Below are positions 1-40,563 of a stretch of DNA of 40,563 bases, piece by piece. The notes under the pieces are model-generated. The model worked only from the letters and a program-made list of their open reading frames with translations, did no database searches and was not told the DNA's origin. The stretch comes from Natrialba aegyptia DSM 13077 (GTDB taxonomy: Archaea; Halobacteriota; Halobacteria; Halobacteriales; Natrialbaceae): NCBI RefSeq assembly GCF_000337535.1, contig NZ_AOIP01000020.1, forward strand, positions 32,725 through 73,287. Direction: 5' to 3'. The number at the start of each line of letters is the position of its first letter. Position 1 is the stretch's first letter. A program made the position numbers and the translations under genes.

Positions 1-2052
1 GACGACGATCCCTTCGATCGCGTCTCCGACCTGTCGAACCGCGTCGTGAGTAGCGCCAAGATCGTGCTCTCGAACGAGAAACAGTTCAACAGGGACCTCT
101 ACGGCGGATTGATGCACTCGTTTATTCTCTGGGGATTCCTGACGCTGTTCATCGCGACGTCGATCATCGTCGTCGAACAGTACGGTACCGAGATATTCCT
201 CGGAATCGTCTTCTGGGAGGGCGACTTCTACCTGGCCTACCAGTTCATCGTCGACGCGATGGGACTGCTGTTCGTCGTCGGCATCGGGATGGCGCTCTAC
301 CGGCGCTACTGGGTCCGGAACCACCGTCTCTGGGGCCGTCACACCTCGAACGAGGACGACATTTTCATCTGGACGCTGTTCGGCCTCGGCCTCGGCGGCT
401 TCCTCCTCGAGGGCGCGCGGATCTACGTGACCGGCATGCCGGACCACGAAATCGTGAGCTTCGTCGGCTACGGCATCGCGATGGTCCTGCAGGCGATCGA
501 CCTGCCGACCAGCGGCGCTGCGCTCGAACCGGCGACCTACGCCGCCGGCGACTACTTCGGCGCGAACGCCGAGACGCTCCACTGGGCGTTCTGGTGGAGC
601 CACTCGCTGCTCGCTCTCTTTTTCATCGCGTGGATTCCCTACGCCAAGCCGTTCCACATGCTCTCGTCGTTCGCGAACGTCATCACGCGCGACGAGAAAG
701 CCGGTACGCGCCTGCCGAACGTCCCGTCGGACTTAGACGCGACGAACGCCGAGTCCATCGACGACTTCACCTGGAAGGAAATCCTGGACCAGGACGCCTG
801 CACCAAGTGCGGTCGCTGCTCGTCTGTCTGTCCCGCCAAGGCCTCCGACCGCCCGCTCGACCCGCGAAACGTCATTCTCGACCTGAAGAAATACCGCGAA
901 GAACTCGACGCCGGCGGCGAGGAGAAACCGATCATCGCCGACGGCGGGACGAGCGTCATCAATACGGAGACCATGGAATCCTGTATGGCCTGTATGGCTT
1001 GCATGGACGCCTGTCCGGTTGAAATCGAGCACCTCCAGTCCTTCACCCGACTCAATCGCCAGATGACCGACCAGGGCGACGTGTCCTCGTCCATGCAGGA
1101 CGTCTTCCAGAACGTCATGCAGGACGGCAACACCTTCGGCGACAGCCCCCGAAACCGCGCCGACTGGACCGACGACCTCGAGTTCGACGTTACCGACGCC
1201 CGCGAGGAGGAAGTCGACTACCTCTGGTACGTCGGCGACTACCCGAGCTACGACGAGCGCAACAAGCAGGTCGCTCGCTCGCTGGCGACCATCTTGCAGG
1301 AAGCCGACGCGAGCTTCGGCATCCTCTTCGAGGACGAGAAGTACGACGGCAACGACATCCGCCGCGTCGGCGAGGAGTTCCTCTACGTCGAACTCGCCGG
1401 CCACCACGTCGAAACCTGGGCGGACTGCGAGTTCGACAAAATCGTCTGTACCGACCCACACTCCTACAACACCTTCAAGAACGAGTATCCGGAGGTCGAC
1501 TTCGAGGAGTTCGCCGACGACCCGATGATGCCCTTCGAGTACACCGACGAGTGGAACGCGGACGGCGAGATCGACGTGCTCCACTGGACCCAAGCCGTCG
1601 AAGAACTGGTCACCGAGGGCCGACTCGACCTCGACGGCACCGAACTCGACTACACCGTCACCTACCACGATCCGTGTCACCTCGGCCGGTACAACGACGA
1701 GTACGAGGCCCCGCGCGAACTCATCCGTGCCACCGGCTGTGAACTCGACGAGATGCCGCGCAACCGCGCGAACTCGTTCTGTTGTGGCGGCGGCGGTGGC
1801 GGCCTCTGGATGGACTTCGAAGAAGAGCCGAAGCCGAGCGAGGAGCGCATCCGCGAAGCGTTAGAGGACACCGACTCCGGTTCCGGCGTCGAGAAGTTCG
1901 TCGTCGCCTGCCCGATGTGCATGACGATGTACGAAGACGGCCGCAAGACCGGCGGCTACGAGGACGACATCGAAGTCGTCGACGTGGCTGAACTCGTCGT
2001 CGAGGCAATCGGTGCCGAGGACGAGGCGAACCTCGAAATCGCGGCGGACTGA
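1..2052 (+). CDS. Heterodisulfide reductase-related membrane Fe-S oxidoreductase (5' truncated by window)
   Basis: The frame is open to base 1, and the residues before the GTG at 46 continue smoothly, so the gene begins outside the window. Numbering from base 46, the first ~215 residues hold four hydrophobic segments of the nitrate-reductase-gamma type, with histidines that could ligate haem b. Two 4Fe-4S motifs follow (Cys252/255/258/262 and Cys313/316/319/323). The C-terminal half is HdrB/GlpC-like: Cys544, Cys579-Cys580, Cys622-x2-Cys625 form one complete CCG domain, while the earlier repeat (around 'VCTDPHSYNTFKNEYPE') keeps only one Cys. Family knowledge: such fused proteins pass electrons between a soluble donor (often ETF) and the membrane quinone pool. 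The exact donor is not shown here. The gene ends 100 bp from the convergent kinase gene. Confidence 0.9.
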   Translation, partial: DDDPFDRVSDLSNRVVSSAKIVLSNEKQFNRDLYGGLMHSFILWGFLTLFIATSIIVVEQYGTEIFLGIVFWEGDFYLAYQFIVDAMGLLFVVGIGMALYRRYWVRNHRLWGRHTSNEDDIFIWTLFGLGLGGFLLEGARIYVTGMPDHEIVSFVGYGIAMVLQAIDLPTSGAALEPATYAAGDYFGANAETLHWAFWWSHSLLALFFIAWIPYAKPFHMLSSFANVITRDEKAGTRLPNVPSDLDATNAESIDDFTWKEILDQDACTKCGRCSSVCPAKASDRPLDPRNVILDLKKYREELDAGGEEKPIIADGGTSVINTETMESCMACMACMDACPVEIEHLQSFTRLNRQMTDQGDVSSSMQDVFQNVMQDGNTFGDSPRNRADWTDDLEFDVTDAREEEVDYLWYVGDYPSYDERNKQVARSLATILQEADASFGILFEDEKYDGNDIRRVGEEFLYVELAGHHVETWADCEFDKIVCTDPHSYNTFKNEYPEVDFEEFADDPMMPFEYTDEWNADGEIDVLHWTQAVEELVTEGRLDLDGTELDYTVTYHDPCHLGRYNDEYEAPRELIRATGCELDEMPRNRANSFCCGGGGGGLWMDFEEEPKPSEERIREALEDTDSGSGVEKFVVACPMCMTMYEDGRKTGGYEDDIEVVDVAELVVEAIGAEDEANLEIAAD

Positions 2053-2151
2053 GCGGATACTGCGTTCTTTTCGGCGAATCCGTGTCTGTGGTTCGTACGG
2101 AGTGACGGCTCTTGGCTCGACTGTCACCGAATCATCGTCGCTGTGCGGTCG

Positions 2152-4059
2152 CTATGGCTCGTCTCCAGTGTTCGCCGGCAGGGTGAACACGAACGTTGCC
2201 CCGTCGCCAGGCTCCGATTCGACCCAGATCTCGCCACCGTGGCGTTCGACGATTCGTTGCGTCAGTGCCAGCCCGAGTCCGGTGCCGCTGTGTTGGGTCC
2301 GGCCGTGAAGCCGCTGGAACACCTGAAAGATTCGGTCGGTATCGTTCGGATCGATCCCGACCCCGCTATCGGCGACTGCGAGCCGCCACATCGATCCCTC
2401 CCGCTCGGCCGAAATTTCGACGGCAGGCGGCTCGTCGCCGCTGTACTCGATCGCATTACTCAAGAGGTTCTGGAACACCTGTCGGAGTTGGCTCCGATCG
2501 CCGCTCACACGCGGCAACTCCTCGGCACCGATTTCCGCGTTCGACTCGTCGATTTGCAGCTGCAAATCGTCGACGACGTTCTCGAGAACACGATCGAGTG
2601 CGACCGGTTCGAACGGCTCGCCTTGCGTCTCGACCCGTGAGTACTCGAGCAGCCCGTCGATCATCTCGCGCATCCGCTCGGCTCCGTCGACGGCGAACTC
2701 GATGAACTCCTCACCGTCCGTATCGAGTTCGTCGCTGTATCGTTGTTCGATGAGTTGCAGGTAGCTGCTTACCATTCGAAGCGGTTCCTGCAGGTCGTGC
2801 GAGGCGGCATAGGCGAACTGTTCGAGCCGCTCGTTGGATGCTTCGAGTTTCCGGCGTTGTTCCGTTCGTGTCGTAATATCCCGCCCGATTCCCGCAAGCA
2901 CCGGATTTCCCGCAGGATCCTCGAGTGCAGCGGCGATGAACTCGTATGGAACGTGCGTGCCGTCTTTCGTGAGTAAGTCCGCTTCAACGCGGGCGTGTCC
3001 GGTTTCGAACACCTCTTCGATCGTGTTCGTAATCGACTCGTGGTCGTCCTCGTTGAAGAACTCCAGTGCGTGCATCGACGCTATTTCTTCGTCGGTGTAT
3101 CCCGTGACCTCACAGACACGCTGGTTCCACCGCTGAAGGGATACGTCCGCGTCGACGACGTAGAACACGTCGTCGATTGCGTTCAAAATGTCGTCCGTAT
3201 ACTCTTTGTACTGGTTGAGTTGGCGTTCGCGATCGCGGAGTGCGTACTCGGCCTCCTTCCGCGGTGAGATGTCTCGGAACAGCCCGACGAAATAGCGATC
3301 CTCGTCGAAGAAAAAGTCGTTCAACGAGATACCGAGCAGGACTTCGTGCCCCGATTTGTGCTGGCCGGGGAGTTCGACGTACTCCCAGTCGATGTGTCGG
3401 CCTCCGGTTTCGAGATAGCGGTTGAGTGCTTGCAGGTGTGCCTTGCGGAGCCGCTCCGGGATAATACTGAGTTTGCTGCTCCCGACGAGTTCGTGTGGCG
3501 TGTAGCCGAGGATTCGCTCGACGGCGGGGTTTGCGTACTGGATCTTACTGTCCGTATCGAGGACGATGATCCCGTCGGACAGTGCGTCGGCGAGAGCTGC
3601 GAAGGCTTTTGCCGGTGCTGTTTCTGTGCCGTGGGGCCCGCTCCATTCGGGATGAGAAGCTGCCATCGATGACGGCTCCGAACGGTGATGAAGCGTCCCG
3701 ATGATACCGTCATTCGTGCTGGAAGAGGGCCGGTCGAAATAGCCGTCAAAAACGGCCGTGTCGCCGTTCGCGGTCGGTATCGTGAGCGGGACTGTAATCA
3801 CATTCGTGGCCACCGAGTTACCGCTTAGAAAGGCTTCCAGTCGCTCAGGAACTGTCGGTAGAAGTGATTGCAGTGAGCTCCCGCGAAGCGTTTCGGTGGC
3901 GTATCCAGTTTTCTCGGCGAGCGTGTCGGTTGCGGTGATGATCTCGCCGCTCTGGGTCAGTTGGACGACTGCGACATCTGCTTGCGCCAACAGCGATGCC
4001 AGTTCTCGCGGGACCATCAAATCGCCGTCTGCCGGGGGCCGATCGCCGGAACGGGTCAC
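2152..4059 (-). CDS. Multi-PAS sensor histidine kinase
   Basis: A 635-residue soluble kinase with no membrane segment. Three PAS domains are visible: about 15-110, 150-265 (with 'DGIIVLDTDSKIQYANPAV') and 275-395, the last two each followed by a PAC-like stretch. The HisKA dimerisation/phosphoacceptor domain has its motif at 'AASHDLQEPLRM' with His421. The HATPase_c domain runs from about 520 to 630, with N-box 'NLLSNAIEYS', G1 'DSGVGID' and G2 'GTGLGLAL'. It should sense a cytoplasmic signal (redox, light or a ligand; the PAS cofactor cannot be read from sequence) and phosphorylate a response regulator. No regulator gene is adjacent, so it is an orphan kinase. The ATG at 4059 lies 28 bp from a good TATA box, which fits a leaderless mRNA. 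Confidence 0.92.
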   Translation of the reverse strand: MTRSGDRPPADGDLMVPRELASLLAQADVAVVQLTQSGEIITATDTLAEKTGYATETLRGSSLQSLLPTVPERLEAFLSGNSVATNVITVPLTIPTANGDTAVFDGYFDRPSSSTNDGIIGTLHHRSEPSSMAASHPEWSGPHGTETAPAKAFAALADALSDGIIVLDTDSKIQYANPAVERILGYTPHELVGSSKLSIIPERLRKAHLQALNRYLETGGRHIDWEYVELPGQHKSGHEVLLGISLNDFFFDEDRYFVGLFRDISPRKEAEYALRDRERQLNQYKEYTDDILNAIDDVFYVVDADVSLQRWNQRVCEVTGYTDEEIASMHALEFFNEDDHESITNTIEEVFETGHARVEADLLTKDGTHVPYEFIAAALEDPAGNPVLAGIGRDITTRTEQRRKLEASNERLEQFAYAASHDLQEPLRMVSSYLQLIEQRYSDELDTDGEEFIEFAVDGAERMREMIDGLLEYSRVETQGEPFEPVALDRVLENVVDDLQLQIDESNAEIGAEELPRVSGDRSQLRQVFQNLLSNAIEYSGDEPPAVEISAEREGSMWRLAVADSGVGIDPNDTDRIFQVFQRLHGRTQHSGTGLGLALTQRIVERHGGEIWVESEPGDGATFVFTLPANTGDEP

Positions 4060-4081
4060 GAGTGCGTTACTGGTGTGACGA

Positions 4082-4091
4082 TAATAAATTA
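4082..4091 (-). promoter_or_regulatory. TATA box of the histidine kinase gene
   Basis: An A/T-only decamer (TAATTTATTA read on the minus strand) is centred 28 bp upstream of the ATG at 4059, the archaeal TATA distance for transcription starting at the start codon itself. Confidence 0.6.
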
Positions 4092-4191
4092 CACTATCGC
4101 CGTATAGTTCGTACTCGCAGACGTTTCAATTGCGTCGCCTTTCACGCTATTGGACAGTATCGATGCCGATTTCGATGACCGCCCCACGAAG

Positions 4192-4200
4192 TTTATAATA
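4192..4200 (+). promoter_or_regulatory. TATA box of the YbjQ-family gene
   Basis: TTTATAATA is centred 26 bp before the ATG at 4222 and no Shine-Dalgarno is present between them, so a leaderless transcript is expected. It shares the 162-bp divergent intergenic region with the kinase promoter. Confidence 0.6.
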
Positions 4201-4221
4201 ATCCGATGAGACCGAGTCGGT

Positions 4222-4551
4222 ATGGACGACATCACGATCGCTACGACGGACGAACTGGACGGCCGAGAAGTAACCGAGTACTGCGGTATCGTCACGGGCG
4301 AGGCGGTCATCGGCGCGAACGTCGTGAGCGACATCGCCGCCGGCATTCGAGACGTCGTCGGCGGCCGGAGCGGGTCGTACGAGCGAAAAATCGAAACGGG
4401 CCGCGAAGAAGCGATCGCAGATATCCGCGAAGAAGCAGCCGATCTCGGTGCTGACGCCGTCGTCGGGGCCTCCTTCGACTACGAAGAGATGGCAGAGGGC
4501 ATGCTGTGGGTCAATCTGTCGGGCACCGCCGTCAAAACGCGCCGTCGATAG
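4222..4551 (+). CDS. YbjQ/UPF0145 family protein
   Basis: 109 residues covering the whole YbjQ (heavy-metal-binding domain, UPF0145) fold. The N-terminal strand 'VTEYCGIVTGEAVIGANVV' and the C-terminal 'ADLGADAVVGASFDYEEM' with a final beta strand are typical of this family, which forms small homo-oligomeric rings. The biochemical function is unsettled despite the family name. It has its own promoter and is divergent from the kinase and convergent with leuS, so no operon partner informs its role. Confidence 0.85.
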   Translation: MDDITIATTDELDGREVTEYCGIVTGEAVIGANVVSDIAAGIRDVVGGRSGSYERKIETGREEAIADIREEAADLGADAVVGASFDYEEMAEGMLWVNLSGTAVKTRRR

Positions 4552-4583
4552 CGACCGCCGATCGAGTTCAGCGCGCGGTATTC

Positions 4584-4667
4584 ATACGGACTGCTGTCAG
4601 TCATTTCCAGCGGAACTGCGCCTGTCCTGCAGTTGCGCCGGTAAATCGTTACAGCAGACCGTATCAG
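4584..4667. repeat. Long imperfect palindromic repeat, copy 1
   Basis: A hairpin of about 36-bp arms around a 9-nt loop. The outer arms (4584-4597 and 4651-4664) match at 13 of 14 positions and the inner arms end in AACTGC/GCAGTT. It fills most of the gap between the convergent YbjQ gene and leuS, and its right arm ends on the leuS stop codon. A second copy is at 16893-16968: GACTGCTGTCAG is identical in both (4589-4600 and 16895-16906), and 4625-4648 matches 16930-16952 with two substitutions and one indel. It is probably a small non-autonomous palindromic element that could also act as a bidirectional terminator. Confidence 0.65.
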
Positions 4668-7312
4668 TCCTCGATTTCGATCGCCGGCCGCCCCGGCGCT
4701 GCGTTCTTGCGGACGCTTTCGCCGACCTCGTCGGCGTGCACGACCGAAACGGGCGCGTCGAACTCGCGTTCTATCAGCCAGGCCGCAGACTCGAGGGCGT
4801 CGTGTTCGTCCTCGGGACCGAGCGTCATCGACAGCGCTTCGCGCTCCGCCTGCAGGTCCTGTCCGTAGTCGGCCGCCACGTCACCCTGTTCGCGGATGTG
4901 CGACTCCTGCATGAGTTCGCCGATCAGGTTGTCGGCGTCGCTCTCGACGGCGATTTCGAGGGCGTCGTACTTCCAGGTCGGTGCGACAACGACCTCGATC
5001 GCATCGGGATCCTCGATGCCAGCCACGTCGATAATGTCTCGAACGTCCTCGCGCGTGTTCTCGACTAACTGCCGGCGCTTGTCGACGTGCTCGCGGTCGA
5101 CGCTCGCGGTCGGCCACGGCGCGTCCACGACGAACTCGTCGTTCCCGAGTTCAGCGTACAGTTCCTCGGCCAGGTGGGGCGCGACGGGTGCGAGCAGTCG
5201 CACGACGGCGGCAAGGCCGCGCTCGTAGGTTTCGGCGTGTGGTTCCGTGTGACTGGCGTAGTTCCGCAGCGTCCGCGTCAGATCCTGCGTTTCTCGCAGC
5301 GCACGGTTGAACGTCAGGTCGTCGTACTTCTCGCCGGCGATGGCGATCGTCGCGTCGATCTCGTTTGCGACGTAGCGCGCGATGGCGTCTTCCTCGCCGC
5401 CGGGCTCGTTCGAAACGAAGTCCTCGACCAGTTCCTTTAGTCGTGCGAGGAACGCGTTCGTCGATCGCACGCCCTCCTCGCTCCAGTCGAAGTCGCGTTC
5501 GGGCTGGGCGGCCTGCATCATGAACAGCCGCGCGGTATCCGCGCCGTATTCCTCGACGATCCGCTGGGGCGAGACGACGTTGCCCTTCGACTTGGACATC
5601 TTCTCGCCTTCCAATTGGACCATCCCCTGGGCGAGCAGGTTCGTGAACGGTTCGCGGTGTTCCAGTCCCTCGTGGTCTGCAAGCACCTTCGTGAAAAAGC
5701 GCGAGTAAAGCAGGTGCATCACGGCGTGCTCGATGCCGCCGACGTACTGATCGACCGGCATCCAGTCGTTGGCGCGTTCGAGATCGAACGGGGCGTCTTC
5801 CAGGTCTGGAGAGACGTACCGCAGGAAGTACCACGAGGAGTCGACGAAGGTGTCCATCGTGTCCGTCTCGCGTTCAGCCGGTCCGCCGCAGTCGGGACAG
5901 GTCGTTTTCTTCCACTCCTCGGCGGCGTCCAGCGGGTTCCCAGTCGTGTTGATGAACTCCGGGAGCTCGACCGGCAGGTCCTCGTCGGGAACCAGCACGG
6001 GACCGCAGTCCTCGCAGTGGACGACCGGAATCGGCGTCCCCCAGTAGCGTTGGCGGGAGATTCCCCAGTCGCGCAGCTGGTACTGCGTGGCTTCCTCGGC
6101 GCTCTCGATGTCCTCGGTCAGGCGCTCGCGAGCCGCTTCGCTCTCGAGACCGGAGTACTCGCCCGAGTTCACCAGCACGCCGTCGTCGGTGAACGCGTCC
6201 TCGCTCACGTCGGGGACCGTCGGCTCCTCGCCCTCGGCGGGTTCGGGTGCGATAACGGGAACGATCTCCTCGCCCATCTTCTCCGCGAAGGCGTGGTCGC
6301 GCTCGTCGTGGCCGGGGACGGCCATCAGCGCGCCCGTCCCGACGTCCGAGAGGACGAAGTCGGCGACGTAGACCGGAATCTCCTCACCCGTAGCAGGGTT
6401 CGTGGCCGTCAAGTCGGTCGCGACGCCGTTCGGTTCGTCGCCCTCCGGGTCGGCCTCGTGCTCGATGAACTCGCGGACAGTGTCGTCTTCCGCGGCCAAC
6501 TCCTCGGTGATCGGGTGATCGGGCGCGAGCGCGAAGAACGTCGCCCCGTGGATGGTGTCGATTCGGGTCGTGAAGGCCGTCACTGGACCGTGGTCTTCGA
6601 TTTCGAAGTCCACCTCGGCACCGTACTGTCGCCCGATCCAGTTGCGCTGCATCTGGCGAACCGAGTTCGGCCAGCCCTCGAGGTCGTCGATATCCTCGAG
6701 CAGTTCGTCGGCGTACTCGGTGATTTTCAGGAACCACTGCTCGAGTTCGCGTTGCTCGACGGGGGTGTCACAGCGCCAGCAGAGTTCGGCCTCGCCTTCG
6801 ACCTGTTCGTCGGCGAGGACGGTCTCGCAGTGTGGACACCAGTTGACTTCGGCGTCGCGGCGTTCGACGAGGTCTTCGTCGTGGAACCGGGAGAAGAGCC
6901 ACTGGTTCCACCGGTAGTACTCGGGCGTGCAGGTGGCGATTTCGCGGTCCCAGTCGTAGCCAAAGCCCATCGCCCGCATCTGGTCGCGCATCGTGTCGAT
7001 GCAGTCGATAGTCCAGTCGCGAGGGTTCGTATCGCGTTCCTTGGCGGCGTTTTCCGCGGGGAGACCGAAGGCGTCCCAGCCCATCGGGTGGAGTACTTCG
7101 TCGCCGCACATTCGACGGTATCGGGCGTAGGCGTCCGTAATCGTGTAGTTTCGGACGTGGCCCATGTGGAGCTTCCCGGACGGGTACGGATACATGCCGA
7201 GGACGTACGTCGGATCGTCGACGTCGTCCGGCGTCCGATACGCGTCCGCGTCGTCCCACGCGGCCTGCCAGCGTTGCTCGACTGCTGCGTGGTCGTATCC
7301 CGCGTCGCTCAT
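4664..7312 (-). CDS. leuS: Leucyl-tRNA synthetase, bacterial type
   Basis: An 882-residue class Ia synthetase charging tRNA-Leu. The HIGH motif is HMGH at residues 49-52 within 'YPYPSGKLHMGHVRNY', a form typical of bacterial LeuRS, and KMSKS is at 571-575. Zinc-type Cys pairs appear near 'CPHCETVL...CWRC' and 'CEDCGPV...CPDCGG'. The CP1 editing domain keeps its threonine-rich motif ('TTRIDTIHGATFF') and the conserved Asp in 'VPGHDERDHAFAEK', so proofreading should be intact. The extreme C-terminus ('APGRPAIEIED') resembles that of the neighbouring archaeal-type enzyme ('KPFRPAIHLE') and suggests an archaeal-like tRNA-binding tail on a bacterial-like body. It lies directly downstream of the second leuS but has its own TATA box. 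Confidence 0.96.
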   Translation of the reverse strand: MSDAGYDHAAVEQRWQAAWDDADAYRTPDDVDDPTYVLGMYPYPSGKLHMGHVRNYTITDAYARYRRMCGDEVLHPMGWDAFGLPAENAAKERDTNPRDWTIDCIDTMRDQMRAMGFGYDWDREIATCTPEYYRWNQWLFSRFHDEDLVERRDAEVNWCPHCETVLADEQVEGEAELCWRCDTPVEQRELEQWFLKITEYADELLEDIDDLEGWPNSVRQMQRNWIGRQYGAEVDFEIEDHGPVTAFTTRIDTIHGATFFALAPDHPITEELAAEDDTVREFIEHEADPEGDEPNGVATDLTATNPATGEEIPVYVADFVLSDVGTGALMAVPGHDERDHAFAEKMGEEIVPVIAPEPAEGEEPTVPDVSEDAFTDDGVLVNSGEYSGLESEAARERLTEDIESAEEATQYQLRDWGISRQRYWGTPIPVVHCEDCGPVLVPDEDLPVELPEFINTTGNPLDAAEEWKKTTCPDCGGPAERETDTMDTFVDSSWYFLRYVSPDLEDAPFDLERANDWMPVDQYVGGIEHAVMHLLYSRFFTKVLADHEGLEHREPFTNLLAQGMVQLEGEKMSKSKGNVVSPQRIVEEYGADTARLFMMQAAQPERDFDWSEEGVRSTNAFLARLKELVEDFVSNEPGGEEDAIARYVANEIDATIAIAGEKYDDLTFNRALRETQDLTRTLRNYASHTEPHAETYERGLAAVVRLLAPVAPHLAEELYAELGNDEFVVDAPWPTASVDREHVDKRRQLVENTREDVRDIIDVAGIEDPDAIEVVVAPTWKYDALEIAVESDADNLIGELMQESHIREQGDVAADYGQDLQAEREALSMTLGPEDEHDALESAAWLIEREFDAPVSVVHADEVGESVRKNAAPGRPAIEIED

Positions 7313-7339
7313 TAGGTAGGTGTGGGGGCGACGCCGCCC

Positions 7340-7347
7340 TATATTTT
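7340..7347 (-). promoter_or_regulatory. TATA box of bacterial-type leuS
   Basis: AAAATATA on the minus strand is centred about 31 bp upstream of the ATG at 7312. With the 144-bp gap to the upstream leuS, it indicates that the two synthetase genes can be transcribed separately. Confidence 0.5.
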
Positions 7348-7456
7348 CGCATTACCGCTCGGCGGGAGTTCCGAAGAAACAGCCGTCGTACCATCTAGTC
7401 GTCACCGCTTCCGAGACCGACCGCGTTCCGTTCGCCCGGGCCGACCGGCGGCCGTC

Positions 7457-10400
7457 CTACTCGAGGTGAATCGCCGGCCGGAACGGCTTGGCCTGGCTCG
7501 CCTTGCCGTCGGGATCGACCGGGTCACCGTCCTCGTCGTAGACGTCGACGTCGGCGTCGAACTCGCGGCCGAGGAATCCGGACGCGCCCTCGTAAACCGC
7601 CCGTTCGTCGATCTCGGACAGGGACGCGAGCGTCGAGTCGTCGCGCTCGCGGACGAACGCGACGAGATCGCCGACGAGAGCGTTGACGGCGTCGCCTTTC
7701 TCACGCAACGCCTCGTCTTGCATCACGTCGCCCATGACTCGACCCTGATCCGGACCCACATCACGGACGGTATCGAGGACGCTGCGCTTCCAGTCGGCCG
7801 CGACGTAGAGTCGAATCGTCTCCGGATCGGTGTCGGTGACTGCGATGATATCGCGAACGTCTTCGAGGACGCCTTTGCCCAGCCGCTCCCGTTCGATGAC
7901 GGTTGGATTCTCGAACTCGGGGACGGGTTCGGGCCAGGGAACGTCCTCCGCGGGCTCGCCGGTCAGGCGCTCGTGGAGTTCGTTTGCCATGAACGGGACG
8001 AACGGTGCCAGCAGCCGCAGTCGAGTTTCGAGGACCGTCCGCAGCGTCCAGCGGACGCCCGGTCGCCGAGCGCTCACTTCGGGAGCGCGATGCTCGGGGG
8101 ATGCGTCGGCCCCTCGTTGATAGAGGTTCACGCGGCGGCGGTACCATTTGAGGTGCTCCTCGAAGCGGTAGAAGGCACGCTGGCTGGCGGTACGTGTCTC
8201 GAAGCGCTCCATGGCGTCGGTGACGGTACGGACGGTCCGCTGGAGTCGGGCGAGCAGCCAGCGGTCGATCGTCTCGAGGTTTCGCTCGCCTTCGGGTTCC
8301 TCGATCACGTCGACGGAGCGGTTCCAGAACCGTTCTAGCTGGTCGCGAGTCGAGCCGACCTCGCTGGCCCGCCAGTCGAAGTCCTGCCACGGCTCGGAGC
8401 TGTTCAGCAGGAAGAATCGGACGGTGTCTGCGCCGTACGTCTCGATGGCCTCGTCGGGTAACACGACGTGGCCCTTCGAGGAACTCATCTTCTCGCCCTC
8501 GAGCAGGCCCATACCCATGCTGGTAATCCCCTTTGGCCACCGGTCTTCGTCGAAGAGTTCCGCGTGATGGTAGAGGAAGAACGTGAGGTGGTTCGAAATC
8601 AGATCGTTGGCCGAACAGCGGTAGTCGACGGGGTACCAGTAGTCCCACTCCTCGCGCAGGTCCAGCGCGCGCTCGTCGGGGTCGGGGTCGGGGTCGGACA
8701 CGGCGTCCTCGCCGTAGAACAGCGTCTCGAAGAAGTCCCGGTCCATCTCCTCCGGCGGAACGTCCTCGAGCCGGTGGGCGATGGTGTAGTAGGCCATGTA
8801 AATCGTCGAGTCCGACAGGGGTTCGATGACGAACTCGTCGTCCCACGGTAACCGCGTCCCAAGCCCGTAATTGCGGATGCAGGGCCACTCTTCGAGCCAG
8901 TCGACGGTGTGGGTGTACTGCTCGCGGGTCGTCTCGGGGATCGCATCGAGGTTCTCGATCGCTCGCAGGGCCGTCTCGCTCCACTCCTCGTCGTTGTACC
9001 GCAGGAACCACGTCTCCTGTTCGGCGACTTCGACGTCGCCGCCGCAGCGACAGACGACGTCCTCGTCGAAGTCGTACATCGCGTCGAAGACTCCCTGCCG
9101 TTGAAAGTGCGATTCGAGTTCGTCTCGAACATCCTCGATACCCTCGCCGCCGAACTCGCCGTACTCCTCGATCAGTTCACCCTGATGGAACTCGCGGTTG
9201 TACAGCTCTCGGGTGGCCTCCTCGAGCGCGGGATCGCTCGAGGATTCGACGCCGTGGTCCTCGACGGCGTCTTTCGCGGGGAACTCGCCGTACCCCTCGA
9301 TGGTGAGGATCGCCCGCGGTTCGATCGCCTGGATCTCGTCCGGATCGAGCCCGTATTCGGTCAGGTCGTCGGCCCGCGCTTTCGCCTCTTTGAGGGCGAT
9401 CCAGTCGTCGGGAGAGTGGGCCGGAACGGACATCACGACGCCGGTCGCGTTGTCGGTGTCGACGAAGTTAGCCGGAACGACGATGATCTCCTCGTCGGTG
9501 ACCGGATTCGCGACGCACTCGCCGACCAGTTCGGCTCCCTCGAAGGTCTCCTCGACGTCGACGTTGCGAGCTTGCAGGTCCAACTTCTCTGTCGCTTCCG
9601 CGGAGACGATCCACTCCTCGCCGCCGGAAGACGCACCCGCGCCTTCCTTGCCTTCCTCGCCGTTCGAGCCGTCCGAGCTGTCCGAACCGTTAGAGCGTTG
9701 CTCGGCGACGTCAACCGTCACGCGGGCGTAGGTCGCGTCGGGATCGACGTACGCGTTGGTGACTCCACGGACCGTCTCCGGGCGGAGCGTGGCCATCGGA
9801 TAGACGACGCCCCCGTCCTCGTCTTCGAATTTGATCAGGGTATACTCCTGAAATTCCGCATCTTCGCCCTCGAGCAGGTCGTGAGTCGTGACCGGCTGTT
9901 CCTCGTTCGTACAGTAATTGACGGGGTGCAGCCCCTTCTCGAGCAGCCCGCGCTCTCTGAGGGCCTCGTACTGCCACGTGATGAACTTCGAATAGCGTTC
10001 GTCGTTCGTCGTGAACTCGCGACGCCAGTCGATCGACAGGCCGAGCCGGCGCATCCCTGTCTTGTAACTACAGTCAGCCTCCTCGATGAAGTATCGTGCG
10101 TAGCCCATCGGCGTTTCGAGCTCCGTCAGATCGGACTCGGGGACGCCGAAGGCGTTTTCGAGGCTGTGTATCTGCTCCTCCTCGCCGCTTTTGAGCCGTT
10201 CGACTGCGCCGACGATCGGCGTGCCCGTGACGTGCCAGCCGATCGGGAACAGCACGTTATCGCCCTGCTGGCGGCGGTATCGTGCGTAGACATCCGGAAC
10301 CGTGTACGTGCGTGCGTGGCCGATGTGCATCCCGCCGCTCGGATAGGGGTAGGGAACAGTCACGAACGTCGCGTCGTCGGCCCCTCGTCGGTCGGGATCG

Positions 10401-10471
10401 GCCTCGTACCGTCCCGACTCGGCCCAGCGCTCGCGCCACTCGGCCTCGAGTTCCCGCGGGTCGTAACTCAT
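7457..10471 (-). CDS. leuS: Leucyl-tRNA synthetase, archaeal/eukaryotic type
   Basis: A 1004-residue class Ia synthetase of the archaeal LeuRS group. HIGH is at 49-52 ('[22 protein letters not shown]') and KMSSS at 661-665. The CP1 editing domain is present ('[13 protein letters not shown]', and '[11 protein letters not shown]' with the conserved Asp). Within CP1 there is a roughly 30-residue Ser/Gly/Glu/Asp-rich insertion ('[18 protein letters not shown]' onward), probably a disordered halophilic loop. The C-terminal archaeal tRNA-recognition domain is present and ends '[10 protein letters not shown]'. This is expected to be the ancestral housekeeping enzyme, with the downstream bacterial-type gene acquired later. 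The ATG at 10471 lies 28 bp from its TATA box. Confidence 0.95.
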   Translation of the reverse strand: [1004 protein letters not shown]

Positions 10472-10494
10472 GACTGCGTATTATGCCGGATCGG

Positions 10495-10503
10495 GTAAAA
10501 GTA
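10495..10503 (-). promoter_or_regulatory. TATA box of archaeal-type leuS
   Basis: TACTTTTAC on the minus strand is centred 28 bp upstream of the ATG at 10471 and fits a leaderless transcript. Confidence 0.5.
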
Positions 10504-10566
10504 CTATCACGTTTGGCACGTGCCGCTGACCGAGAAAAGCGTCCCGCGTCGTCGTCCACCAACCGC

Positions 10567-10998
10567 TCACTCGATGTCGATCCGCTTCGACTCCTCACTT
10601 CCCGACTCCTTCGGCAATCGAACGGTCAACACGCCGTTCTCGTATCCGGCCGACACGTCGTCCTCGTCGACCGGCTCCGGCAGCCGAATGCTGCGGTTCG
10701 CCGTCTTTCGAGTTCGTTCGTGTCGGAGGTATCGCCCCTCCCCCTCGTCGTCCGCGAACTCGGCTTCCTCGGTGCGGTTCGCTTCGAGTCGCAACGTTCC
10801 CTCCGTGAGCGTCAGGTCGATATCCTCGACCTCGTAGCCCGGCAGGTCGGCCGTCACGACGAACTCGTCGCCGGTATCGGTCACGTCGACCGGTACCGTT
10901 CCGGGGACCTGCAGGCCGCCGCTTGCCATCCCTTCCTCGACCTGCTTGCTTACGCGGTCGAGCATCTCCTCGATTTCGTCGAACGGGTTTCGTCGCAT
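10567..10998 (-). CDS. Hsp20/alpha-crystallin small heat-shock protein
   Basis: 143 residues. The alpha-crystallin domain spans about 35-130, beginning 'VPVDVTDTGDEFVVTADLPGY' and ending with the diagnostic 'YENGVLTVRLPK', followed by a short C-terminal tail. ATP-independent holdase that binds unfolding proteins as an oligomer in the cytoplasm. The frame stays open far upstream into the bcp antisense region, but homology starts at 'MRRNPFDEIEEML', so the ATG at 10998 is chosen. It has a GG-rich (AGGTGG) sequence 4 bases upstream and a TATA box 29 bp upstream. It is a monocistronic gene between leuS and bcp. Confidence 0.93.
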   Translation of the reverse strand: MRRNPFDEIEEMLDRVSKQVEEGMASGGLQVPGTVPVDVTDTGDEFVVTADLPGYEVEDIDLTLTEGTLRLEANRTEEAEFADDEGEGRYLRHERTRKTANRSIRLPEPVDEDDVSAGYENGVLTVRLPKESGSEESKRIDIE

Positions 10999-11022
10999 AC
11001 GTCCACCTAGGTGTTCGAGGTG

Positions 11023-11030
11023 GATAAATT
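11023..11030 (-). promoter_or_regulatory. TATA box of hsp20
   Basis: AATTTATC on the minus strand, centred 29 bp upstream of the ATG at 10998. A second A/T-rich stretch (11038-11046) lies just upstream. Confidence 0.5.
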
Positions 11031-11087
11031 CTGCCCGTGATAAAACAACAGAACGGGCGTGCGAGTTCTTCGAGCGGCGCGACCCGT

Positions 11088-11543
11088 CTACTCCGGCAGC
11101 GTCACCAGGTCGTCGTCCAGCGCGTCGAGCAGTACCTCGCGTGCGTGCCCGTCCGGATCGACGTTCTCGTAGACGGCCCGTATTTCGCCGTCGGCGAGGA
11201 CGAATGTCGTCCGCGGGGCTGTCCCGTCGGTCACGTCGACACCGAAGGCGTCGGCGACCTCGCCGTCGGGGTCCGCGAGCAGATCGAACTCGAGTGCTTC
11301 CGACTGAGCGAACGAGCTGTGAGACGCAACGTCGTCGGTGGAGACGCCGTAGACCTCGACGCCAGCCTCCCGATAGGTCTCGCGTTCGCGCTGGAACTGC
11401 GTGGCCTCGGTCGTACAGCCGGGCGTGTCGTCGTGCGGGTAGAAGTACACGACGGTCGGATCGTCGAACGCGGGGGAAACCGCTTCGCCGTCCTGGTTTG
11501 GCGCTGTCACGGTCGGCGCGTCGTCGCCTGTTGTCAGTGTCAT
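11088..11543 (-). CDS. bcp: Bcp-type peroxiredoxin (thioredoxin-dependent thiol peroxidase)
   Basis: 151 residues with the AhpC/TSA thioredoxin-like fold. The peroxidatic Cys sits in 'YPHDDTPGCTTEATQF'. This is the only cysteine in the protein: the position five residues on, which carries the resolving Cys in atypical two-Cys Bcp proteins, is Thr. It should therefore work as a one-Cys peroxiredoxin reduced directly by an external thiol. It detoxifies H2O2 and organic hydroperoxides in the cytoplasm. It lies 96 bp downstream of pheA on the same strand, so read-through from pheA is possible. Confidence 0.93.
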   Translation of the reverse strand: MTLTTGDDAPTVTAPNQDGEAVSPAFDDPTVVYFYPHDDTPGCTTEATQFQRERETYREAGVEVYGVSTDDVASHSSFAQSEALEFDLLADPDGEVADAFGVDVTDGTAPRTTFVLADGEIRAVYENVDPDGHAREVLLDALDDDLVTLPE

Positions 11544-11639
11544 CGTTTCCGGTCGTGTGTCCGCGAGACGAGGGAAAACAGTTTGCGGTCGGTGTCAGTG
11601 TCGGTGTCGATGTCGTCGTCCGCGGTCGGCGAATCAGCC

Positions 11640-12458
11640 TCACTCGACGACGTGTTCCATATCGTACGAGCCGAGTCGCCGCACCCAGCCGTTCTCGGCG
11701 AGCGCTTCGAGTTCGGCGATGGCTTCGCTTGTTCGCGCTTCGTAGAGGCCGGCCTCGATGTCGACGTGGAAGATGTAGTCGCCGAGGCGCTGGCCGCTCG
11801 GGCGAGATTCGACGCGCGTGAGGTTGATGTCGCGGTCGGCGAAGGGTTCGAGCAGTTCGAGCAGCAGTCCGGGGTAGTTCGCGTTCGGATAGACGACGAG
11901 CGTCGTCTTACCGCCGCCTTTCGACCGATCTTCGGCGGGCGCGACCGCGAAGAATCGCGTCGCGTTCGAGTCCTGATCCTGGATGTCCTCGGCCAGCACC
12001 TCGAGCGCGGCGTCGTCGGTGGCGTTTGCGGGGTGAGCGATGCCGGCGACGGAGGGATCGTCGCGGGCGAACTCGACGCCCTGGGCCGTGCTCGCGACGG
12101 CTTCGAGGGTGGTGTCGGGGTACTCCCGATCGAGATAGGAGCGACACTGGGCGAGGGCCTGCGAGTGGCTGGCGATCGTCTCGAAGTCGGGGCCCTGTGC
12201 GAGCAGCGCGTGTTTGATCGGCGTGACGATTTCGCGGACCACGGCCACGTCGTACTCGGCGAGCGCGTCCAGGCTCTCCGTGACGCTGCCCTCGATGCTG
12301 TTCTCGATGGGGATGACGCCGCGGTCGTACTCGCCGCTCGCGACGGCATCGACGATCGAGGTCACGGACTGGCGAAAGTCGATCGCATCCGTGTCGGCGA
12401 TCGACTGTGCCGCCCGGTGCGAGTAGGTCCCTTCGGGGCCGAGTGTCACTGCGGTCAT
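11640..12458 (-). CDS. pheA: Prephenate dehydratase
   Basis: A 272-residue monofunctional prephenate dehydratase that converts prephenate to phenylpyruvate in phenylalanine synthesis. The catalytic domain starts 'MTAVTLGPEGTYSH' and contains the Thr-Arg-Phe motif ('NATRFFAVAP'). A C-terminal ACT domain carries the ESRP motif ('RVESRPSGQRLGDYIFHVD'), so feedback inhibition by phenylalanine is expected. The open frame extends upstream, but homology begins at the ATG at 12458; an ATG two codons earlier (12464) is equally possible. No chorismate mutase domain is fused. No Shine-Dalgarno is visible. Confidence 0.94.
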   Translation of the reverse strand: MTAVTLGPEGTYSHRAAQSIADTDAIDFRQSVTSIVDAVASGEYDRGVIPIENSIEGSVTESLDALAEYDVAVVREIVTPIKHALLAQGPDFETIASHSQALAQCRSYLDREYPDTTLEAVASTAQGVEFARDDPSVAGIAHPANATDDAALEVLAEDIQDQDSNATRFFAVAPAEDRSKGGGKTTLVVYPNANYPGLLLELLEPFADRDINLTRVESRPSGQRLGDYIFHVDIEAGLYEARTSEAIAELEALAENGWVRRLGSYDMEHVVE

Positions 12459-12784
12459 CGCCATTTCATTGCCGAGAGAACGTGAAAATACCCGGGGTTC
12501 GTGCCGACGTTGCCGGGGTGTTCGGCGCGGTCGCCGCGGTCCGGCACCGCCTTCCACCCCGGTATCGGCGATAACAGTTATCTGGGGTCGACACAGTCGT
12601 GTTCACTACCCCGCAGTTACGGCCGAGTCGTCTCGATACGAACGGCCACAGATATGGATACAGACACTGATACGATGACTGACATACCATCCATTTCGAT
12701 CCGCCGTCGGCGACAGCACCGTCAGCACACCATCTCAGGAATCGCCCGTCCCGAACGTCTCGAACTCGTCGGAGGGAGCCGATC
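12459..12784. other. Intergenic region between pheA and the opsin-like gene
   Basis: A divergent region of about 330 bp. It contains a 13-bp perfect inverted repeat, GATAACAGTTATC (12570-12582), which could be an operator, and the short leader ORF described separately. I see no tRNA or other RNA gene and no convincing TATA box for either flanking gene. Confidence 0.5.
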
Positions 12785-12788
12785 GTGA
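12654..12788 (+). CDS. Short leader ORF coupled to the opsin-like gene
   Basis: A 44-codon ORF (a second ATG at 12675 would give 37 codons) rich in Arg, His and Ser ('SISIRRRRQHRQHTISG'). Its stop TGA overlaps the GTG start of the opsin-like gene in a GTGA arrangement, and the GGAGGG Shine-Dalgarno for that start lies inside it. This geometry is typical of translational coupling. I do not recognise the peptide, its composition is unusually basic for a haloarchaeon, and it may be a leader peptide or chance. Confidence 0.35.
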   Translation: MDTDTDTMTDIPSISIRRRRQHRQHTISGIARPERLELVGGSRS

Positions 12789-13525
12789 TCGGTCCGCTCG
12801 CCCTCCTCGGCGTGTCGAGCGTCGTGCTCGTCGCCGCCGCGCTCGCGTTCTACTGGCGGACGCGATCGCTTCGCCCGAACTCTCGACCGTACGGGTACGC
12901 CGTCGTCGTCGCAACGATCGCGATGGGAATCACCTATCTGTGCATGGCTGTCGCCGACATGTCCGGGATCGGGACGGATTTCATCCGGTTCATCGGCTAC
13001 ACGGTCATGTGGGCTGCACTCATCCCCGTCGTCTGCGCCGTTGCCGGTGCCGATCGCCGGCTGACGCTCCTGCTAGTTGCCGTCGTCGTGGGTCGGCTTT
13101 GGGTCACCCTTGGAAGCTGGTTCCTCGAGGGAGCGCTCGCGATGATCGCAACGCTCGGCACGTTCGGCGCTCTCGGTGGCGGGCTCTACTTGCTGTTCGG
13201 ACCGATCTCCCGCGCGGCGAGATCGCTCCCGGCCGAACGAGCGCTCCTGTTTACCAAACTCAAGTACCTGCTCGTCCTCGGGTGGGGCGGTCTCGTCGTG
13301 ACCGGACTGCTCTCGGGAAGCCTGAGCCTCGCGGACGACTTCGTCGGCCAACTCATCGTCATCTACGTCGAGGCGATCCTGCTGCTCGGTTTCGGCGGCA
13401 TGGTCCTCCGGAGTTCTGCGGCGCTCGAACAGACGGCGTCATCGACCGGGCTTCTCTCGTTCGATACTGAACTCGGCGATGCTGGCACGCCTGGATCCAC
13501 GGAGCACGTCGACCACGCCGATTAG
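12785..13525 (+). CDS. Opsin-family seven-helix protein lacking the retinal lysine
   Basis: 246 residues with seven hydrophobic helices. The pattern aligns by eye with bacteriorhodopsin: helix B 'YGYAVVVATIAMGITYLCMA', helix C 'FIRFIGYTVMW' then 'AGADRRLTLLL', and helix G ending 'LLLGFGGMVLRSSAAL' against bacteriorhodopsin 'KVGFGLILLRSRAI'. In that alignment Arg82 is kept (Arg68), but proton acceptor Asp85 is Gly71, Asp96 is Val82, Asp212 is Glu196 and the Schiff-base Lys216 is Leu200. The only lysines are 158 and 160, at the loop before helix F. It therefore cannot bind retinal in the usual way or pump protons. Opsin-related proteins without the lysine are known from haloarchaea; their role is unclear. 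The GTG start is supported by GGAGGG 7 bases upstream. Its stop overlaps that of the convergent transporter by two bases. Confidence 0.82.
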   Translation: MIGPLALLGVSSVVLVAAALAFYWRTRSLRPNSRPYGYAVVVATIAMGITYLCMAVADMSGIGTDFIRFIGYTVMWAALIPVVCAVAGADRRLTLLLVAVVVGRLWVTLGSWFLEGALAMIATLGTFGALGGGLYLLFGPISRAARSLPAERALLFTKLKYLLVLGWGGLVVTGLLSGSLSLADDFVGQLIVIYVEAILLLGFGGMVLRSSAALEQTASSTGLLSFDTELGDAGTPGSTEHVDHAD

Positions 13526-14844
13526 TCGTCTCCCGTTGGATTGGCAGCACCGATCGGTTCGTCGCCGCCAACGGCCAGGCCATCCTCGGTCGCACGCTCC
13601 GCGATCCGGGGCTGGAAGACCCACGAACAGAGCGCCAGAATGGGGACCATCGTGACGGCGACGACCGCGTACCCGACGTGCAGATTGGGAAGGAACGGCG
13701 CGGCAAACACGAGCGGATAGACGGTGCCACCGACAGTTCCGATCCCGCCGACGACGCCGGAGACGGTGCCCGAATTGTTCGGGAACATCGCGGGAACCTG
13801 TGCGAAGATCGCTCCTTCGGAGAACGCACAGCCGACGCCGACGAAAAACCCGGCGACGACCGCGACGTAGATGTTGCCGGTCAGTCCCGCGGCCGTCATC
13901 ACCAGCAACGACACGACGACGAAGACGAGCATCGTAAACGTCCACTGTTCGCGGTAGCGACCCTCGAACCACGGCAACACGGACCGTTCCGTTCGAGCGA
14001 CGAGATCGCTAACGTAGCCACCGATGGGACGAAGCAAGCCAGCCGCAATCGAGAACGTCGCCGCGAACGTCGCCGCGATCACGATATCCCCCTGACCGAA
14101 CGCCTCGCGATAATACGTTCCGAGCCAGCCGTTCATCGCGACTTCGAGCCCGAACGTCATCACGTAGGCGGCCGACAGTACGATCGCGCCGTACCGTGTG
14201 CCCACGTAAAGCACTCGCCGGAGACTGGCGCTCTCCCTCGTCGCACGACGCTTCGCCTCGGTCTTTGCGGCATCTCCGAACAGGGAGTAACCGAGTCCCA
14301 GAACGATGGCGATAAGTCCCGTATAGAAGAACGCAGCGCGCCAGTTCGTCGAGAACAGCGGCCCGGCGTAGTCGGAACCGAAGACTCTCGGCAGCGTAAA
14401 GTACGCGCCAAGGCCTGCCCCGGCGTTTCCGACACCGGCGAAGATACCCTCCGCCGTTCCCAGATTCTCCTCTTTAAACCACTCAGAAACGTGCTGAATG
14501 CCGATGACGAACGTGATTCCTGCCAGGGAAGCGATGACTCGCGAGACCGTAAATATCTCGTACGTCTGTGCGAACGCGCTGATCACCGAAAAGACACCGA
14601 CGATGACGAGCGTCACACTGGCCGTTATCGGTGCACCAAAGCGGTCAGTAAGTGGCCCGATAAGGAGTCGGCCAGCCGGAACCGCAACGACTGCCGCACT
14701 CGAGACGATCCCGAGTTCAGCGACCGAGAGTCCGAACTCGGTGGCGATGTCGTCGGTAAACGGGGCGAACGAGAACCAGATCGTAAACCCCAGATTGAAC
14801 ATGAGCGTCGCGAGTATCAGATTCTTCCATTTATCGTCGATCAT
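13522..14844 (-). CDS. NarK-like MFS transporter (nitrate/nitrite porter family)
   Basis: 440 residues with about 12 membrane helices of the major facilitator superfamily. The loop 2-3 motif is 'GPLTDRFGAPI'. Two glycine/asparagine-rich helices resemble NNP/NarK signature helices: 'AGVGNAGAGLGAYFTLP' (helix 5 region) and 'FPNNSGTVSGVVGGIGTVGG' (helix 11 region). Nitrate/nitrite transport is the best guess, though no nitrate or nitrite reductase gene is nearby. The ATG at 14844 is preferred over the GTG two codons earlier. It is convergent with the opsin-like gene. Confidence 0.8.
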   Translation of the reverse strand: MIDDKWKNLILATLMFNLGFTIWFSFAPFTDDIATEFGLSVAELGIVSSAAVVAVPAGRLLIGPLTDRFGAPITASVTLVIVGVFSVISAFAQTYEIFTVSRVIASLAGITFVIGIQHVSEWFKEENLGTAEGIFAGVGNAGAGLGAYFTLPRVFGSDYAGPLFSTNWRAAFFYTGLIAIVLGLGYSLFGDAAKTEAKRRATRESASLRRVLYVGTRYGAIVLSAAYVMTFGLEVAMNGWLGTYYREAFGQGDIVIAATFAATFSIAAGLLRPIGGYVSDLVARTERSVLPWFEGRYREQWTFTMLVFVVVSLLVMTAAGLTGNIYVAVVAGFFVGVGCAFSEGAIFAQVPAMFPNNSGTVSGVVGGIGTVGGTVYPLVFAAPFLPNLHVGYAVVAVTMVPILALCSWVFQPRIAERATEDGLAVGGDEPIGAANPTGDD

Positions 14845-14850
14845 AGACAC

Positions 14851-15257
14851 GCATCACCGCCCCGTTGTCAGGGGTGCTTCTACTGAGACTGACACACTAT
14901 TGGCGGGGTTCGAATCGTGTCGTTCCCCAATTGAACTCGAATAGCAGCGGATAGTTGTACTCATGTGGCGGGAGGTACTGGACGTATACAAACATATAGG
15001 CTTAGTTCTTAGATAGATATGAAACGTATGCTGGCTGCGGTACTACCCTAATCCGTATTATCGCCCCTAGAGGTTCGACAATTGTTGGGTTCTCTGCTGG
15101 TGTCCCTCCGTCTAGGGATCGCTAGTGAATTGCTCTCACGCGCCCCGGACCGGCGAACGGCGGGTAAAGCGGTAGGTACAGCTGTGAGGGACGAACCTGG
15201 TGCTCGTGATCGATCGTCCCAAAACTGGTATACAAGTAGAACTGATGCGTGACAATT
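14851..15257. other. Divergent intergenic region between the NarK-like gene and bluB
   Basis: About 400 bp with lower GC than its surroundings (notably 14,990-15,025). It holds the bluB TATA box near its right end and a small hairpin CCCC/GGGG at about 14,862-14,876 just upstream of the transporter. I see no tRNA, no riboswitch I can name and no credible ORF. Confidence 0.4.
15229..15236 (+). promoter_or_regulatory. TATA box of bluB
   Basis: TATACAAG is centred 26 bp before the ATG at 15258. This supports that ATG, rather than the in-frame GTG at 15249, as the start of a leaderless gene. Confidence 0.55.
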
Positions 15258-15926
15258 ATGGTTTCATTCACCGCAGATGAGCGAGCAGCCGTCTACAAGT
15301 CGATCTATGCGCGACGCGATATCAGGCAGTTCAGTGATGATCCCGTTTCCGAGGAAACGATGGCGCGGATTCTGGACGCTGCACATCACGCACCCAGCGT
15401 TGGATTCTCCCAGCCGTGGGACTTCATCGTCATCGAGGACGGAGAGACGAAAACCGAGGTTGCAGCGATCGCTGAACGAGCGATTGCTGCTGCGCGCGAA
15501 GGGTATCAGGAGCCACGGCGGTCCGATTTCGGCGCGTTGAAACTGGAGGGAATCACCGATGCACCGGTGAATATTTGCGTCACTTGCGATCCGACCCGTG
15601 ACGCGCCTCACGTCCTCGGTCGCAACACGATGCAGAAGATGGACGCCTATTCGACGTGTCTTGCCGTCCAGAACATCTGGTTGGCCGCACGGAGTGAGGG
15701 TATCGGCGTGGGATGGGTATCGTTCCTCTATCCCCACGAACTCCGCGATGTGCTGGGGATTCCATACCACGTGGATCCCGTCGCGTACCTCTGTGTCGGC
15801 TATCCCAGAAACGGCTTTCCTGCTGAACCCGTCCTGCAAGAGCAAGGATGGCGTGACCGTCTCGATGGCGAGCAACTGATCCACTACGACGAGTGGAACT
15901 CCGAGAAAGCGCCGCAGGGGCGATGA
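15258..15926 (+). CDS. bluB: 5,6-Dimethylbenzimidazole synthase (BluB)
   Basis: 222 residues of the nitroreductase fold, BluB branch. BluB cleaves reduced FMN with O2 to make 5,6-dimethylbenzimidazole, the lower ligand of cobalamin. BluB-type features are 'IYARRDIRQF' near the N-terminus with the conserved Asp, 'HHAPSVGFSQPWDFIVI', 'GVGWVSFLYP' with the conserved Ser after helix F, and the C-terminal 'QGWRDRLDGEQLI'. A generic nitroreductase is less likely because these are specific to BluB. No other cobalamin genes are adjacent. Its neighbour across the intergenic region is the NarK-like transporter. Confidence 0.88.
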   Translation: MVSFTADERAAVYKSIYARRDIRQFSDDPVSEETMARILDAAHHAPSVGFSQPWDFIVIEDGETKTEVAAIAERAIAAAREGYQEPRRSDFGALKLEGITDAPVNICVTCDPTRDAPHVLGRNTMQKMDAYSTCLAVQNIWLAARSEGIGVGWVSFLYPHELRDVLGIPYHVDPVAYLCVGYPRNGFPAEPVLQEQGWRDRLDGEQLIHYDEWNSEKAPQGR

Positions 15927-16032
15927 CCTGTATCGCCATCCGGGCCCGAGTTACCCGTCGTCGCTGGATAGTTACTCCTCGCCAGAGACGCCACTCATGG
16001 ACTCGTCCCCCCGAAATCGCCGACAATCCGCG

Positions 16033-16341
16033 TTACTCGTCCAGGTGGTCGATTCCCTTCTTGGAGACGTTCGCCTCCGTGATCTCGTCGGGCATCCAAT
16101 CCGGCTTATCGTCGGGCGCTGTCTCCTCCCAGGCCCAGCCGTCGTAGATGTGGACTTTATCCGTCCCCTTCTCACGAAGCCTGAGTTCAGTTCGGTCAGC
16201 CGCGTCCTCGCTCGAGCCCGGTTCGAGCCGTCGTGCCGCCTTGAGGGCGGCTTGCCGGGGAGTGTTCCCCGAAAAGACACTTTCCTCTTCCCCGCTCGAC
16301 GCTCGCAGCGCAAAGTTTCGTTTACCGTCTTCGCGTACCAT
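16033..16341 (-). CDS. MC1-family non-histone chromosomal protein
   Basis: 102 residues beginning 'MVREDGKRNFALRASSG', followed by 'ESVFSGNTPRQAALKAARRL' and 'LREKGTDKVHIYDGWAWEE', the family pattern of archaeal chromosomal protein MC1, a monomeric DNA-bending protein. The open frame continues 13 codons further upstream, but homology starts at the ATG at 16341. The haloarchaeal version has a longer acidic C-terminus than the methanogen protein. It is divergent from the small AbrB-like gene. Confidence 0.93.
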   Translation of the reverse strand: MVREDGKRNFALRASSGEEESVFSGNTPRQAALKAARRLEPGSSEDAADRTELRLREKGTDKVHIYDGWAWEETAPDDKPDWMPDEITEANVSKKGIDHLDE

Positions 16342-16377
16342 GGTTTTGCCTCCATGCCAACCCAGCACACGGCCCGA

Positions 16378-16390
16378 CATAAATATATCC
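16378..16390 (-). promoter_or_regulatory. TATA box of the MC1 gene
   Basis: GGATATATTTATG on the minus strand, centred about 43 bp upstream of the ATG at 16341, giving a predicted leader of about 15 nt. It shares the word ATATCC (plus strand) with two further boxes at 16419-16432 and 16537-16548. Confidence 0.5.
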
Positions 16391-16418
16391 CTGAAAATCG
16401 ACCGACAGTGCCGGTATC

Positions 16419-16432
16419 TTTAAGTATATCCG
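16419..16432. promoter_or_regulatory. Additional TATA-like box without an assigned gene
   Basis: CTTTAAGTATATCC reads TTAAGTATATCC over its last 12 bases, identical to the TATA box of the small AbrB-like gene at 16537-16548. Read on the plus strand, transcription would begin near 16,450-16,460 in a stretch with no ORF; read on the minus strand it could be a distal MC1 promoter. Confidence 0.35.
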
Positions 16433-16536
16433 TCAGGCACCTCTTTGCACTATCTCGCTCCACCGGTCGCCGCTCTCTCGTAATTGTCCGCGTAACTACT
16501 GTGTAATAAGGTCATTCCTCGGGGCGTCGAAAACAC

Positions 16537-16548
16537 TTAAGTATATCC
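16537..16548 (+). promoter_or_regulatory. TATA box of the small AbrB-like gene
   Basis: TTAAGTATATCC is centred about 36 bp before the ATG at 16578, so a leader of about 10 nt is predicted. Confidence 0.55.
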
Positions 16549-16577
16549 TACGGCGAAGTTCGTCATAGAATCCCGCG

Positions 16578-16775
16578 ATGGTACGGAAAAAGAAGTTGAG
16601 TCCAAGCGGTGCGAAAGACGAAGACGGTAACTACCACAACGTCCACCTCAATCTGCACGAGGATGAACTCGCAGTCGCGGGGATGGATATCGGCGACGAA
16701 GTTTTCGTTCGGGTCCGGGACGGGAAGATCATCATTCAGCAAGCCGACGAGGAAGACGTCGAACACGAGTTCTAA
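16578..16775 (+). CDS. Small AbrB/SpoVT-like haloarchaeal protein
   Basis: 65 residues: a basic N-terminus ('MVRKKKLSPSGAKDEDG') followed by a short beta-rich segment ('VHLNLHEDELAVAGMDIGDEVFVRVRDGKIIIQQA') with the alternating pattern and Gly-Asp-Glu-Val turn of swapped-hairpin AbrB domains, then an acidic tail. Such proteins are usually dimeric DNA-binding regulators; DNA binding here is inferred. It has its own TATA box and is divergent from MC1. It looks like the conserved small proteins often annotated as hypothetical in haloarchaea. Confidence 0.75.
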   Translation: MVRKKKLSPSGAKDEDGNYHNVHLNLHEDELAVAGMDIGDEVFVRVRDGKIIIQQADEEDVEHEF

Positions 16776-17145
16776 TCGACTATTGAACGACGGACAGAAG
16801 TGTCGTATGTCGAACACACTCGCCGCTACAGCACGAGCGTGGGTCCGTTTCGCGTTCGACCGCGCTCGTTTCTCGAGAAGACGGCACTCACACAGACTGC
16901 TGTCAGCCGGTTCCGGCGCACCCACACACTCCTGCGGTTGCGACGGAAATCGGTATAACAGCCTCTCAGGAATCAACTACTGACCGTTGCACTCGCTGCA
17001 GCGGTCGACTCCTGCGACTGAATTCCGATCAGAGTACGTCCGCCGTTGTAAGCGTACGTGTTCCAGAGACGCTCGCTCTTTCCACACCGTACTTACCGAG
17101 GATCATTGTGGGCTATTTCCGTGGGTAACAACCACGTGATCGAGA
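16776..17145. other. Intergenic region upstream of the carboxypeptidase gene
   Basis: About 370 bp. It contains copy 2 of the palindromic repeat (16893-16968). A 58-codon ATG frame at 16807-16983 runs through that repeat and has no recognisable sequence, so it is not called. A weak TATA-like CTATTT at about 17,114-17,119 could serve the carboxypeptidase gene. Confidence 0.4.
16893..16968. repeat. Palindromic repeat, copy 2
   Basis: It shares GACTGCTGTCAG (16895-16906) and the block 16930-16952 with copy 1 at 4584-4667, in the same order and spacing. Its arms are less perfectly complementary than those of copy 1, which suggests an older copy. Like copy 1, it lies in the 3' region of a gene. 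Confidence 0.55.
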
Positions 17146-20055
17146 ATGTCAGACGACACAGAGAACGAGACCCCGAGCAACGCGACGGACCGGTCGGCTG
17201 CCGGCGACGAGCATCTTCCCGTCGAACGGTTCACGAACAGTCCCGTCGATCGACGAACGTTTCTCCGCCTCTCGGCCACGACCGGTGCCGCGCTCGCGCT
17301 TCCGGGCAGTGCCACTGCCGACGTTTCCGGCGACGCGCTCACCGACGAGTTCACCTTCGTCGTCAATCACACGCCCGAGGCGTACGAGGCTGCGACCGTC
17401 ATCGAGTTCAGCGAGCGGGAGGCGTTCGACGCCTTTGCAGACGAGTACGAGGAAGAACCCGATCCGGAGCTGTCCCGGGCACCGAAGGCGGTCACCCGGG
17501 AGGAGCCGACGCTCGCGGCGCACGCCCACCTCACCGCCGCCGAGGTCGAGGACGTGCTCGACCTGAGCGGTGATGGAATCGACGTCATGGACTTCGCACC
17601 CGGTGCGAACCCGTGGTGGACGATCGAGGCTCCCTACGAAGACGGCGTCTTTCCGCCGGTCGAGTCGGCGCGCAACTACGTTTCCTACGAGGAAACCGTC
17701 GAGGCGCTCGGACACCTCGAAGACGCGTATTCGGATCGCGTTCGGGTCCACGATATCGGCGAATCTCCGGGCTGGACGAACGCATTTACCGGCGAGGAGT
17801 CCGATCCGCGGGATATCTACGTCGCGGAGGTGACGAACGACGTTCGAGACGAGACCGCCTTCGACGAGAAGGAGAAGGTCGTCTTCTCGCTCAGCATTCA
17901 CGGCGACGAACGCGCCGGCGTCGAAGCCGGCAGTCGGCTCCTCGAGGACCTCGCCCGCGGGGAGGCGGCGGCGTTCGAACCCCTGCTCGACGACATCGCC
18001 GTCGTCTTCCTGTTTACCAACCCCGACGGCTGGGTCGCGCGCAACCCCCAGACCGAAATCCCGTGGGTCGAGGCCCACGACACCAACTTCCAGCGCGGCA
18101 ACGCGAGCGTCTTCGACGGCCAGCCGATCGATACCAACCGGCAGTATCCGACCATCGGGTGGACGAATCCGAGTTTCCGGCCGGCCGAACCCGAGGGCGT
18201 ACCCGACGAGTTCACCGAACTCGTGCCGGATTCGCTGGCCATCGTCGAGCACTTCCGCGGGTACGAGAACGTGGCGTTCCTCTGTGATTACCACGGAATG
18301 TACACGGCCGACCACCTGGTGTTCAACCTCGAGACGAACGCGTCGTTCGAGCACGAGGGGACCCACGATCTGGACGAGGTCAACATCCGGATCGGCGAGG
18401 GGATGCAGGACCACTGGGGCGGTATCGATGCGATCGCCGACGACATCGAGACGGCCGGCGAGGAGATGTACGGCGTGCCGTTCGTGCCGGACGGCGACAG
18501 TTTCGACGGGCTCCTGGACTGGGGGTCGATCTACGACTCGCTCGCCTATCAGATCACCGGGAGCTTCCTCGGCTGGGCCGGCCAACCCGAGGCGGACGGG
18601 GGACTCGGCGCGATCACCGTCGCCCCGGAGATCGTCCTCTCGAACCACTATATGAACGCACAGAAGGAGTGGAAACCCTACTGGTCGCGCCACTACGCGA
18701 CGGCCTACCGGCTCTCGATGCGCGAGTTCGCCCAGATGGCCGCCCGCGACACGACCGCAACTGTCGCGACCGGCGGTCAAGACACGGCCTACGTCACGAC
18801 GGACGAACTCACCCGCTCGTCCGCCGATCTGCCCCACACGGGCGTCGATTCGGGTCGCGGCGGAGACGACGGCAGCGGTCGGGGACAGGGACGCGCTCAG
18901 AATCAGGGTCGCGGGACGGCGGTACGGCGACGCCACGAGGTCGTCCAGCCGGGCCCGTCCGGTCAGTCGCGCGTCGGCGCGGAGACCACGGACGCCTCAC
19001 ACTCGCTGTTCGTGGATCTCGAGGGCGTACAGAACGCGACCGACGGCACCGTTCGCGTCCGCGATCCCGCGGGAACCGTCGTCCGCGAGGTCGACCTCGC
19101 GGCGAAGGCCGACCCGGCCGAGACGGACGTCAGAACGCACGACTTCGAGGGTGCCTTCGTTCGCCGACCCAAGGCAGGCCAGTGGACCGTCGAGGTCGAC
19201 AGCGACGCCGAGGTACACGTCCTCACGACGGTACTCAACGTCGAGGGCGACGACGAGATCCCCGACCCCGGGGAAGTTCTCGGCTACGAGCAGCGCCCCT
19301 ACACCGTCAATCCGATGCGGTTCTTCGCCGACCTCGACGAGTCGGTCGTCGACGGCGACGTGGACTACATGGGCACCCACCACGTGAGCGTCGGCCGCCT
19401 CCTGCGGGGCAACTCCGGAAAGCGCCACTACGACAAACTCGTCGTCTCCCACGACGACGGTATCGACGACTCGCGGTACGTCTCGGCGATCGAAGAGTTC
19501 GTCCAGGCTGGCGGCGACCTCGTCCTCACGGATTCGGGCGTGAATCTGCTCGCCGAACTCGAAATCGGCGACGCCGCCGACATCGCCGCCGCCGACATCG
19601 CCGACGTCCTCCTCCCGTTCGCGAACCTCGAAAACAGGGACTTCGACCACCCGCTGCTCGCCGGTATCAGGCCCCGCCAGCAGGAGATCTGGAAGGGGTC
19701 ACAGCTCGGCTACACGACCGGCGTCGACCAACCCGCGACGATCGTCGACCGGGAGGCGTTCGAGCGCGCCGGCGGCTCCGTCACCGGCACGTTCACCGTC
19801 GGCGACCTGCAGGACGGCGAACCGACCGACCTCGCGTCCGGCGTCGCCGCCGGCACGCTCTCGGCGGATGATAGCGAAATCTCGATCGTCGGCTCGGTGC
19901 TGCCGCCCGCCCGACAGACCGAACTCCACCCGTTCGGGATGGCCGACTACGCCGTGTCCTTCATGGGCCATACGCTCCTGTGTAACGCGCTCGGATTCGA
20001 ACAGCGCCGCTACGCCGACGGTGAACTCGTGCGGACGTACGGGGAGATACGGTAG
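17146..20055 (+). CDS. Tat-exported M14 zinc carboxypeptidase
   Basis: 969 residues. A twin-arginine signal is present at 36-58 ('DRRTFLRLSATTGAALAL', RR at 36-37, Ala-rich cleavage region), preceded by an acidic N-tail. The metallocarboxypeptidase M14 domain covers about 170-530: the zinc motif is His252-x2-Glu255 ('SIHGDERAGVEAG'), 'FTNPDGW' follows, and the third ligand is His383 ('CDYHGMY'). The catalytic Glu is probably in 'ITVAPEIVLSN'. After a Gly/Arg/Gln-rich linker (about 565-595) there is a beta-sandwich-like domain ('VRVRDPAGTVVREVDL') and a C-terminal 'VGRLLRGNSGKRHYDKLVVSHDDG' domain of glutamine-amidotransferase-like look. It should act outside the cell, folded before export, trimming peptides. 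No partner genes are adjacent. Confidence 0.9.
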   Translation: MSDDTENETPSNATDRSAAGDEHLPVERFTNSPVDRRTFLRLSATTGAALALPGSATADVSGDALTDEFTFVVNHTPEAYEAATVIEFSEREAFDAFADEYEEEPDPELSRAPKAVTREEPTLAAHAHLTAAEVEDVLDLSGDGIDVMDFAPGANPWWTIEAPYEDGVFPPVESARNYVSYEETVEALGHLEDAYSDRVRVHDIGESPGWTNAFTGEESDPRDIYVAEVTNDVRDETAFDEKEKVVFSLSIHGDERAGVEAGSRLLEDLARGEAAAFEPLLDDIAVVFLFTNPDGWVARNPQTEIPWVEAHDTNFQRGNASVFDGQPIDTNRQYPTIGWTNPSFRPAEPEGVPDEFTELVPDSLAIVEHFRGYENVAFLCDYHGMYTADHLVFNLETNASFEHEGTHDLDEVNIRIGEGMQDHWGGIDAIADDIETAGEEMYGVPFVPDGDSFDGLLDWGSIYDSLAYQITGSFLGWAGQPEADGGLGAITVAPEIVLSNHYMNAQKEWKPYWSRHYATAYRLSMREFAQMAARDTTATVATGGQDTAYVTTDELTRSSADLPHTGVDSGRGGDDGSGRGQGRAQNQGRGTAVRRRHEVVQPGPSGQSRVGAETTDASHSLFVDLEGVQNATDGTVRVRDPAGTVVREVDLAAKADPAETDVRTHDFEGAFVRRPKAGQWTVEVDSDAEVHVLTTVLNVEGDDEIPDPGEVLGYEQRPYTVNPMRFFADLDESVVDGDVDYMGTHHVSVGRLLRGNSGKRHYDKLVVSHDDGIDDSRYVSAIEEFVQAGGDLVLTDSGVNLLAELEIGDAADIAAADIADVLLPFANLENRDFDHPLLAGIRPRQQEIWKGSQLGYTTGVDQPATIVDREAFERAGGSVTGTFTVGDLQDGEPTDLASGVAAGTLSADDSEISIVGSVLPPARQTELHPFGMADYAVSFMGHTLLCNALGFEQRRYADGELVRTYGEIR

Positions 20056-20107
20056 CTGCGCCGTCTCGAAACCACTCGCGGCGCTTCGCACCGCCTCACG
20101 ACGCGGG

Positions 20108-21823
20108 TTACTGCAGGGCCGCGAGATCGAACTCGAACGCCGCGACCGGCACCTCGAGATCGTGTTCGACGAGGATTTTCGGATGAACTTCCCCGATCAC
20201 GCCCACCACCTCGTCGTCCATGACGACGGCCGCCGTTCGACCCGAAATGAAGGTGGGGTGTTCCGTCGGCGGCGTCTCGAGTTCGACGTCGAACCGACGG
20301 GCCAGCGCTTGCAGTCGCGCCTTGGCGTCCTCGTAGCCGGCGTCGTGATTCGCGAGAACGGCCCCCACGTGACGGCGTTCGTCGATGCCGATGTTCTCGG
20401 TCTCGTCGACGGCGGCGGTAAAGCCGATCTCCGCGAGGTGCTGGGGGTACGCGCGGTGGGTGTTTCGCTCTAACACCATCAACAGCGAGGGCATGGCCCA
20501 CGTTCGTAACATCGTGAAGTCCTCGCTGTAGGGTTCCTTGATCGTCGCGGGTTCGCCGGCCCCGTAGACGTCCGCATCGGGGTCGAGATCGAGGCGGTCG
20601 TAGTTCTCCGCCTCGTTGATCATGTGGAAGTTCAGCAGATCCTCGAAGCCGAGGCCGACGAGTTGGGTGCGCGTCGCGTCTTCGAGTCGGGAGCGTTCGT
20701 GGCGACCGCCGACGGTCCCTATGTCGGGGTACTTCGGCTCGAGTTCGTTGAAGCCGTAGGCCCGCCCGAGGTCGTCGATGATATCGAGCGGGTGGAGCAC
20801 GTCGACGCGGTAGGGTGGCACGGTGAACTCGTAGACGAGTTCGCCGTCGTTATCGCCTTCTTCCTTCGCCGCGTCGAGTCCCGACCGCTCGGCCAGGTCG
20901 ATGACCTCGTCCGGATCGAGGTCGATTCCGAGGATGGTTTCGATGCGGTCGTGGGGAACGGTCTTGGTCTTTGTCGAGAGATCCGGGCGGACGAGTTCGT
21001 GATCGGAGTATTCGACGGTGACGTCCTCGAGCGTCGCGCCGCGGGCCGCGAGTGCGTAGCAGACGATGTTCAGCATCTTGTCGATCGTCCACTGATCGGT
21101 GCCGGTCATCTCGACGAACAGGTCGCGAGAGTCCGTCGACACTTCGGTGCGGCGGCCGTTGATCACCGGCGGGAACGAGAACAGTCCGATGTCGTCGTAG
21201 ATCGCCGGGTAGCGCTCGTACTCGCTGACGAGGTCCGCGTACGTCCGGCCCGTGTCGTGTTCTTCGAGCACCTCGGCGGGCGTCAGTTCGGCGTCCGAGT
21301 CGAGCGGTACGAAGCGGTCCCCGTCGGGGTCGATGCCGACGTACTCGATGGTCGGGTTGCCCTCAGTCGCCGGGCTTCCGCGGAGCATCGTCAGGTCGTG
21401 AATCCCGATCGCGCCCTTCGCGCGCTTTCGGCCCATCGTCGCGTGTAACTTCTCCTGGAGTTGGATCAGCGAGTCGAGGCTTTCCTCGTCCAGATCGACG
21501 TCGCGGATCACCGCGCCCGTCACGTACGGCCGCTCGTCCGGCACCGACTCGTCGACCCGAATCGTCCACTCGGCCGAGTTCGTCGCGGGAACGTGCACGC
21601 CGCGGGCGTCGCCGTACTGGTAGCGCATCGAGCGGGCGACGCCTTCGACCGACAGCCGGTCGAGCCGATCCGGCGCGAACTCGAGTTCGAACGCGCCGTC
21701 CTCGGTGCGGCCCTCGAACTCGAGGCCGAGTCCGAACAGGTCCTCCTGCAGCTCCTCGTCGGATTTTTCCTCGTGGCCGGTCAGTTCGCGCAGTTCGTCG
21801 GGGTCGATATCGACCGTTGGCAT
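20108..21823 (-). CDS. pheT: Phenylalanyl-tRNA synthetase beta subunit
   Basis: 571 residues, the short archaeal/eukaryotic form of PheRS beta. It begins 'MPTVDIDPDELRELTGHE', has the B3/B4 region with 'ITDQWTIDKMLNIVCYALAARG'-like helices (here 'TGTDQWTIDKMLNIVCYAL'), a B5 domain ('DRIETILGIDLDPDEVIDLAERSG') and the catalytic-like C-terminal module ('PYRVDVLHPLDIIDDLGRAYG', 'LEDATRTQLVGLGFEDLLNF'). It forms the alpha2-beta2 enzyme with PheS and contributes tRNA binding and Tyr-tRNA editing. Its ATG overlaps the pheS stop by one base (TGATG), so the subunits are translationally coupled. Confidence 0.96.
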   Translation of the reverse strand: MPTVDIDPDELRELTGHEEKSDEELQEDLFGLGLEFEGRTEDGAFELEFAPDRLDRLSVEGVARSMRYQYGDARGVHVPATNSAEWTIRVDESVPDERPYVTGAVIRDVDLDEESLDSLIQLQEKLHATMGRKRAKGAIGIHDLTMLRGSPATEGNPTIEYVGIDPDGDRFVPLDSDAELTPAEVLEEHDTGRTYADLVSEYERYPAIYDDIGLFSFPPVINGRRTEVSTDSRDLFVEMTGTDQWTIDKMLNIVCYALAARGATLEDVTVEYSDHELVRPDLSTKTKTVPHDRIETILGIDLDPDEVIDLAERSGLDAAKEEGDNDGELVYEFTVPPYRVDVLHPLDIIDDLGRAYGFNELEPKYPDIGTVGGRHERSRLEDATRTQLVGLGFEDLLNFHMINEAENYDRLDLDPDADVYGAGEPATIKEPYSEDFTMLRTWAMPSLLMVLERNTHRAYPQHLAEIGFTAAVDETENIGIDERRHVGAVLANHDAGYEDAKARLQALARRFDVELETPPTEHPTFISGRTAAVVMDDEVVGVIGEVHPKILVEHDLEVPVAAFEFDLAALQ

Positions 21824-23373
21824 CAGTAGGTCACCTCCGTCTCGCGAAGCAGTTCCAGGTCACACAGCGTCCCGTGGATGTCCCGGATGTCCTCGAAGCC
21901 GTACATCAGCATGAGCAGGCGCTCTAAGGCCAGTCCCCAGGCCATCACGTCGCACTCCACGCCGAGGGGTTCTAACATCTCCTCGCGGAAGATGCCCGAG
22001 TTGCCGATTTCGACCAACTCGCCGGTCGTCGGGTGAGTCCCGAACAGTTCGAACGACGGCTCCGTGTAGGGGTTGTAGTGGGGTTTGAACTGGATGTCTT
22101 CGATGCCGAACTGGGCGTAGAACTCCTCGAAGGTGCCCATCAGGTCCCGGACCGAGAGGTCCTCGGCCATCACCCAGCCCTCGATCTGGAAGAACTCGAG
22201 CAGGTGGGTCGGGTCGAGCGTGTCGTTGCGGTACACCTTCTCGACGCTGAAGAAGCGCGCCGGCGGTTCGATCTCGCCGATCTCCCTGCCCGACAGATAG
22301 CGCGTCGACAGCGAGGTCGTGTGTCCGCGGAGCGCGAGCGCCCGGGCGAAGTCCTCGTCCCAGGGCGAGTGATAGCCCTCGCCGTCCTCGCCGACGCCCT
22401 CCCTGTGGGCGCGCTCGACGCGCTCGACGAGTTCGGCCGGCAACTCGTCGATGTGGGTCGGCCGCTCCAGGGCGAACCGGTCCCAGTGCGTGCGAGCGGG
22501 GTGGTCCTGGGGCATGAACAGGCTGTCGTTGATCCAGAAGTCCGCGTCGACGTGCGGGCCTTCCATCTCCTGAAAACCCATGCCGACGAGCACGTCCTTC
22601 ACGCGGTCGGCCGTCTGGCGGAGGATGTGCACCCGGCCGCCCTCGAACTGCTCGGCGTCGGCCTCGACGTTGTACTCGGCGAATTCGACGTCCTCCCACT
22701 CGCCGCCGGTGAGGAGTTCGGGCGTGACCTGGCCGACCGTCTCGGCCGTCTCGAGGCCCGCCATCAGCTCCGTGACGCCGTCGTCAGTCAGCGTGATCTC
22801 GCGGACCGTCGTCTCGGCGAGTTCGAGCAATCCGCGGCGTTCGAGTTGGTCGCGAATTTCCGTGCTGAACTCGTCGGCGGCGAGTTCACCGTCGCTATCA
22901 CTCTCACCGTCACCATCACCGTCGTCGGCAAGCACCGACAGGGCGTTCGCCTCCGCGTCGGCGTCCGGGTCGGCGTCGGGATCCGCGGTGATTTCGCCGC
23001 TGTCGATCTGCCCGTAGCCCTTGCGCGCGTAGTTCGAGAGCGCGATATCGACCTGGTTGCCGTCGAGTTCGGCCGCGCCGATGACCTGTCCCATCGAGAC
23101 GGGCTCGTCGTCGGCACCGGACGCGAGTGCGGCCTCGTAGAGGCGGATCTCGGGGAGGTCGCCGGCTGCGTATTCGGCTCCCTCGTCGGTGAGCGTGATC
23201 GTTTCGTCGACGCGTTCCGTGACGGCGACCAGCCCCTCGTCTTCGAGTTCGAAGACCGCGCCGGTGACGGTCTCGGGGGGCAAGTCGGTCGCCTCGGCGA
23301 TGGCGTCGACGGACGTTGCGTCGTCCGCGTTCGCGGCCTCGAGGACCGCGACCTGTGCTGCTGGAAGTTGCAT
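21823..23373 (-). CDS. pheS: Phenylalanyl-tRNA synthetase alpha subunit
   Basis: 516 residues. An N-terminal winged-helix region (1-120: 'LPAAQVAVLEAANADDATSV...') is interrupted around 125-170 by a strongly acidic low-complexity insertion ('ADPDADPDADAEAN' and 'DGDGDGESDSDGE'). The class II catalytic core follows with motif 2 ('FFSVEKVYRNDTLDPTHLLE') and motif 3 ('MAWGLALERLLMLMYG'). It binds ATP and phenylalanine. Transcribed with pheT. No clear TATA box precedes the ATG at 23373. Confidence 0.96.
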   Translation of the reverse strand: MQLPAAQVAVLEAANADDATSVDAIAEATDLPPETVTGAVFELEDEGLVAVTERVDETITLTDEGAEYAAGDLPEIRLYEAALASGADDEPVSMGQVIGAAELDGNQVDIALSNYARKGYGQIDSGEITADPDADPDADAEANALSVLADDGDGDGESDSDGELAADEFSTEIRDQLERRGLLELAETTVREITLTDDGVTELMAGLETAETVGQVTPELLTGGEWEDVEFAEYNVEADAEQFEGGRVHILRQTADRVKDVLVGMGFQEMEGPHVDADFWINDSLFMPQDHPARTHWDRFALERPTHIDELPAELVERVERAHREGVGEDGEGYHSPWDEDFARALALRGHTTSLSTRYLSGREIGEIEPPARFFSVEKVYRNDTLDPTHLLEFFQIEGWVMAEDLSVRDLMGTFEEFYAQFGIEDIQFKPHYNPYTEPSFELFGTHPTTGELVEIGNSGIFREEMLEPLGVECDVMAWGLALERLLMLMYGFEDIRDIHGTLCDLELLRETEVTY

Positions 23374-23849
23374 TCGCTTGTGTAGATGGCTGTGTGGTGG
23401 TCAGTTAGCGGTTCCGACTCGAATCGATGGCGGTAGCGAGTGCAGCGAGCGACGGCGAGTGTGACGATCCTCTCGAGACCGTTCCGTACCGATGCCACTG
23501 CGGCCCCAGCCGCTCATGCTCATCGGCGTCCCGTGACCGGTTTCACCGCGACAACCCGATGTGGATCGTCGCGGGTTCACCGGGTCCTCTCACTCTCAGC
23601 GCGCAAAAACGAACCCGAATCCCGAGTGTGGCTGCTGTGGCTGGCTCACGACGCTGGCACGAGACGGGGATTCGGGTGCCATACACGTTCGATACCCTGG
23701 CTGGGGCAAAAGCGTTGCGGGACGGTGACACCGCCCGCGACCGATCCTTCGTCGGCTCACCCGCGTTCGGACGAGCCCCGGCCAGCGGACTCGAACGGAC
23801 TCTTGCAGCGGTCTCGAACGCGACCCCGTCGCGGACTTGCCGGCTACGA
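23374..23849. other. Intergenic region upstream of pheS
   Basis: About 475 bp with no supported gene. It contains an 11-bp inverted repeat, ACCCGAATCCC (23613-23623) and GGGATTCGGGT (23667-23677), enclosing 43 nt. This could be part of the 3' end of the upstream acidic protein gene or a structured RNA. Long frames on both strands here run into coding antisense and show no homology I recognise. Confidence 0.4.
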
Positions 23850-25253
23850 CTACGAGTTCGACACGCGCGTCGTCTCAAGCGTGCCCGATTCGACCCAGAC
23901 GAACCCCGACTGCTCGGCCGCCGCCTTCGCCCGCGAAACCGCCGCCGGATCGAACGCGTCGACGAACTCGATACGCGTCTCCGATCGCTCCGTTTCCGGC
24001 AGCTCCGGCAGGAACTCCTCGTCCTCGAGCAGTCCGCGCACGGAGACGTTCCCGCCGGCACCGAGGGCCGCACCCAGCGCGCGATACCGGTCGTCTTCGG
24101 TCTCCCACTCGACATCGCCCCCGAAGGAGTCGTTTGCAACCCGCGTCGTCGTACTCGATCCCGAGAGCGAGCCGAACTCGTCGGCGGCCGTGGAATCGGA
24201 TGCTGACGCGTCCGTCCCGGACGATGCTGAGGCCAAGGGCGATGCCGAGGACGATACCGTGGCTGACGCTCCGTCGAACCCCTCGCGTTCAGTTTGCGAA
24301 CGCGGGTCGGTGCTGGGTCCGGGTGTGTCGGCGTTGGCATCGGTTCCGGGTCCGATTTCGCTGGTCTCGTCGGTGCCACCCTCCGCCACCCGCGAGACGC
24401 TCGGTGAGCCGCGGAGTTCGAAGTCGTTCTTGCTCTTGCTCTCGCGCTCCGGGGCCGCCGTCGCCTCGGTTTCTGCCTCCTCGATCAGCGAGTTGAACTC
24501 GTCGCCTGCCGTCCGCGTCCCGTCGCGCTCGCGGTCGGCGGCCCAGTCGGGCCACGGGGCAGCACCGTCGCCCGGTGCTGCACTCGAGTGGGCTGTCGAC
24601 TCGTCGGGGACGTACGCCCCGAGTTCGTGCTCGGGGAGGAGCGGCGTTCCGACGGCGTCGATTCGCGGACCGTACCGTTCGCGCAGCCGCTCGAGTTCGG
24701 GTTCCTCGACCAGCGCGGCCCGCCAGCGATCGACGCCGGCGGAGAGCAGGACGAATCGCGCGTCGGTTCCGGCAAGCAGCGAGGCGTTGATCGCGTGCAG
24801 GATCGCCGGCAGATTGTCGGTGCCGAGCGGCGTCTCGGGATACTCGACGGTCGTCTCTCGCTCTCGGCCCTGATAGTCGGACGCTCGCAGGTGGAGTCGG
24901 TCGTCCGAGCGCAGCGCTGCGGCGATCCGTTCGCACCGAAACGACCAGCCGATGGCGTCGAAGACGGCCGTCAGTTCTCGATCGAGCGCATCTTGAGCGT
25001 AGCGTGCGGCGCAACTGAGCCCGCGCTCGCTCCCGGCGATCGTCCGGCGGAGGACGGCCGTCCGATCCCGGCCGGCCGCGAGTTCGTCGGCGAGGGCGGT
25101 TGCGAGGTCGTCGGTGTCGCCGGCACTACCGCCTCGACCAGAGCGAACGTCGGCCGCAGTGACGCCGAAGGAGCCGAGCACGTCCGCACAGCGCAGGAGG
25201 GCGTCCGCGTTGCCGGTGGAACCGGACGGATCGGGAGGGCGAGAGGAGGGCAT
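23850..25253 (-). CDS. Conserved-looking acidic protein of unknown function beside trpS
   Basis: 467 residues, not recognised. Residues 1-210 look folded: helical 'DALLRCADVLGSFGVTAADV' and 'ERGLSCAARYAQDALDRELTAVFDAIGW', then alternating strands ('FVLLSAGVDRWRAALVEEPE'). Residues about 215-375 are Ser/Thr/Asp/Glu-rich low complexity. A second folded stretch ends the protein ('VEWETEDDRYRALGAALGAG', 'IEFVDAFDPAAVSRAKAAAE'). The two-domain, disordered-linker design resembles a scaffold or regulatory factor, but no catalytic motif is visible. It lies 127 bp downstream of trpS on the same strand and has its own TATA box. The GC pattern and acidic composition match resident genes. Confidence 0.75.
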   Translation of the reverse strand: MPSSRPPDPSGSTGNADALLRCADVLGSFGVTAADVRSGRGGSAGDTDDLATALADELAAGRDRTAVLRRTIAGSERGLSCAARYAQDALDRELTAVFDAIGWSFRCERIAAALRSDDRLHLRASDYQGRERETTVEYPETPLGTDNLPAILHAINASLLAGTDARFVLLSAGVDRWRAALVEEPELERLRERYGPRIDAVGTPLLPEHELGAYVPDESTAHSSAAPGDGAAPWPDWAADRERDGTRTAGDEFNSLIEEAETEATAAPERESKSKNDFELRGSPSVSRVAEGGTDETSEIGPGTDANADTPGPSTDPRSQTEREGFDGASATVSSSASPLASASSGTDASASDSTAADEFGSLSGSSTTTRVANDSFGGDVEWETEDDRYRALGAALGAGGNVSVRGLLEDEEFLPELPETERSETRIEFVDAFDPAAVSRAKAAAEQSGFVWVESGTLETTRVSNS

Positions 25254-25281
25254 CCGTTGTCGGTGCTTTCACGAACGGCCC

Positions 25282-25289
25282 TATATAAC
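25282..25289 (-). promoter_or_regulatory. TATA box of the unknown acidic protein gene
   Basis: GTTATATA on the minus strand, centred about 32 bp upstream of the ATG at 25253. Confidence 0.5.
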
Positions 25290-25380
25290 TTCGTCAGACG
25301 CCAAAACACAACGCCGACGCGGGGAGAAACGTACCGCTGCCGTCACGGCCGACTCTTCGACTGCGGTGTGTGCGAACGCG

Positions 25381-27018
25381 CTACCGCCGACGCGGCGACT
25401 CGAGTTCGATGTCCGCCTCCTCGAGTAGCTCCTCGACCTCCGCTCGCTTTTGCTGGTGCTCTTCGAGGAATTCCTTCATCAACTGGGCGGCCTGTTCCTT
25501 GCAGTCGCCACAGAGGCGCTCGCCGCCGACGCACTCGTCGTAGACGCGCTTTGCGAACTCGTCGTCGTCGCCGGCGAGCAGGTAGGCGTACAGTTCGTAG
25601 ACCGGACACTCGTCGGCCTTGCCACCCTTCTCTCGCTGCTCTTCGGCGGTTTCGCGGCCGCCGGTTGTCGCCGACTTGACCTTGTCGTAGCCGTCCTCGG
25701 GGTCGTCGAGCAGGGAGATGTGGGAGGCCGGGATCGACGAGGACATCTTCCCGCCCGTCAGCCCGGTCATGAAGCGGTGGTAGATCGACGACGGCGGCTG
25801 GAAGCCGTAGCCGCCGTTCTCGACCTCGATTTCCCGTGCGAGTTCTTCCGCTTCGGCGCGGTCGATCTCGAAGGCGTCGACGTGGTTTTCGTAGACGCGC
25901 TTTTCGCCCTCGATGGCCTCGATGAGCGCGTCGAATGCCGCGTCGGTCGCCCGTCGGTCGGAGAAGCGCGTTCGCGGGCGAAGCGGTTCCATTCCGCCCT
26001 CGTTCAGCTTCGTCAGGACCGATTCGAGCGTGCTCGCGCCGACCCCGAGTTCGGCCAGCGGCGTTTCTTCGAGGGTTTCGGCGACGTGGACACACCGGAG
26101 TTGCTCGTCGTCGAAGTCGGCCGGGTCGAGGCGCTCGTAGAACTCGGCGACGAGTTCGCGCTCGTCGGCCTCGAGTTCGAAGCTAGCGTAGGCCTTGGAG
26201 ACCTTGAAAAAGCGCATCCGTTCGGCGAGGTCGCGGGCCAGGCGGACGTGGGGGTCCTGGTCGGGACCGACGGGGATCACGGTGGGCTTCGGCTCGTCCA
26301 ACTGCGGGTAGAGGATGTCGGCCATCTGGGTGACGACCGACTGCATGTGCGAGACGTCGGTCTCGCCGTCGAAGCCGTAGATCGCCTGGAACTCGGAGAA
26401 GTTGGCCTCAGCCCCGAGGTCGAAGGCCAGGTCCTGGACCTCGCGGTTTTCCGACTGGCGGTAGAGGTCGCCGTCCTCGGGGTCGAAGCCGAGCGCGAGC
26501 AGGGAGAGCAGGTAGCTCCGGGCGTGTTCGTCGATTTCCTCCCAGGAGAGACCGCGGGCGGCGTTGGCTTCGAGGTCGGCGATCAGCGCGTGGGCCTCCG
26601 CGCCCTGCTGTTGGTGCCAGATGATCTCGTCGAAGACGAGTTTGTGGCCGATGTGCGGGTCGCCGGTGGGCATGAAGCCCGAGAGGACGGCCGCCGGTTC
26701 GTCGTTTTGCAGCGCGCGGATGACCGACCGGTAATCGCGCTGGCCGAAGATGACGCCTCGGCGCATCAGGTAGTGGGGGTGGGGCACCTCGTCCAGAACG
26801 TCGTCGAACTCCTCGATGCCGAACTCGTCGAACAGTTTGCGGTAGTCGGAGACGGTCGAGGAGCCCCACGGATCCAGCGCGACGTCGTCGGCACCCGCAG
26901 CGCCGCCGTCCGCTCGAAGGGGTGTCGCCCCCTCGTCGACAGCAACAGCGTCGGCCGCAGTCCCGGACGCCTCGTCCTCGAACTCCCTGGGCTCCTCGCG
27001 TGGGTCGTCTCCGGTCAT
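25381..27018 (-). CDS. trpS: Tryptophanyl-tRNA synthetase
   Basis: 545 residues, class Ic synthetase of the archaeal/eukaryotic TrpRS type. HIGH-equivalent 'GFMPTGDPHIGHKLV' and KMSSS ('LTGGKMSSSIPAS') are present, with 'VIPVGPDQDPHVRLARDLAERM' between them. The first ~55 residues are an acidic, Ala/Gly-rich extension. A C-terminal module with 'CVGGERLCGDCKEQAAQLMKEFLEEHQ' precedes an Arg-rich end. ATG at 27018 is chosen over the GTG at 27024. The promoter region carries a 22-bp palindrome. Divergent from moxR. Confidence 0.96.
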   Translation of the reverse strand: MTGDDPREEPREFEDEASGTAADAVAVDEGATPLRADGGAAGADDVALDPWGSSTVSDYRKLFDEFGIEEFDDVLDEVPHPHYLMRRGVIFGQRDYRSVIRALQNDEPAAVLSGFMPTGDPHIGHKLVFDEIIWHQQQGAEAHALIADLEANAARGLSWEEIDEHARSYLLSLLALGFDPEDGDLYRQSENREVQDLAFDLGAEANFSEFQAIYGFDGETDVSHMQSVVTQMADILYPQLDEPKPTVIPVGPDQDPHVRLARDLAERMRFFKVSKAYASFELEADERELVAEFYERLDPADFDDEQLRCVHVAETLEETPLAELGVGASTLESVLTKLNEGGMEPLRPRTRFSDRRATDAAFDALIEAIEGEKRVYENHVDAFEIDRAEAEELAREIEVENGGYGFQPPSSIYHRFMTGLTGGKMSSSIPASHISLLDDPEDGYDKVKSATTGGRETAEEQREKGGKADECPVYELYAYLLAGDDDEFAKRVYDECVGGERLCGDCKEQAAQLMKEFLEEHQQKRAEVEELLEEADIELESPRRR

Positions 27019-27027
27019 TACCACCGT

Positions 27028-27049
27028 TTTGGCGCGCCGGCGCGCAAAA
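27028..27049. promoter_or_regulatory. 22-bp palindrome in the trpS/moxR divergent promoter region
   Basis: Self-complementary at 20 of 22 positions, with GGCGCGCCGGCGCGC as its core and T/A runs at the ends. It starts 9 bases upstream of the trpS ATG and its right end overlaps the likely trpS TATA region (CTTTTGCG on the minus strand, about 27,043-27,051, 29 bp from the ATG). The position fits an operator that would block trpS initiation; moxR starts 68 bp away. Confidence 0.45.
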
Positions 27050-27116
27050 GCCTTCGCTTCTCTGCCGTTCGCTGCCTGCCAGTATCTTCATGTGACGCCC
27101 CCGACAACGCCAACCG

Positions 27117-28082
27117 ATGGCAGACGACGTTTCGGCCGTCGCGACGAGCGAGACCTGCACCGAAGTTCTCTCGCGGATCGGCGATGCGGTGATCACCGAC
27201 CGCGAGTTCCTCGAGCAGGTGCTCACCGCGGCGCTCGCCCGCGGCCACGTCCTCCTCGAAGACGTACCCGGTACCGGGAAGACGCTGACGGCGCTGGCGT
27301 TCGCCCGGGCGCTCGGGCTCGAATTCTCCCGCATCCAGTTCACTCCGGACCTGCTGCCGAGCGACATCACCGGCTCGCACGTCTTCAACGAACGCACCGG
27401 CGCGTTCGAGTTCACCCGCGGGCCGGTGTTCGCGAACGTGGTGCTCGCCGACGAGATCAACCGCGCGCCGCCGAAGACCCAGGCCGCCCTCCTCGAGGCG
27501 ATGGACGAGAGCCAGGTCACCGTCGACGGGACGACGCGCGACCTGCCGGACCCGTTCCTGGTCATCGCGACGCAGAATCCGGTCGAACAGGAGGGGACCT
27601 TCGAGTTGCCGGAAGCCCAGCGCGACCGCTTTACGATCAAGACCGCCATCGGCTACCCGGGTCGGGCGGGTGAACTCGAGTTGATCGAGCGGCGAAGCGA
27701 GCGCGAGACGAAGCTGCCGACGGTCGAGCCGGTGCTCGATGCGGCGGGCGTGCGGACGCTCCAGCGCGTCCCCGAGCGGGTGTCGATGAGCGAGCCGGTT
27801 CGGGGCTATCTCGTGGATCTCGCGCGGGCGACCAGAGCGGACGACCGGGTCGAGATCGGCATCTCGCCGCGGGGGATTCAACGGTATTTCGAGGCTGCAC
27901 GCGCACGCGCGGCGATTGCCGGTCGGGAGTACGTCGCACCGGACGATGTCAAGCGGATCGCCGAGCCGATCATGCAGCACCGGCTCGTGCTGACGACCGA
28001 CGCGAGAATCGAGGGCGTCGACGGATCGACCGTCGTCCGATCCGTGCTGGACCGGGTCGAGGTTCCGCCGGTTGACCCGTAG
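27117..28082 (+). CDS. MoxR-family AAA+ ATPase
   Basis: 321 residues. Walker A 'LEDVPGTGKTLTALAFA' (50-56 core), Walker B 'VVLADEINRAPPKTQAALLEAMDE', sensor 1 'VIATQNPVEQEGTFELPEAQRDRF', and the C-terminal lid domain ('ISPRGIQRYFEAARARAAIAG', 'VAPDDVKRIAEPIMQHRL'). MoxR ATPases act as chaperones for the assembly of complexes involving DUF58 and VWA proteins. Here the DUF58 partner is convergent, 2.1 kb away, instead of in one operon with moxR. The divergent neighbour is trpS. Confidence 0.94.
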   Translation: MADDVSAVATSETCTEVLSRIGDAVITDREFLEQVLTAALARGHVLLEDVPGTGKTLTALAFARALGLEFSRIQFTPDLLPSDITGSHVFNERTGAFEFTRGPVFANVVLADEINRAPPKTQAALLEAMDESQVTVDGTTRDLPDPFLVIATQNPVEQEGTFELPEAQRDRFTIKTAIGYPGRAGELELIERRSERETKLPTVEPVLDAAGVRTLQRVPERVSMSEPVRGYLVDLARATRADDRVEIGISPRGIQRYFEAARARAAIAGREYVAPDDVKRIAEPIMQHRLVLTTDARIEGVDGSTVVRSVLDRVEVPPVDP

Positions 28083-28103
28083 CGCCGGGCCGATCGAACG
28101 CGG

Positions 28104-30209
28104 CTAGTCGGTTTTCGAAGTCGAGTGCTCGGTTTCACTCTCGTCGCTCTCGGCGCTCTCGTCGGATGACGGCTCGGAGATGGTCTCCGTCTGTGCCTGT
28201 GTCTCGTCCGGAAGCGACTCATCGCCGGTGAACTCGGCTGCGGCCGGCTCACCCGACGGCGCAGCGTCGAGACGCGAGGTGATGGCCGCGACCGTCTCGT
28301 CGCTCAGCGTCTCGACGGATTCGAGTTCGGCCGCGCGGGCGGTCTGGATGTCGCCGATCGTTTCGAAGCCGGCAGTTCGCAGGGCGCGGGCCTCGCCGGC
28401 GTCGATGCCAGGGACGGTTCCCGCCGCAACGGGGAGCCGAGAGATGTCGCCCGTTCGGGTTCGGCCGGCCGCAGCGGCGGCGGTCGCTCGTCGTTTGAGA
28501 ACGATACACGAGGCGAGCAACGCAACGGTACAAGCGACGGCGATCGTCACGCCAGCGCGGATCGCGACCCGGTCGAGGATGGAGTCGAGGCCGACTGCAA
28601 GACCGATCCCGAGCACCCCGACGAGGACTGTGCCGGTCGTATGCGCCAGTGCCGGCCGTCGTGCGGAGACGTCTCGACCGAGTTCGTCGACGAGCGAGAC
28701 GCCGTAGACGCCGGCGTCCCAGGCGACGAGCCCGCAGGCGACGGCGGTGCCGACCGCGAGCGTCGACCCGCCGCCGAGCGCGACGACCACGCCGCCGGCG
28801 ACGAGCGAACTCGCGGCCAGCGTGGCGGGAGCCGCGCGGTCCGAAAGCGGGCCGAGTGCGCCGAGCAGCCAGACGGCGACCAGTAGCGCGAAGATCGTCC
28901 CGACGAACCCGCTTAGCAGGAATCCGGCGACGGCGATGCCCGTCGGCGGCGACGCGAGCGAACGCAGGTCATCGGCCGCGAGTTCACCGGAGGCTCCCGG
29001 CAGCGCGCCCCGTTCGTTCGCGGCGGCCATCGCCTCGAGTTCGGGACCGATCCAGCGGTCGAACACTACCGGGTAGCCGATCGAGACGAGAACCACGACG
29101 AGGACCCCGCCCGCGAACGCCGGCAGCCACCTGACGGCCGCACTGTATCGAAGTCTGGAGAGCGCGGGGAGCCGCGAGCCGAGGCCGGCCAGACAGAGCG
29201 CGACAATCCCCGCGAGAACGGCGAGGCGAACGGGTGTCGCCATGGTTAGCGGGACGAGCGTCGACTCGACGAGCGCGGCCGCGGTATCGATGCCTCGATT
29301 GTCGCCGGTTCGAGCCAGGACCGCGACTGAACTCGCCAGGAGGGTGCCACCCAGGACTGCCCAGCCGGTCCAGCCCGCTCGCGAGGTGAGCCACTCGATC
29401 CGCCGGCGTGCTGTCTCGCGTCGGTCCCGGGGGAGCAACTCCGGAATCGGCAGTCGCGGCAGGACGAGCACCGCGAGCCACAGCAGTCCCACGAGGAGCC
29501 CGACGAAGCTCAGTGCACCCGCAGTCGTCGCCGACGGAGACGGCGACACGAGTTCACCGAGCACTTGTGCTGGAGTGGTGCCGTTCCCGTTTCCTGTCCC
29601 TGTTCCAGTCTCAGTACCAGTCCCGGGAAGAGCGGGCCACAGCGACGGTGACCGAATCGGGTCGAAAAACGCCACCGACACGACGGCGACGGGGATCGAC
29701 GTGAGCCAGACCACCGGCAGCGCGGAGCGGACGGCACCATCGCCGACCGCGCCCGTTCTGGTCGCCGCGCCGCCGAACGCCGCGAGAACGATCGCGAGGA
29801 CGACCCCGACGCGGTATTCCGGTTGAACCGAGACCGAATCGCCGCGAAGGGCGAGTCCGAGCGCGCCGGCCGTTCCGAGCGCGGTGAGCACGGCGAGCAG
29901 GCTCCCGACGGCTCGACCGCCCGGCGCTCGCCGTTTCGTGGCCGTCACCGTCGCCGCTAGTATGCCGCCGGTGAGACCGGCGACGATCGCCGCCGCGACG
30001 GCATCGATGCTGACGGCGAGAACGAGTATCCCGACGAGCGTCGCCAGAATCGTCGCGCCGGCGGGTATCGGCGCGCCGACCGTCCCGCCGGCTCGCGCGG
30101 TGGTGGATCGCCTCGCGTCCGGTCGTGGTGCTGTCGTCGGTCCTCCATCGGCATGTCGCCGTCCCGTCCGTCCCCGCTTCTGGGGCTCGAACTCCTCGTC
30201 CGTCGCCAT
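28104..30209 (-). CDS. Polytopic membrane protein with C-terminal helix-hairpin-helix segment (DUF58 locus)
   Basis: 701 residues. After a basic cytoplasmic N-terminus (~45 residues) there are about 14 hydrophobic segments, many Gly/Ala/Val-rich, up to residue ~590. A soluble tail follows with a helix-hairpin-helix-like repeat ('VPGIDAGEARALRTAGFETIGDIQTARAAELESV') and an acidic Ser/Glu end. I recall similar proteins annotated as DUF7519 in haloarchaea at the same locus. Function unknown; the neighbours suggest a membrane-embedded part of a MoxR/DUF58 envelope system. It is the last gene of the operon: its ATG overlaps the DUF58 stop by one base (TAATG). The moxR gene ends 22 bp away, convergent. 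Confidence 0.8.
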   Translation of the reverse strand: MATDEEFEPQKRGRTGRRHADGGPTTAPRPDARRSTTARAGGTVGAPIPAGATILATLVGILVLAVSIDAVAAAIVAGLTGGILAATVTATKRRAPGGRAVGSLLAVLTALGTAGALGLALRGDSVSVQPEYRVGVVLAIVLAAFGGAATRTGAVGDGAVRSALPVVWLTSIPVAVVSVAFFDPIRSPSLWPALPGTGTETGTGTGNGNGTTPAQVLGELVSPSPSATTAGALSFVGLLVGLLWLAVLVLPRLPIPELLPRDRRETARRRIEWLTSRAGWTGWAVLGGTLLASSVAVLARTGDNRGIDTAAALVESTLVPLTMATPVRLAVLAGIVALCLAGLGSRLPALSRLRYSAAVRWLPAFAGGVLVVVLVSIGYPVVFDRWIGPELEAMAAANERGALPGASGELAADDLRSLASPPTGIAVAGFLLSGFVGTIFALLVAVWLLGALGPLSDRAAPATLAASSLVAGGVVVALGGGSTLAVGTAVACGLVAWDAGVYGVSLVDELGRDVSARRPALAHTTGTVLVGVLGIGLAVGLDSILDRVAIRAGVTIAVACTVALLASCIVLKRRATAAAAAGRTRTGDISRLPVAAGTVPGIDAGEARALRTAGFETIGDIQTARAAELESVETLSDETVAAITSRLDAAPSGEPAAAEFTGDESLPDETQAQTETISEPSSDESAESDESETEHSTSKTD

Positions 30210-31543
30210 TAGCGACGCACCTCCCCGAACGCCCGCTCGAGGGTCGTCGCGAGCGGCTGTTCCGGTTCCCAGTCCGCCACGGGAATCTCCCCTCGACGGA
30301 GGCGTTCGAGCCGCGTCTCCCGGCGAATTGCCGCCAGCCGCGCCCCGATTTCCGCGCGCGTCGCCACGTTCGGCGACACGACCGATAGCCGGTACCCGCG
30401 CCGTCGAAGCGCCAGCGCGAGGTCGACGATGCCGTCGTCCACCGCCGGCGTACAGACCACGAGTTGCGCGTCCGACGGCAACAGCGTCTCGAGCCGGTCG
30501 GCGGTCGCCGTCGGCGTCTCGCTCGCCCTCGCTCGTTCACCCTCGCCGCCATCGCTTCGCGCCCGCGTCTGCGTCGGCTCATCCCGTGCGGCGACGGCGT
30601 CACAGACGCTCGCAATTCGACCGCTCACGTCCGCACCCCTTCCTGGTTCGACGTACGCCGGCGGTCCCGCGTAGACGCCGGGTATCCGGCTCCGAACGCC
30701 GAGTCCGACGACCCCGACGCTGTGGGCGGCCTCGAGCATCGCCGCACTCGTCACCGTCCCAGCGTAGGCCGCGAGCGTGGTTCCGCCCGGGTGTCCGCGG
30801 GCCGCCGCGACTCCCGACACCGCCCTGCCGTCGACGACGACCACGACCTTCGTCGCCTCCTGCTCGCGGTAGCGAACGGTGCCGAGTTCACCCGTCCGGG
30901 CGTACCGCCGCCAGTCGATCCGGCTCACCGGATCGCCCTGGTGGTAGTCCCGCGTCGAGTGGAACTCGTACCCCGCGCCGCCGCTGTCGCTCGCGACGGC
31001 TCCGGCGAGCGGCAGCGTCTCCCGGCGGAGCGAGAGTCCGTCTACCGGGATCGTACACTCGAGTTCGTCGTCGCCGGCGGCCGGAATCGAGGCCGTCGCC
31101 ACGGCCGTTCCGCTCAGGCTTCGCACGCGGACCCACGCGTCGTCGAAGGCGTAGGTGCCCCGCCGCGGGCGCACCGCGTAGGTGAACTCGGTCTGCTCGC
31201 CGGCGCGGAGCGTCGTCGCGGTCCGTGCGGTTCCGTCGACGACGGCGATTTCGGACGGAACGCGGTCGGCGATTCGAACGTCCGGAAGCGGTCGCGTCGA
31301 GTCGTTTCGAACCGTGAGCGTCACGTCGACGCGCTCGCCGGGGTGGGGCAGCCGTGGCTCGCAGTCGCGTTCTATCGACACCGCCGCCGCCGGATCGGGA
31401 ACGGACGACAGCGCGGCGTAGCCGAGGTAGCCGACGGGGACGGTCCCAGCGAGCAACAGCGTCGCCGAGCCGAACACGGTGCCGACGGCGGCGAGGGCGA
31501 GCGACGCGACGACGCCGGAGTGCCACCGGGAGACGCTACGCAC
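30209..31543 (-). CDS. DUF58 domain protein
   Basis: 444 residues. Two N-terminal membrane helices ('SGVVASLALAAVGTVFG', 'LLLAGTVPVGYLGYAAL'), a beta-sandwich domain ('VDVTLTVRNDSTRPLPDVRI'), then the DUF58 signature 'GDPVSRIDWRRYARTGELGTVRYREQ' opening a VWA-like fold ('VVVVVDGRAV'). DUF58 proteins are clients or partners of MoxR ATPases. The frame is open for 131 codons further upstream, but that region is basic, low-quality sequence antisense to no family. The GTG at 31543 overlaps the upstream gene's stop by 8 bases and starts at the hydrophobic region, so it is chosen. Confidence 0.9.
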   Translation of the reverse strand: MRSVSRWHSGVVASLALAAVGTVFGSATLLLAGTVPVGYLGYAALSSVPDPAAAVSIERDCEPRLPHPGERVDVTLTVRNDSTRPLPDVRIADRVPSEIAVVDGTARTATTLRAGEQTEFTYAVRPRRGTYAFDDAWVRVRSLSGTAVATASIPAAGDDELECTIPVDGLSLRRETLPLAGAVASDSGGAGYEFHSTRDYHQGDPVSRIDWRRYARTGELGTVRYREQEATKVVVVVDGRAVSGVAAARGHPGGTTLAAYAGTVTSAAMLEAAHSVGVVGLGVRSRIPGVYAGPPAYVEPGRGADVSGRIASVCDAVAARDEPTQTRARSDGGEGERARASETPTATADRLETLLPSDAQLVVCTPAVDDGIVDLALALRRRGYRLSVVSPNVATRAEIGARLAAIRRETRLERLRRGEIPVADWEPEQPLATTLERAFGEVRR

Positions 31544-32453
31544 GCGTTCCCTCCGGTGGTGTCGCGGTGTCTCCGGCGGAATCGCCGCCGGCGTTGTCCG
31601 GCTTTCGATTAGTCGGTTCCCCGTCTTCCACCGCCCCTCCCGCTCTCCGTGCGTCGTCCGTCTCTCCCGTTGTAACCCTCGATTCGGCGGATTCCGTTGC
31701 GTACCGCTCCAGTTCGGTAATCGTTCGCTCGAGACGGCGTTCGAACGTTCGTCCCGGGAACAACCAGTTCCGAAGTCGGTGCCAGATCGAGAGCCGCCCT
31801 GCGGACTCGTCGCCGAGAAACGCCGCCGCGATCCGGTCGTCCGTCCACTCGCCGCGCCGAATCCGCTCGTCGACCTTGTTGATTCCGTCCGCCTTCCCCA
31901 CTCCATCCGCTCCGTCCGCATCCGCCCCGTCCGCATCCGTCCTATCCCTCCGACCGTGTGCCCTCTCGACGGCTCGAAGCGTCTCCCGAAGCTCCTCGAC
32001 GACGGCTTCCGTCCGGACCGTTCCCACCGATCCCCGTTTCAACGCGCGACTCGTCCGGTCGACGCGCTCGGTGATTTCCTCGCCGACCACCCCGACGGCC
32101 GACGGTTCACCCACTGCCCCCCGAGTTCGTGTCGGCGGTCGATTCCCGACACGGTCCCCGTGCGGATTTTGAACTCGCGTCCGGGGTCGGTTCCGTTCAT
32201 ACGCAGTGCCGATGCCACGATCCCCCACGCCACTCGCTCCCGAGAAGTACGCCCGCCAGAGGGCGAACAGCCCGATCACCCCGCCGAGCACGAGGAGAGC
32301 ACGCTCCGCGTCGACCGTCTGTTCGACCGTCGCCACGAGTTCGATGATCGCGGCCGGGAGAACCGTCGGGGCCGCTGCCAGTATCGTGGCGATACCGAGC
32401 GTGCCGACCGCGAGCACGCCGAGCAGCACGTTCAGCCCCGATCGGTCGCTCAC
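31536..32453 (-). CDS. Small two-helix membrane protein of the DUF58 locus
   Basis: 305 residues. Two N-terminal membrane helices ('NVLLGVLAVGTLGIATIL', 'ALLVLGGVIGLFALWRAYF'), then a cytoplasmic helical domain ('EEITERVDRTSRALKRG', 'VVEELRETLRAVERAHG', 'FERRLERTITELERYATES') with a central Asp/Gly-rich stretch. I recall this type annotated as DUF7269, always beside DUF58, in haloarchaea; treat the name as recollection. The GTG start overlaps the DUF4129 stop (GTGA), and its 3' end overlaps the DUF58 start, so the genes are translationally coupled. Function unknown. Confidence 0.75.
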   Translation of the reverse strand: MSDRSGLNVLLGVLAVGTLGIATILAAAPTVLPAAIIELVATVEQTVDAERALLVLGGVIGLFALWRAYFSGASGVGDRGIGTAYERNRPRTRVQNPHGDRVGNRPPTRTRGAVGEPSAVGVVGEEITERVDRTSRALKRGSVGTVRTEAVVEELRETLRAVERAHGRRDRTDADGADADGADGVGKADGINKVDERIRRGEWTDDRIAAAFLGDESAGRLSIWHRLRNWLFPGRTFERRLERTITELERYATESAESRVTTGETDDARRAGGAVEDGEPTNRKPDNAGGDSAGDTATPPEGTRA

Positions 32454-35371
32454 GGCCGGTCACCCTCTGTTACCGTCTCGCCTTCTCGGTTCGGATCGTG
32501 TTCGCCCCGCGGCATCGTATCCGCCGTTCCTTTTCCCACCCGTTCCGCGTCCTCTGCCCTTGCCCCTGCTTCGGTGTCTGCGTCCGCCGTTGCGGCCGTC
32601 TTTCCGGCGACCGACCGCACGGCAGCCTGCACGCGTTCGATCCGCGGCTTCGCCGGCGATGACTCGCCGTACTCCGCGTCTCTGAAACCCTCGACGACGG
32701 TCCGAACCGGTCGCTCCGGAAACCCGCGCTCGACCGCGTACCGGCCGATCTCGCCCGCCGTCTTCGTCCGAACGTCGGGCGGTCGTACCGCGCGGACGAA
32801 CTCGCGCCAGAGTCCGCGGACCGTTCGTCTTCGACCGCTGGGCTCGCCCGCCGATTCGGTCCCGCTCGTCTCGGCGCGAGCGTCCGAAGCCGACTCCGCT
32901 TTGCGTTCTCGAGCCGACCGTCGCAACGACCGCAGGACGGCGCGGATGAACGCGACGAACCGTCTCGGATGGAGCACCGTCAGTGCGGCGAGCCCTCGCT
33001 CCGCGAGTTCACCCGGCAGTCCGCGGAGTCGACGACCGGTCCGCTGGAGTGCTCGCAGCGCGGCCCGACCCTGGACGGCCAGCCAGTTCCCGACTCGTTC
33101 GAGGACGGCGGCGAGGCGGACGACCGCCTCGATGGTCCGTGCCCCGAGGTCTCGGATGAACTCGCCCGTTCGAGCCAGGAGTCGACGAACTCGCTCCGGC
33201 AGCGTTTGGACCGTCGCCGTCGTCATTTCGAACCGACGCCTGAGGAACCATCCGAGGAGGGTGACGAGTGCGAGTCCGACGGTGGCGACGACTGCGGCGT
33301 TCCGGTAGAGTCCGGTGAGGGTGGTTTCGGCCGTCGTCCCGGCGACCTGCGCGCTGATCGTGGCCTCGTTCGAAACGGGAAGGGCGACCGTCGCGGTCCC
33401 GTCGGCTCCGGTCGCCGTCACCGGGTCCCCATCGATCAGCAGGGTCGCATTTTCGACCGCAGTTGCTGCGCCCGGCATCCCGGTGTCGTTGTCCGTGGCG
33501 GTTTCGCTCCCGTCTTCGACTCCGTCCCGTGCATCTCCGGCGTCGTACTGCACCACCGCTTCGACCGTTCGACCGGGGAGCGGCACCCGCTCGACGACCT
33601 CGATCGACAGCCCGTAGACCCCGACCGTTCGCTCGGCACGGATGTCGTCGCGCTCGACGGCGATCGTCGTTTCTCCCCGCGTTTCCGGCATCTCGATTTC
33701 CGCCGTTCCGAACTCGTCCGTCGTCCCGACCTGTTCCCCGTCGAGTAGCACCGTCCCCGCTGGGATCGGATTCCCCTCGACCGCGGCCGTCACCGTGCTG
33801 TTCGTTCCGGCCAGGACCGCGTCGTCGTCCGCGAGTTCACTCGCACGATCGATCGCGAGCGTGGTCTCAGCGTCCATTTCGACGGTCCGTTCGGTGCCCG
33901 CCGCTCGTCCCCTCGGCTGTGCCGACTCGTTCGACGCACCTCCCTCGTCCGTACTCTCGTCTTGGAAGCGAGCGGGTGGCCCGGCGACGCTCCCGCCGTA
34001 GAACTGGATCGATGAGCCCCCGAGACGCGCGCCGATCGCGCCCCGAACGGCTGGGTCCCGCACTGCCGTCGCTGCCGGGGATTGTGTCCGTTCTTGTTCT
34101 TGTTCTCGTTCCCATTCCTGTTCCTGCTCTCGCTCTCGTGGCTCGACCGTGACCGTCACCGCCTCCGTAAACGGCACCGTTCCGTTCACGGTCCCATCAA
34201 CACCGGTGACGCCGATCGCGTCCCCGTTGAAGGAAACCGTCGCGTCCGGGAGCGGGTCGCCGTCTTCCGTGACGGTAACCTCGACCTCGCTTCCGGGCGT
34301 CGGCGACTCGTCGAAGGAAATATCGTAGCCGCTTGCGGCCCCCTCGCTCTCCGTTTCGCCGTCGGTTCCCCCACCACTCCCGTCCCGTCCGGCAGACTCC
34401 TCGGCGTCCCCCGACCCGGTCCCCGGCTCGTCTCCGCCCTCGCTCGATTCGGACTCGTCGTCGCTATCGACCCCATCGCCGTCGGTCTCCTCTCCCGGCG
34501 CACCCTCCCCACTCTCCGGCTCTCCGTCGCTATCGCTCCCCTCGGCACCACTCCCGTCCTGGCCGAACTCGTCACCGACCTCGTCGCCGAACTCGTCCCC
34601 CTCGTCAGGGTCTGCGCCGAACTCGCCATCACCGCCCGGTTCCCCGGCCGTTCCGTTCTCCCCTACAACACCAGTCTCGCCAGTCTCGCCTCCCTCGCCG
34701 GCCCCACCGCCGAAATCACCACCAGTTTCTCCGTCCCCACTCTGCTCACCACCAGCGCCACCCTCACCACCAGCGCCACTCTCGTCGCTCTCGAACCCGC
34801 TCTCACTCGACTCACCATCCTCTCCTGAACCGCCACTGAACTCGTCTCCATCCCCGCCACGGCCTCCATCACTCGTCTCCCCGTCCCGATTCGGAACCGC
34901 CGCTCCACCGTTCCCATCCTCACCACTGGACGCCGATCCACCACTTCCGTTCCCGTTCCCGCTCTCGCTCCCGCTCCCGAGTTCAGTACTACCGTTTCCG
35001 CTTCGTGCTGTCCCCCCTGTCTCGGCTGTGCCATCTACACTGTCGTTCCCGCCCGCGCCGAGTTCAAGGAGATTCCCTGCCCCCGCGGCCGAACGGGTTC
35101 CGTCGCCGCCGATGCCGCCGAGTGCCGGGATCGCAATCGCTGCCAGCGCGAGCACCAGGACGGTCAGTACGACGAGCAGGAACTGTATCCAATCGGGGCC
35201 GGGGCCCGACTTGCACTCGGACTCAGATCCGAACTCGGATGCGGATCCGGATTCCGGTACTGGTGTTGATACCGATGTCGACGCCGACGCCGATACCGAT
35301 CCCGAACGTGAACTCGTCGCTGCGTCCGACGTTCGTGTCGGCTCCGCCGGTTTCGTCGGTTCCCTTCTCAT
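32450..35371 (-). CDS. DUF4129 domain protein with long acidic low-complexity region
   Basis: 973 residues. An N-terminal membrane helix ('WIQFLLVVLTVLVLALAAIA') is followed by about 280 residues of Gly/Ser/Glu/Asp low complexity. At least three Ig-like beta domains come next (for example 'GSEVEVTVTEDGDPLPDATV' and 'AEGNPIPAGTVLLDGEQVGT'-type strands), then a second helix ('AAVVATVGLALVTLLGWFL'), and a cytoplasmic tail ending in DUF4129 ('KTAGEIGRYAVERGFP', 'PVRTVVEGFRDAEYGE'). The topology suggests an exported surface-facing loop and a cytoplasmic DUF4129 end. First gene of the four-gene operon. The ATG at 35371 is preferred over upstream starts because a TATA box at 35411-35417 would place transcription start just before it. 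Confidence 0.85.
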   Translation of the reverse strand: MRREPTKPAEPTRTSDAATSSRSGSVSASASTSVSTPVPESGSASEFGSESECKSGPGPDWIQFLLVVLTVLVLALAAIAIPALGGIGGDGTRSAAGAGNLLELGAGGNDSVDGTAETGGTARSGNGSTELGSGSESGNGNGSGGSASSGEDGNGGAAVPNRDGETSDGGRGGDGDEFSGGSGEDGESSESGFESDESGAGGEGGAGGEQSGDGETGGDFGGGAGEGGETGETGVVGENGTAGEPGGDGEFGADPDEGDEFGDEVGDEFGQDGSGAEGSDSDGEPESGEGAPGEETDGDGVDSDDESESSEGGDEPGTGSGDAEESAGRDGSGGGTDGETESEGAASGYDISFDESPTPGSEVEVTVTEDGDPLPDATVSFNGDAIGVTGVDGTVNGTVPFTEAVTVTVEPREREQEQEWEREQEQERTQSPAATAVRDPAVRGAIGARLGGSSIQFYGGSVAGPPARFQDESTDEGGASNESAQPRGRAAGTERTVEMDAETTLAIDRASELADDDAVLAGTNSTVTAAVEGNPIPAGTVLLDGEQVGTTDEFGTAEIEMPETRGETTIAVERDDIRAERTVGVYGLSIEVVERVPLPGRTVEAVVQYDAGDARDGVEDGSETATDNDTGMPGAATAVENATLLIDGDPVTATGADGTATVALPVSNEATISAQVAGTTAETTLTGLYRNAAVVATVGLALVTLLGWFLRRRFEMTTATVQTLPERVRRLLARTGEFIRDLGARTIEAVVRLAAVLERVGNWLAVQGRAALRALQRTGRRLRGLPGELAERGLAALTVLHPRRFVAFIRAVLRSLRRSARERKAESASDARAETSGTESAGEPSGRRRTVRGLWREFVRAVRPPDVRTKTAGEIGRYAVERGFPERPVRTVVEGFRDAEYGESSPAKPRIERVQAAVRSVAGKTAATADADTEAGARAEDAERVGKGTADTMPRGEHDPNREGETVTEGDRP

Positions 35372-35410
35372 CCAGACCTGCCGTTCGAAGAGACATATTG
35401 GTTCTTCGAC

Positions 35411-35417
35411 TATAAAC
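35411..35417 (-). promoter_or_regulatory. TATA box of the DUF4129-DUF58 operon
   Basis: GTTTATA on the minus strand, about 43 bp upstream of the ATG at 35371, predicting a short leader of about 15 nt. It is the only clear promoter for the four overlapping genes down to 28104. Confidence 0.5.
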
Positions 35418-35527
35418 GTACGCACAGATGACATGCAGACGGCCAAAACACTTACTGGACGGTCGTTTTTCCGCCGTGGAGTACTGACAGAATACGTAAC
35501 TAATGTAGTCGGCGGGGTACTGCGCTG

Positions 35528-36715
35528 TCACTGCCCGGACTGGCGCGCCGCTGCTTGCAACTGCTCGATTCGGTCCACAGGTTCGATTCCGGCCAGCACT
35601 GCGAGCGCGAAGACGGCCTCGCTGTCCGCTCGCGGTGCGTCACCGCCGAGCGTCTGCGTCGATTCCGTCGCCGATTCGAGCCGGCGACGACCGTCCGCGA
35701 CTGCCGTCCGATTGAGCCACTCGGGCGGCCCGCCGACGACGAGCAGCGCCCGGTCGGTGTTCGTGCGCTCGCACTCGAGCGTGAGTTTCCCCTGGATCGC
35801 TTTGCCGACCGTGGTTTCGACGGCGCTGACGGCGGCGCTCGTTTCGACGGTCGAGTCCGAGCCGAAGAGACCGAGGCCAAAATCGAGTTCGAATCCCAGT
35901 ACGGAGCCGGAGTCGTCCCCGGATTCGATTCGCTGCGTGCCGTAGCCGAGCGAGACGAGCGCCGTCTCGTTGCCCAGAATGCGGCGGATGTCGTTCGCGT
36001 CGATGACGGTCTCGGCGCTCGTTGCACGCTCGTCGGCCGGCTGTGCTGTCGCACCGAACAGCGCTTCGATGCGGGCTGCAAGCTCCCGGTTGAGTCGGGC
36101 ACGCCCGTCGACCATGTCCTCGCCGGTCCGAAGCCACGGCTCGTTGTCGAAACAGAGAACGGCGTTCGCGAGGCCGTCGAGTCGAGAGAGCGTCTGCGTC
36201 GCGTTCGCTGCGGCAAGCGGTCGCGTCGCGCCATCCGCATCTGCGCCTGACGGACGAGTGTCGTCGGTCGGTACCGACGGATCACCGTCGGGCGAGCGCT
36301 CGCGGTCGGCCGGGAGCGTCCCGAGAACGTACACCGGTACGTCGTACAGCGTCTGCAGATTTGCGACGAGTTCGGGTGCGGCCCCGCCGCCGGTTGCGCC
36401 GCCGAGGCCGACGACGACGAGGAACGCGTCCGCGGCCGAGGGCTGGCCGGCGTCGAGTTTGCGGCTGAGTTCGTCGACGTGTTCGTCGCCGAGCGTCTCG
36501 CCGCGCTGAAGGTTCCCGTTGAGGCCGGTATCGATGCCCGCACCGTATCGGTGGCGGTGGTCATCGGGAACGGATTCGAGTTCGGCAAGCGCCTGCGCAT
36601 CGGTATCGAACGCGAAGACGTCACAGAGAAACGGCCGGGTCGCGGTTTCTGCCGTGCGAATCGCATCGGCGATTCGACATCCTGCGCCGCCGACCCCGAT
36701 CACCTCGAGTTGCAT
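35528..36715 (-). CDS. Divergent tubulin/FtsZ/CetZ-superfamily GTPase
   Basis: 395 residues. T1 'VIGVGGAGCRIADAIR', T3 region 'FLVVVGLGGATGGGAAPEL' (the tubulin signature GGGTGTG replaced by GGATGGG), T5 'GTLPADRERSP', the helix H7-like 'LCFDNEPWLRTGEDM...ARLNRELAARIEALFG' and a T7-type 'DANDIRRILGNETALVSLGYG'. The Asn-Glu pair and T7 stretch look more like CetZ than FtsZ. A Ser/Asp-rich loop (about 150-180) is inserted after T5. It probably binds GTP and may or may not polymerise. It lies just upstream of the DUF4129 operon on the same strand (156 bp) and downstream of endA. No clear TATA box. Confidence 0.82.
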   Translation of the reverse strand: MQLEVIGVGGAGCRIADAIRTAETATRPFLCDVFAFDTDAQALAELESVPDDHRHRYGAGIDTGLNGNLQRGETLGDEHVDELSRKLDAGQPSAADAFLVVVGLGGATGGGAAPELVANLQTLYDVPVYVLGTLPADRERSPDGDPSVPTDDTRPSGADADGATRPLAAANATQTLSRLDGLANAVLCFDNEPWLRTGEDMVDGRARLNRELAARIEALFGATAQPADERATSAETVIDANDIRRILGNETALVSLGYGTQRIESGDDSGSVLGFELDFGLGLFGSDSTVETSAAVSAVETTVGKAIQGKLTLECERTNTDRALLVVGGPPEWLNRTAVADGRRRLESATESTQTLGGDAPRADSEAVFALAVLAGIEPVDRIEQLQAAARQSGQ

Positions 36716-36856
36716 GGTGATCCCTATCGGCTGGCGGGACTTTCATGGTTCCGTTTGTGTCGGTTCCATTGTCACGTCGCGATAGTGTCCAGCACCTAAG
36801 TGGACGGATAGAACGACTACCATTGGAGTGGCTGGCGTCCGGAGTTTGCGTGGCCA

Positions 36857-36912
36857 GACTACAGACTACAGACTACGGATTACGGATTACGGACTCTGGA
36901 CTATGGACTACG
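36857..36912. repeat. Eight-unit 7-bp tandem array
   Basis: Eight consecutive heptamers of the form GAYTAYR with small variations: GACTACA twice, GACTACG, GATTACG twice, GACTCTG, GACTATG, GACTACG. The array begins in the gap upstream of the FtsZ-like gene and runs into the endA stop codon (36908-36910). Confidence 0.8.
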
Positions 36913-37987
36913 GCGTTAACCGCTCGATCGACCACCACTCGATATCGGACTCCGCAGGTGTCGCTCCGTCATCCCGCTCGACAAGCGCGAACACCATCGT
37001 CTTTCGCACCCCGTGGGCCAGCCGCACGTCGAGTGCCAGATCTCGGGGCTCGAAGACCGCTCCCGCGGGATGAACCCGTACCAGTAACTCCGAGTGTCCG
37101 AGTTCGGCGACCGACTCCACCTCGGCGTACGTCCGAAAGTCAGCCCCGAACTTGTAGCCCGTCTTGGGGACGATTTCGCGCTCGCGCAGTTCGGTATAGA
37201 CTCGCAATCGGCGGTCGAAGCGTTCCCCCTCGACCTCGCGTCCCCGCTCCCGAACCGCACCGAACTCGAGGTCGATCACGTCCCGTCTGGCAAGGTAAGC
37301 TGCTTCGAGGAGCGAACACTGCAGCGTCGGCCGCTCGTACTCCCGCCCTTCCAGCGGCTGGCCGTAGAATGCATCCTCGTAGAGGTCGATCGGCGGCTCC
37401 CAGAGGACGACGCGGTCCGCGAGCAACGTTGCGTCGACCCCGCTCGGGAGCGTGGTCGCCGTGCTCCCCGTCGGCTCGCTCTCCGTCACCTCGAAGTACG
37501 TGATCTCACTTTCTTCGTCGACGACCGCGAGCACGCCCTCTGCAAGTGAACTCGCGGGGACGTCGGTTCGTTCGCCGATGATTCGGAGTGCGTAGGCGAT
37601 TTCGCCGTCGCCGGGGCCCTTGCCGCGGGGGAAGACGGCGAAGTCGACCGCTCCCCCTGGCGGGTCGTCGACCCACGGCTCGGCGGCCGGTGAAAGGTAG
37701 AACCCGCGTTCGCGAAGATCCGCGTAGACGAGAAATCGGACGCCGAAGTCGGTACCGGGTTCACGGTTGGCAAACGCTTGAAAGTCGAGCCGGTCGCCGG
37801 TCGCATCGTCGACGACGGCGTCGAGGTCGCCGCGGTAGAGCAAGTGGGCCGCCTCGACGGGCGCGAGAGCGATCTCGTTGCCCTCGAGTGGATAGCCGTA
37901 GCCGCGCGAGTCGTGATAGCGCTGGCGCGCGTCGTTGCCGACGCGGACGACGCCCGTCTCGGCGTCGAATCGCCCCTCCAGTGACAT
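36908..37987 (-). CDS. endA: tRNA-splicing endonuclease
   Basis: 359 residues, about twice the basic archaeal EndA length, consistent with the fused two-repeat form. The C-terminal catalytic repeat holds the Tyr/His/Lys triad ('GYKFGADFRTYAE', 'GHSELLVRVHP', 'VRKTMVFALV'). The N-terminal repeat ('DFGVRFLVYADLRERGFYLSP', 'EIAYALRIIGERTDV') is a structural copy lacking the triad. It removes introns with bulge-helix-bulge structures from pre-tRNAs and rRNA precursors. The frame extends upstream to 38326, but homology starts at the ATG at 37987, which sits 26 bp from a TATA-like CACTTAACG (about 38,009-38,017), a leaderless gene. Confidence 0.95.
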   Translation of the reverse strand: MSLEGRFDAETGVVRVGNDARQRYHDSRGYGYPLEGNEIALAPVEAAHLLYRGDLDAVVDDATGDRLDFQAFANREPGTDFGVRFLVYADLRERGFYLSPAAEPWVDDPPGGAVDFAVFPRGKGPGDGEIAYALRIIGERTDVPASSLAEGVLAVVDEESEITYFEVTESEPTGSTATTLPSGVDATLLADRVVLWEPPIDLYEDAFYGQPLEGREYERPTLQCSLLEAAYLARRDVIDLEFGAVRERGREVEGERFDRRLRVYTELREREIVPKTGYKFGADFRTYAEVESVAELGHSELLVRVHPAGAVFEPRDLALDVRLAHGVRKTMVFALVERDDGATPAESDIEWWSIERLTP

Positions 37988-38054
37988 ACGCAGTGGTTGT
38001 CTGTGGTGCGTTAAGTGCGTGTGGATCGACGCTGCGTGTGCCGTCCGACCGATC

Positions 38055-38831
38055 TCAGTCGTCGCCTGCAGCCTCGACGTGTCGGGCGACCGCTCGGTCA
38101 CACGTCGCATCGAGACACCGCGTCCCGCCGTGCGTTTCGAACGTCGGCAGGCCACAGTCACACTCCCCGTCGACGACGCCCGCGGGCATCGCGAAGCCGG
38201 TGTCGCACTCGGGATAGTGCTCACAACCGGCGATGAGTCCGCCGCGCCGGAGGATGCGAAGGTCGCCGTCACAGTTCGACTCCGGACAGTCCCATTCGCG
38301 GTCGAAGGCCTCTCTGACGGCCTCATCGAGCGATTCGCAGTTGCGATCGAGACAGACGTCGAACGCGAGGCCGCGCTCGACGCGCATCCGCGGCAGCCCG
38401 CAGTCGCAGTACGATTGGTCGTCCTTTATCGTCGCGTCGGTCGGGATGCCGTAGCGCGTCCCGCAGTCGACGCAGTGGACGCCCTTCGAGCGGACGAGTT
38501 CACCGGCGCAGTTCTCGTTTTGGCACGTTCCAACGGGCGTCCCGGCCGCAGAGGCGGGGTAGTGAGCGAAGCCGTCCTGGTCGTGGGCTGCGATTCGCAG
38601 GGTCTGGGTGTCCTTCTTCGCGACGAGCGTGAAGTCGCCCGCACGGTCGCTGGAGACGCTGTCGGCGCGCGTGAGCCAGGCGACGGGCTGGTAGCCGTCG
38701 ATGTCGTGGACGAGGACGGTGTTGTCGGGTTTGACGATCGTCGTCACCCGGCCGCGGTACTCCGATCGGTCGTCGGCCTCGGCGATCACGGTACAGTCGC
38801 CGGCGAGGACGCGAATCGCGTCGTCGATCAT
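38055..38831 (-). CDS. NucS N-domain-like protein with topoisomerase-type zinc fingers
   Basis: 258 residues. The first ~95 ('AIRVLAGDCTVIAEADDRSEYRGR', 'VKPDNTVLVHDIDGYQPVAWL') match the N-terminal DNA-binding domain of NucS/EndoMS (DUF91 family). Its C-terminal nuclease domain is absent and replaced by about three Cys-rich segments ('CQNENCAGELVRSKGVHCVDCG', 'CDCGLPRMRVERGLAFDVC', 'CPESNCDGDLRILRRGGLIAGC') of the topoisomerase C4 zinc-finger type. It probably binds DNA or nucleic-acid ends without cutting. The ATG at 38831 lies 27 bp from a strong TATA box. It is upstream of endA (67 bp gap) and is the last resident-type gene before the AT-rich tail. Confidence 0.85.
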   Translation of the reverse strand: MIDDAIRVLAGDCTVIAEADDRSEYRGRVTTIVKPDNTVLVHDIDGYQPVAWLTRADSVSSDRAGDFTLVAKKDTQTLRIAAHDQDGFAHYPASAAGTPVGTCQNENCAGELVRSKGVHCVDCGTRYGIPTDATIKDDQSYCDCGLPRMRVERGLAFDVCLDRNCESLDEAVREAFDREWDCPESNCDGDLRILRRGGLIAGCEHYPECDTGFAMPAGVVDGECDCGLPTFETHGGTRCLDATCDRAVARHVEAAGDD

Positions 38832-38852
38832 AGGCTGGCTGATGCCGATTCC

Positions 38853-38864
38853 TATTTAAATATA
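38853..38864 (-). promoter_or_regulatory. TATA box of the NucS-domain/zinc-finger gene
   Basis: TATATTTAAATA on the minus strand, centred 27 bp upstream of the ATG at 38831, one of the best TATA boxes in the window; leaderless transcript expected. Confidence 0.6.
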
Positions 38865-38883
38865 TGGGTGATACACTTACTAG

Positions 38884-39084
38884 TCAGTACGCCATCAGAA
38901 GACGGTACACTTTTACTGTCGATCTTCGGTCCACTCGGTTACAGATCACGATAAGACCGTCAGTGTCTGTGTCAGTGACATCGTCATCATTGAATATTTG
39001 TTCCCAAAGCTGCCGTGATACCATACATTCTGGATGGGATCGTCTGGCAATTTGTTCTGCTAACCAATAGTCGCGAATCAACAA
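38884..39084 (-). CDS. Possible small gene or gene remnant
   Basis: A 66-codon frame with a TTG start ('DYWLAEQIARRSHPECMVSRQ' region, then an Asp/Thr-rich stretch and 'RRSTVKVYRLL'). It has intermediate base composition at the junction between the GC-rich and AT-rich parts. No family recognised and no Shine-Dalgarno. It could be a remnant or chance. Confidence 0.25.
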   Translation of the reverse strand: MLIRDYWLAEQIARRSHPECMVSRQLWEQIFNDDDVTDTDTDGLIVICNRVDRRSTVKVYRLLMAY

Positions 39085-39167
39085 CTCTATTTCATACTAC
39101 AATCAGTCATTTGATATTGATGTTAGCTATCGTTAGCAACTATTGAAAATATGTTCTACATTAATAT

Positions 39168-39335
39168 ATGTGGGAGTTCAGTGACATTAGTGGATATATT
39201 TCTAGTGAAGATTCTATTAAAACCTGTATGAGAGTTCGTCTAATTAAATCTGGTTGTAATCTCTATCTTGATATAGGATTCAGAAAACTTAAGTCTGAAG
39301 ATAAATTGAAGTCCATGATTCTACTAACGAGATGA
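39168..39335 (+). CDS. Possible small protein in the AT-rich tail
   Basis: A 55-codon ATG frame ('MWEFSDISGYISSED' ... 'LYLDIGFRKLKSEDKL') with A/T-rich codons and an AAAATAT box about 20 bp upstream. The peptide looks foldable but I recognise no family; in AT-rich DNA a frame of this size can occur by chance. Confidence 0.25.
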   Translation: MWEFSDISGYISSEDSIKTCMRVRLIKSGCNLYLDIGFRKLKSEDKLKSMILLTR

Positions 39336-39468
39336 TTCATGATGCTGATCATTGTAGCGCTATTTACGCCAGCCACTCTTATACTGTCAATCGAAAGCTA
39401 CACAGAGGCGGGGTTACGATAGTTAAGTCACAAATATTTAAATAACATTAATTGAATAATATGGGCCC

Positions 39469-39476
39469 TTATATAG
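39469..39476 (+). promoter_or_regulatory. Candidate TATA box of the Tat-signal ORF
   Basis: TTATATAG would set transcription to start near 39,500, about 55 nt before the first possible translation start of the Tat-signal ORF. Confidence 0.35.
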
Positions 39477-39553
39477 TGAATGATGACGTGGCAGGACCAA
39501 CAGAAATTTCCTATAGGAATAGCTTTTTATCTTGTTAACAGTATTATCATTGT

Positions 39554-40563
39554 CTGTCTTCAAATAGAAGACAGATAGATCGGCGTAAAGTATTATCAAG
39601 TATTAGTGGAGCAAGCATTGGTTTATTTGGGATTGGGAACACTCCGATAACTACAAGAGCAGATCCCATTGATCCGTGCCCACCTGATTGTGGGAGTGGT
39701 GTTGGAGGTGACTCGGATACACAGACATTGGACACTTCTTCGGGTGAATATCGATTAAGCAGTATTATGTATGCTGATATACATAATTCCTGGCCAGATC
39801 CAGGTGACTACCCAGAATATATTTATAGGATTAAAATAAGTGGCATGGGAACTGCTAATATTGGTGGAAACGATACTTCATCAATATTGCGGAATATGTT
39901 TACTATAGACGTAACTGGCGATGTGGTTCAAGCAAGCCAACCCATTGAACCATATGCAATAGGTGGATATGAGTATATGCAAACTAGAGAGGATGATCAC
40001 GATGATTCATTTTATGATGAGGAGGCGGGCGCAGCAGCCGTTGTTTCTGGTGCATTTGACATTGGGATTGCGATTGGACCGGCCATCCTTCGGAGGACAG
40101 TACCCGGTATTATAGCAACAATGGCTTTCGCATATCTTACTCAAAGTTCAGGTGGTGAATCTGGCAACCATTACCAACGTATTTGGGAGTGGGATGATGA
40201 TATTGGACAAGGAGTTACTGAGAGTGCAGTATATGCTGACCTAACAGTAAGAATTAAAAAAGGTAATACGTCAAATATTGATGTGGAAGGAGTGACGACT
40301 TCTTCGTTACCTGTCAATAATGCTTATGCAAGTGATGATTTTGATCTCACAGCACCAGATAATGTCGGGAATCTTAGAACTATGAATACATCAGACTTGC
40401 GTAAAAGAGAACATATTAGGGTTGCTGAAGATGAATTAAGTTCACAACAGAAGAATATGTTATTAAGTAAAGAAACTCGAGAGATACTCCAAAATGAGGG
40501 CGAATTAATAATTGGTGCAAATACTGTTGTTGGTCAATCTATCTTAGAACTTCGAAAAAAAAA
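39554..40563 (+). CDS. Tat-signal secreted protein of unknown function (3' end beyond window, non-canonical start)
   Basis: The frame is open from 39539 to the last base, so the gene continues outside. It opens with a clear twin-arginine signal: 'RRQIDRRKVLSSISGASIG' followed by a short hydrophobic stretch and an Ala-x-Ala-like region. No ATG, GTG or TTG lies in frame before the signal. A stop at 39536-39538 bounds it, and the only near-cognate start in a sensible place is CTG at 39554; the first ATG (39767) would drop the signal. Later parts contain a Cys pair ('DPCPPDCGSG'), an acidic stretch ('REDDHDDSFYDEE'), a hydrophobic segment ('AAAVVSGAFDIGIAIGPAIL', then 'PGIIATMAFAYL') and a Trp motif ('YQRIWEWDDDIGQG'). 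I recognise no family. It may be a live gene with a rare start, a decayed gene, or carry a sequencing error. Confidence 0.6.
   Translation, partial: MSSNRRQIDRRKVLSSISGASIGLFGIGNTPITTRADPIDPCPPDCGSGVGGDSDTQTLDTSSGEYRLSSIMYADIHNSWPDPGDYPEYIYRIKISGMGTANIGGNDTSSILRNMFTIDVTGDVVQASQPIEPYAIGGYEYMQTREDDHDDSFYDEEAGAAAVVSGAFDIGIAIGPAILRRTVPGIIATMAFAYLTQSSGGESGNHYQRIWEWDDDIGQGVTESAVYADLTVRIKKGNTSNIDVEGVTTSSLPVNNAYASDDFDLTAPDNVGNLRTMNTSDLRKREHIRVAEDELSSQQKNMLLSKETREILQNEGELIIGANTVVGQSILELRKK

Follow-up and report, generated by a model that had tools for sequence, protein, structure and literature searches.

An apparently acquired gene for a Tat-exported protein without a standard start codon in Natrialba aegyptia, and a lipoprotein gene linked to several of its relatives

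Introduction

A long reading frame that opens with a twin-arginine (Tat) export signal and offers no standard codon at which translation could begin raises the question of whether it is a working gene, a recently silenced one, a sequencing artefact or no gene at all. Such a frame lies at the right-hand end of the 40,563-nucleotide stretch of Natrialba aegyptia DSM 13077 DNA analysed here, which is referred to as the window (contig NZ_AOIP01000020.1, positions 32,725 to 73,287). An earlier note on this DNA had considered a rare CTG start, a recent inactivation or a base-call error, and had likened the encoded protein to halocins or toxins. The features of the locus are collected in Table 1.

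Table 1. Features of the exported-protein locus, in window positions
Feature	Position	Strand	Remarks
AT-rich island	38861..40563	.	Extends in the contig to roughly 40720-40790; placed by GC and flank matches
Possible TATA box TTTTTAT	39524..39530	+	Centre 27 nt before the CTG
TAA stop	39536..39538	+	In frame; upstream limit of the frame
CTG at start-codon position	39554..39556	+	GTG in G109; 46/75 nt identical onward, ungapped
Exported-protein gene	39554..40561	+	336 codons inside the window, 340 when the contig is added and N taken as one base
Tat signal peptide	39554..39661	+	DRRKVL at 39578-39595; aligned with G109 and G225; end placed by eye
Cys-Pro/Gly stretch	39662..39703	+	Matches CCGGGGG of G109
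Central hydrophobic segment	40025..40141	+	Inside the conserved family core
C-terminal region	40361..40561	+	Absent in the short relatives G225 and G233
Poly-A run at gene 3′ end	40555..40563	+	Single N (40564) next in the contig

Results and discussion

The open frame and its start

After the in-frame TAA at 39536-39538, 341 codons are open from 39539 to the end of the window, in agreement with the long continuous frame described before. The codons that precede the RR motif include no ATG, GTG or TTG, which bears out the earlier description of a textbook twin-arginine signal with no standard start ahead of it, and the earliest standard start in the frame, TTG 39728, already lies beyond the signal. 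The only near-standard codons ahead of the Tat motif are the CTG at 39554-39556 and ATA 39575; the latter is a possible start, yet it would leave two residues before the RR motif, compared with six to ten in the relatives inspected. An upstream frameshift was also considered, and the frames before the gene are short and, judged by eye, none of them resembles a Tat n-region.

The Tat signal of the window protein is NRRQIDRRKVLSSISGASIGLFG, in which DRRKVLSSISGASIGLFG has the RR motif close to the N-terminus, with a moderately hydrophobic stretch after it, and aligns with the signals of two relatives, G109 and G225. The Cys-Pro stretch, the Asp/His-rich acidic stretch and the central hydrophobic segment that had been remarked upon as an odd mix could each be located in the protein, as DPIDPCPPDCGSG, as EDDHDDSFYDEE and as a segment with a best 19-residue mean hydropathy of 1.84 from residue 161, respectively. 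The protein contains two cysteines, both close to the N-terminus.

The window copy contains no internal stop or frameshift, as would be expected for a live or only recently silenced gene. At the 3′ end it is not truncated by the end of the contig, which runs on past the window; the window stops at 40563 because the next base is a single N (40564, L003:3289) within an A9-N-A9 run. A TAG follows four codons beyond the window, at the equivalent of 40574-40576 if the N is counted as one base, and the end of the gene in the contig lies close to the ends of two long relatives. The 3′ end therefore appears nearly complete, but the exact frame after the N is uncertain, and the A9-N-A9 run may be a candidate slippage site.

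The N also bears on the idea that sequencing or assembly put the CTG in place of a standard start codon by mistake, as a single wrong base would be enough and the same gene carries an unresolved base at its other end. The N, however, sits in a homopolymer and represents another kind of error, and isolated substitution errors are as a rule rare in an assembled consensus; an error of this sort is accordingly improbable.

Relatives of the exported protein

A full-length relative is found in G109 (E 3.2e-49, 35% identity), which is the only other genome with one among 125 of the same taxonomic family, and it likewise lies in AT-rich DNA. Its GTG falls exactly on CTG 39554, with no gap between this codon and the RR motif, and 46 of the 75 bases from there onward agree without gaps, compared with 22 of the 45 before it. 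The earlier suggestion that the CTG sits where a start would be expected is upheld by this alignment, which shows CTG 39554 to mark the ancestral position of the start.

Three further relatives are incomplete. Halorussus litoreus HD8-51 (G177) has the body of the protein, with 37-38% identity to the window protein, and the signal region is missing; with a GC content of 0.58 its gene is not AT-rich. In G225 (E 3e-8) and G233 the protein is shorter and stops ahead of the C-terminal region. The earlier note had envisaged that the homologues might all begin at the internal ATG without the signal, but G109, G225 and G233 carry the signal and of these relatives G177 alone is without it. The Halorussus litoreus member (L030:5974-6897), its signal-peptide region gone, is apparently another damaged copy, and the short member of G233 (L133:4077-4880) lies near a gene for a 615-residue multi-pass membrane protein, maybe of a mobile element.

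Profile searches, which matched in 8 of 391, 7 of 125 and 8 of 392 genomes with the window genome counted each time and unrelated rows still included, bring in G038, G080, G081 and G099. For G038 and G099 the profile E values are 6.9e-7 and 7e-4 and the profile-to-sequence support is weak (17.6% and 32.2%), while for G080/G081 the E value before they entered the profile was 6e-4 and the probability is 67%. Four more members, G107, G197, G018 and G039, are joined to the family chiefly through the signal and a CCGGG-like stretch. An ATG is present at a fitting site before the RR motif in the raw frames of G225, G038, G080/G081, G107, G018 and G039. The rows with weak E values were mostly unrelated proteins by their frames and were dropped, as was G067, whose 400-residue frame (L104; core profile E 0.005) combines HELAHVRQQ with a glycine-rich hydrophobic segment, resembles injection-system cargo and was judged unrelated. 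The family is sparse and fast-diverging within the haloarchaea.

With these relatives at hand, a fortuitous open frame in AT-rich non-coding DNA, with an RR motif by coincidence, can hardly be entertained. The missing start codon is the one observation in favour of this idea, which is refuted by the homologues over the full length and the body of the protein. The length of the frame also speaks against it, since the longest stop-free frame of the island has 345 codons and the maximum among 2000 simulated first-order Markov islands is 225 (mean 93).

The AT-rich island and its setting

The exported gene is the sole long frame of an AT-rich island of about 1.9 kb, in which the GC content of 500-base windows is 0.35-0.42, compared with 0.57-0.74 elsewhere in the surrounding 15 kb, edge-straddling windows apart. 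The flanking genes are high in GC, whereas the GC3 of the exported gene is 0.25. No RNA family was found in 38700-40563 and no tRNA in the surrounding 15 kb.

Matches of the flanks to relatives within the genus break off at window position 38860 and restart at 40721-40792, and the window protein has no match among six other genomes of its genus. In G006 the flanks are 94-97% identical to those of the window and are separated by 32 bases, which makes a near-direct junction. In G001-G004 the interval is filled by other genes, and in G005, where the flanks are on separate contigs, genes like those in G001-G004 lie beside them. These genes (L089, L090, L091, L092, L095) form a phosphonate-type ABC transporter, kinase-like and HD-domain cluster that is missing at this place in the window genome and in G006, while a piece of a mazG-like gene persists to the right of the island in the window genome. 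The names of neighbouring genes used here and below (phosphonate-type transporter, HD, mazG, SDR, carboxypeptidase, HAD) were read from the sequences, without a family search. The presence of other genes at the site in relatives, together with the mazG-like remnant, suggests that the island seems to have replaced native genes. Judged by its relatives and its setting, the frame in the window is a real gene, acquired horizontally, whose product is a Tat-exported protein of approximately 340 residues.

A lipoprotein gene near the exported gene

At nine of the 15 family loci, and at none of 25 controls, a gene for a lipoprotein of about 140 residues, always of one family, is located no more than about 2 kb from the exported gene. 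Here it must be considered that the control loci are mostly about 3 kb and the test loci mostly about 10 kb (103 vs 148 kb in total) and that G065 is closely related to G075 and G080 to G081, which leaves approximately seven independent positive cases. The positive loci are G109, G065, G075, G099, G107, G197, G080, G081 and G038, and the negative ones are those of the window, G177, G225, G018, G039 and G233. The 25 controls are the original 26 minus L016, which proved to be the G197 member; L092, positive and overlapping with the G004 pair described below, did not serve as a control.

Two profiles were used. The first, whose seeds include the lipoproteins of G109, G065 and G075 among others, detected the gene at seven of 14 loci, and its positives that are not among the seeds are G197 (5e-20), G099 (1e-16), G107 (7e-14) and G038 (2e-5). 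The extended profile, seeded with the four loci G099, G107, G197 and G004, of which the first three are counted positives, detected it at nine of 14; the lipoproteins of G080 and G081 were detected by this profile only, and G233, scanned later, was negative and brought the count to nine of 15.

The distance of the lipoprotein gene from the exported gene ranges from near zero to about 1.7 kb. The two genes adjoin in G109, where the lipoprotein has 141 residues, in G099, G107 and G197, and also in G004 and G040; the lipoprotein gene is divergent in G197, convergent in G107, and weak and divergent in G038. The G004 and G040 loci were reached by searching from the lipoprotein and consist of an exported protein directly followed by the lipoprotein. 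Their exported proteins were tested as possible kin of the family and showed no significant similarity (probability 2.6%), and the two loci are used here solely as examples of pairing with this lipoprotein family. The G004 pair (L134:580-1969), located in AT-rich DNA, has as its neighbour the HAD-like gene found to the right of the window island.

No partner lipoprotein was found in the window island, where the best local hit covers 9 residues (E 0.92). The family as a whole occurs in 66 of 125 genomes, mostly alone, and two of 30 scanned lipoprotein loci (G109, G040) had an exported neighbour of this layout. The lipoprotein accompanies six of eight lineages with the C-terminal region and none of the four short forms (Fisher 0.03), in a post hoc comparison in which frames were judged by eye, weakly tied members were included, the scraps of G065/G075 were omitted and G080/G081 were counted once.

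Loss of the exported gene and different pairs at a shared site

At several loci the lipoprotein gene is found without an intact neighbour. G083 matches G040 along the locus minus 1123 bp that hold most of the exported gene of G040, and its lipoprotein is intact; the comparison of L077:1477-2025 (G083) with L078:1468-3139 (G040) is a clean case of an exported gene lost and a lipoprotein retained. In G065 and its near relative G075 a scrap of the exported gene remains behind the intact lipoprotein (about 16 bits, with 3.2 the best of 40 shuffled sets); a tblastn of three members against these lipoprotein loci did not detect this scrap. The lipoproteins of G064 and G066, from the same genus as G065, and of G028, from another genus, are without a significant scrap. 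Among four species of the genus of G065 the dN/dS of the lipoprotein is 0.08-0.37, and the value for G083 against G040, two sequences of low divergence, is higher (0.44).

A single site between SDR-like and carboxypeptidase-like genes holds different pairs, differently arranged, in G109 and G107, where the exported gene of G107 is interrupted by a TGA. At this site neither profile found a pair in five other genomes of that genus, and three further genomes of the genus gave no SDR match at the cut-off. In G102, the site of the G107/G109 pairs holds a low-GC frame of 121 residues resembling a small membrane protein (L124:292-657).

The loss of the exported gene with the lipoprotein kept and the different pairs at one site together form the pattern of bacteriocin loci, and in some relatives the lipoprotein appears to have outlived the exported gene, as immunity genes do.

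A possible effector and immunity pair

The gene arrangements are best accommodated by a halocin-like family of effector and immunity proteins, of which the window copy would be a partnerless member that has lost its standard start and is made weakly or not at all; the probability of this reading as a whole is estimated at roughly 0.45. The exported protein would be a halocin-like secreted effector, its hydrophobic core making contact with the target membrane, and the lipoprotein would be a cell-surface immunity protein that shields the producer from outside. The window copy would have arrived, or been left, without its partner, would then have lost its standard start and would now be a recently silenced orphan effector, produced weakly or not at all. 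The C-terminal region, which the short forms lack along with the lipoprotein, is perhaps the active part of the exported protein, as in halocins H4 and C8, from which C-terminal fragments are cleaved off. The linked lipoprotein gene lends indirect support to the halocin- or toxin-like character put forward earlier; at the level of sequence no tie to a known halocin emerged.

A somewhat doubtful alternative is that the exported protein and the lipoprotein constitute a surface pair for adhesion, envelope or nutrient functions, in which the lipoprotein anchors or assists its partner and neither is a weapon. Export signals on both proteins, the wide and mostly solitary occurrence of the lipoprotein family and the absence of any matching toxin model agree with such a role. 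The patchy distribution, the AT-rich islands and the different pairs at one site, on the other hand, speak against it, as does the loss of the larger gene while the lipoprotein stays.

The effector and immunity reading can also be carried further, to a polymorphic weapon system in which each Tat-exported protein with a membrane-inserting core is paired with a surface lipoprotein that confers immunity, and which would comprise cassettes swapped at shared sites, an exchangeable C-terminal effector region, orphan immunity lipoproteins and, in the window, an orphan effector with a leaderless mRNA starting with CUG. As a joint claim this is rather unlikely, and no such polymorphic system of exported proteins and lipoproteins was found in the models searched or in the accessible portions of the literature.

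None of the library models gives a convincing fit. The window protein has no match in Pfam, PHROGs, PADLOC or PDB sequences, and NCBIfam returned an acylphosphatase model alone, far under the cut-off (E 0.14). The relatives and the lipoproteins gave weak matches only, below curated cut-offs or, in PHROGs, with E above 0.01, the lowest E being 0.003 for a flagellar hook model against the G109 lipoprotein (17.5 bits vs a cut-off of 230). No match came from plasmid or phage records; in viral contigs there was no pattern match and the 34 stretches of a later scan included no relative, and a scan of genome contigs gave 24 stretches and no relative, with a further scan yielding one, that of Halorussus litoreus. 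AlphaFold2 on a two-sequence alignment reached a mean pLDDT of 29.5. As covered by titles and the beginnings of abstracts, with subscription papers mostly outside this scope, the literature describes no such exported-protein/lipoprotein pair. A secreted effector with an anchored immunity protein is a known kind of system; its haloarchaeal form, if real, would be new.

Initiation at CTG or silencing

In the competing view of the window copy, translation of a leaderless mRNA does begin at CTG 39554, and small amounts of the protein are produced and exported. The intact frame, which is far longer than expected by chance, the TTTTTAT box 27 nt upstream and the position of the CTG on the GTG of the relative all favour this view, and a GUC start has been reported in Halobacterium salinarum (cited in the accessible text of PMC4574771). 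The position of the box would possibly fit a leaderless transcript, but AT-rich DNA has many such boxes by chance. According to the accessible text of PMC4574771, GUG in a haloarchaeal short-leader reporter was 5-37 times less efficient than AUG and no activity was obtained with UUG, which weighs against a working CTG, and native leaderless GUG starts are reported for 118 transcripts in that of PMC4983044. By word counts, "CUG" is absent from both haloarchaeal papers (PMC4574771, PMC4983044), which likewise counts against a working CTG, as does the absence of a partner lipoprotein from the island.

Because GUG is poor and UUG inactive in the reporter and "CUG" does not occur in the haloarchaeal papers, recent silencing of an orphan is favoured over live CUG initiation, which is possible but on the unlikely side; with no linked partner and no standard start, the window copy would most likely be silenced. 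It also offers a natural test of leaderless CUG initiation in haloarchaea.

Comparison with known systems

Halocin H4 (HalH4) of Haloferax mediterranei is a Tat-type exported protein of about 350 residues with a central hydrophobic segment. The mature halocin C8 is a small Cys-rich peptide, with immunity residing in the precursor itself, whereas the window protein has its two cysteines in the N-terminal part and several of its relatives have a separate lipoprotein gene. As given in the accessible text of PMC12893001, a protease cuts halocin H4 to yield an active C-terminal fragment, and the active fragment of halocin C8 is set free from the C-terminal part of a haloarchaeal precursor. The activation of HalH4 would fit a separable C-terminal region of the window protein, and the accessible accounts of halocin H4 mention no linked lipoprotein, unlike what is seen at several loci of the present family. 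A 20-base pattern from the published halH4 primer matched none of 392 genomes, a set that possibly does not include Haloferax mediterranei.

Outside the halocins, some species with colicin M-type bacteriocins have a periplasmic immunity protein anchored in the inner membrane (PMC5277000, accessible text). These belong to another domain of life with a different envelope and export route, and no relation is expected. In the Thermococcales a hypervariable Ig-domain module provides an example of archaeal hypervariable genes in the context of conflict and self/non-self recognition (accessible text of PMC8416519), which differs from the present family in architecture and lineage.

If the pair does consist of an effector and an immunity factor, genome mining would gain a clear signature for archaeal weapons. 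To our knowledge, an immunity protein has been identified for few of the antagonistic proteins of archaea. Lone lipoproteins could, if the effector and immunity reading is true, record past conflicts. The window genome itself has a lone AT-rich lipoprotein gene of the partner family on contig C31 (L132:2698-3102, G000), which is perhaps an orphan immunity gene.
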